NCBI GenBank assembly: GCA_023381255.1
Contig: JAMCTX010000002.1
Coordinates: 54,742 to 118,741 of the forward strand
Reading direction: 5' to 3'
Length of the DNA: 64,000 bases
Source: Nitrososphaerota archaeon
GTDB taxonomy: Archaea > Thermoproteota > Nitrososphaeria > Conexivisphaerales > UBA164
The notes below the pieces were generated by a model that worked only from the letters and a program-made list of their open reading frames with translations, searched no databases and was not told the DNA's origin. Positions 1 to 64,000 of the stretch are shown in pieces. The position numbers were made by a program, and so were the translations under genes. The stretch's first letter is position 1. Each line of letters begins with the position of its first letter.

Positions 1-502
1 TGTTTGACTGAAAGGCAAGAAGGTGGGCTGCTTCAACCTGTATTTTCTGCCCGGGCTGCAGAGTTATCTGATCAAGTGCCCCGTATGCATGCAGAAACAA
101 TTTTCCTGATCCGGTGAACCTGGCAAGGAAAAGGCCTTCGCCACCAAATATGCCGGCTGAAAGTTTTGCCATCTGCGAATCATAATTTACGCTGTTTTCT
201 GCCACCAAAAATGAGTGCGCTTCCGCCAATATGGGTTGGTCAACATCAATTTGGAAAACCTTCCCCGGAAATATCCCAGCAAATGCTGCTTCTCCTGGGC
301 CGCTTACCTGTGTCACAAAAAAGGTGGAACCCGTTATTTCTCTTTTCAGTGCTCCAAATAACCCCCCCTTCATTATGGTTTGCATCGAGACCGTTTCAGA
401 TTTGGTTAGCATATGACCTGCATCGCCGTAGACGCTTTCTCCTGGGCCCAGTTTCACCTTGACATACTGCAAATCATTTCCTTGAATGTTAAATTCGACC
501 AT
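1..502 (-). CDS. TIGR00266/AIM24 family protein, C-terminus truncated by window edge
   Basis: Own translation of the minus strand from ATG at 502-500: MVEFNIQGNDLQYVKVKLGPGESVYGDAGHMLTKSETVSMQTIMKGGLFGALKREITGSTFFVTQ..., open to window edge; not in the supplied ORF track. Confidence 0.85.
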   Translation of the reverse strand, partial: MVEFNIQGNDLQYVKVKLGPGESVYGDAGHMLTKSETVSMQTIMKGGLFGALKREITGSTFFVTQVSGPGEAAFAGIFPGKVFQIDVDQPILAEAHSFLVAENSVNYDSQMAKLSAGIFGGEGLFLARFTGSGKLFLHAYGALDQITLQPGQKIQVEAAHLLAFQSN

Positions 503-632
503 GCAATTTAATAATCAATTTATTGTTTTATATAATTTGCGTTTTATAAAGATGGTTTAATTAAATCAGCAGTCAGGCACATAAAATATATCTAACTAGA
601 TATCGAGCTAGAATACCACCAAGAACCTTAAA

Positions 633-1427
633 TTACCTACCTTTGATGATATTAATTATGTCATCAATTTTTGCGGGTTTGAACCCGTTAATGCTGTTGC
701 CAGACAGTGTCATGTTATAAAGCTCAATGTTGCCATGCATTATGGCAAATTTTTCCAGCAGCTGTTTGCCTATTCTGAGCTTTGCGATTTTCCTTGCCTT
801 ATCCTTTTTTGATATATTTGAAAAATTGCCGATTTCCTCCCCAAAATCCATGCCTATCAGCACGATCATTTCCGGGCCAAGTACGAGCGCGAATTGAGCA
901 CTCCTATCGCCATCAGTGAATCCCCCGAAATTGTAAAGATTTCCGCGGGGCTCGCATTGCGTGGTTCCGATTAAACTTTTTAGCTGGTGCACGTAACTGG
1001 TTAATGCATCAATGTTGTCTCCATGAGAATGCACAACAGTCACGGAGCCGTCGTTTGACATTTTGACCTCCTCTTCCGGATAACCGTCAAGGTCAGTGAC
1101 TATGAAATCTGGATTGGTGCCGGTTATTTTCTTTAATGCGTAAGAAGCCCCATCCGCAGCTATCGTCACAAAATTTTCTAGGATGGAGTTTGCCATCAAA
1201 GATTCCAGGTCGGCTTCCAGGGAAGGGCCTGCACCCAAAACCAGAACTTTCCTGCCGCCATACTGCTTAACGATTTTTCTCAGATCGATTGCCGGCTTCC
1301 TGTCCATAAGCCGGTTAAGGTATGACGAACTCATGTAATCCTTGCCGATATCCAACCCGAGTTTGTCGGCTATTTCAAAATAAGAACCTGCGTCCCATCC
1401 GTTAAGGTGAAAGTACTGCCCGTCCAA
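633..1427 (-). CDS. Archaeal 6-hydroxymethylpterin diphosphokinase-like (DUF115/MptE family)
   Basis: VLVLGAGPSLEADLE, ADGA, DFIVTDLDG, VHSHGDN motifs. Confidence 0.8.
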   Translation of the reverse strand: MDGQYFHLNGWDAGSYFEIADKLGLDIGKDYMSSSYLNRLMDRKPAIDLRKIVKQYGGRKVLVLGAGPSLEADLESLMANSILENFVTIAADGASYALKKITGTNPDFIVTDLDGYPEEEVKMSNDGSVTVVHSHGDNIDALTSYVHQLKSLIGTTQCEPRGNLYNFGGFTDGDRSAQFALVLGPEMIVLIGMDFGEEIGNFSNISKKDKARKIAKLRIGKQLLEKFAIMHGNIELYNMTLSGNSINGFKPAKIDDIINIIKGR

Positions 1428-2412
1428 CTATCCTTCCATCCTTCATCATTTTTAAAACTTCATTGGCTTCAGCCACTTTAAACCTTGTGGTTTTAATTTT
1501 TATTTTACCCTTTGATGCCAGGTACAAAACTTCATTCATGTCGCTGCGAGGCCCAATCATGGACCCCCTGACCTTAATCTCCTTTACAAACCTGAAATCG
1601 TGAATATCCCCGAAGACGCCCATCACAAACGTTCCCCTCTTTTTTACAAGCCTGAGGGAAGCGTCAATTGCTTTTTGCGATGGCGAAAACACTATCACAG
1701 AACCTGCACTATCATGGTATTTTTCAAGATTATCATAGTTCCTGTTTGTCATTATTACATCGTCAGCCCCCATTTCCTTTGCCAGCTGGGCATGTTCATC
1801 ACTTGTAGACACCGCGATCACGCGGGCACCAAACAGTTTGGAAGTCTGTATTGCTACATGCCCCACTCCCCCTATACCAACCACATAGACCGTGCTTTCT
1901 GGGCCAAGGGCTGCCATCTTTGAGGCCCTGTAAGCCGTTACGCCAGGGCAGAACAGAGGCGCATCCGACTGCAAGTCTATCCCTTCCGGTATGCTGTACA
2001 CGTAGTTTGCCTTTGCAAGCACGTATTCTGCATAGCCTCCGTCAACGGTTTCGCCAGTTATCTGCGCGCTGTCACATAAATGCTCATTGCCTGTAAGGCA
2101 GTGTTCACACCTTCCGCAGCTGTTCCATAGTGGTGACAAGCCCACGGGCTGGCCAGCCTTCAGGTTATTCACCCCTTCCCCAAGCTCAGCAACTTTGCCT
2201 ATTATTTCATGCCCGGGAATTATTGGCAATTTAGCGGGCACCCCGTACTGAACCCAGTCGCCCTCTATCATATGAAGATTTGAATGGCAGACGCCGGTTG
2301 ATATGATCTTTACCAGGATTTCGCCGGTTGAAGGTTTGGGGGTAGGATAATCTTCGTATTTTAGCGGATTAGATTCAATTTTTCCAACATCATGCAGGAC
2401 CATCGCTTTCAT
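1402..2412 (-). CDS. Zinc-dependent alcohol dehydrogenase
   Basis: GVCHSNLHMIEGDW, GHEIIGKV, CGRCEHCLTGNEHLC structural Zn motif, GIGGVGHVAIQ. Confidence 0.93.
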   Translation of the reverse strand: MKAMVLHDVGKIESNPLKYEDYPTPKPSTGEILVKIISTGVCHSNLHMIEGDWVQYGVPAKLPIIPGHEIIGKVAELGEGVNNLKAGQPVGLSPLWNSCGRCEHCLTGNEHLCDSAQITGETVDGGYAEYVLAKANYVYSIPEGIDLQSDAPLFCPGVTAYRASKMAALGPESTVYVVGIGGVGHVAIQTSKLFGARVIAVSTSDEHAQLAKEMGADDVIMTNRNYDNLEKYHDSAGSVIVFSPSQKAIDASLRLVKKRGTFVMGVFGDIHDFRFVKEIKVRGSMIGPRSDMNEVLYLASKGKIKIKTTRFKVAEANEVLKMMKDGRIVGRAVLSP

Positions 2413-2461
2413 GCATATTATTTGATGCCATTAATTTAAAAAGCTATATGAAGATGTTAAA

Positions 2462-2572
2462 CCTGTGCACAGGCGGTTTTCATACCAAAAATTTATCGCA
2501 AACCAGGCATTCACGTTGCGCACAACCTGAAATGTGCACTCGGTCATTATGTTTATTTAGATGGTATGAAAA
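2462..2572. promoter_or_regulatory. Putative operator region between zinc ADH and PadR genes
   Basis: Perfect 12-bp palindrome CCTGTGCACAGG (2462-2473) and 11-bp inverted repeat TTTTCATACCA (2477-2487)/TGGTATGAAAA (2562-2572). Confidence 0.5.
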
Positions 2573-2904
2573 TAATATATAAAATGACAAAAGCGAAAAA
2601 TCCAAAGGGCCTTCTTGAAGCCTGCGCGCTTTATCTTTCATCCAAGTATCCATTTACAGGGAAAGATCTAATGGACTTCACAAGTAAAATCACCGCCGGC
2701 GCCTGGAAACCAAGTCCGGGTTCTGTCTACCCTCTGCTGGAAAGGCTTAAGATGCGGGGGTTAATTTATTCGGTCTCTTCTGAAAGATATATAATTACGG
2801 ACAGCGGCAAACAGGAACTGAATAACCTGGTATTGCAGCTTAAAAATATCAAAGGCATGATAGATGCAGTACTGGATAATATCAAAACTGACCAAACAAA
2901 ATAA
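2566..2904 (+). CDS. PadR family transcriptional regulator
   Basis: PSPGSVYPLLERLKMRGLIY...YIITDSGKQEL winged-helix pattern. Confidence 0.85.
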   Translation: MKIIYKMTKAKNPKGLLEACALYLSSKYPFTGKDLMDFTSKITAGAWKPSPGSVYPLLERLKMRGLIYSVSSERYIITDSGKQELNNLVLQLKNIKGMIDAVLDNIKTDQTK

Positions 2905-3101
2905 GGCGCAAGTTAAACGCGACTCAGACAAATGCCTTCATATCACTGATCACCATAACTCTGAATCATCACAGTCGCTGACCGGTATATTATAACCAAA
3001 CTTAATTAATTTACCTGAGTCACAACACGGAAAAATCATACCAAACAGGCCTCCTATACATCAACCAATTCAGTTGGTAAATTGAAACATAAATATTTAT
3101 T

Positions 3102-3120
3102 AACACTTAAAACAAGTGTT
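3102..3120 (+). promoter_or_regulatory. Perfect 7-bp dyad between TATA-like box and L3 start
   Basis: AACACTT-AAAAC-AAGTGTT just downstream of AAATATTTAT. Confidence 0.65.
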
Positions 3121-3136
3121 GGGAAGGTGAAGGCTT

Positions 3137-4039
3137 ATAGGCCACAGAAAGCATCATGCACCACATAGAGGATCTTTGGCGTTTTATCCAAGGGTGAGGA
3201 CGTCTCACATTATGCCCAGGATAAGATACGTTAGTCAGGATAGTAATCTTGGACTAGCGGCAGCTGTTGGATTAAAGGCTGGTATGGGCCACGCTTTAAT
3301 TGTCGATGACAGGAGCGGGAGCCCAAATTTTGGCAAACCGCTTTTTGTTTCTTATACGGTTGTTGCAATTCCTCAAATCAAGGTGGTTGATGCGAAAATT
3401 TACAAGGAAATTGACGGGTATCTCAAAAACACCGGTAAGCTGGGACAGGATTCTGATATCAAGGGCGCTGATGAAATAAGGGCAATAGCCCAGATTGTCC
3501 CCAAGGATTCTGGTTTTTCGCAGAAAAAACCGTTTGAAATTGAAATCCCCATTACAGGAAAAAACAACGAAGAAAAGGCCGAATTTGTAAAAAAGTATAT
3601 CGGGCAGTCTTTTGACCAAAACGAGGTTCTGTCAAAATGGAGCTATGTAGATATAGTCGGGATCACTAAGGGCAGAGGGTTTCAGGGACCAGTAAAGAGG
3701 TTTGGGATAAAGAGGAAGCAGCACAAATCCAGGAAAAGCGTCAGGGCTGTAGGGACAATAGGTCCCTGGCATCCCGCATCCGTAATGTATACTGTTCCAA
3801 GAGCCGGGCAAATGGGATACCACAGAAGGACGATATACAACCTGAGAATCATGGGCATTTCCAAAGAGCCCGGAATTCAGCTTACGACCAAGACAGTAAA
3901 AGGCAACTATCTGCTGCTGAAGGGCACCGTGCCAGGACCGGTTGGAAGGCCAGTGGTGATAAGGAAGGCAGTGAGGATAAAGGCGCAGGCAAAAATGCCA
4001 TCCATAATAAATTTAAGCTTAAATGGTGTTAAAATATGA
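3137..4039 (+). CDS. rpl3: 50S ribosomal protein L3 (probable non-canonical ATA start; ORF track starts at TTG 3176)
   Basis: L3 sequence; the in-frame upstream extension (I/M)GHRKHHAPHRGSLAFYPRV matches a typical archaeal L3 N-terminus; GGTGA at 3126-3130 is 6 nt before ATA. Confidence 0.9.
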   Translation: MGHRKHHAPHRGSLAFYPRVRTSHIMPRIRYVSQDSNLGLAAAVGLKAGMGHALIVDDRSGSPNFGKPLFVSYTVVAIPQIKVVDAKIYKEIDGYLKNTGKLGQDSDIKGADEIRAIAQIVPKDSGFSQKKPFEIEIPITGKNNEEKAEFVKKYIGQSFDQNEVLSKWSYVDIVGITKGRGFQGPVKRFGIKRKQHKSRKSVRAVGTIGPWHPASVMYTVPRAGQMGYHRRTIYNLRIMGISKEPGIQLTTKTVKGNYLLLKGTVPGPVGRPVVIRKAVRIKAQAKMPSIINLSLNGVKI

Positions 4040-4785
4040 AAGCTCCTGTATATGATTTGGAAGGAAAAAAGGGAAGAAAAACTGAACTGCCGGAAATATT
4101 CGATTCAAGGGTCAATTCCACGCTGATAAATAGGGCATTTTGGATAATGTTTACCCATAATTTGCAGCCTCAGGGCAGGGATCCCATGGCAGGAATGAAG
4201 GTAAGCGCTTTGTCATGGAATACCGGACATGGCATGTCAAGGATTGCGAGGATAAAAGGCGCAGGAACCAGAAGGGCAGGGCAGGCCGGCGGGGTTGCCG
4301 GCGTCGTAAAGGGAAGGCTAACCCATCCGCCTACTTCATTAAAGGTAGTGTATAAAAAAATAAATAAAAGGGAAAAAATCTCGGCAACAATGTCGGCTTT
4401 GGCAGCTACCGCAAGTTCAGATATGGTTAGCTTGAGGGGCCATAAGATAGATCAGGACATTTCCGTGCCAATCGTTTTAGTAGACGAATTTGAATCGTTA
4501 TCCAAGACCAAGGATATAATCCAGGCACTTCTAAAGCTAAAGCTAAATGAAGAGCTTGAAAGGGTAAAGGAAAAAGGCGTGGGGCCGCTGATAGTTACCT
4601 CTACCAGGAACAGTTTATACAGGGCTGCCAATAACATATCAGGCCTTGAAGCTGTTACTGCAAGCGACGTCAGCGTTCTGCACCTGGCTCCCGGAGGAGT
4701 GCCGGGAAGGCTTGCGATATACACAAAATCTTCATTAAAAGCATTGGCAAAGAGGTTTGATGGGGTGGGCGCATATGGACGTTGA
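4036..4785 (+). CDS. rpl4: 50S ribosomal protein L4
   Basis: Archaeal L4e features ([49 protein letters not shown]); r-protein gene order. Confidence 0.96.
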
Positions 4786-5041
4786 CACAGCTCATAACAT
4801 AATAAAAGGAGTATACAAGACAGAAAAGAGCGTTGACCTTATTTCAAAGGAGAACAAGCTGGCCTTTGTTGTTGACAGCAACGCTAATAAACGGCAAATA
4901 AAAGAGGCAATTGAATTGTTATACGATGTAAAGGTTGTTCAGGTAAATGTATTGAAGGGAATAAAGGGTAAAAAGGCCTATGCAAAGCTGGCGCCGCAGA
5001 ATCTGGCAAGCGAGCTGGCAACGAAATTAAGCGTGATTTAA
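4775..5041 (+). CDS. rpl23: 50S ribosomal protein L23
   Basis: [31 protein letters not shown]; operon position; start trimmed to ATG 4775 overlapping the L4 end. Confidence 0.95.
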
Positions 5042-5042
5042 A

Positions 5043-5756
5043 ATGGGAAAGCATATTCTAACCCAAAGAAGGGGAAGGGGGACACCCCAGTTCCGTTCAA
5101 GAAAAACTGCAAAGGTAAGTTCAACCAGGTACCCGATAACTGACCCCTCTAAGACCGTGGAATATACGGTAAGAAACATAATACATGAAAGCGGAAGGCT
5201 TGCCCCATTGATGGTTGTATATGGGCAGGGTCATACGTACTATCTGCCGGCGGTAAAAGGACTGGAAGAAGGCAGAAAAATATTCATAGGCCCGGGGGCG
5301 CCTGTAAAGGACGGCAACATAATTCCTGTTGGCAATTTGCCTGAAGGAAGCCTCGTTTATAATATTGAGAAAGTGCTGAACGATGGCGGCAAATTTGTTA
5401 AAAGCGCCGGGGGATATGCCATTATAATGGGCCATGAAGCAGGGTGGACAAGCATCAAAATGCCATCAGGAAAAAAGATAACGTTTCCATCAAGCGTCAG
5501 GGCAACTGTCGGGATAGTCGCAGGGGGCGGAGTAAATGAAAAACCCATACTCAAAGCCACACTGCACAAGATGACTATGAGGGCAAGGGGAAGGAAATAT
5601 CCAACCGTAAGGGGAATTGCGATGTCTGCAGTTTACCATCCGCATGGCGGAGGGAGGCACCAGCATCCAGGCAAATCTACAACAGTTTCAAGGCTAACGC
5701 CGCCAGGCAGAAAGGTCGGCAACATTGCAGCCAGGAAGACAGGCAGGGGCAAGTGA
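5043..5756 (+). CDS. rpl2: 50S ribosomal protein L2
   Basis: GKHILTQRRGRGTPQFRS...MSAVYHPHGGGRHQHPGKSTTVSR...PPGRKVGNIAARKTGRGK. Confidence 0.97.
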   Translation: MGKHILTQRRGRGTPQFRSRKTAKVSSTRYPITDPSKTVEYTVRNIIHESGRLAPLMVVYGQGHTYYLPAVKGLEEGRKIFIGPGAPVKDGNIIPVGNLPEGSLVYNIEKVLNDGGKFVKSAGGYAIIMGHEAGWTSIKMPSGKKITFPSSVRATVGIVAGGGVNEKPILKATLHKMTMRARGRKYPTVRGIAMSAVYHPHGGGRHQHPGKSTTVSRLTPPGRKVGNIAARKTGRGK

Positions 5757-5802
5757 ACATGACAGAAATATTTTTATTTAGCGCGGTTTGGAGTGGGTCT
5801 TA

Positions 5803-6192
5803 ATGCCAAGGGAATTCAAATACCGCGGATACTCTGCAAATGACCTGGTTAATATGCCGTATGATCAGCTTTTTCAGATACTCCCCTCCAGAGCCAGAAG
5901 AAGCCTGAACAGGCTTGGTTCAGAAATGAATCCGGGCAAAAAGGTTCTTTTTGAAAAGCTCAAACTGGAGAGGGAAACGACAAAAACCCATGACCGCGAC
6001 ACAGTAATTTTGCCGTTCATGATCGGCAAGAAGCTGTCCGTATATACAGGCAAGGAATTTGTTCAAATAGAAATAAAACCTGAGATGATAGGGCACTATC
6101 TTGGGGAATACGTAAGCCCGATAAAGAAAGTAGTTCATGGAACGCCAGGAATCGGTGCAAGCAGAAGCTCGCTATACGTTCCGCTCAAATGA
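5803..6192 (+). CDS. rps19: 30S ribosomal protein S19
   Basis: TKTHDRDTVILPFMIGKKLSVYTGKEFVQIEIKPEMIGHYLGEY. Confidence 0.96.
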   Translation: MPREFKYRGYSANDLVNMPYDQLFQILPSRARRSLNRLGSEMNPGKKVLFEKLKLERETTKTHDRDTVILPFMIGKKLSVYTGKEFVQIEIKPEMIGHYLGEYVSPIKKVVHGTPGIGASRSSLYVPLK

Positions 6193-7108
6193 TTTCATAA
6201 ACGCCGCCTGCAACTTCCGTCTTTTTTACAGTTACACTTATGTTAAATTTGCCATAGATTTTTGCTATTACGCTTTCAAAATTTTCATTTGACGATAAAA
6301 TTAAGAGAGAAGGCCCGGCACCGCTCAAACAGACGCCGTCGGCGCCATTGCTTATGAGCCCCGCCTTTATTTCATCAAAAAAAGGAATCAAAGATGCCCC
6401 TGCCCTCATTTTCTGGTGGTAGCTATCTTCGTTTATTGCTGCTGCAATGTCAGCATAGTCCCCGTACAGGACGCCCTTTACCAGCTTTATGAGCGCATAT
6501 TTCTCATTTACGTACTGCGCAAAATCAACAGGCTGGCCCAGCGACGCCCTGGCCTTTTTTGTTTTTGATTCGCTGATTTTGACGTCTGGAATGGCAACGT
6601 AGAACCTCATGTTTCTGTATATTGAAAAGGCGTTAAACGGGTTTTTTGAATAAACAAACGAAAAGCCTCCCAACAGGCTTGCCGAAACGTTATCGGCATG
6701 GGGCGTTCCCGAAAATGCGCCCTCCGCTTTCGCGGCTATGTCCACAAGCTCGTTTAAATCCAGCCTGGAATTTATCATCAGGTTCGCCGCAAACGCGCCT
6801 GCCGCGGCCGAAGCGCCGCTTGAACCCAGCCCCCTGCCTGCTGGTATTCCTTTGATGAGCTTTACATCAATTCCAAAACCAGTTCCGGCCCTTTCGAAAA
6901 CCTCCCTGGCAGCTATTGTGGCTGTGTTCTCAGCCGGAACTTCGCCCATTCCCGTTACTGTGCTGTTTATTTTATCGCTTCCGTTGTAGGCCATTTCAAC
7001 TTCATCATAGAACGCATCAAGCGCGACGGCAGCCGTGTCAAATCCGGCAGAAAGGTTGGCCGAACTGCTGTACGCCCTTACTTTTACCCTTTTCCTTGAA
7101 GGCTTCAT
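6185..7108 (-). CDS. thrB: Homoserine kinase (GHMP family)
   Basis: SSANLSAGFDTAAVALD; IPAGRGLGSSGASAAAGA; GVCLSGAGPSLL. Confidence 0.9.
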   Translation of the reverse strand: MKPSRKRVKVRAYSSSANLSAGFDTAAVALDAFYDEVEMAYNGSDKINSTVTGMGEVPAENTATIAAREVFERAGTGFGIDVKLIKGIPAGRGLGSSGASAAAGAFAANLMINSRLDLNELVDIAAKAEGAFSGTPHADNVSASLLGGFSFVYSKNPFNAFSIYRNMRFYVAIPDVKISESKTKKARASLGQPVDFAQYVNEKYALIKLVKGVLYGDYADIAAAINEDSYHQKMRAGASLIPFFDEIKAGLISNGADGVCLSGAGPSLLILSSNENFESVIAKIYGKFNISVTVKKTEVAGGVYEII

Positions 7109-8025
7109 TTGCTGCTCACCCCTATCCTGTCCAGAATTTCAGTTGCGACTTTCATGTCAGCCAGCCCTTCATCGATGCCTGCGGGGAACTTGCCTCCGCC
7201 GAGATATTTAATGAAAGCCTGGTCTTCGTCTTTTAGCAGATCGTCCTCGTTTCCGCCCTTTGTTATTTTTTTGCCGCCCATCGTGCAGCTTGACTCACGA
7301 GATATAAAATTGGAGGAGACAACGGCGTCAGAACAAACGCCTATCCCCATCCTGAGCCTTTCCCTGGATGCCCACGAGGCCACCAGGTGCGCGGTTCCCC
7401 CGCTGCCTTCAAGGGTTGATGTTACAAAGACTTCCCTTCCGCCCTCATCCTTTTCACTCCACGCGCTCAATACCGTGAGCTGGCCGAAAATGCGGTTTGC
7501 TATGTTGATATCATGAATCATCGTGTCCAAAACAACCCCCACGTCCCTGATTCTTTCGGGGCGCCTTCCAACCCTGTAGAGTGCAACGGATTTGGCGTCT
7601 TTGCGTTCAAGGCAGTCTATCAGAGATATAACGGCCGGGTTAAACCTTTCTTCATAGCCAATTGCCAGCCTGCTTTCGCTATTCATCGCATTTTTTATTG
7701 CAAGCGCCTGTTCCAGGTTTACGGCAAGGGGTTTTTCAATCAGGAGGCCCTTGCCGGCTTTTAGAATTTTTACGGCGATCTGCGAGTGGGTTGAGGCCGG
7801 CGTGGCCAAAACTATTCCATTAACATCCGATCTGAGCATTTCATCAAGATCCTGCAGCGCCCTTACACCGTATCGGTCTGCAATGGTTTTTGCCCTGCTG
7901 AAGTCAACATCGTAAATGCAGCAAAGTGCTTTGAGGTTGCTGAGCGCATTTGCATGGTTAGACCCCCACATTCCCGCACCTATTACACCAATTTTGGTCA
8001 TTTTTTCCATAATAGTTTTACACAT
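7105..8025 (-). CDS. Gfo/Idh/MocA family oxidoreductase
   Basis: IGVIGAGMWGSNHA, GKGLLIEKPLA. Confidence 0.9.
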   Translation of the reverse strand: MCKTIMEKMTKIGVIGAGMWGSNHANALSNLKALCCIYDVDFSRAKTIADRYGVRALQDLDEMLRSDVNGIVLATPASTHSQIAVKILKAGKGLLIEKPLAVNLEQALAIKNAMNSESRLAIGYEERFNPAVISLIDCLERKDAKSVALYRVGRRPERIRDVGVVLDTMIHDINIANRIFGQLTVLSAWSEKDEGGREVFVTSTLEGSGGTAHLVASWASRERLRMGIGVCSDAVVSSNFISRESSCTMGGKKITKGGNEDDLLKDEDQAFIKYLGGGKFPAGIDEGLADMKVATEILDRIGVSSK

Positions 8026-8044
8026 GGTTTAATAAAGCTTCACC

Positions 8045-8530
8045 ATGGACCCCGTTGATCTGTTGCTTTACGAACATTCAGCGCTGAGAGTTCTCAAATC
8101 CGAATGGGAAGGCGGATATCAGAGAGTGGACTTTAAAATGTTGAACGACTTTGTGGTCAACCATCATGCCAGGGTGGAGGACGTTTATGTCTTCCCCATG
8201 ATCAAGGCCTCCAATCCGGATGACCTTGAACTGGCAAAAAACGTTGACAGAATAAGCGCCGACCATAAATTAATCGAGACGCTAGGAAGCAACATAGTAA
8301 AGTGGATCAGCAGCAACGATACAGATATGCTGAAAAGGAGAATCCCGGTCTACTGGAAAATACTTTCGGAGCACAACATGACAGAAGAAAAAACTGTATT
8401 TTACAGGCTGAAGGGCACCCTGGACAGCGTAAACGGCATAGTCGAAAGCATAAAATCATTTGGAATAGATGAATACATTAAAATTACAGGCATTTCCAGT
8501 TCAATGCTGGAGATGTATTTTTCGCCATGA
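8045..8530 (+). CDS. Hemerythrin HHE-domain protein
   Basis: LLLYEHSALR, NHHARVEDVYVFP, DHKLIE, EHNMTEEKTVFYRL. Confidence 0.85.
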   Translation: MDPVDLLLYEHSALRVLKSEWEGGYQRVDFKMLNDFVVNHHARVEDVYVFPMIKASNPDDLELAKNVDRISADHKLIETLGSNIVKWISSNDTDMLKRRIPVYWKILSEHNMTEEKTVFYRLKGTLDSVNGIVESIKSFGIDEYIKITGISSSMLEMYFSP

Positions 8531-9117
8531 GCAAGGAAGTAAATATTGACATAGACGGATACAACGTAAGGTATTTTGAAAAGGGCACGGGAAAGCCGGT
8601 TGTAATCCTGCACGGGGCTTCTTTCAACGCCGAAATATGGGTTAAAACCGGAACCCTGGATGCGATAGCCGGTTCCGGCTGGAGGCCGATTTCCGTGGAC
8701 ATGCCAGGGTTCGGGAAAACCGAGCGCGGCGGATATGACACCGTTGCGTCGTTTCTTGACAGGCTTTTCGGGAAACTCGGCATAGAGAAGGCGGTTATCG
8801 CAGGGGCGTCGCTGGGGGGAAGGGAGGCACTTGCATTCTCGGTCAAATACCCGCAGAGGGTGACCGGGCTGGTTCTCGTTGGCGCGGTAAGCGTGTGGAT
8901 GTATGAGGACATGCTTGAAAGGATAAAGGGGGTGCCCGCGCTGCTGATCTGGGGAAGCGAAGATAACATATCGCCAAAGGAGAATTACCAGATAATCATG
9001 AAGCATCTGACGAATTCCAGGCTTGCTATAATAGGAAAAATACACCCCTGCTATCTTGAAGAGCCCGCTAAATTTAACATGGAACTGACGGATTTTCTAA
9101 AATCCATTACTGCTTAG
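8527..9117 (+). CDS. Alpha/beta hydrolase
   Basis: VVILHGASFNAE, DMPGFGKTE, GASLGGREALAF. Confidence 0.9.
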   Translation: MSKEVNIDIDGYNVRYFEKGTGKPVVILHGASFNAEIWVKTGTLDAIAGSGWRPISVDMPGFGKTERGGYDTVASFLDRLFGKLGIEKAVIAGASLGGREALAFSVKYPQRVTGLVLVGAVSVWMYEDMLERIKGVPALLIWGSEDNISPKENYQIIMKHLTNSRLAIIGKIHPCYLEEPAKFNMELTDFLKSITA

Positions 9118-10066
9118 CTGCCAGTTTATTTTTTATGGAACAAAACGAGCATATTTCCCTGTCCTTCGTAGTCGGCCTGCCGCACAGCTTGCACCTTCCC
9201 ACATCTTCATCCCTTGAATATATGTCATGAAGGGCAGGCCTTATCTGCTTTTCAAACGTCTTGACCATATTCATCATTGTGCCAGGCATTTTGGCCTCCA
9301 TGCTTTTCATCATGTCCCCGATCCTTTCCTGGCTCACTGACCCGAATTCAGAAGAATAAGGACACGGGTCGTAAATGAACGGATACCCCCTTAAAATGGC
9401 ATAGTGGAGTATTTCGCCTTCGGGCGTAAAGAAAAGCGGCTTGACCTTTTTTACGCAGTACCCCCTTTCGGGCGGGTTTACCATTGAGTTTCTGGAAAGG
9501 CTTTCTAGGTTGCCGTACACATACCCAGAAAATATGAACTGTGCCATATCGTCCAGATTATGCCCGGTGGCAAGCGTGTCCGCGTCCATTTCCTCAGCAG
9601 CAGCATTGAGTATGTACCTTTTGGACAGCCCGCATACACTGCATGCCGGCCTGTTTGTGCCACGTTTAGCCTTGTCGATTGTAAAATTATAATCGCTGCC
9701 AAGGTCTATTACCTTGTATTTTACGTGCGCGATCTCAAAGTTCTTGACTGCAGTTTCCACGCTCTTCCTTGAATAGCCCGTGCCGTTATCTATTCCAAGG
9801 TCAATTGTAAGGCCTACAATTTCTATATTAAGCTGTTTTGACGCCTGGCTGAGAAGGTGAAGCATGGTGGTGCTGTCCTTTCCGCCTGATACCGCTACGG
9901 CGACCCTCTTCGAGTTTTCAAACAGCCTGTACCTTTTGGAATCCCTGATGAACCGCTGGTCGAACCATTCAATAAAATGTTCACGGCACAGGTACATTTT
10001 CATGTAGGGAATTTCTCGCACAGCTTCCTTATCGCACAGGCTGCATTTCATTACAGGTTTAGACAA
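9107..10066 (-). CDS. tRNA 2-thiolation protein, TtuA/Ncs6 family
   Basis: CSLCDKEA Zn ribbon, AVSGGKDSTTMLHLL PP-loop, CSVCGLSKRY, C-terminal CKLCGRP/CSFC. Confidence 0.93.
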   Translation of the reverse strand: MSKPVMKCSLCDKEAVREIPYMKMYLCREHFIEWFDQRFIRDSKRYRLFENSKRVAVAVSGGKDSTTMLHLLSQASKQLNIEIVGLTIDLGIDNGTGYSRKSVETAVKNFEIAHVKYKVIDLGSDYNFTIDKAKRGTNRPACSVCGLSKRYILNAAAEEMDADTLATGHNLDDMAQFIFSGYVYGNLESLSRNSMVNPPERGYCVKKVKPLFFTPEGEILHYAILRGYPFIYDPCPYSSEFGSVSQERIGDMMKSMEAKMPGTMMNMVKTFEKQIRPALHDIYSRDEDVGRCKLCGRPTTKDREICSFCSIKNKLAAKQ

Positions 10067-10144
10067 GGCCGGATATTAAAACATCTCTGTCATTTTGAAA
10101 AAAATCGTGAAATATATAAATACTCTTGGTGTCAATATACATGT

Positions 10145-11443
10145 ATGAGCGAAGAAAAGGTTGATTGGTATCTGGACTTTGTGGACAGCAAAAGGGAACC
10201 AAGGAAGGATGAAATTCAGCTGCTTTTCAAGGTTACCCCGGCGAAGGGGTTCAGCATTGAAGAGGCGGCCGGAAGGATTGCAAGCGAAAGCAGCGTGGGA
10301 ACGTGGACAACGCTTTCCACCCTGACCCAGGAAACCATAAACAGAATGGCCAAGGCGTACAGAATATCCAATGACCTGGTATGGGTTACATATCCGCTGG
10401 AACTGTTTGAGCTCGGAAGCATACCGCAGCTGTTCTCGTCGGTATTTGGGAACATTTACGGAATGAAAGCAGTATCAAGGTTAAGGATCATGGACATAAA
10501 GTTCCCCGAGGAATACGTGAAAAGTTTCAGGGGACCCCAGTTTGGCCTTGAGGGGGTTCAAAACATACTGAAGGTAAAGGGAAGGCCGATACTGGCCACC
10601 GTGCCAAAGCCAAAGCTGAGCCCCAGCCCTGAAGCGCACGCAAAGATAGGCTATGAAATATGGATGGGCGGGGAGGACCTCTTAAAGGACGACGAAAACC
10701 TGACGAGCCAGCCCTTTAACAAATTTGAGGACAGGGTCAGGGAGGTTTTAAAATACAGGGACAAGGCGGAAAAGGAGACAGGCGAAAGGAAGAGCGCCCT
10801 GATAAACATCACGGCTGAAACCGAAGAAATGAAAAGGAGGGCAAAGCTGGTGAAGGACTACGGCGGGGAGTTCATAATGATAGACATACTCACCGTCGGA
10901 TGGGCAGCGCTTCAAACAATGAGGGAGGTCGCAGAAGACCTTGGGCTTGCGATTCACGCACACAGGGCATTCCATGCAGCATTCGACAAGCTGCCAGATC
11001 ATGGGGCTACAATGCTTGTGCTTGCAAAAATGTCAAGGCTGATTGGGGTTGACCTGCTCCATATAGGAACCGGTGTTGGAAAGATGGAAGGAACAAAGAG
11101 CGAAGTAATCCGGCACAAGGAAGCCGTAACTCTGGAGGACGTGCCCCAGGAAGACATTTACTTTTCACAAAAGTGGTACGGGCTCAAGCCTGTTACCCCG
11201 GTGAGCTCGGGCGGGCTGCATCCGGGATTAATACCGGCGCTGCTTGACTATATGGGACCTGATATCGCTGTCCAGATAGGCGGAGGCGTGCTTGGGAATC
11301 CTCTCGGGGCCAGGGCCGGAGCAAAGGCTGCAAGGGACGCAATAGATGCATGGCAGAAGAAGATCCCGCTGGAAGAATATGCGGAGAAAAGCAAGGAACT
11401 CAAGGCAGCCCTTGAAAAGTGGGGAACAAAGAGCTTCGAATGA
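10145..11443 (+). CDS. rbcL: Ribulose-bisphosphate carboxylase, form III large subunit
   Basis: Catalytic motifs: PKPKLSPSP, GGEDLLKDDENLTSQPF, HAHRAFHAAFDK, HIGTGVGKMEG, PVSSGGLHPG, IGGGVLGNP; TATA-like AAATATATAAATA upstream; start trimmed to ATG 10145. Confidence 0.97.
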   Translation: MSEEKVDWYLDFVDSKREPRKDEIQLLFKVTPAKGFSIEEAAGRIASESSVGTWTTLSTLTQETINRMAKAYRISNDLVWVTYPLELFELGSIPQLFSSVFGNIYGMKAVSRLRIMDIKFPEEYVKSFRGPQFGLEGVQNILKVKGRPILATVPKPKLSPSPEAHAKIGYEIWMGGEDLLKDDENLTSQPFNKFEDRVREVLKYRDKAEKETGERKSALINITAETEEMKRRAKLVKDYGGEFIMIDILTVGWAALQTMREVAEDLGLAIHAHRAFHAAFDKLPDHGATMLVLAKMSRLIGVDLLHIGTGVGKMEGTKSEVIRHKEAVTLEDVPQEDIYFSQKWYGLKPVTPVSSGGLHPGLIPALLDYMGPDIAVQIGGGVLGNPLGARAGAKAARDAIDAWQKKIPLEEYAEKSKELKAALEKWGTKSFE

Positions 11444-12160
11444 TCACGCCAGGCCGCTTTTGATTTCCTGAATTTCCCTTAACAATTTTTCTTCAATCCT
11501 TTCCTTTCTTTCTGCATAGTATTCGTATATTTTCAATGCCTTATGCTTCATTTCTGCGGTGTTTTGGAAGGGTACCCCAGCCCTACCGATGCTTGCCTTA
11601 GATACAAGCCACGCAATGAACGATTCCGGGGATTGGTCATTTATATCCATGTAAATGGCTTCCCTTACCTTGTTATACGCAAGCGTTGCAATCATCTTCC
11701 GTTCAATTTCATCATATAGCCCGCCATCCTCGTCTATGATTCTGTGGATTTCCCCGAGCTTTTCCTTATGCATCTTGTCAAGGGCTATGCCGGTGGCGCT
11801 GCTTAAAAATCCGTTAAATTCCCTGAGAGGCCCAAGGCTGCCGTGTGAATACAATATTGACGACACTGCGGCGCTGTCAGCAACGGCCAGAACAAGTGCT
11901 TCTTTGACGTTTTCAACGTCCAGGGAAAGGGTTCCGTTTGATATCAGGGTTAATGCCTTTTCAATATCTATCGGGCCGCCGTAAACCTGGTTTCCGTTAC
12001 TTTCGATCAGCGGCACTGTTAAAATCTGCCTGCTTATTGCCAGATGATAATTCACTGACATGTCGACAAGCTTTACCGATTTTACCATATCATTGCTCTT
12101 AAGCGCCCTGAGCAGGCTGTAACTTGTGTAGCACGCCGGGTGATAATATACCGTAAACAT
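11444..12160 (-). CDS. Thioredoxin-fold/glutaredoxin-like N-terminal domain plus helical C-terminal region, unknown function
   Basis: MFTVYYHPACYTSYSLLRAL...VPLIESNGNQVYGGPIDIEKAL. Confidence 0.7.
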   Translation of the reverse strand: MFTVYYHPACYTSYSLLRALKSNDMVKSVKLVDMSVNYHLAISRQILTVPLIESNGNQVYGGPIDIEKALTLISNGTLSLDVENVKEALVLAVADSAAVSSILYSHGSLGPLREFNGFLSSATGIALDKMHKEKLGEIHRIIDEDGGLYDEIERKMIATLAYNKVREAIYMDINDQSPESFIAWLVSKASIGRAGVPFQNTAEMKHKALKIYEYYAERKERIEEKLLREIQEIKSGLA

Positions 12161-12219
12161 TTTTACGAACCATAGCTCGCAATATTTTTAAGCTTTATCG
12201 ACACATTTTTAAATCGTGC

Positions 12220-12240
12220 CATTGAAGCTTTGCTTCAATG
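12220..12240 (+). promoter_or_regulatory. Perfect 9-bp dyad overlapping the PEPC start codon
   Basis: CATTGAAGC-TTT-GCTTCAATG; last ATG is the ppcA start. Confidence 0.75.
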
Positions 12241-13776
12241 AGGGTAATTCCAAGAACAATGGCGACGCAGCATCCGGACAATGCCAGGGTGCCAAACTGG
12301 GTTAGGGGAACGGAGATAATTGCCAGCGACGATGAGGTTTACGAAGCATATATTTCGTATTCAGATTTTGGCGTTGAGGAAGTCATGTGGGATGCCGAAG
12401 GCAAGGATGTTGACACCCACGTTGTCAGGAAGCTATTTACGGATTACCCCGAGCATTTCAGGGACAACGTTCTGGGAAAGGACCAGTATCTTACATACAG
12501 GGTCCCGAATCCCTCAATTGAGGGCGCTGACAGGAAGGTGTTTGCCGAAACCCTTGAAAGCATACCCATAACGTATGACGTGGCGGAGAAGTTTTACGGC
12601 GAATCAGTAACCACGCCGGTTTTCGAGGTCATCCTGCCCTTCACTACAAGCAGTGAAGAGCTGATTGCTCTTGCAAACTATTATGAAAAGGTGGTTGTCA
12701 ACAAGGAGGACACGATGCTGACTGAAAACATTTCGGTAAAGGCCATGATAGGGGAATTCAGGCCTAAAAAAATAGAGATAATTCCGCTGATCGAGGACAT
12801 GGATTCAATGCTGAATATAAAAACAATAGTGGGCAGGTACATTTCGGCATTTAATGTGCCCTACCTTAGGGCGTTTATAGCCAGGTCTGATCCAGCCATG
12901 AATTACGGCATGCTTCCTGCGGTTCTGCTATCAAAATATGCGCTTTCGGACTTAAAAGAACTTTCAACGGAATCCAACGTTGAAATATACCCCATAATAG
13001 GGGTTGGTTCGCTGCCTTTCAGGGGGCACTTCAGCCCTCGCAACGTTAAGAATTCCATGGAAGAATACAAGGGGGTTTGGACGTTTACAGTGCAGTCGGC
13101 ATTCAGGTACGATTATCCCAAGGAGGAAGTCAAGGATGCAATCAGGTACCTTAACATGAGCAAGCCTGTAGAGCCGGAGCAATTCTCAGACCATGAAAGG
13201 CAGCTGATAAGAAAAATCGCCACCGTCTACAGGGAAAGGTACCAGATGGAAATCGAAGGCCTTGCGCCCATAATAAACGAGGTTGCCGACTTTGTTCCAA
13301 GAAGGAGGGCAAGAAAGCTGCACATAGGGCTTTTCGGCTATTCGAGAAGCACTGGAAATGTAACATTGCCCCGCGCCATAACGTTTGTAGCGTCCCTGTA
13401 CACAATAGGGATACCCCCCGAAATAATAGGCCTTTCATCGCTGGGGAAACTGAACGAGCAGGAGTGGAACTTCCTGGCTGAAAAATACAAATATTTGAAG
13501 GAGGACCTCAGGGAGGCCTCCAAGTACCTCAACATGGATTCGCTGGAAATGCTGAAAAGCGGCTTTAACCTGGATGAAAGGATAATAGAACTTGTCAAGC
13601 AGGACGTTTTATTTATGGAAAACCAGATTGACGTAAAGGTGCCCAACCATCAGTACGACACGGTAAAGCACAGGCTGTTTTCAAGCCTGGCGCTGACAGC
13701 CTTGATAGAAAAAAAGGATTCAGAAGTTAAAATGGCAATATCGGAGATGGCTGCTATCAGGAACTCTCTGGGCTGA
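12238..13776 (+). CDS. ppcA: Archaeal-type phosphoenolpyruvate carboxylase
   Basis: MRVIPRTMATQHPDNA...FGVEEVMWDAEGKDVDTHVVRKL; full-length atypical PEPC. Confidence 0.95.
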   Translation: MRVIPRTMATQHPDNARVPNWVRGTEIIASDDEVYEAYISYSDFGVEEVMWDAEGKDVDTHVVRKLFTDYPEHFRDNVLGKDQYLTYRVPNPSIEGADRKVFAETLESIPITYDVAEKFYGESVTTPVFEVILPFTTSSEELIALANYYEKVVVNKEDTMLTENISVKAMIGEFRPKKIEIIPLIEDMDSMLNIKTIVGRYISAFNVPYLRAFIARSDPAMNYGMLPAVLLSKYALSDLKELSTESNVEIYPIIGVGSLPFRGHFSPRNVKNSMEEYKGVWTFTVQSAFRYDYPKEEVKDAIRYLNMSKPVEPEQFSDHERQLIRKIATVYRERYQMEIEGLAPIINEVADFVPRRRARKLHIGLFGYSRSTGNVTLPRAITFVASLYTIGIPPEIIGLSSLGKLNEQEWNFLAEKYKYLKEDLREASKYLNMDSLEMLKSGFNLDERIIELVKQDVLFMENQIDVKVPNHQYDTVKHRLFSSLALTALIEKKDSEVKMAISEMAAIRNSLG

Positions 13777-13836
13777 TGCGAAAATTCATCGTAAAAACGC
13801 AGGGTTAAAATACGGTCAATCAAAGTAGGCTTAGGG

Positions 13837-14403
13837 TTGAGCGACCGGATTATTCTGGGAATAACGGGCATGCCTGGAGCAGGTAAAACTACAGTTGCCA
13901 AGCATATTTCATCCAGAGGGATAAAAGCGCTTGCAATGGGGGACATAATAAGGGAAAAGGCAAAAGAAATGGGATACGGGGCAGGGAAGGAAGGGCAAAA
14001 GATGGTTGTGAAAGAATTAAGGGAAGCCGGGGGGAAGGACATTGTTGCGAAGCTGACGCTGGAAAAGATGATAGGAATGGGCCTGGAAAACGTGATAATA
14101 GATGGGATAAGGTCAATGCACGAAGTGGAGCTTTTTTCAAGCAATTTCAAAGTGATACTGCTTGCAGTTCATGCAAGCCAGGCCAGGAGATACGAATTTC
14201 TGTCAAAGAGGGGAAGGACTGACGACCCGCATAAAATAGAAGACTTCAGGGAAAGGGACAAGCTGGAACTGGAGCTTGGAATAGGCACAGTGATAGCGCT
14301 TTCAGACCTGATGATAGTAAACGAAGACATCTCGCTGAACGAGCTGCACGCCCGAGCGGACAGCCTAATAGAAAAGCACAACATATTTGGCAGCAAAAAG
14401 TGA
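13837..14403 (+). CDS. Dephospho-CoA kinase/adenylate-kinase-like P-loop protein (UPF0200 family)
   Basis: ILGITGMPGAGKTTVAKHI; MGDIIREKAKEMG; RGRTDDP; TTG start. Confidence 0.85.
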   Translation: MSDRIILGITGMPGAGKTTVAKHISSRGIKALAMGDIIREKAKEMGYGAGKEGQKMVVKELREAGGKDIVAKLTLEKMIGMGLENVIIDGIRSMHEVELFSSNFKVILLAVHASQARRYEFLSKRGRTDDPHKIEDFRERDKLELELGIGTVIALSDLMIVNEDISLNELHARADSLIEKHNIFGSKK

Positions 14404-14496
14404 AAAAGTTCCGGGCAAAAGGCGGCGTTCCTATCGTATATCGTCAAAAATTTTTAAAAATATGACAAAGATATAAAAGGGGCACCTGTTATTATA

Positions 14497-14955
14497 ATGA
14501 TTATGGAAGAACTTGACGAGGTGGATTCAAAAATCCTTCGGTGCCTTACGGGGGATTGCAGGCTTTCCTACAGGAAGATAGCAAATTATCTTAATCTGTC
14601 CACTTCCACTGTAAGCAAGAGGATCAACCGAATGATAGACAGCGGGATAATTTTGTCCTTTGTACCGCTGCTCAACTCCAACCTGCTGAACATAAACATG
14701 TACGTTATAGGCGCAAAGGTGAAGCCGGGGTATGACGTTGACGAACTTGCAAAAAGCATAGGCAACGAAGATTATGTTACGAACATATTTTTGACCGTCG
14801 GTTCATACGACATGATCATCATGATGGAGGCCAGGGATAACAAGGATATGCTTGAAAAAATGAAGCGGATAACAGGCATAAACGGAATCGGAAGTTTTGA
14901 ATCGTTCCAGATAATCGACATCAAAAAGCAGAGCCCGGTAAATATACCGCAGTGA
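14497..14955 (+). CDS. Lrp/AsnC family transcriptional regulator
   Basis: LDEVDSKILRCLTGDCRLSYRKIANYLNLSTSTVSKRINRM plus RAM-like C-terminus. Confidence 0.93.
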   Translation: MIMEELDEVDSKILRCLTGDCRLSYRKIANYLNLSTSTVSKRINRMIDSGIILSFVPLLNSNLLNINMYVIGAKVKPGYDVDELAKSIGNEDYVTNIFLTVGSYDMIIMMEARDNKDMLEKMKRITGINGIGSFESFQIIDIKKQSPVNIPQ

Positions 14956-15013
14956 AAGATGCGCAATTTGCCAAAAAACAACAGACTTGAAATCATGCTG
15001 CCACAGGGATTGA

Positions 15014-15568
15014 ATGCAAGTGGGCAGATTGAGGCTTCTGATTATATTTGAAAACCGGGGCAAAAAGGGCAGGTGCGAAGCAAAGGCCATTAAGGAGAAA
15101 CTAAAGAGCATAATTAATGCCATAAACGATGTAAGAGTTGACACAAATCACATTGAGGTTGACCTGTTTTCTGATGACGCCTGCGACACGGATAAAATCA
15201 AAGCTGAAATCAAAGAAAAAATAATTCAAACAGTAAACGTAAACGAAGAGGTAAACCCGGATTACAGGTCTTATCTGGCGCAAAGGAGGTTCTGGGAAGC
15301 CCATGAATCGCTTGAGGAGCGCTGGAAAAGGGAAAAGGACCAGAAGGTGAAGGACAGCATAAGGGTTTCAATACAATTTTGCGCCGCAATGGTGCACTAC
15401 CAGAGGTGCAACGTAGAGACCGCAAAGGAAATTTTAAAGCGCGCAATGGCAATAAACTCCGACATTCAGCTTGTGCAAAGCATCATAGGGGTTAATATGA
15501 ACAGCATGGACAGGATTGACCCGGATCTGGAGCAGGCAATTAACCAGATGGTTGAAGCCGGCCATTAA
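15014..15568 (+). CDS. DUF309-domain protein
   Basis: YLAQRRFWEAHESLEERWK. Confidence 0.7.
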   Translation: MQVGRLRLLIIFENRGKKGRCEAKAIKEKLKSIINAINDVRVDTNHIEVDLFSDDACDTDKIKAEIKEKIIQTVNVNEEVNPDYRSYLAQRRFWEAHESLEERWKREKDQKVKDSIRVSIQFCAAMVHYQRCNVETAKEILKRAMAINSDIQLVQSIIGVNMNSMDRIDPDLEQAINQMVEAGH

Positions 15569-15612
15569 ATTTCAGCAAAATGTATATTGCACCTGCGGGT
15601 GTGTTTATCATT

Positions 15613-16666
15613 GATAAAAAAAGCTGAACTTTTCCAGGCAGCAGGCGACAGGGTGGTTTGTACAGCCTGCGCCAGAAATTGCCGCTTAAAGAACGGTCAA
15701 ATAGGTTTCTGCGGCGTAAGGAAATTAATAAACGGCCAGCTTTACCTTTTGAACTACGGCACGGTTGAAGCCATACACATGGACCCCATCGAGAAAAAAC
15801 CGTTTATGCATTTCAACCCGGGCAGCAAGGTGTTAAGCATGGGCACAACTGGATGCTCGTGGATGTGCCTCTATTGCCAGAATTATGACCTTAGCCAGAG
15901 AAGAAACATTTCCGGAGTTGAAGTGCAGCCTGAAGAGCTGGTGAACATTGCACTTAGATACGGCGCAGAGGGGCTTGCATTCACCTACAACGAGCCTCTC
16001 ATTTACCTGGAATATGTCAGGGATGCAGGGCTTGAAGCCAGAAAAAGGGGATTGTTCAGCGTTTTTGTAAGCAACGGGTATGCCACGGAAGACGGAATAG
16101 GCATGATGAAAACGTTCCTGGACGCAATTACGGTGGATATAAAGGGAAACGCCAACAAGGAATTTCTCAGAAAATACGCGGCTGTGCCGGACCCGGGACC
16201 AATATTTGAAACCATTTCAGAGCTCCACAAGTCGGGCGTGCATGTTGAAATAACGGACCTGGTGGTCCCGCAGGTGGGGAACCATCTTGAGGACGCTAAA
16301 AAGCTCTCAAAATGGATTGTCGACAACCTTGGACCGGACGTGCCCCTGCATTTCCTGAGGTTTCACCCGGATTATAAAATGGACTGGCTTCCACCCACCC
16401 CGATGGCTGACCTTGAAAGGCATTATAAGGCAGCCAAAGAGCAGGGCCTTAACTTTGTGTATATTGGGAATGTGCCCGGCAGTAAATATGAAAGCACCTA
16501 CTGCCCGAAATGCGGCACGGAACTGATAAAGCGCGACGGATTTGAAATTCTGGAATGGAATCTGGACAAAAACAGCAGGTGTCCCAGATGCGGCTACAGG
16601 ATGCCCATTGTCGGGAAGTTTTACGGGGGGAGTATGGAGGAAAGGTTTCACCCTGTTACAATCTGA
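15613..16666 (+). CDS. amrS: AmmeMemoRadiSam-system radical SAM protein AmrS
   Basis: CTACARNCRLKNGQIGFCGVR; TTGCSWMCLYCQNYDLSQ; C-terminal zinc ribbon CPKCG/CPRCG. Confidence 0.92.
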
Positions 16667-16670
16667 AATT

Positions 16671-18035
16671 TCAGCTTGATTCAATAAATTCCGAGTGCAC
16701 GGATTTCAGTGCCTTAATGCATGAAGAGGATTCAACAACAAACCCGATGTTCAGCTCGCTGGAACCCTGGGTTATCATGAGCACGTTAATTGAATTTCTT
16801 GCAACAGAGTTAAAAAGTTTGGCAGCAACGCCTGGGGTGCCCTTCATGCCTTCGCCCACAATTGAAATTGCGCATGCGCTGTTTACGGCATGATAATCGT
16901 TTATGTCCTTTCCAAGGAACTCAAACTCTATTATGCTTTTGCACCTGTTCAGCGCGCATGCAGGCACTATTATGCTCAGCTCGGTTGCTGATGCGCTCAA
17001 GGACATCATCCTTATTTCTATGCCATGCTCGATCATCCTGGCCAGTATTCTGGGCACAAGCTTCTGGATGTTAACCCCTTCAAGCGTTATGATGGATATT
17101 TGGTCTATATACGCAACGGCCTTGGCCACGTTCGGCGATATCTGGGAATCGCGGGCTATCAGCGTTCCCGGCAGATCCCTGTTGTTTACATTCTTTATGT
17201 TGATTTTGATGCCCTGCTTTGAAAGCAGGTCCAGGCTAACCGGGGAAAAGAGCTCGGAATTGAACGACAGCAGTTCCCTTGCTTCATTATACGAAAGGCG
17301 CGATATGGGTTTTGCGTTTGATATAAAGCGGGGGTCAGCTGTCATTAAACCGTCAACGTTGCTCCAAACTTCAAGGGTATCCGCATTCAGGGTTACGGCA
17401 AATGTGGCGGCTACCATATCAGAACTGCCCTTCCCCATATATGTAACCCTGCCGTCCCTTGTTTTTCCTGTCAGCCCGCCGACTACAAGCACCCTGTTTT
17501 CCCCGGCATGGTTTACGGCATTTTTTATTGCCTGGTAAGACGAATTATAAAGCGGACTGGCTGATCCGTATTCGTCATCAGTAATTATGCCCCAATCCCC
17601 CCCGCTTCTTGCATCAACGGCAATCCCGATTGACCCTGCTGCTGTTTTGAACGTCTCAATAGAAAACGATTCAGCATAGGAAATTACACGGTCTTTTATT
17701 GACGGGGTTATCTCGCCAAGAACCGATATCGTTCTTAATAAGTTAAGAAGCTCATCCCTCAGTTCCGCCAGCTTATTTCCGCCCCCGTATCCGTTTTTAT
17801 TCACCTCCTCCAGGTAAAGCCCATAGAGCTCGCTGACCCTGGACGCCGAATCCTCGAGCTTGCCTGCAGCTGCAAGGTTTGACGCTTCATTGAGTAAATC
17901 CACGGACCCCTTTACCGAAGAAATTATGCCAACGGCTTTGCCGTGCTTTGACCTTTCGCCCATGATTTCGGCCGCTTTGATATAGCCGCCGTTTTTTAGG
18001 GCGCTGCTGCTGAATTTCATGACGCTTAATTCCAT
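16671..18035 (-). CDS. Aspartate kinase (divergent) with C-terminal ACT domains
   Basis: VMKFSSSALKNG, GLTGKTRDGRVTYMGKGSSDMVAA, WSNVDGLMTADPR, LSYNEARELL. Confidence 0.88.
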   Translation of the reverse strand: MELSVMKFSSSALKNGGYIKAAEIMGERSKHGKAVGIISSVKGSVDLLNEASNLAAAGKLEDSASRVSELYGLYLEEVNKNGYGGGNKLAELRDELLNLLRTISVLGEITPSIKDRVISYAESFSIETFKTAAGSIGIAVDARSGGDWGIITDDEYGSASPLYNSSYQAIKNAVNHAGENRVLVVGGLTGKTRDGRVTYMGKGSSDMVAATFAVTLNADTLEVWSNVDGLMTADPRFISNAKPISRLSYNEARELLSFNSELFSPVSLDLLSKQGIKINIKNVNNRDLPGTLIARDSQISPNVAKAVAYIDQISIITLEGVNIQKLVPRILARMIEHGIEIRMMSLSASATELSIIVPACALNRCKSIIEFEFLGKDINDYHAVNSACAISIVGEGMKGTPGVAAKLFNSVARNSINVLMITQGSSELNIGFVVESSSCIKALKSVHSEFIESS

Positions 18036-18132
18036 AACACAATTAGCTTGAATATTACAATTAAAAAACTTTTAAAACCAATGCAGCAACTATGGGAAAA
18101 GTTTAAAGACGATGGCGAGGCAATTGCCATGA

Positions 18133-18516
18133 ATGATTTGCGAATTATGTGGCAAAACCATAATGGGTAAACCATACAGGATTTACGTTGAAGGGGCCTA
18201 CATGACCGTGTGCGAAAGCTGCGCAAAATACGGCAAACCTGCAGATTCAGTTAACCCGCCAAGGGAAAAACACGTGGACAAGGCGAAAAAAACCAGCCAG
18301 GACATACCTGAGTATGAAATAGTCGACAACTACGGGCAGATAATAAGGGGCATCAGGGAAGGTATGGGATTGACCCAGGAGAAATTCGGAATAAAGTGCG
18401 GTGTCAAGCCATCGTTGCTTGCAAAGATTGAGCAGCAGAAAATAATCCCGGATTACCAGACAATAAGGAAGCTTGAAACATCATTAAAAATCAAGCTGAC
18501 TCGCCCCTCAGCATGA
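18133..18516 (+). CDS. Multiprotein bridging factor 1-like (Zn ribbon + HTH)
   Basis: CELCGKTI...CESCAKYG; IIRGIREGMGLTQEKFGIKCGVKPSLLAKIEQQ. Confidence 0.9.
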   Translation: MICELCGKTIMGKPYRIYVEGAYMTVCESCAKYGKPADSVNPPREKHVDKAKKTSQDIPEYEIVDNYGQIIRGIREGMGLTQEKFGIKCGVKPSLLAKIEQQKIIPDYQTIRKLETSLKIKLTRPSA

Positions 18517-18678
18517 TGGAAGTTAAAATTTACAGAAAATATAATATCAGGCATGATTTATAAAACTTGATGATTAAAGGATTGCATTTGGGCCCGGTGC
18601 AGAATTTCGCGGATAGGTTAACGGCTTTTTTTCAGGGGGGCCGTCCAATGGTAAACTTTGCAGGGGCATGGAAATAAA

Positions 18679-19743
18679 ATGGATGAGCGAATGGCCATAA
18701 TAACTTACCCAAACGAATTTTGCAAGCAGGAAGCCTGGGAGCTTGTGCAGAGCGCAGGCTACTCGCCAATTGCAATATTTACATCCAAAAAATTTGGGAA
18801 TGGAAAGCTGGGTTTGCCTTCGGGCAAGGCCACTTCCATAAAGGAACAGATACAGCAGCTGGATGCGGCTTTTATTCTTGTAGACGAGCATATAAAAGCG
18901 TCCCAGGCCTATGAACTTTCAAAGTTCTTTGACGGAATCAGGGTCATAGACAGGAACAAGCTTATACTGGATATTTTTGAAAACAGGGCTTCAACCGCGG
19001 AAGCCAAGCTTCAGGTCAAGCTTGCGGAATTGACATATGAAATACCGAGAGTGAAGGACATGGTGAGGATCAGGAGACAGGGCGAACAGACCGGAATGTT
19101 TGGGTACGGGGCATATGAAGCTGACAAATACGTCAGGAGCCTCAGGAGGCAGATGCACGAAATATCAAGGAAGCTTGACGAATTTAGGACTAGAAAGGAA
19201 ATACAGATGGAAAAAAGGCAGGAGGGGGATTTTTTTCTGGTTTCACTGGCTGGATATACGGGCGCAGGCAAAACCACGATCTTCAACCTGATGTCAGACC
19301 AGGAGAAGCCCGTTACAGGAAAATACTTTACCACGCTTACAACCACGCTCAGAACGATAAACGGAATAAACGGCGCCTACATAAGCGACACGGTGGGATT
19401 TATAGAAAGGCTTCCGCATTACATGATCGACTCATTTAAATCAACTCTCGAGGAGATAACCTATTCGGACCTTGTTTTGCTGGTGACTGACTACAGCCTG
19501 CCCGAAAATGAATTTTACAGGAAGTACAGGGCAAGCGTTAACGTGCTCAAGGAACTGGGGGTGCCCCTTTCAAGGGTAACGGTGGTGCTGAACAAGGTTG
19601 ACAAGAGGAAGGATACGTACAAATTTCAGGACGACGAAATCAGCAGCTCGGTGGAAATTTCAGCAAAAAACAATTTTAATGTGCAGGTCCTAAGATCAGC
19701 GATAATCAATTCAATGAAATCAGCAGAAAACAGGTCACTGTGA
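18679..19743 (+). CDS. hflX: GTPase HflX
   Basis: Long N-terminal domain with GMFGYGAYEADKYVRSLRRQ; LAGYTGAGKTTIFNLM; DTVGFIERLPHYMIDSFKSTLEEI; NKVD. Confidence 0.93.
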   Translation: MDERMAIITYPNEFCKQEAWELVQSAGYSPIAIFTSKKFGNGKLGLPSGKATSIKEQIQQLDAAFILVDEHIKASQAYELSKFFDGIRVIDRNKLILDIFENRASTAEAKLQVKLAELTYEIPRVKDMVRIRRQGEQTGMFGYGAYEADKYVRSLRRQMHEISRKLDEFRTRKEIQMEKRQEGDFFLVSLAGYTGAGKTTIFNLMSDQEKPVTGKYFTTLTTTLRTINGINGAYISDTVGFIERLPHYMIDSFKSTLEEITYSDLVLLVTDYSLPENEFYRKYRASVNVLKELGVPLSRVTVVLNKVDKRKDTYKFQDDEISSSVEISAKNNFNVQVLRSAIINSMKSAENRSL

Positions 19744-20247
19744 CGACTTCTGCTTTAAGTTTTCGGCAAGCCACATGATGCCTGTTGTCGTAATCATGTA
19801 CAGGTTGCCCACTTCATTGCTTATCCTTTCAGCATGGCCCTCTTTCACAAGTTCACTCAGCCTTGAACTTACTGATTTTGACGAAACGCCCAGGTCCGAG
19901 GATATTTCCTGTATGCTGAGGCCTGGAGCCTGCATTGAAGATAACAGGTATGAAAGCTTGGCAGCTGCAAGCTGAAGCCCTATTTTCTGCTTCAGGCTGA
20001 AGCCTTCAGCCATAACCACCCGGGGCCCTTCCTCTGTAATCCTTATAAAATTGCCAAACTTCTCGATCAGGTCCTTTGAATCATATCTAAGGTGTATTTT
20101 CTGGGCAAGGTCCAGTTCTGGCAAATTTTTTGCCAGGAATCTGTTAACAGCTTCATATATTGAATTTGCATCGCCGGCAAATGAAGCCTTCAGGGAACCA
20201 TATTCAACATCAACCCTAACCTGGTTTTCGCTCATATTATATTTCAC
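19735..20247 (-). CDS. Winged-helix protein with N-terminal beta-rich domain
   Basis: Predicted wHTH ISSDLGVSSKSVSSRLSELVKEGHAERI. Confidence 0.6.
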   Translation of the reverse strand: MKYNMSENQVRVDVEYGSLKASFAGDANSIYEAVNRFLAKNLPELDLAQKIHLRYDSKDLIEKFGNFIRITEEGPRVVMAEGFSLKQKIGLQLAAAKLSYLLSSMQAPGLSIQEISSDLGVSSKSVSSRLSELVKEGHAERISNEVGNLYMITTTGIMWLAENLKQKSSQ

Positions 20248-20749
20248 CCTGTTTGATCAATTGGCTTACAGTCACCGTCGCTGAACTTACGTACACGTAT
20301 TCCCCTCTTTCGCTTTTAAACCTTCTTATTTTGCCCTCCTTTGCAAGCCTCAATAGGGTAACAGCAACTGTCTGCTTGGGATACACCATTCCATAGTTGT
20401 CCAGAATTTCCTTGACCTCCGCAAGCCTCCTGGGCTTTTTACCCCATTCAGCAGAAAACAGCCGGAGTATGTTTATCGGAAGAGAGCCATTTGGTTCAAG
20501 CGAAACCTGGGGCAGCTGTTCAATTCTGTCTGAAACTTTCCCGCTTTCAGCAGGATAGCCCTTATCAGCGGCATTTAATTCAGCCTGGCTGGCGCGCTGC
20601 TCGTTTTGCGCACTGTTAGGTGCGCTTGATGCTTCGTCAAACATTTTCATTGCAAGTGCGCTTAGGAACTCCATGTCCGCTTTTTGCCCGCTCAATTCGA
20701 TCTCATTTACACCTATTTTCAGCTTTATCCTCGCATAATCGTATGACAT
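20237..20749 (-). CDS. Winged-helix protein, same architecture as 19735-20247
   Basis: ARIKLKIGVNEIELSGQKADMEFLSALAMKMF N-domain; YPKQTVAVTLLRLAKEGKIRRF. Confidence 0.6.
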   Translation of the reverse strand: MSYDYARIKLKIGVNEIELSGQKADMEFLSALAMKMFDEASSAPNSAQNEQRASQAELNAADKGYPAESGKVSDRIEQLPQVSLEPNGSLPINILRLFSAEWGKKPRRLAEVKEILDNYGMVYPKQTVAVTLLRLAKEGKIRRFKSERGEYVYVSSATVTVSQLIKQGEI

Positions 20750-20930
20750 ATTATTTGTAATAAAAACAGGTATTATAAACTTTTTTGCAGAAAGCCGCTG
20801 TCAAATAAGGGTTAACGTGATTTACTTTGTTATCTTGAAACGTCATGGCGTCTTGATTACATTTTATTACAGGCCGATTATTTTAAACTGTCAGAAAAGC
20901 TTATTTAAAGGCCGGATTGCTATTACGGGC

Positions 20931-21107
20931 ATGCCAACACACGGCAGTATAACAAAAGCGGGAAAAGTCAGGGGACAGACGCCGAAGCTTCAGGGTAGGG
21001 AAAGGCATAATTCGCCGCCAAGATTGACGTTAAAGGGAAAATATCAAAAAAGGATGGTTTTAAAGAGGAAGGCCGGACAGAACTGGTCTTTTTCGTCCAG
21101 GCCATAA
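20931..21107 (+). CDS. 30S ribosomal protein S30e
   Basis: MPTHGSITKAGKVRGQTPKLQGRERHNSPPR; ATG at 20931. Confidence 0.9.
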   Translation: MPTHGSITKAGKVRGQTPKLQGRERHNSPPRLTLKGKYQKRMVLKRKAGQNWSFSSRP

Positions 21108-21125
21108 AATCTGTGCCCTTGGTCA

Positions 21126-22268
21126 TTATAGGATTTGGTTCAGCAGCCTAACGAACTCCTCGCCGGTGCGGGGCATTGTTTCCTTTTCTTTTTGCAGCAG
21201 CCTTTCCAGGTTGCTTACCGCATTTATAACCGCGCTTCTCAAACCCCAGCCTTCGCCTATTATTGAATTTTTATAGTTGGGCCCGACAACCTGAAGCCTC
21301 ACTTCGAAGTGAATCCTACCTCTGCTAGTCAGTTCGCTGTTCCTTATGTAAAATGTAATTGTTGAATTGTCCAGAAATTTTGCATATTTTCTGACAAGCC
21401 CTTTCACCTTTTCGCTTATAATTTCCTTGTCAAAGTCAATGCTGCGCATGTCGTTTTTTGTGCTTATCTGAACAAAAACCGTCGGCCCCCGCTCGGTTCT
21501 GGAGGCTATCTGCTTCAGTATATCCTCCTTTGTAACTATGCCGGCAAGCTGGCCGTTTTCAATAACCGGAACTGATGAAAATGAATTTTCCATCATAAGT
21601 TCAAACGCCCTTGCCGCATTTGCGTCGTGATTTAATGCCTTTACGTCCGCACTCATGATGCTCTTTATGCTCTGGTCAGCCATGTACTTATATTCACCCA
21701 GCCTTTTGTCCCTTCTTTGCTTAAAGCCGGATTTTATCACCTTTTCAACAATGTCGTGCAGTGAAACTATCCCGGCTATTTTGCTGCCGTCCATAACAAG
21801 CAGCCTGGCAACCCCCTGCTTTCTCATAAGCGCCAGCCCCTGTCCCACCGTAGATTCAACGGTTATTTTAACGGGGTTGGGGGTCATTACAGTTTTTACA
21901 TTTACTTTTTTTAATTCGTTCAGGAAGGACTTTATCAGGTCGTCGGCCAGAACGCCGCCCACGAACGCGCCTGCTTGGTCTGTCACCGGTATCAGCTTGA
22001 AGCCGCTTTCAACCATCAATTTGGCTACCTGTTCCGGAGGCTCGTCCCCGGTTATTCTGGGCGCCTTCTGCATTATATTTTTCACTTTGATGGCGGAAAG
22101 GTCGGAATTCAGCCTGTAGGCAAGTGATTCGCTTATTATGCCGGAATACTTCTGGCCGTTTAAAACCACAAGGTTTCTCTGGTATTTAAAGAGGTTCTGG
22201 ATTTGTGATACGGTGCTTTCTTCATTTACGGTTATCAGGTTTGACCTGATAAGCTCTTTGCTAACCAT
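21126..22268 (-). CDS. Four-CBS-domain protein with C-terminal HPF/ribosome-associated-like domain
   Basis: Repeated CBS motifs (IMQKAPRITGDEPPEQVAKLM; VMTPNPVKITVESTVGQGLALM; IMSADVKALNHDANAARAFELM) then VQISTKNDM...ITFYIRNSELTSRGRIHFEVRLQV...EGWGLRSAVINAVSNLERLLQKEK. Confidence 0.8.
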   Translation of the reverse strand: MVSKELIRSNLITVNEESTVSQIQNLFKYQRNLVVLNGQKYSGIISESLAYRLNSDLSAIKVKNIMQKAPRITGDEPPEQVAKLMVESGFKLIPVTDQAGAFVGGVLADDLIKSFLNELKKVNVKTVMTPNPVKITVESTVGQGLALMRKQGVARLLVMDGSKIAGIVSLHDIVEKVIKSGFKQRRDKRLGEYKYMADQSIKSIMSADVKALNHDANAARAFELMMENSFSSVPVIENGQLAGIVTKEDILKQIASRTERGPTVFVQISTKNDMRSIDFDKEIISEKVKGLVRKYAKFLDNSTITFYIRNSELTSRGRIHFEVRLQVVGPNYKNSIIGEGWGLRSAVINAVSNLERLLQKEKETMPRTGEEFVRLLNQIL

Positions 22269-22405
22269 ATTTGTTATCTGTTAATTGCAGCTTATAATAT
22301 TTGTGCGAACATGCGAAATTTTTCCTTTGTATTTAACAAAAAAAGATACACGCGGGAAGGATTATTAGTAAAACTTTATAAATAAGTTTAACCAGCTTTA
22401 CTGGT

Positions 22406-22846
22406 ATGACTAGCGAGGAAGACGAAAAAACCGTTACCATAAAGGGCGTAAGGAGCGACCTGTTCAAAAAGGTAAAGGGGCTGGCTTACCAGAGCGGAAA
22501 GACGATGGGCGATATAACAAACAAGGCATATGAAACCCTTGTTTCAAGCGCCCAGGGGTTTGAAGAGATCTCAAAATCATTTCAGCTGGGGGTAAACGAA
22601 TCAAACGCCATAATAGTTGAAAACATAAAGGACATCAGCCTGAGCGGCGAAGAAATAAAAAAGGAAAACAAAAGGATACTGTTGAGGGACATAGATTCCT
22701 TAAAATTGAGCAGGATTACAGACGAAATACTCGACAGGTACATTGAGCGGATAATAAATGTAAAGGAGCTGCAGGTCGAGGGCTCGATTTCCAAGATAAA
22801 GCTGCTGTCAAAATGTGAGAACATTTTAAAAGTATCATTTTCTTAA
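22406..22846 (+). CDS. Hypothetical protein, possible ribbon-helix-helix N-terminus
   Basis: KTVTIKGVRSDLFKKVKGLAYQSGKTMGDITNKAYETLV. Confidence 0.55.
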   Translation: MTSEEDEKTVTIKGVRSDLFKKVKGLAYQSGKTMGDITNKAYETLVSSAQGFEEISKSFQLGVNESNAIIVENIKDISLSGEEIKKENKRILLRDIDSLKLSRITDEILDRYIERIINVKELQVEGSISKIKLLSKCENILKVSFS

Positions 22847-22856
22847 TAAAGCAAGG

Positions 22857-24149
22857 TTGCAGGACAGCAGTTCCTTTATAAAAATCGGGGTTGACGACAC
22901 AGATTCACCGGATGGTATGTGCACGACCTATGTTATGCACAAAATAATCCAGGCGGTAGGGGAAAAAGGCGGTAAACTTTACGGCTTCCCGAACCTGGTC
23001 AGGCTTAATCCTTCCTGCCCGTATAAAACCAGGGGGAATGCTGCACTTTCTGCAACATTTGCAGTTAATGCGGGCGATGAAAGAAAGCACTTTGATGTTG
23101 CGACAGATATAGTATTGAAATTGTCAGAAATAAGCCATCCAAGGACCAATCCCGCAGTTTTGATGCTTAAGGGCAGGGATGTTCCGGTGGATATTGTTGA
23201 ATTTTCCAGGAGCGCCGTAAAGAGGATGCTGAGTGTGGAGTCTGCAATCAGGTTGATGAAAAAACACGATATTGCAGGCATGGCAATAAACGGCCCCAGG
23301 GGCATGGTGGGTGCAATGGCTGCGCTGGGATATGATTTTCCGTCGGGATACACGTATGAAATCATTGCTTACAGGTCAGAAGGCATGTGGGGAAAACCCA
23401 GGATTGTGGACAGGGAAAGCGTGATAAAGATGGACATGCAGACCAGAAGCTGCACCTTTGACAACTATGATTATACCAGCAGCGAAATCAAGATAGCGCC
23501 TCACACCCCGTGCCCGGTACTTGTGGGCATAAGGGCAATCGATTACCAGTGCCTGGAAACGGCTTTAAAATCATTGAAATTCGAGGAACGCGTGGCCGGT
23601 TACAGGATTTATAAAACCAATCAGGCAACGGACGACCACATTATTCCGGTGGCAGGCATAGAGCAAATAGAGCCATATACTTCAGTGACCATCGAAGCGA
23701 CAGTCAAGAACTTGCCCAAAACGGAAACGGGCGGTCACACGTTTTTATATATAGAAAAAAATGGAAGGGAGCTAAGGCTGGCTGCATACGAACCCACAAA
23801 GCAGTTTAGAAACATAATAATGCAGCTCAGGCCGGGAGACAGGGTGAGGGTTTACGGGTCGTACAACCCCAAGGACGGCGAACCGGAAACCCTTAATCTT
23901 GAGAAGATTGAAGTTCTGGAAGTGGCGCAGTACGGCAGGCTTTCCAATCCGGTTTGCCCCGTTTGCGGGCACAGGATGAAATCCGAGGGCAAAGAAAAAG
24001 GTTATCAATGCCCTAAATGCAGATACCGCATGACTGGCCCAAAGGAATTCAAGCCGGAAAAAAGGGTCATAACAGCAGGCGTTTACGAAGTCCCGTCCAG
24101 GGCAAGGAGGCACCTGTCCAAGCCCTTTAATTTGGCGGTGAAAAAATAA
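22857..24149 (+). CDS. tiaS: tRNA(Ile2) 2-agmatinylcytidine synthetase
   Basis: IKIGVDDTDSPDGMCTTYV; SCPYKTRGNAALSA; C-terminal zinc ribbon. Confidence 0.95.
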   Translation: MQDSSSFIKIGVDDTDSPDGMCTTYVMHKIIQAVGEKGGKLYGFPNLVRLNPSCPYKTRGNAALSATFAVNAGDERKHFDVATDIVLKLSEISHPRTNPAVLMLKGRDVPVDIVEFSRSAVKRMLSVESAIRLMKKHDIAGMAINGPRGMVGAMAALGYDFPSGYTYEIIAYRSEGMWGKPRIVDRESVIKMDMQTRSCTFDNYDYTSSEIKIAPHTPCPVLVGIRAIDYQCLETALKSLKFEERVAGYRIYKTNQATDDHIIPVAGIEQIEPYTSVTIEATVKNLPKTETGGHTFLYIEKNGRELRLAAYEPTKQFRNIIMQLRPGDRVRVYGSYNPKDGEPETLNLEKIEVLEVAQYGRLSNPVCPVCGHRMKSEGKEKGYQCPKCRYRMTGPKEFKPEKRVITAGVYEVPSRARRHLSKPFNLAVKK

Positions 24150-24150
24150 T

Positions 24151-24561
24151 TTGAGGGGCAAAGTCAGGACAATTGAGGCTGCCGCTTTTGTACATGAAAC
24201 AGAGGACCGGCAAAAAATAGAAGCGGCAATTAAAAATTTGATCCCCCGTGCCTCAATCCAGGAGGAAGATCTGCAGGGTCACTACGGGACATCCATTAAG
24301 AAGATCAACCTGAAGGTTGAGGGACCCGGCACCGACGAAGAGACAACAAGCCTGTTGTCCAAAATGGGCGCCTTCGAAAAGGGCGACATATATTCAAGGA
24401 TAATGGAGGGCATCGAGCGCAATAAAATCTACATCAGGATTGACAAGCAGGAACTGGTCAGGAACCTGATCAAACTGAGCGGGGATAACCAGATAAAAAT
24501 AATCATAACGTTTTATTCTGCAAATGATGCTAAAGAATATCTAGCCGAACAGGGCAGATAG
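24151..24561 (+). CDS. RNA-binding protein of the archaeal exosome-associated DUF54 family
   Basis: [21 protein letters not shown]...[19 protein letters not shown] start. Confidence 0.75.
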
Positions 24562-24843
24562 GCCTTCGATAGCTTCTCCGCCTTTCTTTTCTTCTTCCTT
24601 GGTTTCTGCCGGAGCCTGTTGCTGTGCTGGCTGTGGAGCCTGTTGCTGTGCTGGAGCAGCCGGTGCTGCAGTTGCGCTCTTTAACACATCATCAATGTTA
24701 ACCTGCTTGAGTGCCGCAACAAGAGCTTTCACTTTAACGTCATCCTCTTCGACGCCTGCAGCTTGGGCAACCTTCTTTAAATTTTCCTCGGATATCTCTT
24801 TACCTGCGCTATGAAGAAATAAAGCAGCGTATACATAGTCCAT
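24541..24843 (-). CDS. rpl12: 50S ribosomal protein P1/L12
   Basis: [32 protein letters not shown]... Ala/Pro/Gln hinge ... [18 protein letters not shown]. Confidence 0.95.
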
Positions 24844-24917
24844 CTTTATTCAACCAACTTAACATCCAGTACCAGTGTATATAACCTTATCGCTAAGTTG
24901 GCCGGCGTAACTGCAGT

Positions 24918-25601
24918 TCACCAGAGGCTTGCCGTCAAACCCGGAACAAAAAAGTGAGCAAGTAACAGCACTGCAATTGCCACAAGCGGAACCGTGATAT
25001 TATCGTCAATATATCCCTGCTTTTCAGCCAGCGTTGCCAGCACTGCAGCAATTATACCGGCCCAGCCGTAAAGCATGCCTATCGGAACGCTGACAACTAA
25101 CATGGCCACGCTTCCCTGCCAGCCCTTTACCCTTTTCTTGTAGATGAAATTGCGGACTATGCCTGTAACGCCGTCACCCCACGCCATAAACAGTATGGGG
25201 ACCACAGCCAGCAGGAAGGTGCTGTCTATGAACCAGGTGAAAAATACAAGGAGCCCCCACATTATTGTAAAGTGCACTTCATATTCATTACTGGGATCCT
25301 GAAACCAGTACATGAGCTTGCCGTTCCTGTGCGGCAGGTACAGGAATGCGCTGAGCATGGCTGCCATTATCAACGGCAAAACAGGCTCGTGAAACAGATA
25401 AGGCAAAAGTATTGCCACGACCCCGCCTGCCAGCAGGTGTATGACCTTCCTGCCGAAATAAGCCCCGGATTGGGAAGAATATCCGTGAGACACAGCGATG
25501 TTGTAAAACAGCTTTGCTATAATATAGATGACAGCCAGTACCCATACAATCATTATGATTGTGGACGGTATATCAGCAACTAACTGATATAACGTGAACA
25601 T
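24918..25601 (-). CDS. Dolichol kinase / phosphatidate cytidylyltransferase-like membrane protein
   Basis: GRKVIHLLAGG; AWGDGVTGIVRNFIYKKRVKGWQGSVAM. Confidence 0.75.
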   Translation of the reverse strand: MFTLYQLVADIPSTIIMIVWVLAVIYIIAKLFYNIAVSHGYSSQSGAYFGRKVIHLLAGGVVAILLPYLFHEPVLPLIMAAMLSAFLYLPHRNGKLMYWFQDPSNEYEVHFTIMWGLLVFFTWFIDSTFLLAVVPILFMAWGDGVTGIVRNFIYKKRVKGWQGSVAMLVVSVPIGMLYGWAGIIAAVLATLAEKQGYIDDNITVPLVAIAVLLLAHFFVPGLTASLW

Positions 25602-25657
25602 AAATATATAAAATATTTTACTGTTAATAAATATTTATCGGCGTCAACATTTTCCTC

Positions 25658-25735
25658 ATCTGGCTGAAGCGTTGTTTCTAAACACCCAAGCATTATGGGG
25701 TTGGCCTGAAGGGTGCCCTCTCAGGCCGTTAGCAA
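25658..25735 (+). ncRNA. Candidate small structured RNA or tandem hairpin element
   Basis: Adjacent hairpins 25681-25702 and 25703-25727 (GGCCTGA...TCAGGCC) about 25-30 nt downstream of TATA-like TAATAAATATTTAT, in a divergent intergenic gap. Confidence 0.3.
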
Positions 25736-25767
25736 AATTTAAATACAAAAACAATAATATAATTTCG

Positions 25768-27189
25768 ATGCAAAAAAGAAAAAGCATAGGTAAAATTGCG
25801 ATTGCATTGATTGTCGTAATAATTGTCATAATAGCTGGCGCAGGCGGATACTACTATTATTTGAGCACCATTCCGCCAAAGCCAACTCCAACACCTACTC
25901 CATCCGTGACCACGTTAAATGTTGTTGTGGTTGGTGGATGGAACCAGCAAAATGTTGAAACAGCTGCTAATGATTATATGGCGCTTCATCCCAATGTGAA
26001 AATAAACCTAATAATAGCCACATTTTCAAGTTATCTAGAGAAAGAAGAAGTTGCTGAATCACAGGCTAACGCATCATCATATGATATATTTACGTGGAGT
26101 CCCACGTCTTCTGGCCCTATAGCACCATATGTCACACCTCTCAATTCGTTTATATCAGCGGATAACTATAACCTCTCCAACTTCGCTTCAGGCATGCTGG
26201 CTTCGGGAGGCGAATACTATAATTTAACTTCAAAAACAACCACTGTTATAGGCTTTCCAATCGATACCAGCATATACAATCTATACTATTTGAAGAGCAT
26301 ATTTGACAACGCCACCCTTGCATCAGAATTTCAATCAATTTATCATGTTCCGTTTAATCCCAACGAATGGACAAACTGGACAGAAGTGATATGGGCAGAC
26401 CAGTTCCTCACCTCCAATCACGTCACCCAATACGGGATGCTTATAGATGACAATCCAACGCACGGCATGATTGACGCGTTTCCAGCAATATTTTACTGGT
26501 GGTACCGCTCCAATTCCACACTCAACGGCGGGACGTCCAGCGGCCTTCCGGGATATGGCATCCTGTTCAATACAGCCGGCCAGCCTGACTTCGCAAATGC
26601 GGCAGGCGCAGCTGCATTGGAAACATATAAGGCACTGATACAGTACGGCGATCCATCTCCAAATATCGAAATAATAGATTACAGTACACTGGAATCTGTG
26701 TTTGAAACTGGACATGCCGCGATGGATCTGGGGTGGACTGAATACGGAACCACATTTAACAGCACCACAACTTCACCAGCAATTGGAGGAAATGTGGGTG
26801 TTGCGCTGTTGCCTGGAGGCTACAGCGAAGCAGGAGGAAGCATTATGGGAATAGCCAAGTACGCCTCAAACAAAACAGCCGCTTTCCAGTTCCTAGAATT
26901 TCTTACCACAAACAATGAAGCCATAAAGGCATATTATGCCGGCGGCTTTGTACCAACTGAACTCAGTGCGCTTAAGATCCTGGAAACAAATGCTACCATA
27001 TCCGGATTTATTCAAACAGAGTACCAGGGCACATTGGTTGCAAATGCAAATCCACCGCTTCTGTCGATATCTTCAACAGTCTTGGTTCCTGAATTCAATT
27101 ATGCTATAAACAACTATTTGACAGGAGTTACGACAAATCCATTATCAGCATTACAGACAGCCGCAACTGAATGGTCACATGCAGTGTAG
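25768..27189 (+). CDS. ABC transporter extracellular (sugar-type) substrate-binding protein
   Basis: N-terminal TM then Pro/Thr linker PPKPTPTPTPSVTT; SBP family 1 features; upstream of permease. Confidence 0.9.
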   Translation: MQKRKSIGKIAIALIVVIIVIIAGAGGYYYYLSTIPPKPTPTPTPSVTTLNVVVVGGWNQQNVETAANDYMALHPNVKINLIIATFSSYLEKEEVAESQANASSYDIFTWSPTSSGPIAPYVTPLNSFISADNYNLSNFASGMLASGGEYYNLTSKTTTVIGFPIDTSIYNLYYLKSIFDNATLASEFQSIYHVPFNPNEWTNWTEVIWADQFLTSNHVTQYGMLIDDNPTHGMIDAFPAIFYWWYRSNSTLNGGTSSGLPGYGILFNTAGQPDFANAAGAAALETYKALIQYGDPSPNIEIIDYSTLESVFETGHAAMDLGWTEYGTTFNSTTTSPAIGGNVGVALLPGGYSEAGGSIMGIAKYASNKTAAFQFLEFLTTNNEAIKAYYAGGFVPTELSALKILETNATISGFIQTEYQGTLVANANPPLLSISSTVLVPEFNYAINNYLTGVTTNPLSALQTAATEWSHAV

Positions 27190-27201
27190 AGATGATAATC
27201 A

Positions 27202-28986
27202 GTGAATACCAGATGGGCTGACAAGTACGCTGCAATACTGTTGGCCCTTCCCCTTATTTTTTATTTATTGATATTTACCGCTTATCCGATGGTTGAATCT
27301 GTCATTTTGAGCTTTTCAAAAGTTGGATTGCTGTATGAATTTAAAGGATTGGTTGGGTTACAAAACTACCAAACACTAATTTCAAACGTATTTTTCAGGC
27401 AAACTTTCATAAATACTTTGATTTTCGTGTTCGCTGTTGTTGTAATTGACATGCTGTCAGGACTGATCCTGGCATTGAGCCTGGAAAGAATAAGCAGGGG
27501 AAAATCAGTAATCACAACAATTCTAATGTCGCCCATGATCTTACCAGCCGTGGTGGTTGGGGCAATATGGGAGGTAATACTTGCCCCATATATAGGCCCG
27601 GTGGACTATCTGCTGAGCAGAATAGGATTTGGCAACATAGGATGGCTAGCTAATCCCAGGCTTGCCCTGCCAAGCCTGATAGTAATTTCAGTGTGGCAAA
27701 GCATCCCGTTTATTTTCCTGTTGATACTGGCTGGAGTGCAATCAATACCCCAGCAATTAAAGGAAGCAGCTAAAATTGACGGGCTATCAACGTCCCAGAT
27801 TTTCAGTGAAATAACAATGCCGATGATACTTCCGGCATTTGCAGTTTCATTTTTAATGGCGTTGATCAACTCATTTAGGGTTTTTGACATTATATACGTG
27901 ATTGATCAGGGCGGCTTCAATCCGGCAAATTCGCTCTTGACTTACTTTTCGTATGAATTCGCGTTCATCCCCGGCTTTCAGGGCGTAGCCATGGCCGCAA
28001 TTATAATCATAACTTTAATAGCCACAGTCGTGGCCATGTTTTTTATAAACAGGGTGGGGTTAAGGGAACGCCTGGGGCTGAAGGAGGCATCAAACAGTGT
28101 AAAAAGGTTCAAACTGGGAATACGCTTGCCTTCGTTCAATATACCCCCTGGCATTTCAAAAATTCTTGCCTATTTCATACTGATAGTAGCATCAATCATA
28201 TCATTCTTCCCGTTTCTGTGGGCAATTATTACAAGCTTAAACACAACAGGGATAGTGACCACGCTTTTGCCGCCAGTTACAGACATAGGATTGGACAATT
28301 TTGTCAAGGCAATATATCAGGGAGCAGGCTATCTGGCGAGCAGCCTGGTGATAGCTCCGGTTGTGGCAGGCATTACAATATTGATAGCGGCACCGGCATC
28401 TTATGCTATAGCAAGATACAAGCTGGGCGGCACAAAATTGCTTTCCTGGAACCTTTACATTTACGCCATTCCTTCAATAGTTTTCCTGATTCCGCTGTAC
28501 CTGCTTGTGGGCAGGCTTGGGCTTTTGAATACATGGTGGGCGCTGATGCTGATATATCCGATTTTTACGATACCCCTTGCAACGTGGATCCTTGTCGGAT
28601 TTTACAGCGATGTGCCCAAGGAGATTGATGAAGCCGCGCTCGTAGACGGGAAAAGCAAACTGGGGGCCTTCTTTAGCATAATACTTCCAATTGTAAAGCC
28701 GGCCCTTGCAGTGGTTGCATTTTTCTCAATACTGGCAAGCTACACAGAATTCATGTTTGCTTTAACAATTGGGGAAACGCCTTACCTATTTAATTTTCCA
28801 CCGCGCGGGACTGAAACTGCAACCGTGTTTATAGCAATTGGGGTTTCCTATGGCGCCGGGCATCCAATCAATTACGCCCTGCTGGCTGCAGCTGGCCTCA
28901 TTGTGTCCATTCCGGTGATAATCATATCGGCTGTTTTGCAAAAATACATAGTAAAGGGCCTCGGATTTGGAACAATAAAAGGCTGA
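27202..28986 (+). CDS. Fused MalF-MalG-type ABC sugar permease (two permease domains in one ORF)
   Basis: Two EAA loops in one 594-aa ORF: QLKEAAKIDGLSTSQIFSEITMPMILPA and EIDEAALVDGKSKLGAFFSIILPIVKPA. Confidence 0.92.
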   Translation: MNTRWADKYAAILLALPLIFYLLIFTAYPMVESVILSFSKVGLLYEFKGLVGLQNYQTLISNVFFRQTFINTLIFVFAVVVIDMLSGLILALSLERISRGKSVITTILMSPMILPAVVVGAIWEVILAPYIGPVDYLLSRIGFGNIGWLANPRLALPSLIVISVWQSIPFIFLLILAGVQSIPQQLKEAAKIDGLSTSQIFSEITMPMILPAFAVSFLMALINSFRVFDIIYVIDQGGFNPANSLLTYFSYEFAFIPGFQGVAMAAIIIITLIATVVAMFFINRVGLRERLGLKEASNSVKRFKLGIRLPSFNIPPGISKILAYFILIVASIISFFPFLWAIITSLNTTGIVTTLLPPVTDIGLDNFVKAIYQGAGYLASSLVIAPVVAGITILIAAPASYAIARYKLGGTKLLSWNLYIYAIPSIVFLIPLYLLVGRLGLLNTWWALMLIYPIFTIPLATWILVGFYSDVPKEIDEAALVDGKSKLGAFFSIILPIVKPALAVVAFFSILASYTEFMFALTIGETPYLFNFPPRGTETATVFIAIGVSYGAGHPINYALLAAAGLIVSIPVIIISAVLQKYIVKGLGFGTIKG

Positions 28987-29131
28987 ATGATTAGTTTAAA
29001 TTTATGTATTTTTTGGATTCAGGCATGGCAGCGTAAATCATCCTTCAATTGGACTTTTTACATTAACGCGTTCTCCCCGGTATTGCCTTAAATCATGGTG
29101 CCAAGGTAGATTTTTAACCCGGTTTGATCAT

Positions 29132-30181
29132 TCACTTAACCGGCCATATTCTTTTATTATCCAGAAACACCAACAGCTTGCCAGGGTCAAATGCTATATA
29201 TATATCGTCATTCATGGATATGCTGAGTTTGCCGAATATTCTGGCCTTGTACAACTCATTTCCTGATTTTAGCGTTATTATGTATTCATGGCCCAGCGGT
29301 TCTACCACCATTACTTTTGCCGGAATGCCATCCTTTGCAATTGAAATGTCTTCAGGCCTTATTCCCACAGCTACGTGCCCATTAAACTGCTCGCTTAATC
29401 CAATATGAATATTTGTGTTTAAGAATTTCAGGTTGCCCCCGGATAGCTCACCGCTGAATAAGTTTATTGGCGGGCTTCCAAGAAAACTTGCCACAAATGT
29501 ATTTTTTGGATAAAAGTATACATCTTCGGGGCCGCTCAGCTGCTGTATTATGCCGTCTGAAATCAGCGCGATCCTGTCAGCCATTGCCATTGCCTCGGCC
29601 TGGTCATGCGTTACATAAATCGTGGTAACGCCAAGCTCCTTTTGCAGCGACTTCAAAAATGACCTGGCGGATACGCGCAGCTTCGCATCCAGATTGGAAA
29701 GGGGTTCGTCCAGCAAGAAGGCCTGCGGATGCCTTACAAGCGCCCTGGCCAGGGCAACCCTCTGCTGCTGCCCGCCACTCAATTGCCTTGGATATCTTTC
29801 CAGCAATGATGATATTTCCAGCGTTTTTGATATTTCCTCTATCCGTGACTTTATATCAGCCCGATCAATTTTCCGTGCCTTCAACGGCATTTCTATGTTT
29901 TCATAAACGGTCTTATGGGGGTACAGGGCGTAGTTCTGGAATACCATTGCTATATTTCTTTCTCTTGGTGTTAAATCATCCACCAATTTATCCCCTATCC
30001 AGACATGGCCCTTATCCTGGCGTTCGAGCCCCGCGACTATCCTCAACGCAGTTGTTTTGCCGGACCCCGAGGGGCCAAGCAAAATCATAAACTCCCCGTC
30101 GTTTATCTCTAGATCTATTCCCTTAAGCACCTGCGTGCTGCCGAAATTTTTCCATACATTTTCCAGTCTAACGGATGGCAA
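29132..30181 (-). CDS. ABC transporter ATPase, MalK/UgpC type
   Basis: LLGPSGSGKTTALRIVAG, LSGGQQQRVALARAL, DEPLSNLDAKLR, TOBE-like C-terminus. Confidence 0.95.
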   Translation of the reverse strand: MPSVRLENVWKNFGSTQVLKGIDLEINDGEFMILLGPSGSGKTTALRIVAGLERQDKGHVWIGDKLVDDLTPRERNIAMVFQNYALYPHKTVYENIEMPLKARKIDRADIKSRIEEISKTLEISSLLERYPRQLSGGQQQRVALARALVRHPQAFLLDEPLSNLDAKLRVSARSFLKSLQKELGVTTIYVTHDQAEAMAMADRIALISDGIIQQLSGPEDVYFYPKNTFVASFLGSPPINLFSGELSGGNLKFLNTNIHIGLSEQFNGHVAVGIRPEDISIAKDGIPAKVMVVEPLGHEYIITLKSGNELYKARIFGKLSISMNDDIYIAFDPGKLLVFLDNKRIWPVK

Positions 30182-30231
30182 ATTGTTACATACATTAAAT
30201 GAATTATTATTTAACTTTTTATTAATGCCTG

Positions 30232-31569
30232 TTACATGGAAAGCAGCAGGCCCGCTATTCTTTTCCCTGAATCGGTAAGCTCATAGAGCACAATGTTGCG
30301 GCCTTTCACCGTGAAATTTTCACCCTTTATAAGCCCATCCCTTTTCAATTCGCTGAGGCTTATGTAGACAGCCGGCAGGGTATCCTTTATTTCAAACTCC
30401 CTTAATTTCTTCCATATTTCATAGCCATGCGACCTTTTGCTGTACAGGATTTCCAGTATTGCCTTTTTTGTTTTCCCGAGCTGAACTTCGGCAACGTTCC
30501 GCTTTGGCCTTATGTCAATCAGGGCGCCAATTGCCACAGGGTCTTTCAGGCCGGTGCCGGTCAATATATAAAGAATGTTTGCTTTCTGGTCAATTTTGCT
30601 TTCATCAGAAGACCTGTAAAGGCCTGCCAGGGCCACAGCCGCGGAGGGTTCTGCAAACAGGCCCTCCGATTTCGCGAGCATAGCCGTAGCCTTCAATATT
30701 TCATCATCTTCAACTTCTACCATAAATCCGTCGGTCTCATTCAGGGCCTTTTCGGCGGCCTTCAGGTTTATTTTTTGCGCAAACAGGTCATCCGCCACCG
30801 CGCTCTGATTTTTAACCCTGACGCCCACGAGCCTTGGCATTTCGCCCATCAGGCCGGCTTCCTTTAAATCAACAAGTCCCGAATATATCATTGACAGCGC
30901 CCCGCCCTCTCCCACGCTTACGAATATATAATCCGGCAGTTTAGTTGTCTGTTCAAATATTTCATACGCTATTGTCTTAAGTCCCGACAAAAATATCGTG
31001 TCGCTTTCGCCAGTGGTGTAAAATCCCTCAAGCGTCCGCTGGGATTCGCTGACGGCATCCTGCAGGCTGTCATAAAAATTTACAGATGCGCCATAGCACA
31101 TTGTCTGGTAGAGCTTTCCAGTTATCAGCTTTCTTGTTGCATATACGGAGCAGGGGATCCCTGCCTTTGCAGAATAAGCTGACAGCGAAGCCCCCAGGTT
31201 GCCGGAAGAAAAGCACTTTATGCCCTTGTATTTGCTGGAAATGGCGTAACTGATGGCAACCGAGGAACCCCTGTCCAGGAATGACCCGGTCGGGTTAACT
31301 GACTCGTTTTTTATCATCAGAGAACCGGCCTTTAAATCGTCCCTTATCTTCTCGGAATAGATTAACGGCGTGCTTCCCTCACCCAGGCTGACAATCCTGT
31401 CAACCGGGGGGAGGAGGTTCCTGTAATTCCATATTCCATTGGCCCTCATTGCCGTGGCTTTTATTTTTTTCAATTCATATTTGAGCGGATAATAGACAGT
31501 AAGGTTGCCGCAGGCGGAACACCGGCCGCCGTTTTCCTGGACGTGGCCGCAGACATAGCACTTGAACAT
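30232..31569 (-). CDS. Threonine-synthase-like PLP-fold protein lacking the catalytic Lys, fused to C-terminal PadR-like wHTH
   Basis: N-terminal zinc ribbon CYVCGH...CSACGN; NPTGSFLDRG (canonical NPTGSFKDRG); SVGEGGAL; C-terminal KKAILEILYSKRSHGYEIWKKL...AVYISLSELKRDGLIK...YELTDSGKRI. Confidence 0.85.
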   Translation of the reverse strand: MFKCYVCGHVQENGGRCSACGNLTVYYPLKYELKKIKATAMRANGIWNYRNLLPPVDRIVSLGEGSTPLIYSEKIRDDLKAGSLMIKNESVNPTGSFLDRGSSVAISYAISSKYKGIKCFSSGNLGASLSAYSAKAGIPCSVYATRKLITGKLYQTMCYGASVNFYDSLQDAVSESQRTLEGFYTTGESDTIFLSGLKTIAYEIFEQTTKLPDYIFVSVGEGGALSMIYSGLVDLKEAGLMGEMPRLVGVRVKNQSAVADDLFAQKINLKAAEKALNETDGFMVEVEDDEILKATAMLAKSEGLFAEPSAAVALAGLYRSSDESKIDQKANILYILTGTGLKDPVAIGALIDIRPKRNVAEVQLGKTKKAILEILYSKRSHGYEIWKKLREFEIKDTLPAVYISLSELKRDGLIKGENFTVKGRNIVLYELTDSGKRIAGLLLSM

Positions 31570-31588
31570 ATTAATTTAATTTATAGAT

Positions 31589-31611
31589 AAACCAATATTT
31601 AAATATGGTTT
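31589..31611. promoter_or_regulatory. AT-rich dyad AAACCA-ATATTTAAATA-TGGTTT in divergent promoter
   Basis: Read from sequence; sits between starts at 31569 (-) and 31628 (+). Confidence 0.5.
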
Positions 31612-31627
31612 TTCGCATGGGCAAGCC

Positions 31628-33121
31628 ATGTTCAAAAGGAACGCATCGGGGCTTGTGAAGGCGCTGAAAATGAGGGACGTGTTTATTTACAATTCCCTCA
31701 CCATCTCGCTGTTTTCGATGATGTGGTTCCTGCTTTTTATCTTCCAGCCGGTTGCCTTCACAGGCGGGAGCATTGTGCTTGGAACGGCGCTCCTGGCAAT
31801 AGTTGCGGTGCCTTTCTTTATAACATATTCTTACCTGAGCAGGGCTTACCCTCTGGCAGGCGGCGACTACATATTCCAGAGCAGGACCATGCACCCGGTT
31901 GTGGGCTTTGTATTTACGTTTACTGGATGGGTTTTATGGCAGCTTTTCTTCATAGCCTGGTTCGGGTATTATATTGTTGACGCGCTGCTGCTGCCCTACC
32001 TGTATTTTATGTCAAAACTTACCGGGTCATGGGTGTTTTTAAGCATGTACGGGGTCATGAACTCCAGGTACTTCGTGTTTTTTGCGACGGCGATTCTGCT
32101 TGCAATCGCGTTCCTGATATCCATGAGGGGGTTGAGATTCTACGTTAAAGTCCAGTACCTGATATTCATCCTGATGGTGGCAGGCGGCGTTTCAGCGCTT
32201 GCCATTCTATTTGGGCACGATTCCTATCACGTCATCAGCGCAGCAGCTTCCCTGGGTTCCCTGGGCAGCATCAACTGGCTGAACACCATCGGCACGTGGT
32301 CCCTGAGCTGGGGCGCTGTCGGCTATGGCATGTGGTCTGTCTTGAATAACGAGGAAATATCTGGGTCGGAAAGCCGCAAAAAGTATTCAGCTGCAATGGT
32401 AGGAGCCGTGCTGCTCAACGTGTTTTACGTCGTGGCTGTATGGGTTGGGTTAAAGGCTGCTGTGGGGTATGCCCAGCTAAGCCAGCTGTCCCAGCTGTGG
32501 TACAGCGGCAGGCTGACCGGCATGCTTGCAACGGTGGGCGCGCCATATTATACAGTGCTGATGGCATTTTTGAACCCGAATCCCATACTCTACACAGTGC
32601 TGATAGTTGGCGCCGCTGTGTCGATGTTCCAGGTCATGATTGCAATCATGATAGGTTCCAGCAGAATTGTCCTTGCGCAATCGCTGGACGGCATTTTGCC
32701 GATAAAGCTAGCCACAGTGCAGGACAGGAGCCACAGCCCGATCTATTCACTGGCGTTTGACCTCTTCATTTCAATGATATGGCTTGTGCTGATAGTTTTC
32801 ATGCCATCCATAGGCCCGTTCTTTGTATCAGTGGTCTTCGCCACGCAGGTTACCTGGATGTTTTCCATGATTTCAGGGATGATAAAGGCTAAAAGGGAAA
32901 GGAACCCCGGCATACTGATAGCTTCAGCCATTGGTTTTCTGCTAAATGCCGTAATAGCCGCTTTCTACATAATTTACCCCCAGCTGGGGTTCATGTCCAT
33001 CACCTCAATGCTCGTGGTATCGGGTTTGTTTGCCGTTGCGTTCATATATTTTGCGGCCAGAAACCTGTACCTGAAGAGGAAAACAGGGTTCACGATCAAA
33101 GACAGAGTAAAGGAATTATGA
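31628..33121 (+). CDS. APC family amino acid permease
   Basis: Multi-TM; YLSRAYPLAGGDYIFQSRTMHPVVGFVFTF. Confidence 0.85.
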   Translation: MFKRNASGLVKALKMRDVFIYNSLTISLFSMMWFLLFIFQPVAFTGGSIVLGTALLAIVAVPFFITYSYLSRAYPLAGGDYIFQSRTMHPVVGFVFTFTGWVLWQLFFIAWFGYYIVDALLLPYLYFMSKLTGSWVFLSMYGVMNSRYFVFFATAILLAIAFLISMRGLRFYVKVQYLIFILMVAGGVSALAILFGHDSYHVISAAASLGSLGSINWLNTIGTWSLSWGAVGYGMWSVLNNEEISGSESRKKYSAAMVGAVLLNVFYVVAVWVGLKAAVGYAQLSQLSQLWYSGRLTGMLATVGAPYYTVLMAFLNPNPILYTVLIVGAAVSMFQVMIAIMIGSSRIVLAQSLDGILPIKLATVQDRSHSPIYSLAFDLFISMIWLVLIVFMPSIGPFFVSVVFATQVTWMFSMISGMIKAKRERNPGILIASAIGFLLNAVIAAFYIIYPQLGFMSITSMLVVSGLFAVAFIYFAARNLYLKRKTGFTIKDRVKEL

Positions 33122-33153
33122 TGGCAAAACCATTGTTAGGCGGTGAAATTTAA

Positions 33154-34278
33154 ATGGTGATATTGACCCCGGGCCCCACTGAAATACCGAACGAGGTTCT
33201 GGCGTCGATGCTAAAAAGCGTCAACCCGGATCTGGACCAGGGGTTCTTCAACCTCTACAATGAACTTGCGGGAAGCATAAAGAAGATGATCAATCATGAC
33301 GGCAGCATTTATGTGATGAGCGGTGAGGGGATGCTTGGGCTTGAAGCGGCAATTGCCAATACGGTGAAAAGGGACGACAAAGTCCTGTCAATATCAAACG
33401 GCGTTTTCGGCGAATCGTTCGCTGATCTTGCGAGGGGTTATGGAGCCCAGGTTACGACGGTGAACGGGCCTTACGATGAGCCTGTCGATGCAAGCAAAAT
33501 GCCGGACCTGAGGAATTACAGGGCAGTTACGTTTGTTTATGTTGAGACGCCTGCAGGGCTGATAAATCCCATAGGGGATGTGGCAAAAGTTGTAAAGCAA
33601 AGCGACGCGCTTTTCATCGTGGACGCCGTTTCTGCGGTAGGGGGGGTGCCTGTCGACTGCAAAAGCCTTGGGGTCGATATATGCCTGATGGCAAGCCAGA
33701 AGGCCTTCAGTTCAACGCCGGGGCTGGCCATCGTGGCAGTGAGCGACAGGGCGAAGGCAGAAATGAAAAGGGTCAACTACGGGGGGTATTACATGAACAT
33801 AAACAAGTGGGACGAAAACCTGGGAAAGGGCATGTTTCCATATACGCCGTCAGCCAATGACATACTGGCCCTGAAAACCGCAATTGACATGATATACGCT
33901 GAAGGGCTTGAAAGCGTCTACAGGAGGCATGAAGAAAGCAGGAATGCAACAATCAGCGCACTGAAATCGATGGGCATTGTGCCGTTTGTAAAAGACATAA
34001 AATATGCAGCACCGACAGTTACCGCATTTTACTCGCCCCTTGACCCAATGTTGCTTCTTGATTTTACCTGGAAAAAGCTGGGCGTAATGCTTGCGGGGTC
34101 TTGGGGGCCGCTTGCCGGCAAGGTGATGCGAATAGGCCACATGGGGTATACGGCAAGAAAGGACTTTGTAATACAGGCAATAGCGGCCCTGGCCGCTGCA
34201 ATGAACAACTACGGGTCCAGGGTTGACATCGAATCGGCTGTCAGGGCTGCGAACAGGGAGTTTTCATCTCCTGCCTGA
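33154..34278 (+). CDS. Class V aminotransferase, alanine-glyoxylate transaminase-like
   Basis: LTPGPTEIPNEVL; VDAVSAVGGVPVD; MASQKAFSSTPGL (PLP Lys present). Confidence 0.9.
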   Translation: MVILTPGPTEIPNEVLASMLKSVNPDLDQGFFNLYNELAGSIKKMINHDGSIYVMSGEGMLGLEAAIANTVKRDDKVLSISNGVFGESFADLARGYGAQVTTVNGPYDEPVDASKMPDLRNYRAVTFVYVETPAGLINPIGDVAKVVKQSDALFIVDAVSAVGGVPVDCKSLGVDICLMASQKAFSSTPGLAIVAVSDRAKAEMKRVNYGGYYMNINKWDENLGKGMFPYTPSANDILALKTAIDMIYAEGLESVYRRHEESRNATISALKSMGIVPFVKDIKYAAPTVTAFYSPLDPMLLLDFTWKKLGVMLAGSWGPLAGKVMRIGHMGYTARKDFVIQAIAALAAAMNNYGSRVDIESAVRAANREFSSPA

Positions 34279-35628
34279 ACTGGCGCATGATTCCAGGAAC
34301 CTTCTAGCCGCGCTGGCGCTGGACCCCAGATGAAAGTGGGAGTAGGTGCCAATTGAACTGTATGACAGCAGGCCATCGTTCTGCCCGTCAACCCCGACGC
34401 CCCTGAGAACCTTCATCGCAACCCCCTGGTCTTTCGAGATTTCAACCAGGTTTGAGTAATGGTATTCATGGCCCCTTAATTTCTGCCCTGTTGAAGATAT
34501 CGGGTTATCCATTCTTGCCTCAAGCTCGGTGTACCCGATCGTTAGCCTGTCGGTCAATTTCACCCTTGCACCGAAGACTCCTGCCCACCTGCGGAACTTT
34601 TCCTTGTCATAAATCCCCTCCGTAAGGTACATAAGGCCGCCGCATTCGGCCAGGATTGGCGTGCCGTTTGAAGAGGCGTTTTTCAGGAACCTGATGGTGC
34701 GGCCTGACTTTTCCAGCTCCCGGGCAAACAGCTCAGGAAACCCACCACCCATGATTATTCCTTCCGTGCCGTCCGAGGGGGGTATGTCATTGACCGGGCT
34801 GAAAAATTCAATCTTTGCGCCCATTGCCCTCAGCGAGGCAAGCGAATCCCAGTAATAGAAGTTAAATGCATCGTCAAATGCAACAGATATCCTTGCCGTG
34901 ACGCTTTTCCCGGGGTGATGGCTGCCGTTGACCTTTACCGGCGTTTTGTCCATCAGGCCCAGAACGGCATTAATATCGAGGTTCTCTGAAACCTTTTTTC
35001 CGATACTCGCATGATCAATGTGCCTTTCGGCTGTTGGAACAAGCCCGAGCTTTCTTTCCTCAAGCATCAAGGAGCTGTCTTCGTATATGTGTCCAACATA
35101 AACAATGTTACTGTAGCCTTTGATTGCCCTCCTGACATATTCCGCGTGCCCTTCGCCTGCCACCCGGTTAAGCACGATCCCAATTTTTCCCCCTGAAAAC
35201 CCGGCTATTCCCAGGGCTGTCGCGAGGGCCGTCTGCGCCGTCTTCGAAGCATCGATCACGACAATAGTGCCTGAATGAATCATGCCTGAAATCCTGTACG
35301 TGCTTCCAAAGAACCTGTCCCTCCCGGTGTAAGCGCCATCCAGGTAGCCCATAACTCCCTCAATTACGCACATGTCGGAATTTTTGCATCCGTCAGAAAA
35401 CGCATTGAGAAGCCCCGACCTTCCCATAACCCAGAGGTCAAGGTTTATCGCGTGAAGCCCGGACACGGCTTCAAGATACGACGGGTCTATGAAGTCAGGG
35501 CCTATCTTGAACGGCTGCACCCTGTAGCCCATTTTCCTGAGGCCGTAAATTATGCCCATTGTGGCAAGCGTTTTTCCGCTGCTTGACCCTGGAGCGGTTA
35601 CCACTACCCTTGGGGTGCTGATAAGCAT
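34264..35628 (-). CDS. cbiA: Cobyrinate a,c-diamide synthase family (CbiA/CfbB-like)
   Basis: VTAPGSSSGKTLATMGIIYGLRKMGYRVQPFKIGPDFIDPSYL; PILAECGGLMYL. Confidence 0.9.
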   Translation of the reverse strand: MLISTPRVVVTAPGSSSGKTLATMGIIYGLRKMGYRVQPFKIGPDFIDPSYLEAVSGLHAINLDLWVMGRSGLLNAFSDGCKNSDMCVIEGVMGYLDGAYTGRDRFFGSTYRISGMIHSGTIVVIDASKTAQTALATALGIAGFSGGKIGIVLNRVAGEGHAEYVRRAIKGYSNIVYVGHIYEDSSLMLEERKLGLVPTAERHIDHASIGKKVSENLDINAVLGLMDKTPVKVNGSHHPGKSVTARISVAFDDAFNFYYWDSLASLRAMGAKIEFFSPVNDIPPSDGTEGIIMGGGFPELFARELEKSGRTIRFLKNASSNGTPILAECGGLMYLTEGIYDKEKFRRWAGVFGARVKLTDRLTIGYTELEARMDNPISSTGQKLRGHEYHYSNLVEISKDQGVAMKVLRGVGVDGQNDGLLSYSSIGTYSHFHLGSSASAARRFLESCASSGRR

Positions 35629-35805
35629 GCACTAGCAATGGCGCACCGGATATTAAACGGTTAATGTTTTTCCGTAAACTCGCAAGCTGATTAATTTTAG
35701 GAAATTTATGCCCTTTTTTGTCCTGCATTTCACGCAAAGTTTTTCCCAAAAGCTGAGTTTTAGGAAAAGATAATGATTTATCTGGCCTTCCACATACCCT
35801 AGTGC

Positions 35806-36333
35806 ATGCAAATAGCAGTTGCTGCGCACAGCGGAAATCCGGGCACTTTGGCTGCCGGCGAAAGCGTGGAATTTATAAAAAGCCTCAGATGCAAAAACCC
35901 GGTCCTGATCCTGGGGGGCTACTGGGGGCTGATGAAGATTGTGGTGGACGAAGCTGTCAAGAGCGGCATGACGGTCATCCTGATGCTCCCTGTTGAAAAC
36001 GAAAACGTAAGCCTGCCTCCTGGGGTTTTGAAGGTGAAAACAGGGCTCGAGTACCGCGCCAGGTCCGTTCCGCTTGTGAGGTCGGCTGATGCGCTGGTAG
36101 CCCTGGGGGGAGGCGCGGGCACGATCATAGAAGTGGCCATGGCATATTCCATGGGAAAACCGGTTTACGTTTTGCACAATTCCGGAATGAGTTCCGACAA
36201 CCTCAGGGTTGCATTCCCGGAATACATGGACGACAGAAAAAACTCGAAGATATTCTACTGCAAAAGCGGAAGGGAGCTCGCCGAGGCGGTATGCAATTCC
36301 GCCGGCAGGCAGGATGTCACGGATTTTGGTTAG
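35806..36333 (+). CDS. LOG/TIGR00725-like Rossmann-fold protein
   Basis: ILGGYWGLMKIVVDEAVKSG; ADALVALGGGAGTIIEVAMAYSMGKPV. Confidence 0.8.
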   Translation: MQIAVAAHSGNPGTLAAGESVEFIKSLRCKNPVLILGGYWGLMKIVVDEAVKSGMTVILMLPVENENVSLPPGVLKVKTGLEYRARSVPLVRSADALVALGGGAGTIIEVAMAYSMGKPVYVLHNSGMSSDNLRVAFPEYMDDRKNSKIFYCKSGRELAEAVCNSAGRQDVTDFG

Positions 36334-37276
36334 GAACGCGTCCCAGAGTTCCACCGTTGCCTGCAAGTATGCCTGCTCCTATCAGCGGCGCATCATGCCC
36401 AAGGGGCGTGGGGATTATTGCGGGCATCCTGTTCACTATATAGTGCTTGACCTGGCCCATGATCTCGCCCAGAAGCAGGTCTGAATTGTTAAGGAACACC
36501 GAGCCGCCAAGCGTAACTATATCGGGGTCATATGCGTTTATGGCCGACCCTATTCCTGCAGCGCTGATCTTCGCGCACTGAGTTACAAAGTCCCTGGCAG
36601 CGGTGTTACCATCCCTTGCCATTTTAAATATCTGCGCGGGGTCAGCAACATCCAGCCCGCTGTATTTTTTAAAAAACTTTGGCAGATTGGCCCCTCCGCA
36701 GTAAGCTTCCCAGTGCGATTTGCCTCCGCATCCGCAGCGTATATCATCATCATAGTTGACCACCAGGTGCCCTATTTCGTGGGCGTTCCCGTCCTTGCCA
36801 AGCAGCACGCGGCCGTCAACCACCGCACCTGCACCAATTCCAGTGCTCATTGTTATGTACAGCAGGTTATTTACATCCTTCCCTGCGCCAAAAACAAGCT
36901 CGGCCAGGACCGAAGCAACGCAATCGTTCTGGAGGTATGTCTTTGCGCCAAGGTTATCCTCCAGCTCCTTCACTATGTTAATTTCCCTGTTGATCCAGTT
37001 TATCGGCCTGATGGTACCCCTTTTCAGGTCAAGGGGGCCGGCCGAAGCGAGACCGACGCTTTCAAAACTCAGGGAGGAAGTGTAATTCTTCAAAAACCCT
37101 ATGATGCTCCGTTCGTCGGCGCCAACCATGCTGGCCGTTTCCCTCCCAGTTATCCTCCTCCCGTCCCACAGGCCGACCCTCAGGTTGGTAGCCCCAAGGT
37201 CAATCGCCAGGTATTTGCTGCGCATTTTCCTGTATTGCACCTGCAGAAATAAAACGGTTTTGCCCCGCGGTTTCAT
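36317..37276 (-). CDS. ROK family sugar kinase
   Basis: AIDLGATNLRVGLWDG; STGIGAGAVVDG; EIGHLVV...CGCGGKSHWEAYCGG. Confidence 0.92.
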   Translation of the reverse strand: MKPRGKTVLFLQVQYRKMRSKYLAIDLGATNLRVGLWDGRRITGRETASMVGADERSIIGFLKNYTSSLSFESVGLASAGPLDLKRGTIRPINWINREINIVKELEDNLGAKTYLQNDCVASVLAELVFGAGKDVNNLLYITMSTGIGAGAVVDGRVLLGKDGNAHEIGHLVVNYDDDIRCGCGGKSHWEAYCGGANLPKFFKKYSGLDVADPAQIFKMARDGNTAARDFVTQCAKISAAGIGSAINAYDPDIVTLGGSVFLNNSDLLLGEIMGQVKHYIVNRMPAIIPTPLGHDAPLIGAGILAGNGGTLGRVPNQNP

Positions 37277-38001
37277 GCAACGGCCTTGATGAATTCCGCA
37301 ATCGAGGGGGCTATGTCTATGGCCTCCACGCCGTTCCAGGGTATTGCGTTTGTTGAAATTACGTTGGCTATCGGGAACAGGGGGGATGGGTCGTTCGCAA
37401 AGTAGGTCGAGAACACATACACGTTATACAGTTTTTCAAAATACGTCATTAAAACCGGCTTCAGTGATGGCGGGTCCTCGATGAAATTGTCGATTATAAG
37501 AATGTCCTTTTCGCTTTTTCCTATTGAATTTTCGATTACCTTGCCCTGCACCAGCAATTCGTTGTTGAACGTTATGACTTTGGCTCTGATGCCCATCTGC
37601 TTGAATTTGCTTATGAGTATGGGGAACGCGGACAAATTTATAGCTGGCTTTCCGGTAACGCCGAGCTTTGATATGGGGGTGAGGTCAAAGAAGATTACCC
37701 TGCCCACCTCATTTATTTTGTACATTTCCTTCTCAAAATCCTGGATGTCATTATCCTTCTGGTGAAGGCTGGGCAGCAGAAGCAGGGCCTCAACATAACC
37801 CACGGACGACAGCGAATCTATGACGCCTTTCAGTTTTCCGGTTTCAGCGGCTGCCTTGCCCATGTAGCTCCAGAGCACTATGAACCGTTCTCCCGAGGAG
37901 AATGACGCAGAGGAAGGGTACGCGCCGGAGCCTGTCAGATTTGAAAGCAGCGAGGCTACATGCTTTAGCCTTGGGTCGTATATTATCGAAAAATTTTTCA
38001 T
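37273..38001 (-). CDS. Divergent PRPP-synthetase-like protein, probable pseudoenzyme
   Basis: Collinear with PRS: VGRVIFFDLTPISKLGVTGKPAINLSAFPIL (cf. DLHSxQIxGFF..P..NL.A.P.L), IGKSEKDILIIDNFIEDPPS (cf. DDxIxTGGT), VISTNAIP...DIAPSIAEFI. Confidence 0.6.
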   Translation of the reverse strand: MKNFSIIYDPRLKHVASLLSNLTGSGAYPSSASFSSGERFIVLWSYMGKAAAETGKLKGVIDSLSSVGYVEALLLLPSLHQKDNDIQDFEKEMYKINEVGRVIFFDLTPISKLGVTGKPAINLSAFPILISKFKQMGIRAKVITFNNELLVQGKVIENSIGKSEKDILIIDNFIEDPPSLKPVLMTYFEKLYNVYVFSTYFANDPSPLFPIANVISTNAIPWNGVEAIDIAPSIAEFIKAVA

Positions 38002-38004
38002 TTT

Positions 38005-38271
38005 TCAGTTTTCCTTCTTTTCTTGGCTTGGTTCTTCCTGTGGAGCGTCTTCAACTGGTTTCGGTGCAGGGGTGGTAAGCAGGGTGTACCCGATCCATGC
38101 AAGCACCCCAAGTATTGCTGCCACTGCAATAAACGCGGTTACCTGAAGCAGTATCAGCGGGTAGGCGACGTCAAGGTAGGCGTAAACGAAGATCACGATT
38201 ATGCTAACAACCATTATCAGCGCTCCCAGTGCCTTATCATTGCTCATATGTTTTTGTATTGAATTGTGCAT
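38005..38271 (-). CDS. Small two-TM membrane protein, unknown
   Basis: Two hydrophobic segments, Pro/Glu-rich charged tail. Confidence 0.6.
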   Translation of the reverse strand: MHNSIQKHMSNDKALGALIMVVSIIVIFVYAYLDVAYPLILLQVTAFIAVAAILGVLAWIGYTLLTTPAPKPVEDAPQEEPSQEKKEN

Positions 38272-38289
38272 TTAAAAACATTTTTGTTT

Positions 38290-39024
38290 TCAATCAAATT
38301 CAGCCTCAACGGCGCCAAGCTTGCTCACCCTGCCTATGTCATACCCGTTAAGCGTAATGGCCTCCAGGTCAGCAACCTTCACCTTAAAGAACGGAATTTG
38401 CATGTCAAAATTTTTAATCGAAAACCCTGGCAGGAGGTCGTTGAACGGGGGCATCAGTATCAGCGTTTTTTCGCCTGACCTGCCAACGAGCCAGACAGGA
38501 TACTTCCCGCCCGCGTACTTGATGAAAAAATGAAAGTGGGCCATGACGATTATGTCTGATTCGCCAGCAGCCTTTGAAGGCCTTGCGTGGCCGTGAAGCA
38601 GGGTTATTTTTTTCCCCTGCTCCTCCAGGATCAATCCAGTGGAAGGCGCAAATTTTATTTCATTTCCGAGGATTTTCTCCATAAGCGCGTCATGATTGCC
38701 CGGAATCAGGGTCACTGTAAACCTTTCCTTCATGAAGGAGATGAGCCTGAACAGCTCCTGCGATTCCTCAATGGAAGGCGTGATTATGGAGTTCTTCAGG
38801 TCGCCGACTATCAAAAGCTCTTCCGCCTGGCTGAGCTCGGCTATCGAGGAAATCCGCTCCTTGTATCTCGGGAGCATGTCAGGTATGTGTATCCCGTTGT
38901 CCCTTGCGGCAAGTTCATAGCCAACATGCAGGTCAGCTATGGCGACCCGCGAGCGCCCTATCTTCAGGGCCGGATACCCGTCTATGAATTTTATGGATTC
39001 GGGAAGGGATGAAACCGCGCTCAC
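38290..39024 (-). CDS. Metallophosphoesterase
   Basis: IADLHVGYE, GDLKN, GNHD, HGHARPS, AHFHF. Confidence 0.88.
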   Translation of the reverse strand: MSAVSSLPESIKFIDGYPALKIGRSRVAIADLHVGYELAARDNGIHIPDMLPRYKERISSIAELSQAEELLIVGDLKNSIITPSIEESQELFRLISFMKERFTVTLIPGNHDALMEKILGNEIKFAPSTGLILEEQGKKITLLHGHARPSKAAGESDIIVMAHFHFFIKYAGGKYPVWLVGRSGEKTLILMPPFNDLLPGFSIKNFDMQIPFFKVKVADLEAITLNGYDIGRVSKLGAVEAEFD

Positions 39025-39707
39025 TTTCTGTTCTCTAATACCAGGGGGGCAACTTCCGAAAACGCATAAGCTACAAGGTCTTCAAGCGTTCCCTTCGAGA
39101 ACATCGTTATTACGCAGTTCCTGGTCAGGCCTATTATCTGGCTTATGTTCTTTGCCTTTACCACTATGTACCAGAGAAGGCCGTGATCCTGGTATTCCTT
39201 GAACAGGTCCGTCTGCGAAAGCATGTCCCCGTATAATGCAAGCACGTTCACGTTGGGAATATCCACCTGGTCAAAGTAAGCCACCCTTGTCTCGTCAAGG
39301 CTCTGCTGATAGTAGTTCAGGAACACGGGGGGCTCGATCCTGGCCTCGACCACGAACCCGGGCCTTATAAAAAGCGCCTTGCTTATTTCGTTGGCCATGT
39401 AATTTGCAACGGGCTTCTTTGCAAGTATGAACAGGAACACGGTTCCGTTTACCATTTTAAAAAATACCGGTATGGATACGGTGGACACGCTTGGCTTTTT
39501 GCCGTCCTTGGTTCCGAGGTAGATAATTTTATCCCAGTATATTGTTCCCGCAAGGTCGCTTTCAGTTACGGAAACGACCGAAAACTCCGTGGTTAGGTTG
39601 ATTTTGCTTTCAAAGTCCTCCTGCGTAATCTTAAAAGAGGCCAGCTTTTCCGCCAGGCTCTGAAACCCTTCCTGCGTGTTTACCTTGAAAAGCTTTCCAG
39701 CCAGCAT
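39021..39707 (-). CDS. Hypothetical protein
   Basis: 228-aa ORF overlapping the metallophosphoesterase gene start, next to PAC2; coding-like composition. Confidence 0.7.
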   Translation of the reverse strand: MLAGKLFKVNTQEGFQSLAEKLASFKITQEDFESKINLTTEFSVVSVTESDLAGTIYWDKIIYLGTKDGKKPSVSTVSIPVFFKMVNGTVFLFILAKKPVANYMANEISKALFIRPGFVVEARIEPPVFLNYYQQSLDETRVAYFDQVDIPNVNVLALYGDMLSQTDLFKEYQDHGLLWYIVVKAKNISQIIGLTRNCVITMFSKGTLEDLVAYAFSEVAPLVLENRK

Positions 39708-39717
39708 TGGATTTCAC

Positions 39718-40449
39718 CTAGGTGTAGATGTTTGTGTTGGGCTTGTATTCTCCCTGAGAAGTTTCCTTAAGAAGCTCGGCCTCGATGGTCTCCGCGCCCT
39801 TGATGAGCGGTGCAACGTCCACGTTGAACTTGTAGTATTCGGAGGTTACCTGCACGGCAGTTGCTGCAGCCCTCGGGTCGATCCTGTCAGACGAAGCGTA
39901 AACCAGAACAGCCGCGGCAGGGAAGTTCAATATCTCAAAATAGTTCAGCAGTATGGCCACGGGACCCACTATTATGTGGTCGTCCTCCAGCGGCTTGGCA
40001 TCCTTGAGGGCACCCCTTTTTTTGAAGCTTGACGTGGCTGCTATCCTGTAGAGCGTGTCGTCGTTTTTCAGGGATGAATCAAGCCCCCCTATGAGAAATG
40101 CCTCCTTAACGCCCTTTTTTATTATGCTTTCAGCAAATTCCCTGTAAAATTCAACCTCCTGCTCCTTCTGCAGCGGGACGTCCACCTTGAACAGCGACAA
40201 ACTTTCATTCCTGTATATCTCATAAGGCGTGCTTATTTTGCCGTTGTTTAGGGTGGAAACCGGAGCGCCATAGCTGTAATCCACAATGCAGCACCTCTCC
40301 AGGTTGAGCTTCTGGATCAGGTACTTGACCGTCCAGTAGCCAGTGGCGCCTATTCCGTGAAACCCGCTTATCAAGCTTGACCCCTTTAATGACACGTTTT
40401 TCGGGTAAAAAGTTATAGACTTCAACCTAATGGAGTTAAATTTATGCAA
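39718..40449 (-). CDS. PAC2 family protein (proteasome assembly chaperone-like)
   Basis: SLISGFHGIGATGYWTVKYLIQKL... Confidence 0.75.
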   Translation of the reverse strand: MHKFNSIRLKSITFYPKNVSLKGSSLISGFHGIGATGYWTVKYLIQKLNLERCCIVDYSYGAPVSTLNNGKISTPYEIYRNESLSLFKVDVPLQKEQEVEFYREFAESIIKKGVKEAFLIGGLDSSLKNDDTLYRIAATSSFKKRGALKDAKPLEDDHIIVGPVAILLNYFEILNFPAAAVLVYASSDRIDPRAAATAVQVTSEYYKFNVDVAPLIKGAETIEAELLKETSQGEYKPNTNIYT

Positions 40450-40520
40450 TTAAAAAACGTATTGGTCATTATTCGGGTTTTGCAAAAAGCGCGGGCGTGA
40501 AAGCGGCCATGGCCTGCCTG

Positions 40521-40865
40521 TCAGGATTTCGTGCCTTCCCTTTTATAATTCTCCTGAATCGTGTCTTCAACCTTCATGAAGTATATCTTTGTGGCTATTG
40601 GCATTTTCGGCAGGTTATCTTCTATCGCCTTTACAAGGTAGGATATGGCCCTTTTTGATATATCAACCTTAAATTTCATTGGCAATATGGGGTCCTGTAT
40701 CACGGTGAATTTATCCCTGAACTCTTCCGGCGCTATTTTCTGGTAATCTTCCTGAATTATCTGATACCATTCCAGCAAAACTTCAGGTGACAGGCCCTCC
40801 TTCTGGTCAACTATGGTCTGTACAAGCTTTGCGATTGTGTCAATGCTTAAAACATCATCGCTCAT
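40521..40865 (-). CDS. Hypothetical protein
   Basis: 114-aa ORF, coding-like composition, same-strand cluster. Confidence 0.6.
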   Translation of the reverse strand: MSDDVLSIDTIAKLVQTIVDQKEGLSPEVLLEWYQIIQEDYQKIAPEEFRDKFTVIQDPILPMKFKVDISKRAISYLVKAIEDNLPKMPIATKIYFMKVEDTIQENYKREGTKS

Positions 40866-40919
40866 TTTGCAACATCATGCCATTGCAAGTTAAAAAAGTT
40901 TATCCATCACGCAGAAGCC

Positions 40920-41561
40920 TCATTGCTGCTCAATGATGTGCAGGTGGACATCGTAAATGAACAGCCCCGCATCAACGACTCCGGGCAGAAGCTTCACCTT
41001 CTCATACACCGGCCTTAAATCGTCTTGGTTCGCATAAGCTATGTCGATGATCATGTTACCGTTTTCAGTAAACGTTGGATAGCCCTTCTGGTCCTTCCTG
41101 AGCTGCCACTTCAGGCCCAGTTCGTCCAGCTTCTTCTGCACCAGATTTATGGCAAACGGAATCACTTCAGCAGGCAGAGGATGCGACAGTTTTCTTGATA
41201 TTTTTTCCTTTGTGATAAATACATGCCTTTCACGCGCCATTTCCCATATTATCCTTTCCCTTGTCAGTGCTCCTCCGCCTCCCTTTATGATGTAATTGTT
41301 CGTGGAGCTGACTTCGTCGGCGCCATCTATGACTATGTCGATGCCGCTAACTGGGGGCTCTATCATGGTGTAATAATCCGAAACCAGAAACTTGATCTGG
41401 GAAGACGAAGGCACAGCTCCGGGTTTGACTCCCAGCCTTTTGAACTCAATTCCAAGCGCCTTTGCTATGGTGTATGCGGCAGCCCCGCTTCCCAGCCCAA
41501 TCACGGGCACCGGCTTCATGTTAACGGAGCTTTTTATAAAACTACCCAGTGTGTTCTCCAT
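40920..41561 (-). CDS. rpiA: Ribose-5-phosphate isomerase A
   Basis: IGLGSGAAAYTIAKALG; DIVIDGADEVSSTNNYIIKGGGGALTREKI-like block. Confidence 0.94.
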   Translation of the reverse strand: MENTLGSFIKSSVNMKPVPVIGLGSGAAAYTIAKALGIEFKRLGVKPGAVPSSSQIKFLVSDYYTMIEPPVSGIDIVIDGADEVSSTNNYIIKGGGGALTRERIIWEMARERHVFITKEKISRKLSHPLPAEVIPFAINLVQKKLDELGLKWQLRKDQKGYPTFTENGNMIIDIAYANQDDLRPVYEKVKLLPGVVDAGLFIYDVHLHIIEQQ

Positions 41562-41605
41562 AGCATTATGTGCGGCGCGATTATATTTGAGCGTATCGCA
41601 TGCAA

Positions 41606-42640
41606 TCAGATTTCCAGGCGGTCAAGCATTTCGTTGATTTTGCTTTCTGACAGTCCCATTTTATGCAGTATGGTGTACCTTTCGGGCCTCAATGTTGGCG
41701 CCATGGTTATTGCCTTTACAGCTGTTTTCCTGTCGATGCCAAGCTCCTTATAGGAAACTGGGAGGCCCGCCTTGTTCAGGCTTGATTTTATTTTACCCCA
41801 GTTCAGTCCGTAAAGGTAGGAAGTAAAGACTGTGCTTACCCCTACCTTTTCGCCGTGCATTCCCTGGCCCGGCGCAAGCACATCCAAGGCATGCGTTATG
41901 AGATGCTCGCTACCGCTTAGCGGCCTGCTGGACCCGGCAATGCCCCCTGCAACGCCGGCGCTTATCAGCGCCTCCAGCAGGTTCCTCACAGAATCCAGTT
42001 TGAGGCTGCCGATGCCTTCGGCGCTTGCAAGCGCATGCCTGGCGCTTTCCAGGGCAAGTTTTGACGCATACCCGCCATAATATTCGCCCTTCTCCTTCCA
42101 TGCGAGATGCCAGTCCCTCACTGAAGTGATTTTGCCGATCAGGTCCCCAAGCCCGCTGTTGATCTGGCCCTCTGGCGCCTGCATTATTATAGATACGTCA
42201 GCAACCACGCCCAGCGGCGGCTTGACCTTCAGCGAATATGGGTATTTTCCTCCCCTCAATGAAGAAAACGGGCTTGCTATCCCGTCGTTGGAGGCATTGG
42301 TGGGCACGCTGAGCACCGGCCTGCCCAGCTTGAAGCCCACGTACTTTGCTATGTCCAGCGTTTTTCCGCCACCTATCCCAATCACAAAAAGGTGATTGGC
42401 AGCCCCAACCTGGGCGAGCACCCGTTCGGCTTCCTCGTACGTAGGCTCATTGACGATTACGGTGTCATACGAAAAGTCCGAAAGCGCGCTTTCGATTTCG
42501 CCGCCGAATTTTTTCAGCACGTGGGGGCCGGTTATTATGAGCCCCCTGCTTTTTAATTTAAATATGTTTGATATGTTATCCCTGTTAAACGACCCGTCAC
42601 CTATTATAACTATCTGCGGCAACTCCATTATGTGCTGCAC
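41606..42640 (-). CDS. egsA: NAD(P)-dependent glycerol-1-phosphate dehydrogenase
   Basis: GIGGGKTLDIAKYVGFKLGRPVLSVPTNASNDGIASPFSSL; HALDVLAPGQGMHGEKVGVST. Confidence 0.94.
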   Translation of the reverse strand: MQHIMELPQIVIIGDGSFNRDNISNIFKLKSRGLIITGPHVLKKFGGEIESALSDFSYDTVIVNEPTYEEAERVLAQVGAANHLFVIGIGGGKTLDIAKYVGFKLGRPVLSVPTNASNDGIASPFSSLRGGKYPYSLKVKPPLGVVADVSIIMQAPEGQINSGLGDLIGKITSVRDWHLAWKEKGEYYGGYASKLALESARHALASAEGIGSLKLDSVRNLLEALISAGVAGGIAGSSRPLSGSEHLITHALDVLAPGQGMHGEKVGVSTVFTSYLYGLNWGKIKSSLNKAGLPVSYKELGIDRKTAVKAITMAPTLRPERYTILHKMGLSESKINEMLDRLEI

Positions 42641-42641
42641 C

Positions 42642-43874
42642 TTAAGCCCCCCTCATAAAATCTTCAAGCTTTGATTTATGCTCTTCGAATTTGTCTTCAA
42701 AAATCAGGCGGTGGTTTTCCTTGACAAGCTTTCCGCCTACTATGACGTCCTTTACTGTATGGTGCCCCCCCTGGTAAACCACAGAGGAAACGGTGTCCCA
42801 GGAAGGCCTTGTCCTGGTCAGGTCCACGGCTATAAAATCGGCAAGCATGCCCTGCCCGAGATAGCCTGCGGGTATCCCAAGGGCGCCGTGCCCGTTCAGG
42901 GTGGCCATTTTCAGCGCCTTCCTGGCATTGATCCTGGTGTTTGCGCTGCTTGCCCTTGACAGCATGACTGCAAGCTTCATTTCATTGAACATGTCCAGGA
43001 CTTCCGAACTTCCCGCGCCGTCGGTCCCCAGGCTTACATTCATGTTCAGCTCGTCCATTTTGCTTATATTTGCTATCCCGCTCCCCAGCCTGGCATTTGA
43101 GGAAGGGCAGTGGGCGACATTCACTCCTGCTGTTGCGAGCTGGCGTATTTCTTCATCGTTCAGGTGCACCGCATGGGCTGCTATCAGCCCCTTCCTGAGA
43201 AGGCCTACAGACTTCAAATATTCAACCGGGCGCAGCCCGTGCTTTTCCTTTATCAGCATATCCTCTTCAAGCGTTTCTGAAAGGTGAATCTGGACCCTGT
43301 AGCCCCTTATTTTGGCTATCTCCACAAGAAGCTCCTCAGAAACAGCGTAAAGTGAATGGGGGGAAAGAACCATTTCTATGCCGTGTTCAGAGAGCTGCCT
43401 GGCATAGCTGTCAACGTTCCTCACCCTCTTCCAGCTTTCCTCCTTCATGTATTCCACGGTGTCCAAAAAGGAAAGCGCGAGCTTGGCCCTTATCGGGAAG
43501 TTAAGCTCCTTCAGGGCTTGGACCATTGGCTGTATATCGTAAAAATCCAAAAACGACGTTATCCCGGAATCCAGCATTTCGCCGATTCCCACAACGTTGC
43601 CTGTAACCAGTTCTTCGTGTTTTAGCTTGCCTTCAATGTTCCACACCTTTCCAAGCCATGAATGAAGGTCGTCCTGCTCCCCTATGCCCCTCATGAGGGT
43701 CATCGCTACATGGGAATGGGTGTTGGCAAAGCTTGGCATAATCATCGATTTGCCCAGGTCGTGAACTTCATCGTAATCCATCCCTTCCTTTAACGGGCCC
43801 GCATAGATTATCTTGCCGTCTTCTACAAGCAGGGCTGGATCAGAAATCGGCTGCCATTCGGAACCCGGCAGCAT
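42642..43874 (-). CDS. Amidohydrolase, MTA/SAH deaminase family
   Basis: PSFANTHSHVAMTLMRGIGEQDDLHSWL; AHAVHLNDEEI; GTDGAGSS; start trimmed to MLPGSEW. Confidence 0.9.
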   Translation of the reverse strand: MLPGSEWQPISDPALLVEDGKIIYAGPLKEGMDYDEVHDLGKSMIMPSFANTHSHVAMTLMRGIGEQDDLHSWLGKVWNIEGKLKHEELVTGNVVGIGEMLDSGITSFLDFYDIQPMVQALKELNFPIRAKLALSFLDTVEYMKEESWKRVRNVDSYARQLSEHGIEMVLSPHSLYAVSEELLVEIAKIRGYRVQIHLSETLEEDMLIKEKHGLRPVEYLKSVGLLRKGLIAAHAVHLNDEEIRQLATAGVNVAHCPSSNARLGSGIANISKMDELNMNVSLGTDGAGSSEVLDMFNEMKLAVMLSRASSANTRINARKALKMATLNGHGALGIPAGYLGQGMLADFIAVDLTRTRPSWDTVSSVVYQGGHHTVKDVIVGGKLVKENHRLIFEDKFEEHKSKLEDFMRGA

Positions 43875-43897
43875 GTACTTTGCTTTAAATAACTGTT

Positions 43898-44572
43898 TCA
43901 AGATTTTCTTTGGTATTTTTCGGAGAATTGCACTTCGTTGATTTCTGGAAACAGGGCGAAGCAATCGTTTGCAACCGCCCTCTTCAAATATTGCAGCCCG
44001 TCCATGAGATATGTTTCGGGTGGCAACTCAACCTTCAGAATTCCTTCCGCAAAAGTGAACTGCGGGTTTTCAACGTCAATCCTCCTCTGAAGCACGTTTG
44101 CAACCTTTTCATTCATGTCTGTTAATTCCTTGACGACCTCTACATCGTATATTATGGTTTTGCCTGCAAGCCTGTCATTGAAGTCAACCTGAACCCTCCC
44201 GCTCCCAATTGAGATCACGGTGCCGGGCTGGTTGTCGATCTCCACCTCAGCGCCAACCTGCAGGTCCTTTGCCTTGTCCCCGAATTTCCTGAGCGGGATT
44301 ATCCTGACCTTTGTGGGGTTCCAGGAGCCGAATGCCTTCTCCGGCGGAAGCTCGATCGTCTTCTTGTCCCCCACATTGAGAGCCAGCAGCTCGTCGTCGA
44401 GAGACTTTAAAACCCAGCCCTTTCCCAGAGCAACCAGGCTTGGCTTGTACTTTGAACCCTCCTTGTATGACTTTGAAGTCTTGGCAACATCTTCCACCGT
44501 GGTCTCTATTATATCCCCGGTTTCCTTTATCCTGGCGGTATAATTTAGCAGAATTAAAGATCCCTGCTGCAA
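43898..44572 (-). CDS. FKBP-type peptidyl-prolyl isomerase (SlyD-like)
   Basis: LILLNYTARIKETGDIIETT...VGDKKTIELPPEKAFG. Confidence 0.9.
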   Translation of the reverse strand: MQQGSLILLNYTARIKETGDIIETTVEDVAKTSKSYKEGSKYKPSLVALGKGWVLKSLDDELLALNVGDKKTIELPPEKAFGSWNPTKVRIIPLRKFGDKAKDLQVGAEVEIDNQPGTVISIGSGRVQVDFNDRLAGKTIIYDVEVVKELTDMNEKVANVLQRRIDVENPQFTFAEGILKVELPPETYLMDGLQYLKRAVANDCFALFPEINEVQFSEKYQRKS

Positions 44573-44575
44573 CTT

Positions 44576-45730
44576 TTACTCTAACCCCTTCAACTTATCC
44601 AGGGCGATGGATATAGCTTTATCTGTGTCAGCGCTGTAGCCAAGCTCCTTCAGCGAAAAGCCGACTGCTGCAACAGTAGGCATCACCCTCGACTTTTCAA
44701 TTATCCCCATGTTTCCTATCCTGAATATCTTTCCCTTGAGCTCGCCGAATCCGCCGGTTATGATTGTATTGTAGCTTTTTTCCATGGCCGACCTGAATTT
44801 GAGGTCATCCACCCCGGATGGGTATTTGACGGAAATCACGACGTTGGACCTGAATTTCTCCTCGACAAAAGGCTGCAGCCCCATTGCTTCAAATGCCGCA
44901 TAATACGCGGAAGCCGCTATCCTGTGCTTGCTCACCCTTTTGTCTATTCCCTCCTTTGATATTCTGGACAGCGCGGTTTCAAGGGCATAGAAAATGGGAA
45001 GCGCTGGAGTGAACGGCGTTTCGTATTTGGCCAGGTAATCAACATAGCTTGCGTAATTGAAGTACGTGGAAAGAGGCGGGTTCTTCCTTACAAAGTCAAC
45101 AACCCTGTCGCTTACCCCGACCAGGGCCACGCCAGGCGGAGTGAACAGGCATTTCTGGCTGCCCGCTATCACGACATCGGCTTTCCATTCGTCCATTGGC
45201 AGCTCATCGCCGCCAAAGACCGAGATGGCGTCAAGCACGTAGAACATGCCGTATTTTTCAGCCACTTCACCGAGCTCCTTTGCCATCCTGTATGTAGTCC
45301 CCGGGGACGTATCATTGTAGACCAGAAATATCCCCTTGGCATCCCTGTTTTCCTTTGCGGCAGATTCGATAGCTTCAACAGAGGGTGCAGTTCCAAACGG
45401 GGCGTTTACGCGAACCGCCTTTCCCTTTGCGGTTTCTATCTGCGAAGCAAGGCGCCCGCTGAATTCGCCGAACACCGGAACTATGGCCTTGTCGCCAGGC
45501 TTCAGCAGGTTCATGATTGCGGATTCTGCTCCGCCGGTGCCCGAGGAACTCAAAACAATTACGTTTCCCTTCGTTTTAAATATCTGCTTTGAAGAATCCT
45601 CAATGCTTTTCATCAACCGGTGGAAGTCTTCGCCCCTGTGGTTTATTATCGGTTTGCTCATTGAAAGCAAAACATCATCGGGCACATCTACTGGCCCGGG
45701 CAGCATAACATTTCTTCTTTGAAACTCCAA
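44576..45730 (-). CDS. Class V aminotransferase, alanine-glyoxylate transaminase-like (paralog of 33154)
   Basis: MLPGPVDVPDDVL; LDAISVFGGDELPMDEW; AGSQKCLFTPPG. Confidence 0.9.
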   Translation of the reverse strand: MEFQRRNVMLPGPVDVPDDVLLSMSKPIINHRGEDFHRLMKSIEDSSKQIFKTKGNVIVLSSSGTGGAESAIMNLLKPGDKAIVPVFGEFSGRLASQIETAKGKAVRVNAPFGTAPSVEAIESAAKENRDAKGIFLVYNDTSPGTTYRMAKELGEVAEKYGMFYVLDAISVFGGDELPMDEWKADVVIAGSQKCLFTPPGVALVGVSDRVVDFVRKNPPLSTYFNYASYVDYLAKYETPFTPALPIFYALETALSRISKEGIDKRVSKHRIAASAYYAAFEAMGLQPFVEEKFRSNVVISVKYPSGVDDLKFRSAMEKSYNTIITGGFGELKGKIFRIGNMGIIEKSRVMPTVAAVGFSLKELGYSADTDKAISIALDKLKGLE

Positions 45731-45818
45731 TTACCTATCACCACTTACCCTTATTGAATTAGCTAATAAATATTTAACTGATTTTCGACCATCGTGCTTA
45801 AATCTTCAGAAATCTGAT

Positions 45819-46253
45819 TTAAAATTCAAGCTCTATAACCTGCAGCCTTTTTCCGGTTGTGTCGGGCAATATTGCACTGCCCTTGTACGCATCGCCGTAG
45901 ATCAGGCCCGCCAGCTCGCCGTCAACGGTGATTTCCGCCTGGAACGAGCCCAGGAACAGCTGGTCGGACGACGAAAGATTAGAAACCATCCCCCTCATAA
46001 AATCTGAAAGGGGCGCAGTCACGTCAGTGTCGCAGCTTACGGCACCGTGGTCATCGTGGGAATCAAATTCATAGTTGCACTGGCCCTTATTTTCGCTCAG
46101 GAATTTCGCAAGGGTCTCCTTTAAATTGATGCCCTCGGACGTCGGGAAAAGCTCCCCCAGAAAGCCCATGTGGGGAACAACGTTGTCGCTTACGCGCGCA
46201 ATCTCCTTATCAAGTTTATTCCACCCGGATTCTGATACCTTAAACATCAACAT
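45819..46253 (-). CDS. Hypothetical protein
   Basis: 144-aa ORF with coding-like composition. Confidence 0.6.
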   Translation of the reverse strand: MLMFKVSESGWNKLDKEIARVSDNVVPHMGFLGELFPTSEGINLKETLAKFLSENKGQCNYEFDSHDDHGAVSCDTDVTAPLSDFMRGMVSNLSSSDQLFLGSFQAEITVDGELAGLIYGDAYKGSAILPDTTGKRLQVIELEF

Positions 46254-46526
46254 CTTTCCATTGATGCGTTTATTAAGTATTTCTAAACATTAACACCAGT
46301 GCAGCATGCAATACACTCTTCCACAAAATTTAAGTGCTTGAGCTGGGGCCAAATAACCTTGGAGCCTTAACGCTTGCTGCGGCTTAGTGACCAAGTGCGT
46401 GTCTTATATCCAGCCCTCGTGCGTTATCTTCATTTGCTGCCTGTTGTAGCTGTGCGTTAATGAATGAAGAACAAAGAGACAAAATAAAAAGCTTATATAT
46501 AATAACTTCGCCAGATTATAAATGGT

Positions 46527-47024
46527 ATGAGCAATACTAATCCCGATAGCTCCGAACTTGAATTACGCAATGTTCCTCCACGTGTACTTGCTATTGTAAA
46601 CATAGTAATAGGCATTCTCTTATTGATTTCAGTGCCTATCGCAATGATCAGCAGCTACAATTATTATCCACACACATACAATTATCTTGATGTCGGCATC
46701 AGTTCGATAATTGCAATAATCATAATCATTGTCGCGCTGTTAGATTATGCATCCCATAGAAAAGGCAAGGGCAGCATAATATGGCCAGCAATTTTATTCA
46801 TATTCTCATTTATTCTTATGTTCCAATATATCGACCCCTATGATTTCCCTGCATTAAAAACATACCACCTTTACATAATTCCTGTATTCATATCACACAC
46901 TCCCTATTATGTTTCTTATCACGTGTATGATATGCTGTTTGGAATCAGCCTTGGGTTTGGCATTTTCCTGTTAGTTACATCAATTTGGGAAATAGCACAG
47001 CTGGCTAAATCAAAAAACGCATAA
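46527..47024 (+). CDS. Four-TM membrane protein, unknown (paralog of 47358)
   Basis: Shared arrangement with 47358-47837: IVIGILLLISVPIAMISSY ... QYHLYII-like and GISLGFG motifs. Confidence 0.65.
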   Translation: MSNTNPDSSELELRNVPPRVLAIVNIVIGILLLISVPIAMISSYNYYPHTYNYLDVGISSIIAIIIIIVALLDYASHRKGKGSIIWPAILFIFSFILMFQYIDPYDFPALKTYHLYIIPVFISHTPYYVSYHVYDMLFGISLGFGIFLLVTSIWEIAQLAKSKNA

Positions 47025-47357
47025 ATCGTAAGCGGTTTCATTTTTTTGATATTATGCTTGTAAATACTGATAAATAATGCCAATTACTGTATATAATAAA
47101 TAATTATAGTGTTTTATCTCTATTAATGGTTAATGACAATCCGCAAATGCTCTTCTTTCCATTCCTATGTATAACCGCTTCAAGCATTTTCCAGTAAACG
47201 AAAAGCCTTGTTAAAAAGGACGTTATGACTGATATCAAGTACTGTAACTTTGATATTGAGGTGCAAGCTTGGCGATATAATATTTTAGAAAGGAGACGGC
47301 AAGGAGTAAAGGAATGTTTAAATAGGCTAAACAAATAAATAATACATTGGAGATAAT

Positions 47358-47837
47358 ATGTCAACAGAAGAAACCGGTGAACTTGAACTTCATGCTGGAA
47401 ATCCAAAAACCTGGTCACTTGTAGCGCTTATAGTTGGTATTCTGGACCTGATTACAATACCCATTGCCATGACAATGAGCTATTCTTATAACTACTTGGT
47501 TGTTGAAATAAACAGCGTTGTAGCAATAATTGTAATTATATTAGCCTCCATAGATTACATCCAGAAGGGCAAAGGCGGAAAAGGGATTGCCATTCCAGTT
47601 GTTTTGCTGATTCTGGGATTCGTTATATTTTTCATGTTTCCACAGGCTTATTCCACGCCCTATATAATGCAGTACCACTTGTACATAATAAATACTGAAA
47701 CATCAAACCAGGTTTTGCATGTCTCCAACTACAATGCAAGAGATGCCTTGTGGGGCCTGAGTTTCGGGTGGGGATTTATACTGTGGCTGATAATGGCCCT
47801 GGACATATACGCAATCAAAAAACAACCTGCAAAGTAA
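47358..47837 (+). CDS. Four-TM membrane protein, unknown (paralog of 46527)
   Basis: LIVGILDLITIPIAMTMSYSYNY ... QYHLYIINTE ... DALWGLSFGWGF. Confidence 0.65.
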   Translation: MSTEETGELELHAGNPKTWSLVALIVGILDLITIPIAMTMSYSYNYLVVEINSVVAIIVIILASIDYIQKGKGGKGIAIPVVLLILGFVIFFMFPQAYSTPYIMQYHLYIINTETSNQVLHVSNYNARDALWGLSFGWGFILWLIMALDIYAIKKQPAK

Positions 47838-47985
47838 GGTTAATTTTTTTTAATTTTTTTAATATTTTAAGGCCATGCCGGGATGGAAGCATTACAATAA
47901 ATATCCTGAGCTGAGCTTATTCCATCTTTAGGATGCAGGCATTGAACAATTATCCGAAAGTACAATCATTATTAAACGGCATCGT

Positions 47986-48738
47986 TCACTTCCATCCTGT
48001 CAGTATCTCTTCCCTCTGGAATGTTGCCCTTGCAATGTAGAACATGATTACGTCAAGCGCCCCCAGTGCACCTGCTATTATGGCAAGGTTAGAGGTGTTT
48101 AGCGAAAAGAAGCCGATTTCTGCGAGAAGGTAAATGCCGAAGAACGGTATCACAACGAGGGACCCAAGCTGCTGGGCGCTCCTGACATCATTTATCCTCG
48201 AAGAGATCAGCACGCTTATCTCCACGCTCAGCAGAGAGGCAAGGGGCACCGAAAGCAGTATGACTCCAATGTTCCAGTTTGGGTAGTAGAAGTAACCAAG
48301 CAGGCTGTGCGTGAAGCTGTCCATGAGAACCATATAAGCTACTGCCCCGGCATAGAGCGCAGCCACGGGTATAATCAGAGCTGACAGTATCTTTCCCAGA
48401 AGTATGTCACCGTCTGAAACCGGTGTTGCAAGAAGGGGCTCCAGGCTCTTCTGCACCTTTTCGCCGACCAGGGTATATGATGCTATTGCCGTTGGGATTA
48501 CCAGTGCGCCTATGATGAACCATATTGAAAACGCGTTCAAAAGGTTCACGGCAACACCGGCCGAAAGATTGCTGTGCCTGAGCCTGGCGTAGTTGATTAT
48601 TAACGGGAAAACCACCCCCACTATCAGGGGTAGGGCAATGGTTGAATACATTATTGTGCTCTTCTTAATGTAGATCTTCAGGTCCTTTCTTGCTATGGTC
48701 CATGCGTTTTGCAGGTTCATCCTACTCACCCCTGACAA
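47986..48738 (-). CDS. ABC-2 type transporter permease
   Basis: ARKDLKIYIKKSTIMYSTIALPLIVGVVFPL; GEKVQKSLEPLLATPVSDGDILLGKIL. Confidence 0.9.
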   Translation of the reverse strand: MSGVSRMNLQNAWTIARKDLKIYIKKSTIMYSTIALPLIVGVVFPLIINYARLRHSNLSAGVAVNLLNAFSIWFIIGALVIPTAIASYTLVGEKVQKSLEPLLATPVSDGDILLGKILSALIIPVAALYAGAVAYMVLMDSFTHSLLGYFYYPNWNIGVILLSVPLASLLSVEISVLISSRINDVRSAQQLGSLVVIPFFGIYLLAEIGFFSLNTSNLAIIAGALGALDVIMFYIARATFQREEILTGWK

Positions 48739-49639
48739 GCTTCATATATACATCTTCAAGAGAAAAGCTTGTTTCTGTCATGAATTCAACGCTCCCGCCT
48801 GCATCCTGCACAGCTTTCAGTATTGCCGGATTGTCATGGGCAAAATCATTCACGCTGACAACCATGGCGTTCTGGCCTTCAATTTCAACCTTGTAGCCAG
48901 CGTCCTTTACGGCGGCGATTATTGGTTCACTCAGCTGGTGAACCTGAACCCTGACCCTCCTGCCTGAAAGCGATTGCCTGAGCTCCTGCGGGCTTCCCAC
49001 CGCGATGAGCTTTGTCTTCACTATGGCAACCCTGTCGCAGATCCTTTCGGCTTCATCAAGCATATGGGTGTTCATGAATATTGTCCTTCCCTCGCTTTTC
49101 AGGTCAAGGATGAAGTCCCGCACGGTTTTTGCTGCCTCGGGGTCAAGATTTGAAGTTGGTTCGTCCAGGAACAGCACCCTGGGTTCGTGAACAAGCGCCC
49201 TTGCTATAGCAAGCTTTTGCTTCATCCCCTTGGAGTATGTCGCCACAGGCGCATTCCTCCTTTCCCAGAGGCCAAGCATTTTTAGAAAGCGCTCTATCTG
49301 CTCCCTTCTTATCTGTTCGCCAAGCCTGTACAGCCTGCCGTAGAAATCCAGGTTGTCGTACGCGCTGAGTTCTTCGTACAGCCCCACGTTTTCAGGCAGG
49401 ATCCCTATGATCCTCCTTATCCTTTCCTCGTCAGCACTGTTGCCTATCTCAAAGTCCCCAATCCTTGCCTTCCCGGATGTTCTTGAGATCAGGCATGAGA
49501 CCATTCTGACGAAGGTTGTCTTTCCAGCGCCGTTGGGACCAAGGAACCCGAAAACCTCGCCCTCGTTTACACTGAGGGTAATTGAGTCTACTGCAGTTAT
49601 GTCGCCGAACTTCTTTGTCAGATTTTCAGTTTCAATCAT
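48722..49639 (-). CDS. ABC transporter ATPase
   Basis: FLGPNGAGKTTFVRM; YSKGMKQKLAIARAL; FLDEPTSNLDPEA; start trimmed to MIETENLTKKFG. Confidence 0.94.
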   Translation of the reverse strand: MIETENLTKKFGDITAVDSITLSVNEGEVFGFLGPNGAGKTTFVRMVSCLISRTSGKARIGDFEIGNSADEERIRRIIGILPENVGLYEELSAYDNLDFYGRLYRLGEQIRREQIERFLKMLGLWERRNAPVATYSKGMKQKLAIARALVHEPRVLFLDEPTSNLDPEAAKTVRDFILDLKSEGRTIFMNTHMLDEAERICDRVAIVKTKLIAVGSPQELRQSLSGRRVRVQVHQLSEPIIAAVKDAGYKVEIEGQNAMVVSVNDFAHDNPAILKAVQDAGGSVEFMTETSFSLEDVYMKLVRGE

Positions 49640-49753
49640 AACGCCCTTTTTTTCCAAATATGCTGCATTTGCTCCATAAAGATAATAAACATTGCTGTAA
49701 ACGGTTACGTTAATTGAAAAATGTGCACGCATCATTCATGGCAATCCCAGGAC

Positions 49754-50503
49754 CTATTGTTCAAGAACATCCGAAACATCTTCATACCATTTTTTCCTGG
49801 TGCCTATTGCGCTCCTGATTTTCCACCTTGCAGTTTTGGGCGATTTTTCCATTTCACTGGCAAACGCAAGAATTTTCTTGTCCAGGGTCACTTTCAGGTC
49901 ATTGTAATCTGAAAGCGTGGAGAGATGCTGCAGGGCCCTGGTTAAATTGTCCGTAAACGTCCTGTATATCCCCCAGTCGCTGGAAGTATATGCGGTTATG
50001 TATTTTATCTCAATATCACGGCAGGGATCAGTGCCGATTTCGTGGTCGAGAAAGATGACCAGCACATCCTTGACGTCATTTTCATCCATTTTCACTATCT
50101 GAAGCTTTGACATCAGGAGGTCGCTTACGGGCAATGCAGGTTTGCAGAGAAGAAGCCTGCCCCTGAAGTCAAATTTATGGGCCATTTCAAACCTGTCTAA
50201 GAAAACGTCCACCCTCCTGTCGTTGGCATCATCAATGAAAACAAGCCTTCTGCCACCGTACTGCGCGTTGAACCTCTGGTTTGCCCTGTATCCACGTTCC
50301 ATGAAAAAATCGGAAATTGCCCTCAATTCTTTGCCGGTCCCGATCACGTCTATGTCCTTGTACCCCCTCTTAAATGGCGGTTCTGCTGCGGAAGGGCACG
50401 CGTGCCAGACGCCGATGCCGCCGATAAGCCTGAGGGTCAACCCCCTGAATTCTGATTCGCTGATTATTGCCTCGGATTCGCTGATTATGTCGCTCAGGGG
50501 CAA
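49754..50503 (-). CDS. Nucleotidyltransferase-fold protein (AbiEii-like)
   Basis: LRLIGGIGVWHAC...YKDIDVIGTGKEL...DDANDRRVDVFLDRFEM. Confidence 0.6.
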   Translation of the reverse strand: MPLSDIISESEAIISESEFRGLTLRLIGGIGVWHACPSAAEPPFKRGYKDIDVIGTGKELRAISDFFMERGYRANQRFNAQYGGRRLVFIDDANDRRVDVFLDRFEMAHKFDFRGRLLLCKPALPVSDLLMSKLQIVKMDENDVKDVLVIFLDHEIGTDPCRDIEIKYITAYTSSDWGIYRTFTDNLTRALQHLSTLSDYNDLKVTLDKKILAFASEMEKSPKTARWKIRSAIGTRKKWYEDVSDVLEQ

Positions 50504-50509
50504 TTTTTG

Positions 50510-51454
50510 TCACCCTCCAGTCAGAATGTAGCTTATTATTTTGCTGTCGCCAATGTTGACTAGGGCCCCTCGCAGAATGCCGTACTGGTAATCGCTTCCC
50601 GGGTTGATTACCAGGGTCCAGTTTAGCATTTTTGCCCCCCTTGATTCGTGCACGTGACCGTGCAGCCCGAGCATGGGATGATACTTTTCCAGCATTTCCC
50701 TTACAGCCCTGCTGCCCACAGCCTCCATAACCGGCATTCCCGATACAGTGACAGGCCTGAATTGCGCGTCGAGTTTTGGGGCAACATCAAGCCCGCTGTT
50801 AAAAGGCGGGGGATGAATGTTGAAGATCGATTTCCCCGGTTCTTTCAGTTTTGACGCCATTTCATCAATTTTATCGCGGAGGGCTTCCTCGGGGATGTCC
50901 CTGGGCGCGTGCCAGGGGGTCATGTTGGCGAACCCGGTGCTTATCATTTCATGGCCGTTCAATTCTATGACCCTGCCTTCAGGATGTATTACAAAACTTG
51001 AAGAATCAAGGATGCTGTCCAGCTCCATGGGGTCGTCGTTTCCGGCATTGATTATTACGGTAACCCCCCTGAGCTCCGTTTCGGCAAGCCTGACCCATTT
51101 TTCCAGCCTTTCCTTCATCAGGTCCAGGAATGCCCTGTTAACTGCCTTTTCGTTCTGCATAAAATTGTCATATTCTCCTTCACCTATTTTATACGGATAA
51201 TATCCGTAGTCTGCCGCTTCTTCAGCATACCTGCGTTCTTGGTCTTTTGATTCGATCAGCATCTTCTGGCCAAAATAATCCGCCATGATAACGCCGCTGC
51301 TTTTTACCACAAAGGGAATTATCGCCTTTCCAGTAAGGTCGCCCCCAATGACCATAATGTCTGGACTGTATGCCTTCGACGCGCTTATGAATTTTCTAAA
51401 GCACTTTTCCGAACCGTGAAGGTCTGTTGCAAAAAACAACTTTATGCTGCCCAT
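50510..51454 (-). CDS. Metallophosphoesterase
   Basis: FFATDLHGSEKCFRKF, GGDLTG, NAGNDDP, GLHGHVHESRG, NPGSDY. Confidence 0.88.
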   Translation of the reverse strand: MGSIKLFFATDLHGSEKCFRKFISASKAYSPDIMVIGGDLTGKAIIPFVVKSSGVIMADYFGQKMLIESKDQERRYAEEAADYGYYPYKIGEGEYDNFMQNEKAVNRAFLDLMKERLEKWVRLAETELRGVTVIINAGNDDPMELDSILDSSSFVIHPEGRVIELNGHEMISTGFANMTPWHAPRDIPEEALRDKIDEMASKLKEPGKSIFNIHPPPFNSGLDVAPKLDAQFRPVTVSGMPVMEAVGSRAVREMLEKYHPMLGLHGHVHESRGAKMLNWTLVINPGSDYQYGILRGALVNIGDSKIISYILTGG

Positions 51455-51570
51455 TATAAATGCTGTACAGGGCGGGAAGATTATAAATTTTTTAAGGCAA
51501 AACGGCCCAGAAAACCCCTTCCAGTGTTTTGATTTTGGCATGCTTTTATACGGCTCTGTGCTAACTGGAT

Positions 51571-52137
51571 GTGATGACAGAAGAAGATATGACTATGACT
51601 CAGGATTCTCTGGCTTCAGCCTACGGCGGGGAATCCATGGCCAGCATGAGGTATTCGATTTTTGCTGACATAGCGGAGAAGGAGGGTTACAAGAATGTTG
51701 CACGGCTGTTCAGGGCGATTTCATTTGCGGAAAAGGTGCATGCCAGAAACCACTTCCAGAGGCTTTCAAAGTACAAAAACGGTGTAAAGGTTGTGGCGGA
51801 GGCCCCTTTTGGACCGGGTGACACAAAAAAGAACCTTGAACTGGCTATCATGGGCGAGAAATTTGAAGTCGAGCAGATGTATCCTGCGTATCTTGAACTT
51901 GCTAAAATGCAGGGGGACAAGGCCGCGGAAACCAGCTTTAAATATGCGCTTGAAGCTGAAAAGATCCATCTGGCGCTGTACACCAGGGCTCTGGAGTATG
52001 TCAGCAGGGGGGAGGACCTGCCTGTGAACGGAAGCGTGTGGATCTGCCCCGTGTGCGGTTACACCCTTATGGCTTCAGAACCGCCGGCAAACTGCCCGGT
52101 ATGTAATACATCAGGCAAGACATTCCAGAAGTTTTAG
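51571..52137 (+). CDS. Rubrerythrin
   Basis: SAYGGESMASMRYSIFADIAEKEG; C-terminal rubredoxin domain CPVCGYTL...CPVC. Confidence 0.95.
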   Translation: MMTEEDMTMTQDSLASAYGGESMASMRYSIFADIAEKEGYKNVARLFRAISFAEKVHARNHFQRLSKYKNGVKVVAEAPFGPGDTKKNLELAIMGEKFEVEQMYPAYLELAKMQGDKAAETSFKYALEAEKIHLALYTRALEYVSRGEDLPVNGSVWICPVCGYTLMASEPPANCPVCNTSGKTFQKF

Positions 52138-52157
52138 ATAAATTTTTTATTTTTTAT

Positions 52158-52589
52158 TTAAGAAGTGGTTGTCACATTTACTATTATGTTTACCGGCCCG
52201 GAGTACGAAACTGTCGGCGTTGCAACTGTTACGTCAAGTATCTTGGATTCACCCGGTGCCATGGACAGTGGCAGAGATTCCGAAAGGTATGTGGTGGGAA
52301 CGCTGAACCCCGGCGTGTTTGAGGTAACAGACCTCACGTATTCAGTTACGGTGTTGTGGTTCGTGATGTTTAGCTCGTACTCAAAGAAGCTTGACGCCTT
52401 TATCGTGAAGGTTGAACTTGGCTGCAGCACTTTGCCAACTATTTGCAGCTTGTAGTTTGAAGGCTCGTTGACAACCAGGTTCACCCCGTCCACGTTAACC
52501 ATTGGTGTTGTCATGTAATTCTGATATATCACTCCGCCAACCACAACCAGCGTGATAATTACGATTGCAAGGGAGTAGGCTGTTTTCAT
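52158..52589 (-). CDS. Single-TM exported protein, unknown
   Basis: N-terminal TM and Thr/Val-rich beta-like ectodomain. Confidence 0.6.
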   Translation of the reverse strand: MKTAYSLAIVIITLVVVGGVIYQNYMTTPMVNVDGVNLVVNEPSNYKLQIVGKVLQPSSTFTIKASSFFEYELNITNHNTVTEYVRSVTSNTPGFSVPTTYLSESLPLSMAPGESKILDVTVATPTVSYSGPVNIIVNVTTTS

Positions 52590-52591
52590 TT

Positions 52592-54331
52592 TTATTCGCC
52601 TTCCTCCTTTCCTTCGCTCTCCTTTTTCACTGTGCCTATTGCCTCAAGTAACGCCGATGCTTCTTCCAGCTTAACCGCGGGAGGCTTGACCCCCAGCTTG
52701 TAGGTCAACTGGAAAACCTGAGGAGGCACAACCGACCAGCTTTTGTTCACCGAGGCTTGGCTGAAAGCTTCTCTCGGGGGGCCTTCCACAGCAACCTTTC
52801 CGTCATAGAAAACAATTGCCTTGTTGCTGTAATCAGCTGCCTGTTTTACGTTGTGGGACACCATTATCAGCGTTATTTTGAAATTCTTGTTCAGGTCCTT
52901 GATGTATGACAGAACTTCCTCACCGCTCTTTTTGTCCAGTCCTCTTGTGGGTTCGTCCAGCAGAAGCACTGAAGGGTTGTTTATCAGCACGCTGCTGATT
53001 GTAAGAAGCCTTCTCTGGCCCACGCTGAGCCTGTGCGGCGTTTCGTCCTTATAGGAGTAGAGTCCGAACATCCTCAACAGTTCCTCTGCCCTCTTTTCAA
53101 CAGCGGCCTTGTCCTCGCCCCTCAGCCTGGGGGAAAACGTGACTTCGCTTATGACTGATGTATTAAGTATCATCTGGTCCGGGTCCTGGAAAACGTATCC
53201 TACCAACTTTGCAATGTCGGCCATCCTGAGCTTTGAAGCGTCTTTCCCGTTAAGCAGGACCTTTCCCTTTGTTGCTTTCTGCAGCCCGGTTACGAGCCTA
53301 AGCGCTGTTGTCTTTCCTGAACCGTTTGGACCCATTATTGAAGCCGATTCCCCTTTCCTTATCTTGAAATTTATCCCCCTGAGCGTAAATTCCTTGCTCC
53401 TTTCGTACTTGAACCACACGTCGTCAAACTCAACGGCATTATCGCCATCGTTCATCGGAAGGGTGTCGGGGTCCAGAAACGGCAGGTCCTTGTTCTGCAT
53501 TTCTGCAGATACGCCCGGGTTCATTTTTATGAATTCATCGATATTTATAGGGGCAACCTTTGCCGTGGGGTTTATCCTTTTGTGCAGTGCAGCTATCTGG
53601 GGCTCCTCTATGCCAAAGGACTCGATGTTCCTCATAAGCGCTTCCCTTATTGGGGCGTCAATAGCTATCTTTTTATCATGGATCAGTATCAGCCTGTCAA
53701 CAAGCCCCAGGACCCTTTCCACTTTGTGCTCGGCCATTATTATCGTGATGCCGTATTCATCCCTGAGCCTCTTTAAAGTGCCAAAAACTTCCTCGGTGCC
53801 GAGAGAGTCGAGCATGCTCGTGGGCTCATCCAGTATGAGCAGTTTTGGCCTCATCGCCAGGGCGCCTGCTATGACAAGCCTCTGCTTTTGGCCTCCGGAG
53901 AGCAGGAACGTTGGCGACCTCCTTTCATCCCATAAATTTACCTCCTTTAACGCCCATTCCACCCTGGAAGATATTTCAGCAGGGTCCACAGCCATGTTTT
54001 CGGGCCCGAATGCTATATCGTCCTCAACTATCAGCGCAAAGATCTGGTCCTCTGGAACCTGGTAAACAGTGCCGACGTTCTTTGCTATGTCCTTCATTTC
54101 TGTGTTCTGGGTGTCAACACCGAAAACATTTATTGTACCTTCAACGTTGGCCTCAATTACATGAGGTATAACCCCGTTTATTGCATTTAACAGCGTTGAC
54201 TTCCCGGAACCTGTCCTTCCAACCAGCAGCACAAATTCGCCTTCATCTATATCAAGATTAATTCCTTCAAGAGCCCGTTCCTTGTCCATTCCGTATGCAA
54301 TGTTCAAATCCTTTATTTCAACAGCCCTCAC
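52592..54331 (-). CDS. ECF-type energy-coupling ATPase with two fused ABC domains
   Basis: Two Walker A (VGRTGSGKSTLLNAI; MGPNGSGKTTALRL) and two signatures (LLSGGQKQRLVIAGAL; LSVGQRRLLTISSVL). Confidence 0.93.
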   Translation of the reverse strand: MRAVEIKDLNIAYGMDKERALEGINLDIDEGEFVLLVGRTGSGKSTLLNAINGVIPHVIEANVEGTINVFGVDTQNTEMKDIAKNVGTVYQVPEDQIFALIVEDDIAFGPENMAVDPAEISSRVEWALKEVNLWDERRSPTFLLSGGQKQRLVIAGALAMRPKLLILDEPTSMLDSLGTEEVFGTLKRLRDEYGITIIMAEHKVERVLGLVDRLILIHDKKIAIDAPIREALMRNIESFGIEEPQIAALHKRINPTAKVAPINIDEFIKMNPGVSAEMQNKDLPFLDPDTLPMNDGDNAVEFDDVWFKYERSKEFTLRGINFKIRKGESASIMGPNGSGKTTALRLVTGLQKATKGKVLLNGKDASKLRMADIAKLVGYVFQDPDQMILNTSVISEVTFSPRLRGEDKAAVEKRAEELLRMFGLYSYKDETPHRLSVGQRRLLTISSVLINNPSVLLLDEPTRGLDKKSGEEVLSYIKDLNKNFKITLIMVSHNVKQAADYSNKAIVFYDGKVAVEGPPREAFSQASVNKSWSVVPPQVFQLTYKLGVKPPAVKLEEASALLEAIGTVKKESEGKEEGE

Positions 54332-54384
54332 GCTAAATTAGCACCAAACCATAAAAAAAGAAATACGACTTAATAAATGTTGCC

Positions 54385-55206
54385 TTACATAGAGCCGACA
54401 ATTACTTTCTTGATATAGTACACCAATGGCGCAAGGATAATTCCCGCAACAATTCCGCCCAGCCCATTGGTAGCTGTCTCAAAGAGGATGTAATTTGGTG
54501 TATATAGATATCCCTCAACAAATGTTGCCCAGAATCCCTGATACCAGAAATTGTATGCTATCATCACCACGAACCCTACCACTGCGCCGTCCAAAAAGTA
54601 CAGCCCCCTTATCTTCCTGACTCCCTCCTTCAGCTGTTTGCCCTTTCCGGCTGGTTGCGCAGTTTGAACCGTGGTTGCGGCAGCCCTGAACGTTCTCTGG
54701 TATGGAGTCCCCATATATTTTCCCCTTAATAGCAGGTAAAGGTCTATCAGCGCCGCATAGGCTGTTATTTCATAAAAGATCCAGAAAGGTTCGCCTCCGA
54801 ATCCATAATGGAATATGTCTGAAAGCACTGTGTATATGAACATCATTATCATCACGCTTCCCGCTTTGCCGATCAGCGCAGCAACCAGGAAGAGTATGAA
54901 CAACTCGCCTATTGTCGTGTAGTAGAAGATTGAAGTTACAGCAGTGAATTTTGGTATCAGCGGTGATATGAAGAAGTTAAATATGACCAGTATAGCAGAC
55001 AAGAGACCCATATAGACGAAATCCACCGTTTTGAAGTTTGCAAGAATGTGCTTGTTCCACGCGTATCCCAGAAGTCCTATGATTACTAGGAAATAGATGA
55101 TCATTCCCCACCATGGTATTACTGAATGCAGATTAAATTCTACTCCGTTCCATGTCATACCATAATTATTAAAGAATGATGGCGTTAATAAACATTGCGT
55201 TCGCAA
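54385..55206 (-). CDS. Multi-TM protein, probable ECF S component
   Basis: Hydrophobic; DFVYMGLLSAILVIFNFFISPLIPKF; immediately upstream of ECF ATPase. Confidence 0.6.
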   Translation of the reverse strand: MRTQCLLTPSFFNNYGMTWNGVEFNLHSVIPWWGMIIYFLVIIGLLGYAWNKHILANFKTVDFVYMGLLSAILVIFNFFISPLIPKFTAVTSIFYYTTIGELFILFLVAALIGKAGSVMIMMFIYTVLSDIFHYGFGGEPFWIFYEITAYAALIDLYLLLRGKYMGTPYQRTFRAAATTVQTAQPAGKGKQLKEGVRKIRGLYFLDGAVVGFVVMIAYNFWYQGFWATFVEGYLYTPNYILFETATNGLGGIVAGIILAPLVYYIKKVIVGSM

Positions 55207-55355
55207 AAAATTTCCCGCTCAACCCATTTTTTTGAATGATTCTGAGAAAAAACCGGGGGCTGGGCAAAAAATGATGCGCTTACCGGCACGATATTGGACT
55301 TTATTGCATAATTTACTCAAAAAATATTTAACGACAGCGCCCGGTGTACACCTCC

Positions 55356-56792
55356 ATGGAATATAAATGGACAGTGTGGTCGGTGGTGGTGATCGGGAGC
55401 CTCATGTCGGCAATTGACAGCACCATTGTAATTCTGGCCATACTGCCAATAGCCGAGGACCTCAGGACAGATTACATAACTATAATATGGGTGATTGTAG
55501 CATACATACTGGTAAACACCTCGCTCATGCTGAGCCTGGGCAGGATAGCCGACATTTACGGCAGAAAGAGGCTTTACAACGTGGGGTTTGTGGTTTTCAT
55601 AATAGGTTCGGCTTTATCAGGCCTTTCCACTTCGGGGTTAATGCTCGTGGGCTTCAGGGCGGTGCAGGGCATAGGCGCAGCCCTCTTGACGTCAAATTCG
55701 TTTGCGCTAATATCTGAAGTGTTTCCGGCAAACGAAAGGGGGAAGGCTTTCGGGTTGAACAGCATAGTGTGGGGCACCGGTTCTGTGCTTGGAATAATAC
55801 TGGGAGGGGTTATAATAACCTACACCACATGGAGGATGATCTTCTTCATAAACGTGCCAATAGGCATCGCGGGGACATACCTTGCCTACAGGTATATACA
55901 GTCACGCCAGGGCAGGGCCGCAAATGAAAGCTTTGACATACTGGCTGCAATCTCCTTCACAGCGGGACTGCTTTTCGCGCTTCTGGGCGCAACCTGGGGG
56001 CTGCTTTATTCATGGAAGGACCCGACAACCTACCTGTTCTTCGGCCTTTCACCGGCCTTCTTCCTGCTGTTCATAGTATACGAATCCAAATTCTCAAAGG
56101 ACCCAATAGTGGATTTCAGCATGTTCAGGAACCGCATATTCTCCTTTTCCGTTACCGTGGGGCTCCTGCAGTCGCTTGCGCTTTTCAGCGTGAACTACCT
56201 GCTGATGTTCTTCTTTGAAGGCATAGTTGGCCTCCCGATAATTACCGCGGCTTACCTGATACTGCCCATGGCCCTCATGTCAGCAGCTGTGGGCCCCTTT
56301 GCGGGCAGGCTTTCAGACAGGGTCGGCGCTCGGGTCGTGGGAACTGCAGGCCTTGCAATACAGGCGTTCGCGCTGCTGCTCCTAACGCAGCTCACGGTGA
56401 GCACATCCATATACCAGGTCGCATTCATAGAGGCAATTTATGGCGTTGGAGGGGGCATGTTCTGGCCGGCCAACACGAGCGCGATAATGTCATCTTCAAG
56501 CAGGGAGAGGTACGGCATAGCCTCCGGGATAATGAACACCTTCAGGAACACAGGCATGGTGCTGAGCTTTGTCGTTGCGCTTGTAGCTGCTACAAGCGTT
56601 ATCCCTGCCTACCTGGTGTACCAGATGTTCGTGGGAACGCTTTACGGGAAGCTCAGCCTGGAGCTTTCGGGGGCATACCTGGGTGGCCAGAGGTTCGCAT
56701 TTATAATTTCAATAGCGCTTCTTGTTGTTGCAGCCGTGATGAGCTCCGCCAGGGGCACAAGGGCAGCCGTGCAGGCCAAAAAACCGCAGTAA
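55356..56792 (+). CDS. MFS drug-type transporter (DHA2-like)
   Basis: [37 protein letters not shown]; 14-TM-like length. Confidence 0.9.
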
Positions 56793-56819
56793 TATTTTTA
56801 ATACATGCGTTGTTAAAAA

Positions 56820-57295
56820 TGCTAATGATAAAGGTAAATGACATTGCGGTGGACTTCACTCTGCCTGACCAGGACCTGAAAACCGTGAAGCTGTCAGATT
56901 TCAAAGGCAGTAACGTGGTTCTTGCATTCTTTCCGGGAGCTTTCACATCCGTGTGCACCAAGGAAATGTGCACGTTCAGGGACTCGATGTCAAGGTTCAA
57001 CAGGATAAACGCCAGGGTGTTCGGGATAAGCGTGGATTCCCCGTTCGCGCTAAAGGCATTCCTAAAGGACAACAGCCTTAACTTTGAATTGTTGAGCGAT
57101 TTCAACAAGAACGTGAGCAGGACCTACCCGGGGCTGCACAGGAACTTTGCAAAGGTTCTTGGCCTTGAAGTGTCAAAAAGGTCGGTTTTCATAATAGGGA
57201 AGGACTTCAGGGTAAAATACGCGTGGGTAAGCGAAGACCCGGGCGTTGAACCGAAGTACAGCGAAATAGAAAGCGTATTAAATAAACTGCAGTAA
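56820..57295 (+). CDS. Peroxiredoxin (AhpC/TSA)
   Basis: [41 protein letters not shown]. Confidence 0.93.
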
Positions 57296-57341
57296 AAGCT
57301 TCGAAAGAGTTAATATTTTATTATAAACATAGTTAAAGCTA

Positions 57342-58160
57342 ATGGTAAAGTACAAAACATTCGGCCCTGACGGCAGGAAGGTATCTGAAATAGGCATAGG
57401 CACATACTATGATCCGGCATGGATAGCGTGGTCCAGGCTCCACTGGCTCAGGGGCAGGAGGGAGAAGGTGAAGGCGATAAGGGCGGGCCTGGAGAATGGA
57501 TGCAACATGATTGACACCGCAGAAATTTACGGGTCAGAGCCCCTTGTCAGAGAGGCGATAAAGGGGCACGACCGGGAACAGCTTTTCATTTCGACAAAGA
57601 TACTGCCGTTCCATATAGGATCATTCATGAAAAGCCTGGAATCTTCGCTCGACAGGCTTGGCACCAAGTACGTGGACCTGTACCTGATACACTGGCGCAC
57701 AGGCGAGGGGAGAATCAGGCAGGCAATGAGCGCCATGGAGGAAGCGCATGAAAGCGGGCTGATAAAGATGATAGGGGTTAGCAACTTTGACCTGGGGCAA
57801 ACCCAGTTCGCAAGGCAGTGTCTGAAGAAGAACACCATTTCTGCTGTGCAGCTTGAGTACAACATATTTAACAGGAGGGCGGAAAAGGACATCCTGCCTT
57901 ACTGCGAGAAGGAGAACATCGCGTTCATGGCATATTACCCGCTTGCCCACGGGAAGCTTGTGGGCAATGAAGCTCTTGGCAGGATTGCCAGGGATGCCGG
58001 CGTTACACCGGCCCAGCTGGCATTGAAGTGGCTGCTCAGGAAGCAGGCCGTATTTCCAATACCCAGGGCATCCAGGGAACAGCACGTTGTGGAAAACATC
58101 AGGGCAAGCGACCTGGAAGTAGACGAAAAGATGCTGGATAAAGTGGATACAGAGATCTAA
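57342..58160 (+). CDS. Aldo/keto reductase
   Basis: MIDTAEIYGSE; KYVDLYLIHW; GLIKMIGVSNF. Confidence 0.94.
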   Translation: MVKYKTFGPDGRKVSEIGIGTYYDPAWIAWSRLHWLRGRREKVKAIRAGLENGCNMIDTAEIYGSEPLVREAIKGHDREQLFISTKILPFHIGSFMKSLESSLDRLGTKYVDLYLIHWRTGEGRIRQAMSAMEEAHESGLIKMIGVSNFDLGQTQFARQCLKKNTISAVQLEYNIFNRRAEKDILPYCEKENIAFMAYYPLAHGKLVGNEALGRIARDAGVTPAQLALKWLLRKQAVFPIPRASREQHVVENIRASDLEVDEKMLDKVDTEI

Positions 58161-58304
58161 TGATAGATTAATTTTTTAACCTTGACTTCTCGATGTTGCG
58201 CTCAGGACTGCTTAATGGACACCCGCTTTCGATTGAACAGTCTGTCAGGCGTGAACGTATTCCCTCAAGAAAGAAGAATTACTGAATGATGATTTTGCGG
58301 CAAA

Positions 58305-58588
58305 TTCAGGCTTGCCCGCTGGCCGGCTGGAAAACCTGTTCCTCTATTTTCCAGTCCTCCCTGAAATGCTCATTGGGATCATTCGCAACTGTATCTACCC
58401 AGTAAAGGAAGAATATGCAAAAGGTAATTATGGTCAATATGATGTTAAGCGCGCCTATTTTGTCTAATTTATTGCGTTTGGCATAGCTACGGTCGTTATA
58501 GTGTTTTGGTGGATATACTGCATGAACAACAGAAGCCGATTTAACAAGTGCAGGGCGTTTATTCTGGTTCGTGGTATCCTGGAATCAT
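58305..58588 (-). pseudogene. Small single-TM membrane protein with apparent frameshift
   Basis: Manual translation: ATG 58588 MIPGYHEPE* then shifted frame NKRPALVKSASVVHAVYPPKHYNDRSYAKRNKLDKIGALNIILTIITFCIFFLYWVDTVANDPNEHFREDWKIEEQVFQPASGQA*; length 284 nt is not a multiple of 3; not in ORF track. Confidence 0.45.
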
Positions 58589-58639
58589 TGGCGCTTTTAT
58601 TTAAAAATCAAGTTGACAAAAAACCGCCGAATTTTTGGC

Positions 58640-58837
58640 TTCATTCAATTATCGGCTATGGAGAATAGGACTTTATCTTACTCGGTTTGCAAAAGGCGAT
58701 AAAGTTTCATTGATAAAAAAGGAATTGGAGCATACATGCAGGCTGGTTAACGAAACTGTGCAGGCATAGACAAGGCAGTTGAACTCAAGGGCGAAAAATA
58801 TAGGTTATTAAGCGGCATGTACAAATATCAAACATGA
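58640..58837 (+). pseudogene. Frameshifted or decayed ORF immediately upstream of surE
   Basis: ...FAKGDKVSLIKKELEHTCRLVNETVQ / (shift) GIDKAVELKGEKYRLLSGMYKYQT*, whose TGA overlaps the surE ATG as ATGA. Confidence 0.35.
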
Positions 58838-59622
58838 TTATTGTAACAAACGATGACGGCGTGCACAGCCCCGGCATTATTGCCCTGGCAAAATCCCTTT
58901 CTGAATTTAACATAAAGGTGGTAGCACCAAAGGGCGCGCAGAGCAGTACCGGAATGAGTATAACCTTTCACAGGCCCATAACCATGTCCAGAGTAAGCAA
59001 AAATAATTACGATGCAATAGCCCTGGCGGGAACGCCAGCAGACTGCGTGTTCGTGAGCATCCACAAACTTTTCAAGAGGAAAAAGGTCGACATGATAGTT
59101 TCGGGGATAAATTTGGGTGAGAACATAAGCATGCAGTCCTTTTTTTCTTCTGGGACAGTTTCCGCGGCAATGTCCGGTTCGATAATCGGGATTAAATCGG
59201 TCGCCTTTTCCAAAGTCATCCCGAATACAACGGAGCTTCTGACGGAAAGGGAATTCAGGCCTGCGGCTGAATGGGCAAAAAGGATAGTGAGCTTCCTGCT
59301 TTCCGAAGGCTTCCCGCCGGGCGTTGACCTGCTGAATGTGAATTTTCCCCTTAAGGTTACCAAGTCAACCAAGGTGCAGGTAACACTAATGGCCAAGGAA
59401 GAATTTGAGGACTACGTGGTAGGGCGGACCGACCCAAGGGGCAACAGGTATTTCTGGCTTGCTGGCGATAAGATAGAAGCTGCAGAAGAAGGAACAGATG
59501 CCTACGCAACCCTTGCTGAGGGAAAGATTTCAATTACACCCATAAGCATCAGCTCAATCCAGAGGGAATCTGACAGGAAGGTGCAGGACCATTTTGACAA
59601 GCTGGTAAACACGCAGGATTAG
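58834..59622 (+). CDS. surE: 5'/3'-nucleotidase SurE
   Basis: MIIVTNDDGVHSPGI; VSGINLGENI; SGTVSAAM. Confidence 0.95.
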   Translation: MIIVTNDDGVHSPGIIALAKSLSEFNIKVVAPKGAQSSTGMSITFHRPITMSRVSKNNYDAIALAGTPADCVFVSIHKLFKRKKVDMIVSGINLGENISMQSFFSSGTVSAAMSGSIIGIKSVAFSKVIPNTTELLTEREFRPAAEWAKRIVSFLLSEGFPPGVDLLNVNFPLKVTKSTKVQVTLMAKEEFEDYVVGRTDPRGNRYFWLAGDKIEAAEEGTDAYATLAEGKISITPISISSIQRESDRKVQDHFDKLVNTQD

Positions 59623-59670
59623 TGCGGCAAATTATTTTATGCCGAGATTGCAATCATGCGATTGATTCCC

Positions 59671-59708
59671 GGAACAGTTTCAGAAAAAATTTTTTCCGAA
59701 AATATTCC
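59671..59708. repeat. 38-bp imperfect palindrome centred on GAAAAAATTTTTTC
   Basis: GGAACAGTTTCAGAAAAAATTTTTTCCGAAAATATTCC; 16 of 19 positions pair. Confidence 0.7.
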
Positions 59709-59858
59709 TTTTGGGAAACAATCAGCATGAAACAGGGCCTTTGCACCGGGCTTTTTTTCCTAAATTTCGGCAATTTCAAATTAAGGGGAAAAACATTTTT
59801 CGCTTTATCCGTTCACCAGGCTAAAAATGCTTTTTAACCCGAAAGCACAAGCAAAAAC

Positions 59859-60410
59859 ATGAAGGTGAATGACGACCCGGTTCTTATGGAAAGGATCAGG
59901 AAGCACATGCAGGAAAGGAACGGCGCGGGGGAAGAACTGAAAGGGATAATAAGGGTTAACATTGAGCATATTGAGCACCTGCACTTCAGGGGTACGGCAA
60001 CAGAGGGAAGGGGGCTCTCCATCGACATTGACGAATCGCCTGAAAGGGGAGGCGAGGGAAACGGCGTCACGCCCCTGGAAACTTTCCTGATGGGAGCCGG
60101 CTCATGCCTCCTGACGCAGTTTGCCGCACTGATAATAACAGGGGCCCTTAAGGTGGACACGATGAAAGCAACCGTGAGCGGGAACATAGACAGGAGGGTT
60201 TACGGCCTGTTCACTGGAATCGAAATAGAAGTGTGGCTAACTGGAAGCGAGGACAGGAAGGCGATTGTCGATGCAGCTGGCACCTCCGGCGGGCTCTGCA
60301 AAAACGCCCAGGGGCTCTGTTACGTTCACAACACGCTTATGCGAGCCGTCAGCATAACCACCAGAGTGTACATGAACGGCGAACTGGTTTATGCGGACAA
60401 AACAAAATGA
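59859..60410 (+). CDS. OsmC family protein
   Basis: GGEGNGVTPLETFLMGAGSCLLTQFAALI; C-terminal OsmC Cys region GLCKNAQGLCYVHN. Confidence 0.85.
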   Translation: MKVNDDPVLMERIRKHMQERNGAGEELKGIIRVNIEHIEHLHFRGTATEGRGLSIDIDESPERGGEGNGVTPLETFLMGAGSCLLTQFAALIITGALKVDTMKATVSGNIDRRVYGLFTGIEIEVWLTGSEDRKAIVDAAGTSGGLCKNAQGLCYVHNTLMRAVSITTRVYMNGELVYADKTK

Positions 60411-60421
60411 ATTTCTGCCCA

Positions 60422-62752
60422 TTACTCATGCTGTGCATAGTTCATGCTGATCTTTTCGCTTGTTATAGGAAGCCCGTTAATTTCCATTCCGGTGGCGTTT
60501 AATATGGCATTCCTTATAGCCGGGCCTGGGAGAACAATTGGGGGTTCAGCTATTACCTTGGCCCCATGAAAGCCCATGGACCCTGGTTTTTCTATTAATA
60601 TGGGTATGAATTTATCAGGTATGTCCATGCTTGTAGGTATATAGTAATCCTTTAGATTGGGGTTTGCTACCCTGCCGTCAACATGTATCAGTTCCTCCAT
60701 CACTGCATAACCTATTCCCTGCACAGACCCTCCATATATTTGGCCTATGGCCTGTGCTGGGTTTATCACCTTGCCGACATCGTATGCTACATGAAAATTG
60801 AGTATCTTTAATTCGCCTGTTTCAACATCCACCTCGACCTCGGCAACCGCAGCGCCAAAGGTATACTGATTATACGGAGAACCCACCCCTGTATCCGGGT
60901 CCCATATGCATTTTGGCGCAATATAATAGCCTACAACATCCAGACTAACACCGGCCTTAAATGATCTTTTTGCAATTTCATTCCAAGTAATGGTTTTCTC
61001 TGGGTTATCCGTGCTGAATGCATACCCATCAGCTAATTTGATTTTTTCAGGATTGCTATCCAACAAACTTGCTGCAAAAGAAATTACGCGTTCCTTCAGT
61101 TTGATTGCGGCGTTTTTTGCTGCATTACCGCCAATCACCGTAACTCTTGATGCTACAGTGGCTCCGCTTTCCTTATGTTTGTCAGTGTCGGGCCGGTCAA
61201 TAACGAAGTGCTCTAACGGTATTCCAGTTACGGAGGCGGCAATTTGGGCAATACCTGAAACTGCACCTGACCCATATTCAGTCAATGCCGTTCCCAGATG
61301 TATAATGCCATGCTTATCCACATTCAAGTAAACATACGCGTAGTCATTATTTTCCGGTCCTAATGAATTTCCGTGGTGCAGGATTGCCATTCCTATCCCC
61401 CTGCGCACTCTGCCGCTTTGGGTTGAATATTCGGCAACCTTCTTCCTGTAATCGCTTGACCTGACAACGGCGTCAACACATTCGGGCAGGCCGCAGCTGT
61501 CGTCCATGAGCTGCCCCGTGCTGGTGCGCTTCCCGGGCCTGAGCATGTTCATGAGCCTCAGGTCCAGCGGGTCAATGTTCAGCTTTCTGGCTATTTCGTC
61601 CATCTGGGATTCTGCCGCAAATATGGCCTGCGGCGCGCCAAAACCCCTGAAGCTGCCGGCATATGTGTCGTTGGTGTAAACCTTGTACCCATCATTAAGC
61701 ACGTTTGGTATCTCGTATGGGCCGTTTGCGTGGAACGTCGCCCTTATAATGACCATTACGCCAAGCGAAGCATAGGCGCCGCCGTTCAGGTAAATTTCCA
61801 CCCTTGAAGCAGTGAGCCTGCCGTCGCTCTTCACGCCGGTCCTGTGCTTTATTATCGACGGGTGCCTCTTCGTGTGGGCTATCATTGATTCCCTCCTGTC
61901 CATGCTCATCAGCACCGGCTTTCCGGTTTTGAGCGCGCCAAGGGCGGCTATCGATGCAACATCACCGGGCGTCTCGTCAGATTTTGGGCCAAACGCGCCG
62001 CCCGTTACTGCCTGTATAACCTCAACCCTTTCCAGCGGCCAGCCCAGAACCTTTGCCACGGATGCCTGCGTGTTATGCGGCGACTGCATCGAGCCTATTA
62101 TGAGAAGGCGATCGTCATGTGGCACTACAAACGCAGTTTCCGTCTCCATAGGCACGGCGTCCTGGAACTGGGTTTTGTATGTGTTCTCCACAATGACGTC
62201 AGCCTCATTGAACCCCGCATCTATGTTCCCCTTTGCAACCCTCATGTGCTTTGCAACGTTTCCGCTTTCATGGATCTTTGGCGCGTCGGCGCCCATCGCC
62301 TCTATCGGGTCAAACACGGGCTTTATGGGGTCATACTCAACTTCGACCAGGTCCCTGGCCTCCATTGCCCTGATCTCCTTTTCGGCAACTATTGCAGCAA
62401 CTATGTCGCCTGTCGACCTCACCTTTTCATGCGCAAACAGCGGCCTGTCAGGCACTATTGCTGCAGATTCATTTATCCCAGGCACGTCCATGTACGTTAG
62501 CACAGCCCTTACCCCCGGATGAGCAGCAGCCCCCGAAACCTTAATGGACCTTATCCACGCGTGGGGGTGCTTTGAAAGAACCAGCTTCGCGTAAAGGGTG
62601 TTCCTGGGTATCAGGTCGTTCGTGTATATGGGGCTCCCGAGGGCCTTTTCCAGGTCGTCTATCCTCTTGAGGCTCTGGCCTATGTACAGCAGCTCCCCGC
62701 GTTCGGCCTTCTTCTGCAGCTCGGTTATGTAATTTTCAACAGATACAGCCAT
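60422..62752 (-). CDS. Molybdopterin-binding large subunit, xanthine dehydrogenase family
   Basis: QAVTGGAFGPKSDE; YAGSFRGFGAPQAIFAAESQMDEIA; GGSVQGIGYAVMEEL. Confidence 0.92.
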   Translation of the reverse strand: MAVSVENYITELQKKAERGELLYIGQSLKRIDDLEKALGSPIYTNDLIPRNTLYAKLVLSKHPHAWIRSIKVSGAAAHPGVRAVLTYMDVPGINESAAIVPDRPLFAHEKVRSTGDIVAAIVAEKEIRAMEARDLVEVEYDPIKPVFDPIEAMGADAPKIHESGNVAKHMRVAKGNIDAGFNEADVIVENTYKTQFQDAVPMETETAFVVPHDDRLLIIGSMQSPHNTQASVAKVLGWPLERVEVIQAVTGGAFGPKSDETPGDVASIAALGALKTGKPVLMSMDRRESMIAHTKRHPSIIKHRTGVKSDGRLTASRVEIYLNGGAYASLGVMVIIRATFHANGPYEIPNVLNDGYKVYTNDTYAGSFRGFGAPQAIFAAESQMDEIARKLNIDPLDLRLMNMLRPGKRTSTGQLMDDSCGLPECVDAVVRSSDYRKKVAEYSTQSGRVRRGIGMAILHHGNSLGPENNDYAYVYLNVDKHGIIHLGTALTEYGSGAVSGIAQIAASVTGIPLEHFVIDRPDTDKHKESGATVASRVTVIGGNAAKNAAIKLKERVISFAASLLDSNPEKIKLADGYAFSTDNPEKTITWNEIAKRSFKAGVSLDVVGYYIAPKCIWDPDTGVGSPYNQYTFGAAVAEVEVDVETGELKILNFHVAYDVGKVINPAQAIGQIYGGSVQGIGYAVMEELIHVDGRVANPNLKDYYIPTSMDIPDKFIPILIEKPGSMGFHGAKVIAEPPIVLPGPAIRNAILNATGMEINGLPITSEKISMNYAQHE

Positions 62753-62754
62753 TT

Positions 62755-63222
62755 TTACTCACTGCCTCCAGCATCATAAATTGCGTCAACTATGTCGTAA
62801 TACCCTGTGCACCTGCAGAGGGTGCCGCTTATGGCCTCCTTGACCTCCTCCTTGGTCGGCTTGCTTTTTGCCTTGAGCAGGTCGTACCCCATTATCTCCA
62901 TTGCCGGCGTGCAGAACCCACACTGCGCGGCATGATGGTCCCTGAAGCTTGCCTCGATGTTTTTCATGAGCGGGTCGTCGTTGAGTCCCTCCAGGGTGAC
63001 TATCTCCCTATCCCTTGCCTGGAATGCCGGCGTAACGCATGAAAGTACGGGCTTGCCGTCCATGAGCACCGTGCACAGCCCGCAGTCTCCGGTTCCGCAG
63101 CCCTCCTTTGGCGACTTGAACCCGAAGTCGTCCCTGAGCACGTCAAGCAGCCTGTCTTCAGGCTCAACCAGCACTTCCCTTTCAGTTCCGTTAACCTTCA
63201 TCTTTATCAGCATATTACTCAT
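62755..63222 (-). CDS. 2Fe-2S small subunit, xanthine dehydrogenase/CoxS family
   Basis: EGCGTGDCGLCTVLMDGKPVLSC; QCGFCTPAMEIMGYDLL; GTLCRCTGYYDIVDAI. Confidence 0.95.
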   Translation of the reverse strand: MSNMLIKMKVNGTEREVLVEPEDRLLDVLRDDFGFKSPKEGCGTGDCGLCTVLMDGKPVLSCVTPAFQARDREIVTLEGLNDDPLMKNIEASFRDHHAAQCGFCTPAMEIMGYDLLKAKSKPTKEEVKEAISGTLCRCTGYYDIVDAIYDAGGSE

Positions 63223-64000
63223 TTATATCCCCTCCAAGCCTCCGCAGCAGCTTTGCAAGCATTGCCTGGGCCAGGTGTACCCTGTACTCTGCTGAAGCCC
63301 TGAAGTCTGCCGTGAGCTTCAGTTCTTCAGCCAGCTTTTCTCTGGCATCATCAATTGCGCCATCGCTGATTTCCTTCCCCCTCAGAAAGCCTTCAGTCAA
63401 CCTTGCCCTTCCGGGAACCTTCCCCGATGTCCTGTTCAGGGCAATTCTAACGTCGTTAATCCTCCCTTTCTTAACGCTTATTACCATTGCCATGTTGACA
63501 AGGTTTATTATCAATATATTCCTTCTGCCAACTTTTTCAAAGCCTGATACGTAATCGTCCCCGGGCTTGCTGAACTGGACTTCAACCAGTATTTCGTCGC
63601 CCCTTCTTGCAACTGCCCTTTTTCCCGTAATGAAGTTCTCCAGCTTCAGTGTCCTTTTGCCGTTTACGCTCTGCAGCACAACGCTTGCATCAAGAGCCAG
63701 CAAAAGCGGTATATAATCTTCGGAACTTGAAGCAGCGCATATGTTGCCCCCGATGGTTGCCCTGTTCCTTATCTGCGGCCCGCCGAACTTGCTGGCCAGC
63801 TCATAAAATGCGTTTAAGCTGCCCTTAAACGCGCTGCTGCTTTCGATCTCGGAAACAGTTGTCATGGCGCCGATCTTTACTAAATTGCCCTCCGCACTTA
63901 TGTAGGAAAGCTCCCTGCCCACTGCCGACATACCCAGCATTTTTCCCACCTCCACCCCTCCCCCCCCTACCCACACACCCCCCCACCCACACACACACAC
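63215..64000 (-). CDS. FAD-binding medium subunit, xanthine dehydrogenase/CoxM family; N-terminus incomplete or corrupted at window edge
   Basis: KIGAMTTVSEIESS; GGPQIRNRATIGGNICAASSSEDYIPLLLALDASV; first ~16 codons encode low-complexity sequence. Confidence 0.88.
   Translation of the reverse strand: MCVCGWGGVWVGGGGVEVGKMLGMSAVGRELSYISAEGNLVKIGAMTTVSEIESSSAFKGSLNAFYELASKFGGPQIRNRATIGGNICAASSSEDYIPLLLALDASVVLQSVNGKRTLKLENFITGKRAVARRGDEILVEVQFSKPGDDYVSGFEKVGRRNILIINLVNMAMVISVKKGRINDVRIALNRTSGKVPGRARLTEGFLRGKEISDGAIDDAREKLAEELKLTADFRASAEYRVHLAQAMLAKLLRRLGGDINE

Follow-up and report, generated by a model that had tools for sequence, protein, structure and literature searches.

A lysine-less threonine-synthase-like protein fused to a PadR-type winged helix as a candidate sensor-regulator of vitamin B6 supply in Archaea

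The closest described system to the protein reported here is PdxR, a GntR-type regulator of the MocR group. PdxR controls vitamin B6 synthesis, salvage or transport, the apo-form of the bacterial protein activates pdxST, and MocR factors have been reported absent from Archaea (PMC5320631). In a survey of the B6 pathway in Bacteria and Archaea the transporters and alternative kinases were missing and regulators lay outside the coverage (PMC9997740), and B6 regulation and uptake in Archaea are essentially unmapped (PMC5320631, PMC9997740). A literature search, which was not exhaustive, gave no description of an archaeal PdxR or of the fusion analyzed here. The architecture of this fusion, a PALP domain followed by a PadR domain, is already held in databases as PRK05638 “threonine synthase”, and its meaning alone is new. 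Here we describe one such gene in a window of 64,000 nucleotides, i.e. the whole stretch of DNA that was analysed, from a Nitrososphaerota archaeon (contig JAMCTX010000002.1), together with its relatives. We read its product as a one-component transcriptional regulator of vitamin B6 supply with a Lys-less fold-type-II sensor of B6 vitamers and give this reading a probability of about 0.75, the binding of ligand and of DNA being predicted from comparative evidence.

The features of the locus are collected in Table 1. The preliminary description of the regulator gene had the range right and gave no strand; the gene lies on the minus strand and the plus-strand reading of the same interval contains many stops. 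Pfam places a PALP domain at residues 60–338 (E=9e-55) and a PadR domain (PF03551) at residues 371–437, with 38.6 bits against a cut-off of 27; the PadR gathering score is also exceeded by the relatives L010, L044, L104 and L287, and the short L148 falls below it. An AlphaFold model, for which 53 window- and locus-derived sequences served as input, has a mean pLDDT of 89 and presents a winged helix after the PALP fold, with helices at 366–377, 382–392 and 398–410, the wing at 414–431 and a last helix at 433–444. The top PDB matches of this model in Foldseek are threonine synthases, several of them with PLP, with a TM-score of about 0.8 (0.83) on the target. The motif reads NPTGSF-Leu98-DRG and its leucine aligns to Lys61 of Thermus thermophilus threonine synthase (1UIM). 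Both the leucine in place of the lysine of NPTGSFKDRG and the winged helix in the same ORF, as they had been described earlier from the sequence, were thus recovered by ORF reading and alignment and by Pfam and AlphaFold, respectively. The protein stays below two database thresholds, i.e. NCBIfam PRK05638 (NF004170; 270 bits over 2–438 of 442, cut-off 421) and the thrC equivalog (135 bits, cut-off 167).

Table 1. Positions of the regulator gene, its divergent operon and the putative control elements in the window
Feature	Position	Strand	Basis and remarks
Regulator gene: Lys-less threonine-synthase-like PALP with C-terminal PadR winged helix, 445 aa	30232..31569	-	ORF (ATG 31569, stop 30232), Pfam, AlphaFold and Foldseek
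C-terminal winged helix, PadR-like	30240..30474	-	About residues 366–443; Pfam PadR, predicted helices and wing
CTG codon, Leu98 replacing the Schiff-base lysine	31276..31278	-	Alignment with 1UIM; coordinate from ORF start
Candidate operator GTTTATCTATAAATT, core TTTATCTATAAA	31578..31592	-	About 10 bp upstream of regulator ATG; only genomic copy
ATATTTAAATAT palindrome, probable TATA element of both divergent promoters	31595..31606	.	Sequence; function predicted
APC-family permease	31628..33121	+	Pfam AA_permease_2, 3e-11; divergent from regulator
PPAT-like class V aminotransferase	33154..34278	+	Second gene of divergent operon; NF046070 and 2z9u

Relatives were drawn from 61 genomes near that of the window, 400 genomes of its class and 149 of another order, and further ones from 399 genomes of its phylum via NCBIfam PRK05638; a scan of named genomes reached Bathyarchaeota, Thor-, Loki- and Heimdallarchaeota, Brockarchaeota, Desulfurococcales and MAGs of Thermococcaceae. 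A chance coupling of lysine loss with fusion is excluded by two counts. After removal of duplicates, 151 of the 152 distinct PALP-PadR fusions with a readable key residue are without the Schiff-base lysine (R 70, L 27, I 23, V 10, M 8, T 5, F 3, Y 3, N 1, S 1, K 1), whereas lysine is present in 62 of 63 unfused relatives; the one without it (L180) corresponds to a fusion of the L178 type that has been truncated. Leucine was found also in a congeneric genome (G001, 84% identity) and in every full-length fused relative of the window's family, and the more distant fusions have Ile, Val, Phe, Met, Thr, Arg, Tyr, Asn or Ser. A sequencing or single-base error or a local pseudogene is ruled out by the kept leucine and by the other non-Lys residues of the relatives. 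The preliminary description had considered a single-base error unlikely, in agreement with the leucine of G001 and of the family, and had left to be checked the conservation of leucine and fusion in related genomes and the existence of a Lys-containing paralogue; both leucine and fusion are kept, the fusion in diverse Archaea, and the same genome has a paralogue with the lysine (L031, NPTGSFKDRGMT).

Another 40 regions were checked for the rule that all fusions are without the lysine, and one exception was found. This is L287 (4007–5419), the only fusion with lysine (codon AAG), which is about 50–55% identical to Arg-type relatives; because it sits among these, its lysine looks like a one-base change from arginine and is possibly a reversion. 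In a first tree the Lys-type enzymes are set apart by a single supported branch and the branching within the fused group is poorly resolved; a larger tree needs one extra change, which we put down to the truncated L180 having been scored as unfused. On the first topology the most economical history has one loss of the lysine together with one fusion, and judging from these sequences the lysine was probably lost and the PadR domain gained once, early in Archaea, from a threonine-synthase ancestor.

The PLP pocket was compared column by column between the fusions and their Lys-type relatives, using the T. thermophilus numbering. The residues T57, D62, R63 and G86 are kept in 100% of the fusions, N87 in 96%, G187 in 96%, G189 in 100%, E287 in 98%, T317 in 98% and G320-L321-K322 in 97–98%, and these columns presumably include the contacts to the PLP ring and phosphate in threonine synthase. 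The lysine is the only pocket residue which is systematically missing, and the other PLP-contact positions are as conserved in the fusions as in the enzymes. A cofactor, or a related compound, that is still bound but not as an internal aldimine would be expected to leave such a pattern. One caution concerns the window protein itself, whose phosphate loop has a glutamate (GEGG) that occurs in 18% of the fusions and may count against a PLP sensor. The well conserved remainder of the active site, the name threonine synthase in databases and the lysine of L287 would also suit a protein which is still an enzyme, i.e. a threonine synthase or another PLP enzyme working without the usual lysine, with a winged helix that gives only feedback on its own operon. 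We regard this as hardly credible, because fold-type-II catalysis depends on the Schiff-base lysine, whose place in the fusions is taken by a freely varying residue (R, L, I, V, M, T, F, Y, N, S), because the window genome has a Lys-type paralogue and because the neighbours differ from the genes of threonine synthesis. The first 30 PRK05638 matches that were read have Arg in 28, Met in one and Ser in one, the lysine of L287 being an exception read later; PRK05638, which among NCBIfam profiles fits the fusions best, is the Lys-less fused family, therefore its database name is probably wrong.

The neighbouring genes were clustered over 110 fused loci and three recurrent partners were obtained. 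The first is an ECF S component (PF07155), which occurs in 50 of the loci, either on the regulator's strand and downstream of it or divergent, and its only PDB homologue is 4hzu_S, which we take to be HmpT/PdxU2. HmpT was originally named for HMP, and its bound substrate was identified by mass spectrometry as pyridoxamine (PMC4860826). The second, in 25 loci, is an AIR-synthase-like protein of the HypE/ThiL type, a candidate for an archaeal B6 kinase, whose best NCBIfam matches are hypE and then thiL, both far below cut-off. The third is a divergent pdxS (PRK04180, 463 bits), at position -1 in nine loci of several phyla, with pdxT (PLP_synth_Pdx2, 221 bits) at -2 in eight. As a control, at least one of ECF S, AIR-synthase-like, pdxS or pdxT was searched within 1.6 kb, and with near-duplicates included such neighbours were present at 82 of 137 fused loci and at none of the 49 loci of Lys-type relatives; therefore these neighbours track the Lys-less fusions and not the fold.

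A regulator of thiamine or HMP supply could be read from the same neighbourhoods if the ECF S component carried hydroxymethylpyrimidine and the AIR-synthase-like neighbour were a thiamine-phosphate kinase, as the first name of HmpT (PMC4860826) and the thiL score would suggest. This is very improbable, since the AIR-synthase-like protein scores higher with hypE than with thiL and reaches neither cut-off by far, the pdxST and transaminase-like neighbours are B6 genes, HmpT yielded pyridoxamine (PMC4860826) and the sensor domain has a PLP fold.

Other regularities of gene order were recorded in these loci. The AIR-synthase-like gene (L058:8205-9230:+ and homologues) is often at +2 of Arg-type regulators, and in many Bathyarchaeota loci it follows the ECF S component. 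A RIO2-type kinase gene stands at +1 on the same strand after the fused gene in some genomes of the class Nitrososphaeria (L136, L140, L141, L144), and in some Arg-type genomes a Lys-type threonine synthase gene lies near the fused gene on the opposite strand (L162, L163, L168, L171, L271, L273, L277, L278).

In the window the regulator is separated by 58 bp from a divergent permease, a candidate transporter of B6 vitamers as regards its presumed substrate. The aminotransferase has NF046070 (pyridoxamine-pyruvate transaminase) as its best NCBIfam model, at 246 bits and so far short of the cut-off of 600, and 2z9u as its best PDB match; the title of this record is aspartate aminotransferase, and we take it to be the pyridoxamine-pyruvate aminotransferase of M. 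loti. The GE and IGHMG segments of 2z9u are retained and one Arg is not, and on this sequence evidence the protein is termed PPAT-like only. The pair of permease and aminotransferase is kept in each of the eight family loci whose flanks reach far enough. No pdxS was detected in the window genome, which is 85% complete so that this is not proof of absence, and pdxS was present in one of 11 family genomes searched. These data fit an organism that imports pyridoxamine, the presumed transport substrate, and makes pyridoxal from it, both steps being switched by the regulator. Elsewhere in the window, a 594-aa ORF (27202–28986) resembles two sugar-type ABC-transporter permeases fused end to end and clusters with a solute-binding protein (25672–27189) and an ATPase (29132–30181, minus strand).

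The upstream regions were analyzed for common motifs. Non-Arg members of the family have a perfect 12-bp palindrome, CCTATATATAGG, mostly 2–30 bp upstream of the regulator start and directly after a TATA box (ATATATAAG). With at most one mismatch it occurs in 22 of 113 fused upstream regions, where 0.05 are expected by shuffling, and upstream of other genes in the same loci in 3 of 563 cases; among the 113 fused upstream regions it is absent from those of Arg-type members. When whole genomes were searched, 11 had the exact palindrome once, at the regulator; the one copy found in G192 precedes, by about 50 bp, an ECF S gene which is unlinked to the regulator. The Arg-type members of Thermococcus have neither the palindrome nor evident B6 neighbours; as Arg-type promoters are without the palindrome and the Thermococcus ones also without these neighbours, the ligand or the targets may differ between subgroups. 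One Thorarchaeote (L229) has a second copy at 1501–1512, 269 bp upstream of the ORF of a TrpB-like PLP enzyme (1770–3011), possibly an extra member of the regulon.

In the lineage of the window the positional equivalent of this palindrome is GTTTATMTATAAATT, which in the window is the candidate operator at 31578–31592 on the minus strand. Elements of this 15-mer class are found exactly once per genome in G000, G001, G004, G006 and G009 and always at the permease-transaminase promoter. Since related promoters share sequence by descent, these five sites are not five independent events. In G001, G006 and G009 the permease with its site is on a different contig from the regulator; for G001 a rearrangement probably split the two, because the adjoining region resembles a mobile element. 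The probable TATA element precedes the permease ATG by about 27 bp and the regulator ATG by about 32 bp, and the candidate operator adjoins this region, as would be expected of a repressor site. Another candidate operator, AAACCA-N11-TGGTTT around the TATA element, was dropped as its arms are not kept in G001.

The permease and the extra palindrome bear also on what is sensed. APC permeases are usually amino-acid carriers, the protein descends from threonine synthase, a Lys-type threonine synthase adjoins the fusion in the Arg-type loci L162, L163, L168 and L171, and the extra palindrome of the Thorarchaeote lies near a TrpB-like gene; by these signs the ligand of the pocket might be threonine, some other amino acid or an adduct of PLP with an amino acid, and the protein might control amino-acid uptake through the APC permease as well as transamination. 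We consider this unlikely, because the recurrent neighbours are B6 genes and not those of the threonine pathway, the permease is always paired with the pyridoxamine-pyruvate-transaminase-like gene, and pdxST is divergent from the regulator in several phyla.

A dead enzyme with a DNA-binding tail and a position at the switch of B6 genes is therefore probably an archaeal sensor-regulator of vitamin B6. In the mechanism that we propose, a B6 vitamer, of which PLP is the likeliest, would be bound in the pocket, reversibly because no internal aldimine can form without the lysine, and the state of the ligand would set the affinity of the winged helix for the palindromic operator beside the TATA box, in a region common with the B6 genes. 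In a PLP-replete cell the holo-protein would obstruct TBP/TFB or RNA polymerase both at its own promoter and at the divergent one of the B6 genes, the targets being the APC permease and the pyridoxamine-pyruvate-transaminase-like enzyme in the window organism and pdxST or the HmpT/PdxU2-like ECF S component in others. The control could be of either sign, with the holo-form repressing (PLP as corepressor) or the apo-form activating, and the operator position favours repression. What the comparisons show directly is the sequence with its domains, the joint occurrence of lysine loss and fusion, the kept pocket, the neighbourhoods and the palindromes; from these we infer which ligand is sensed, that DNA is bound, and that the control is repression, with its sign. 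The earlier proposal of a catalytically dead fold-type-II enzyme acting with its PadR domain as a sensor-regulator gains support from the coupling of lysine loss with fusion, the kept pocket, the AlphaFold match and the B6-linked neighbours and palindromes, with ligand and DNA binding as predictions; of its signal, “amino-acid or PLP”, the PLP side is favoured and a B6 vitamer is made likelier by the neighbourhoods than an unspecified amino acid.

The wider proposition, that PadR-fused Lys-less fold-type-II pseudoenzymes are across the Archaea the equivalent of PdxR, in that they control pdxST and B6 uptake of ECF and APC type and need no Schiff base to sense a B6 vitamer, we hold with moderate confidence. 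If it is true, the family supplies at once a regulator, the operator that goes with it and candidate genes for transport and salvage, corrects the name threonine synthase in many archaeal genomes, and exposes the PF07155 ECF S components and the operon of APC permease and PPAT-like enzyme as unrecognised archaeal B6 parts, the AIR-synthase-like neighbour being perhaps a B6 kinase. It would also show how, over deep time, the loss of one residue and a single domain fusion coupled with it turned an enzyme into a sensor, and transcription factors with a PLP fold would have arisen independently a second time.

Among known systems, threonine synthase (PDB 1UIM, 6NMX, 2ZSJ) has the fold and most PLP-pocket residues in common with the regulator, which differs by the absent Schiff-base lysine, the added DNA-binding domain and the B6-gene context; judged as EC 4.2.3.1, the window protein has the PALP domain, has no lysine in PTGSFKDRG and scores below the equivalog cut-offs. 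PRK05638 has the same architecture and aligns with it over the full length, but the name of that model implies catalysis, whereas the window protein is below its cut-off and the comparative evidence favours a regulator. The PadR family (PF03551) shares the winged helix, above the Pfam cut-off, and a palindrome at the promoter, whose conservation is an indirect sign of specific DNA binding, and differs by the sensor domain of roughly 350 residues in PLP fold which precedes the winged helix in the regulator. PdxR likewise has a winged helix fused to the fold of a PLP enzyme and a gene divergent from pdxST, with operators in the shared intergenic region (PMC5320631); the divergent pdxST is found in part of the archaeal family, which is associated with B6 genes as PdxR is. 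PdxR, however, joins a GntR helix at its N-terminus to a fold-type-I aminotransferase domain, and the archaeal protein joins a fold-type-II domain without the PLP lysine to a C-terminal PadR-like helix, so that it has neither defining domain of MocR/PdxR, in line with the earlier suggestion of a design analogous to MocR and independent of it. The best reading of these sequences is that the archaeal regulator works like PdxR and is not homologous to it.
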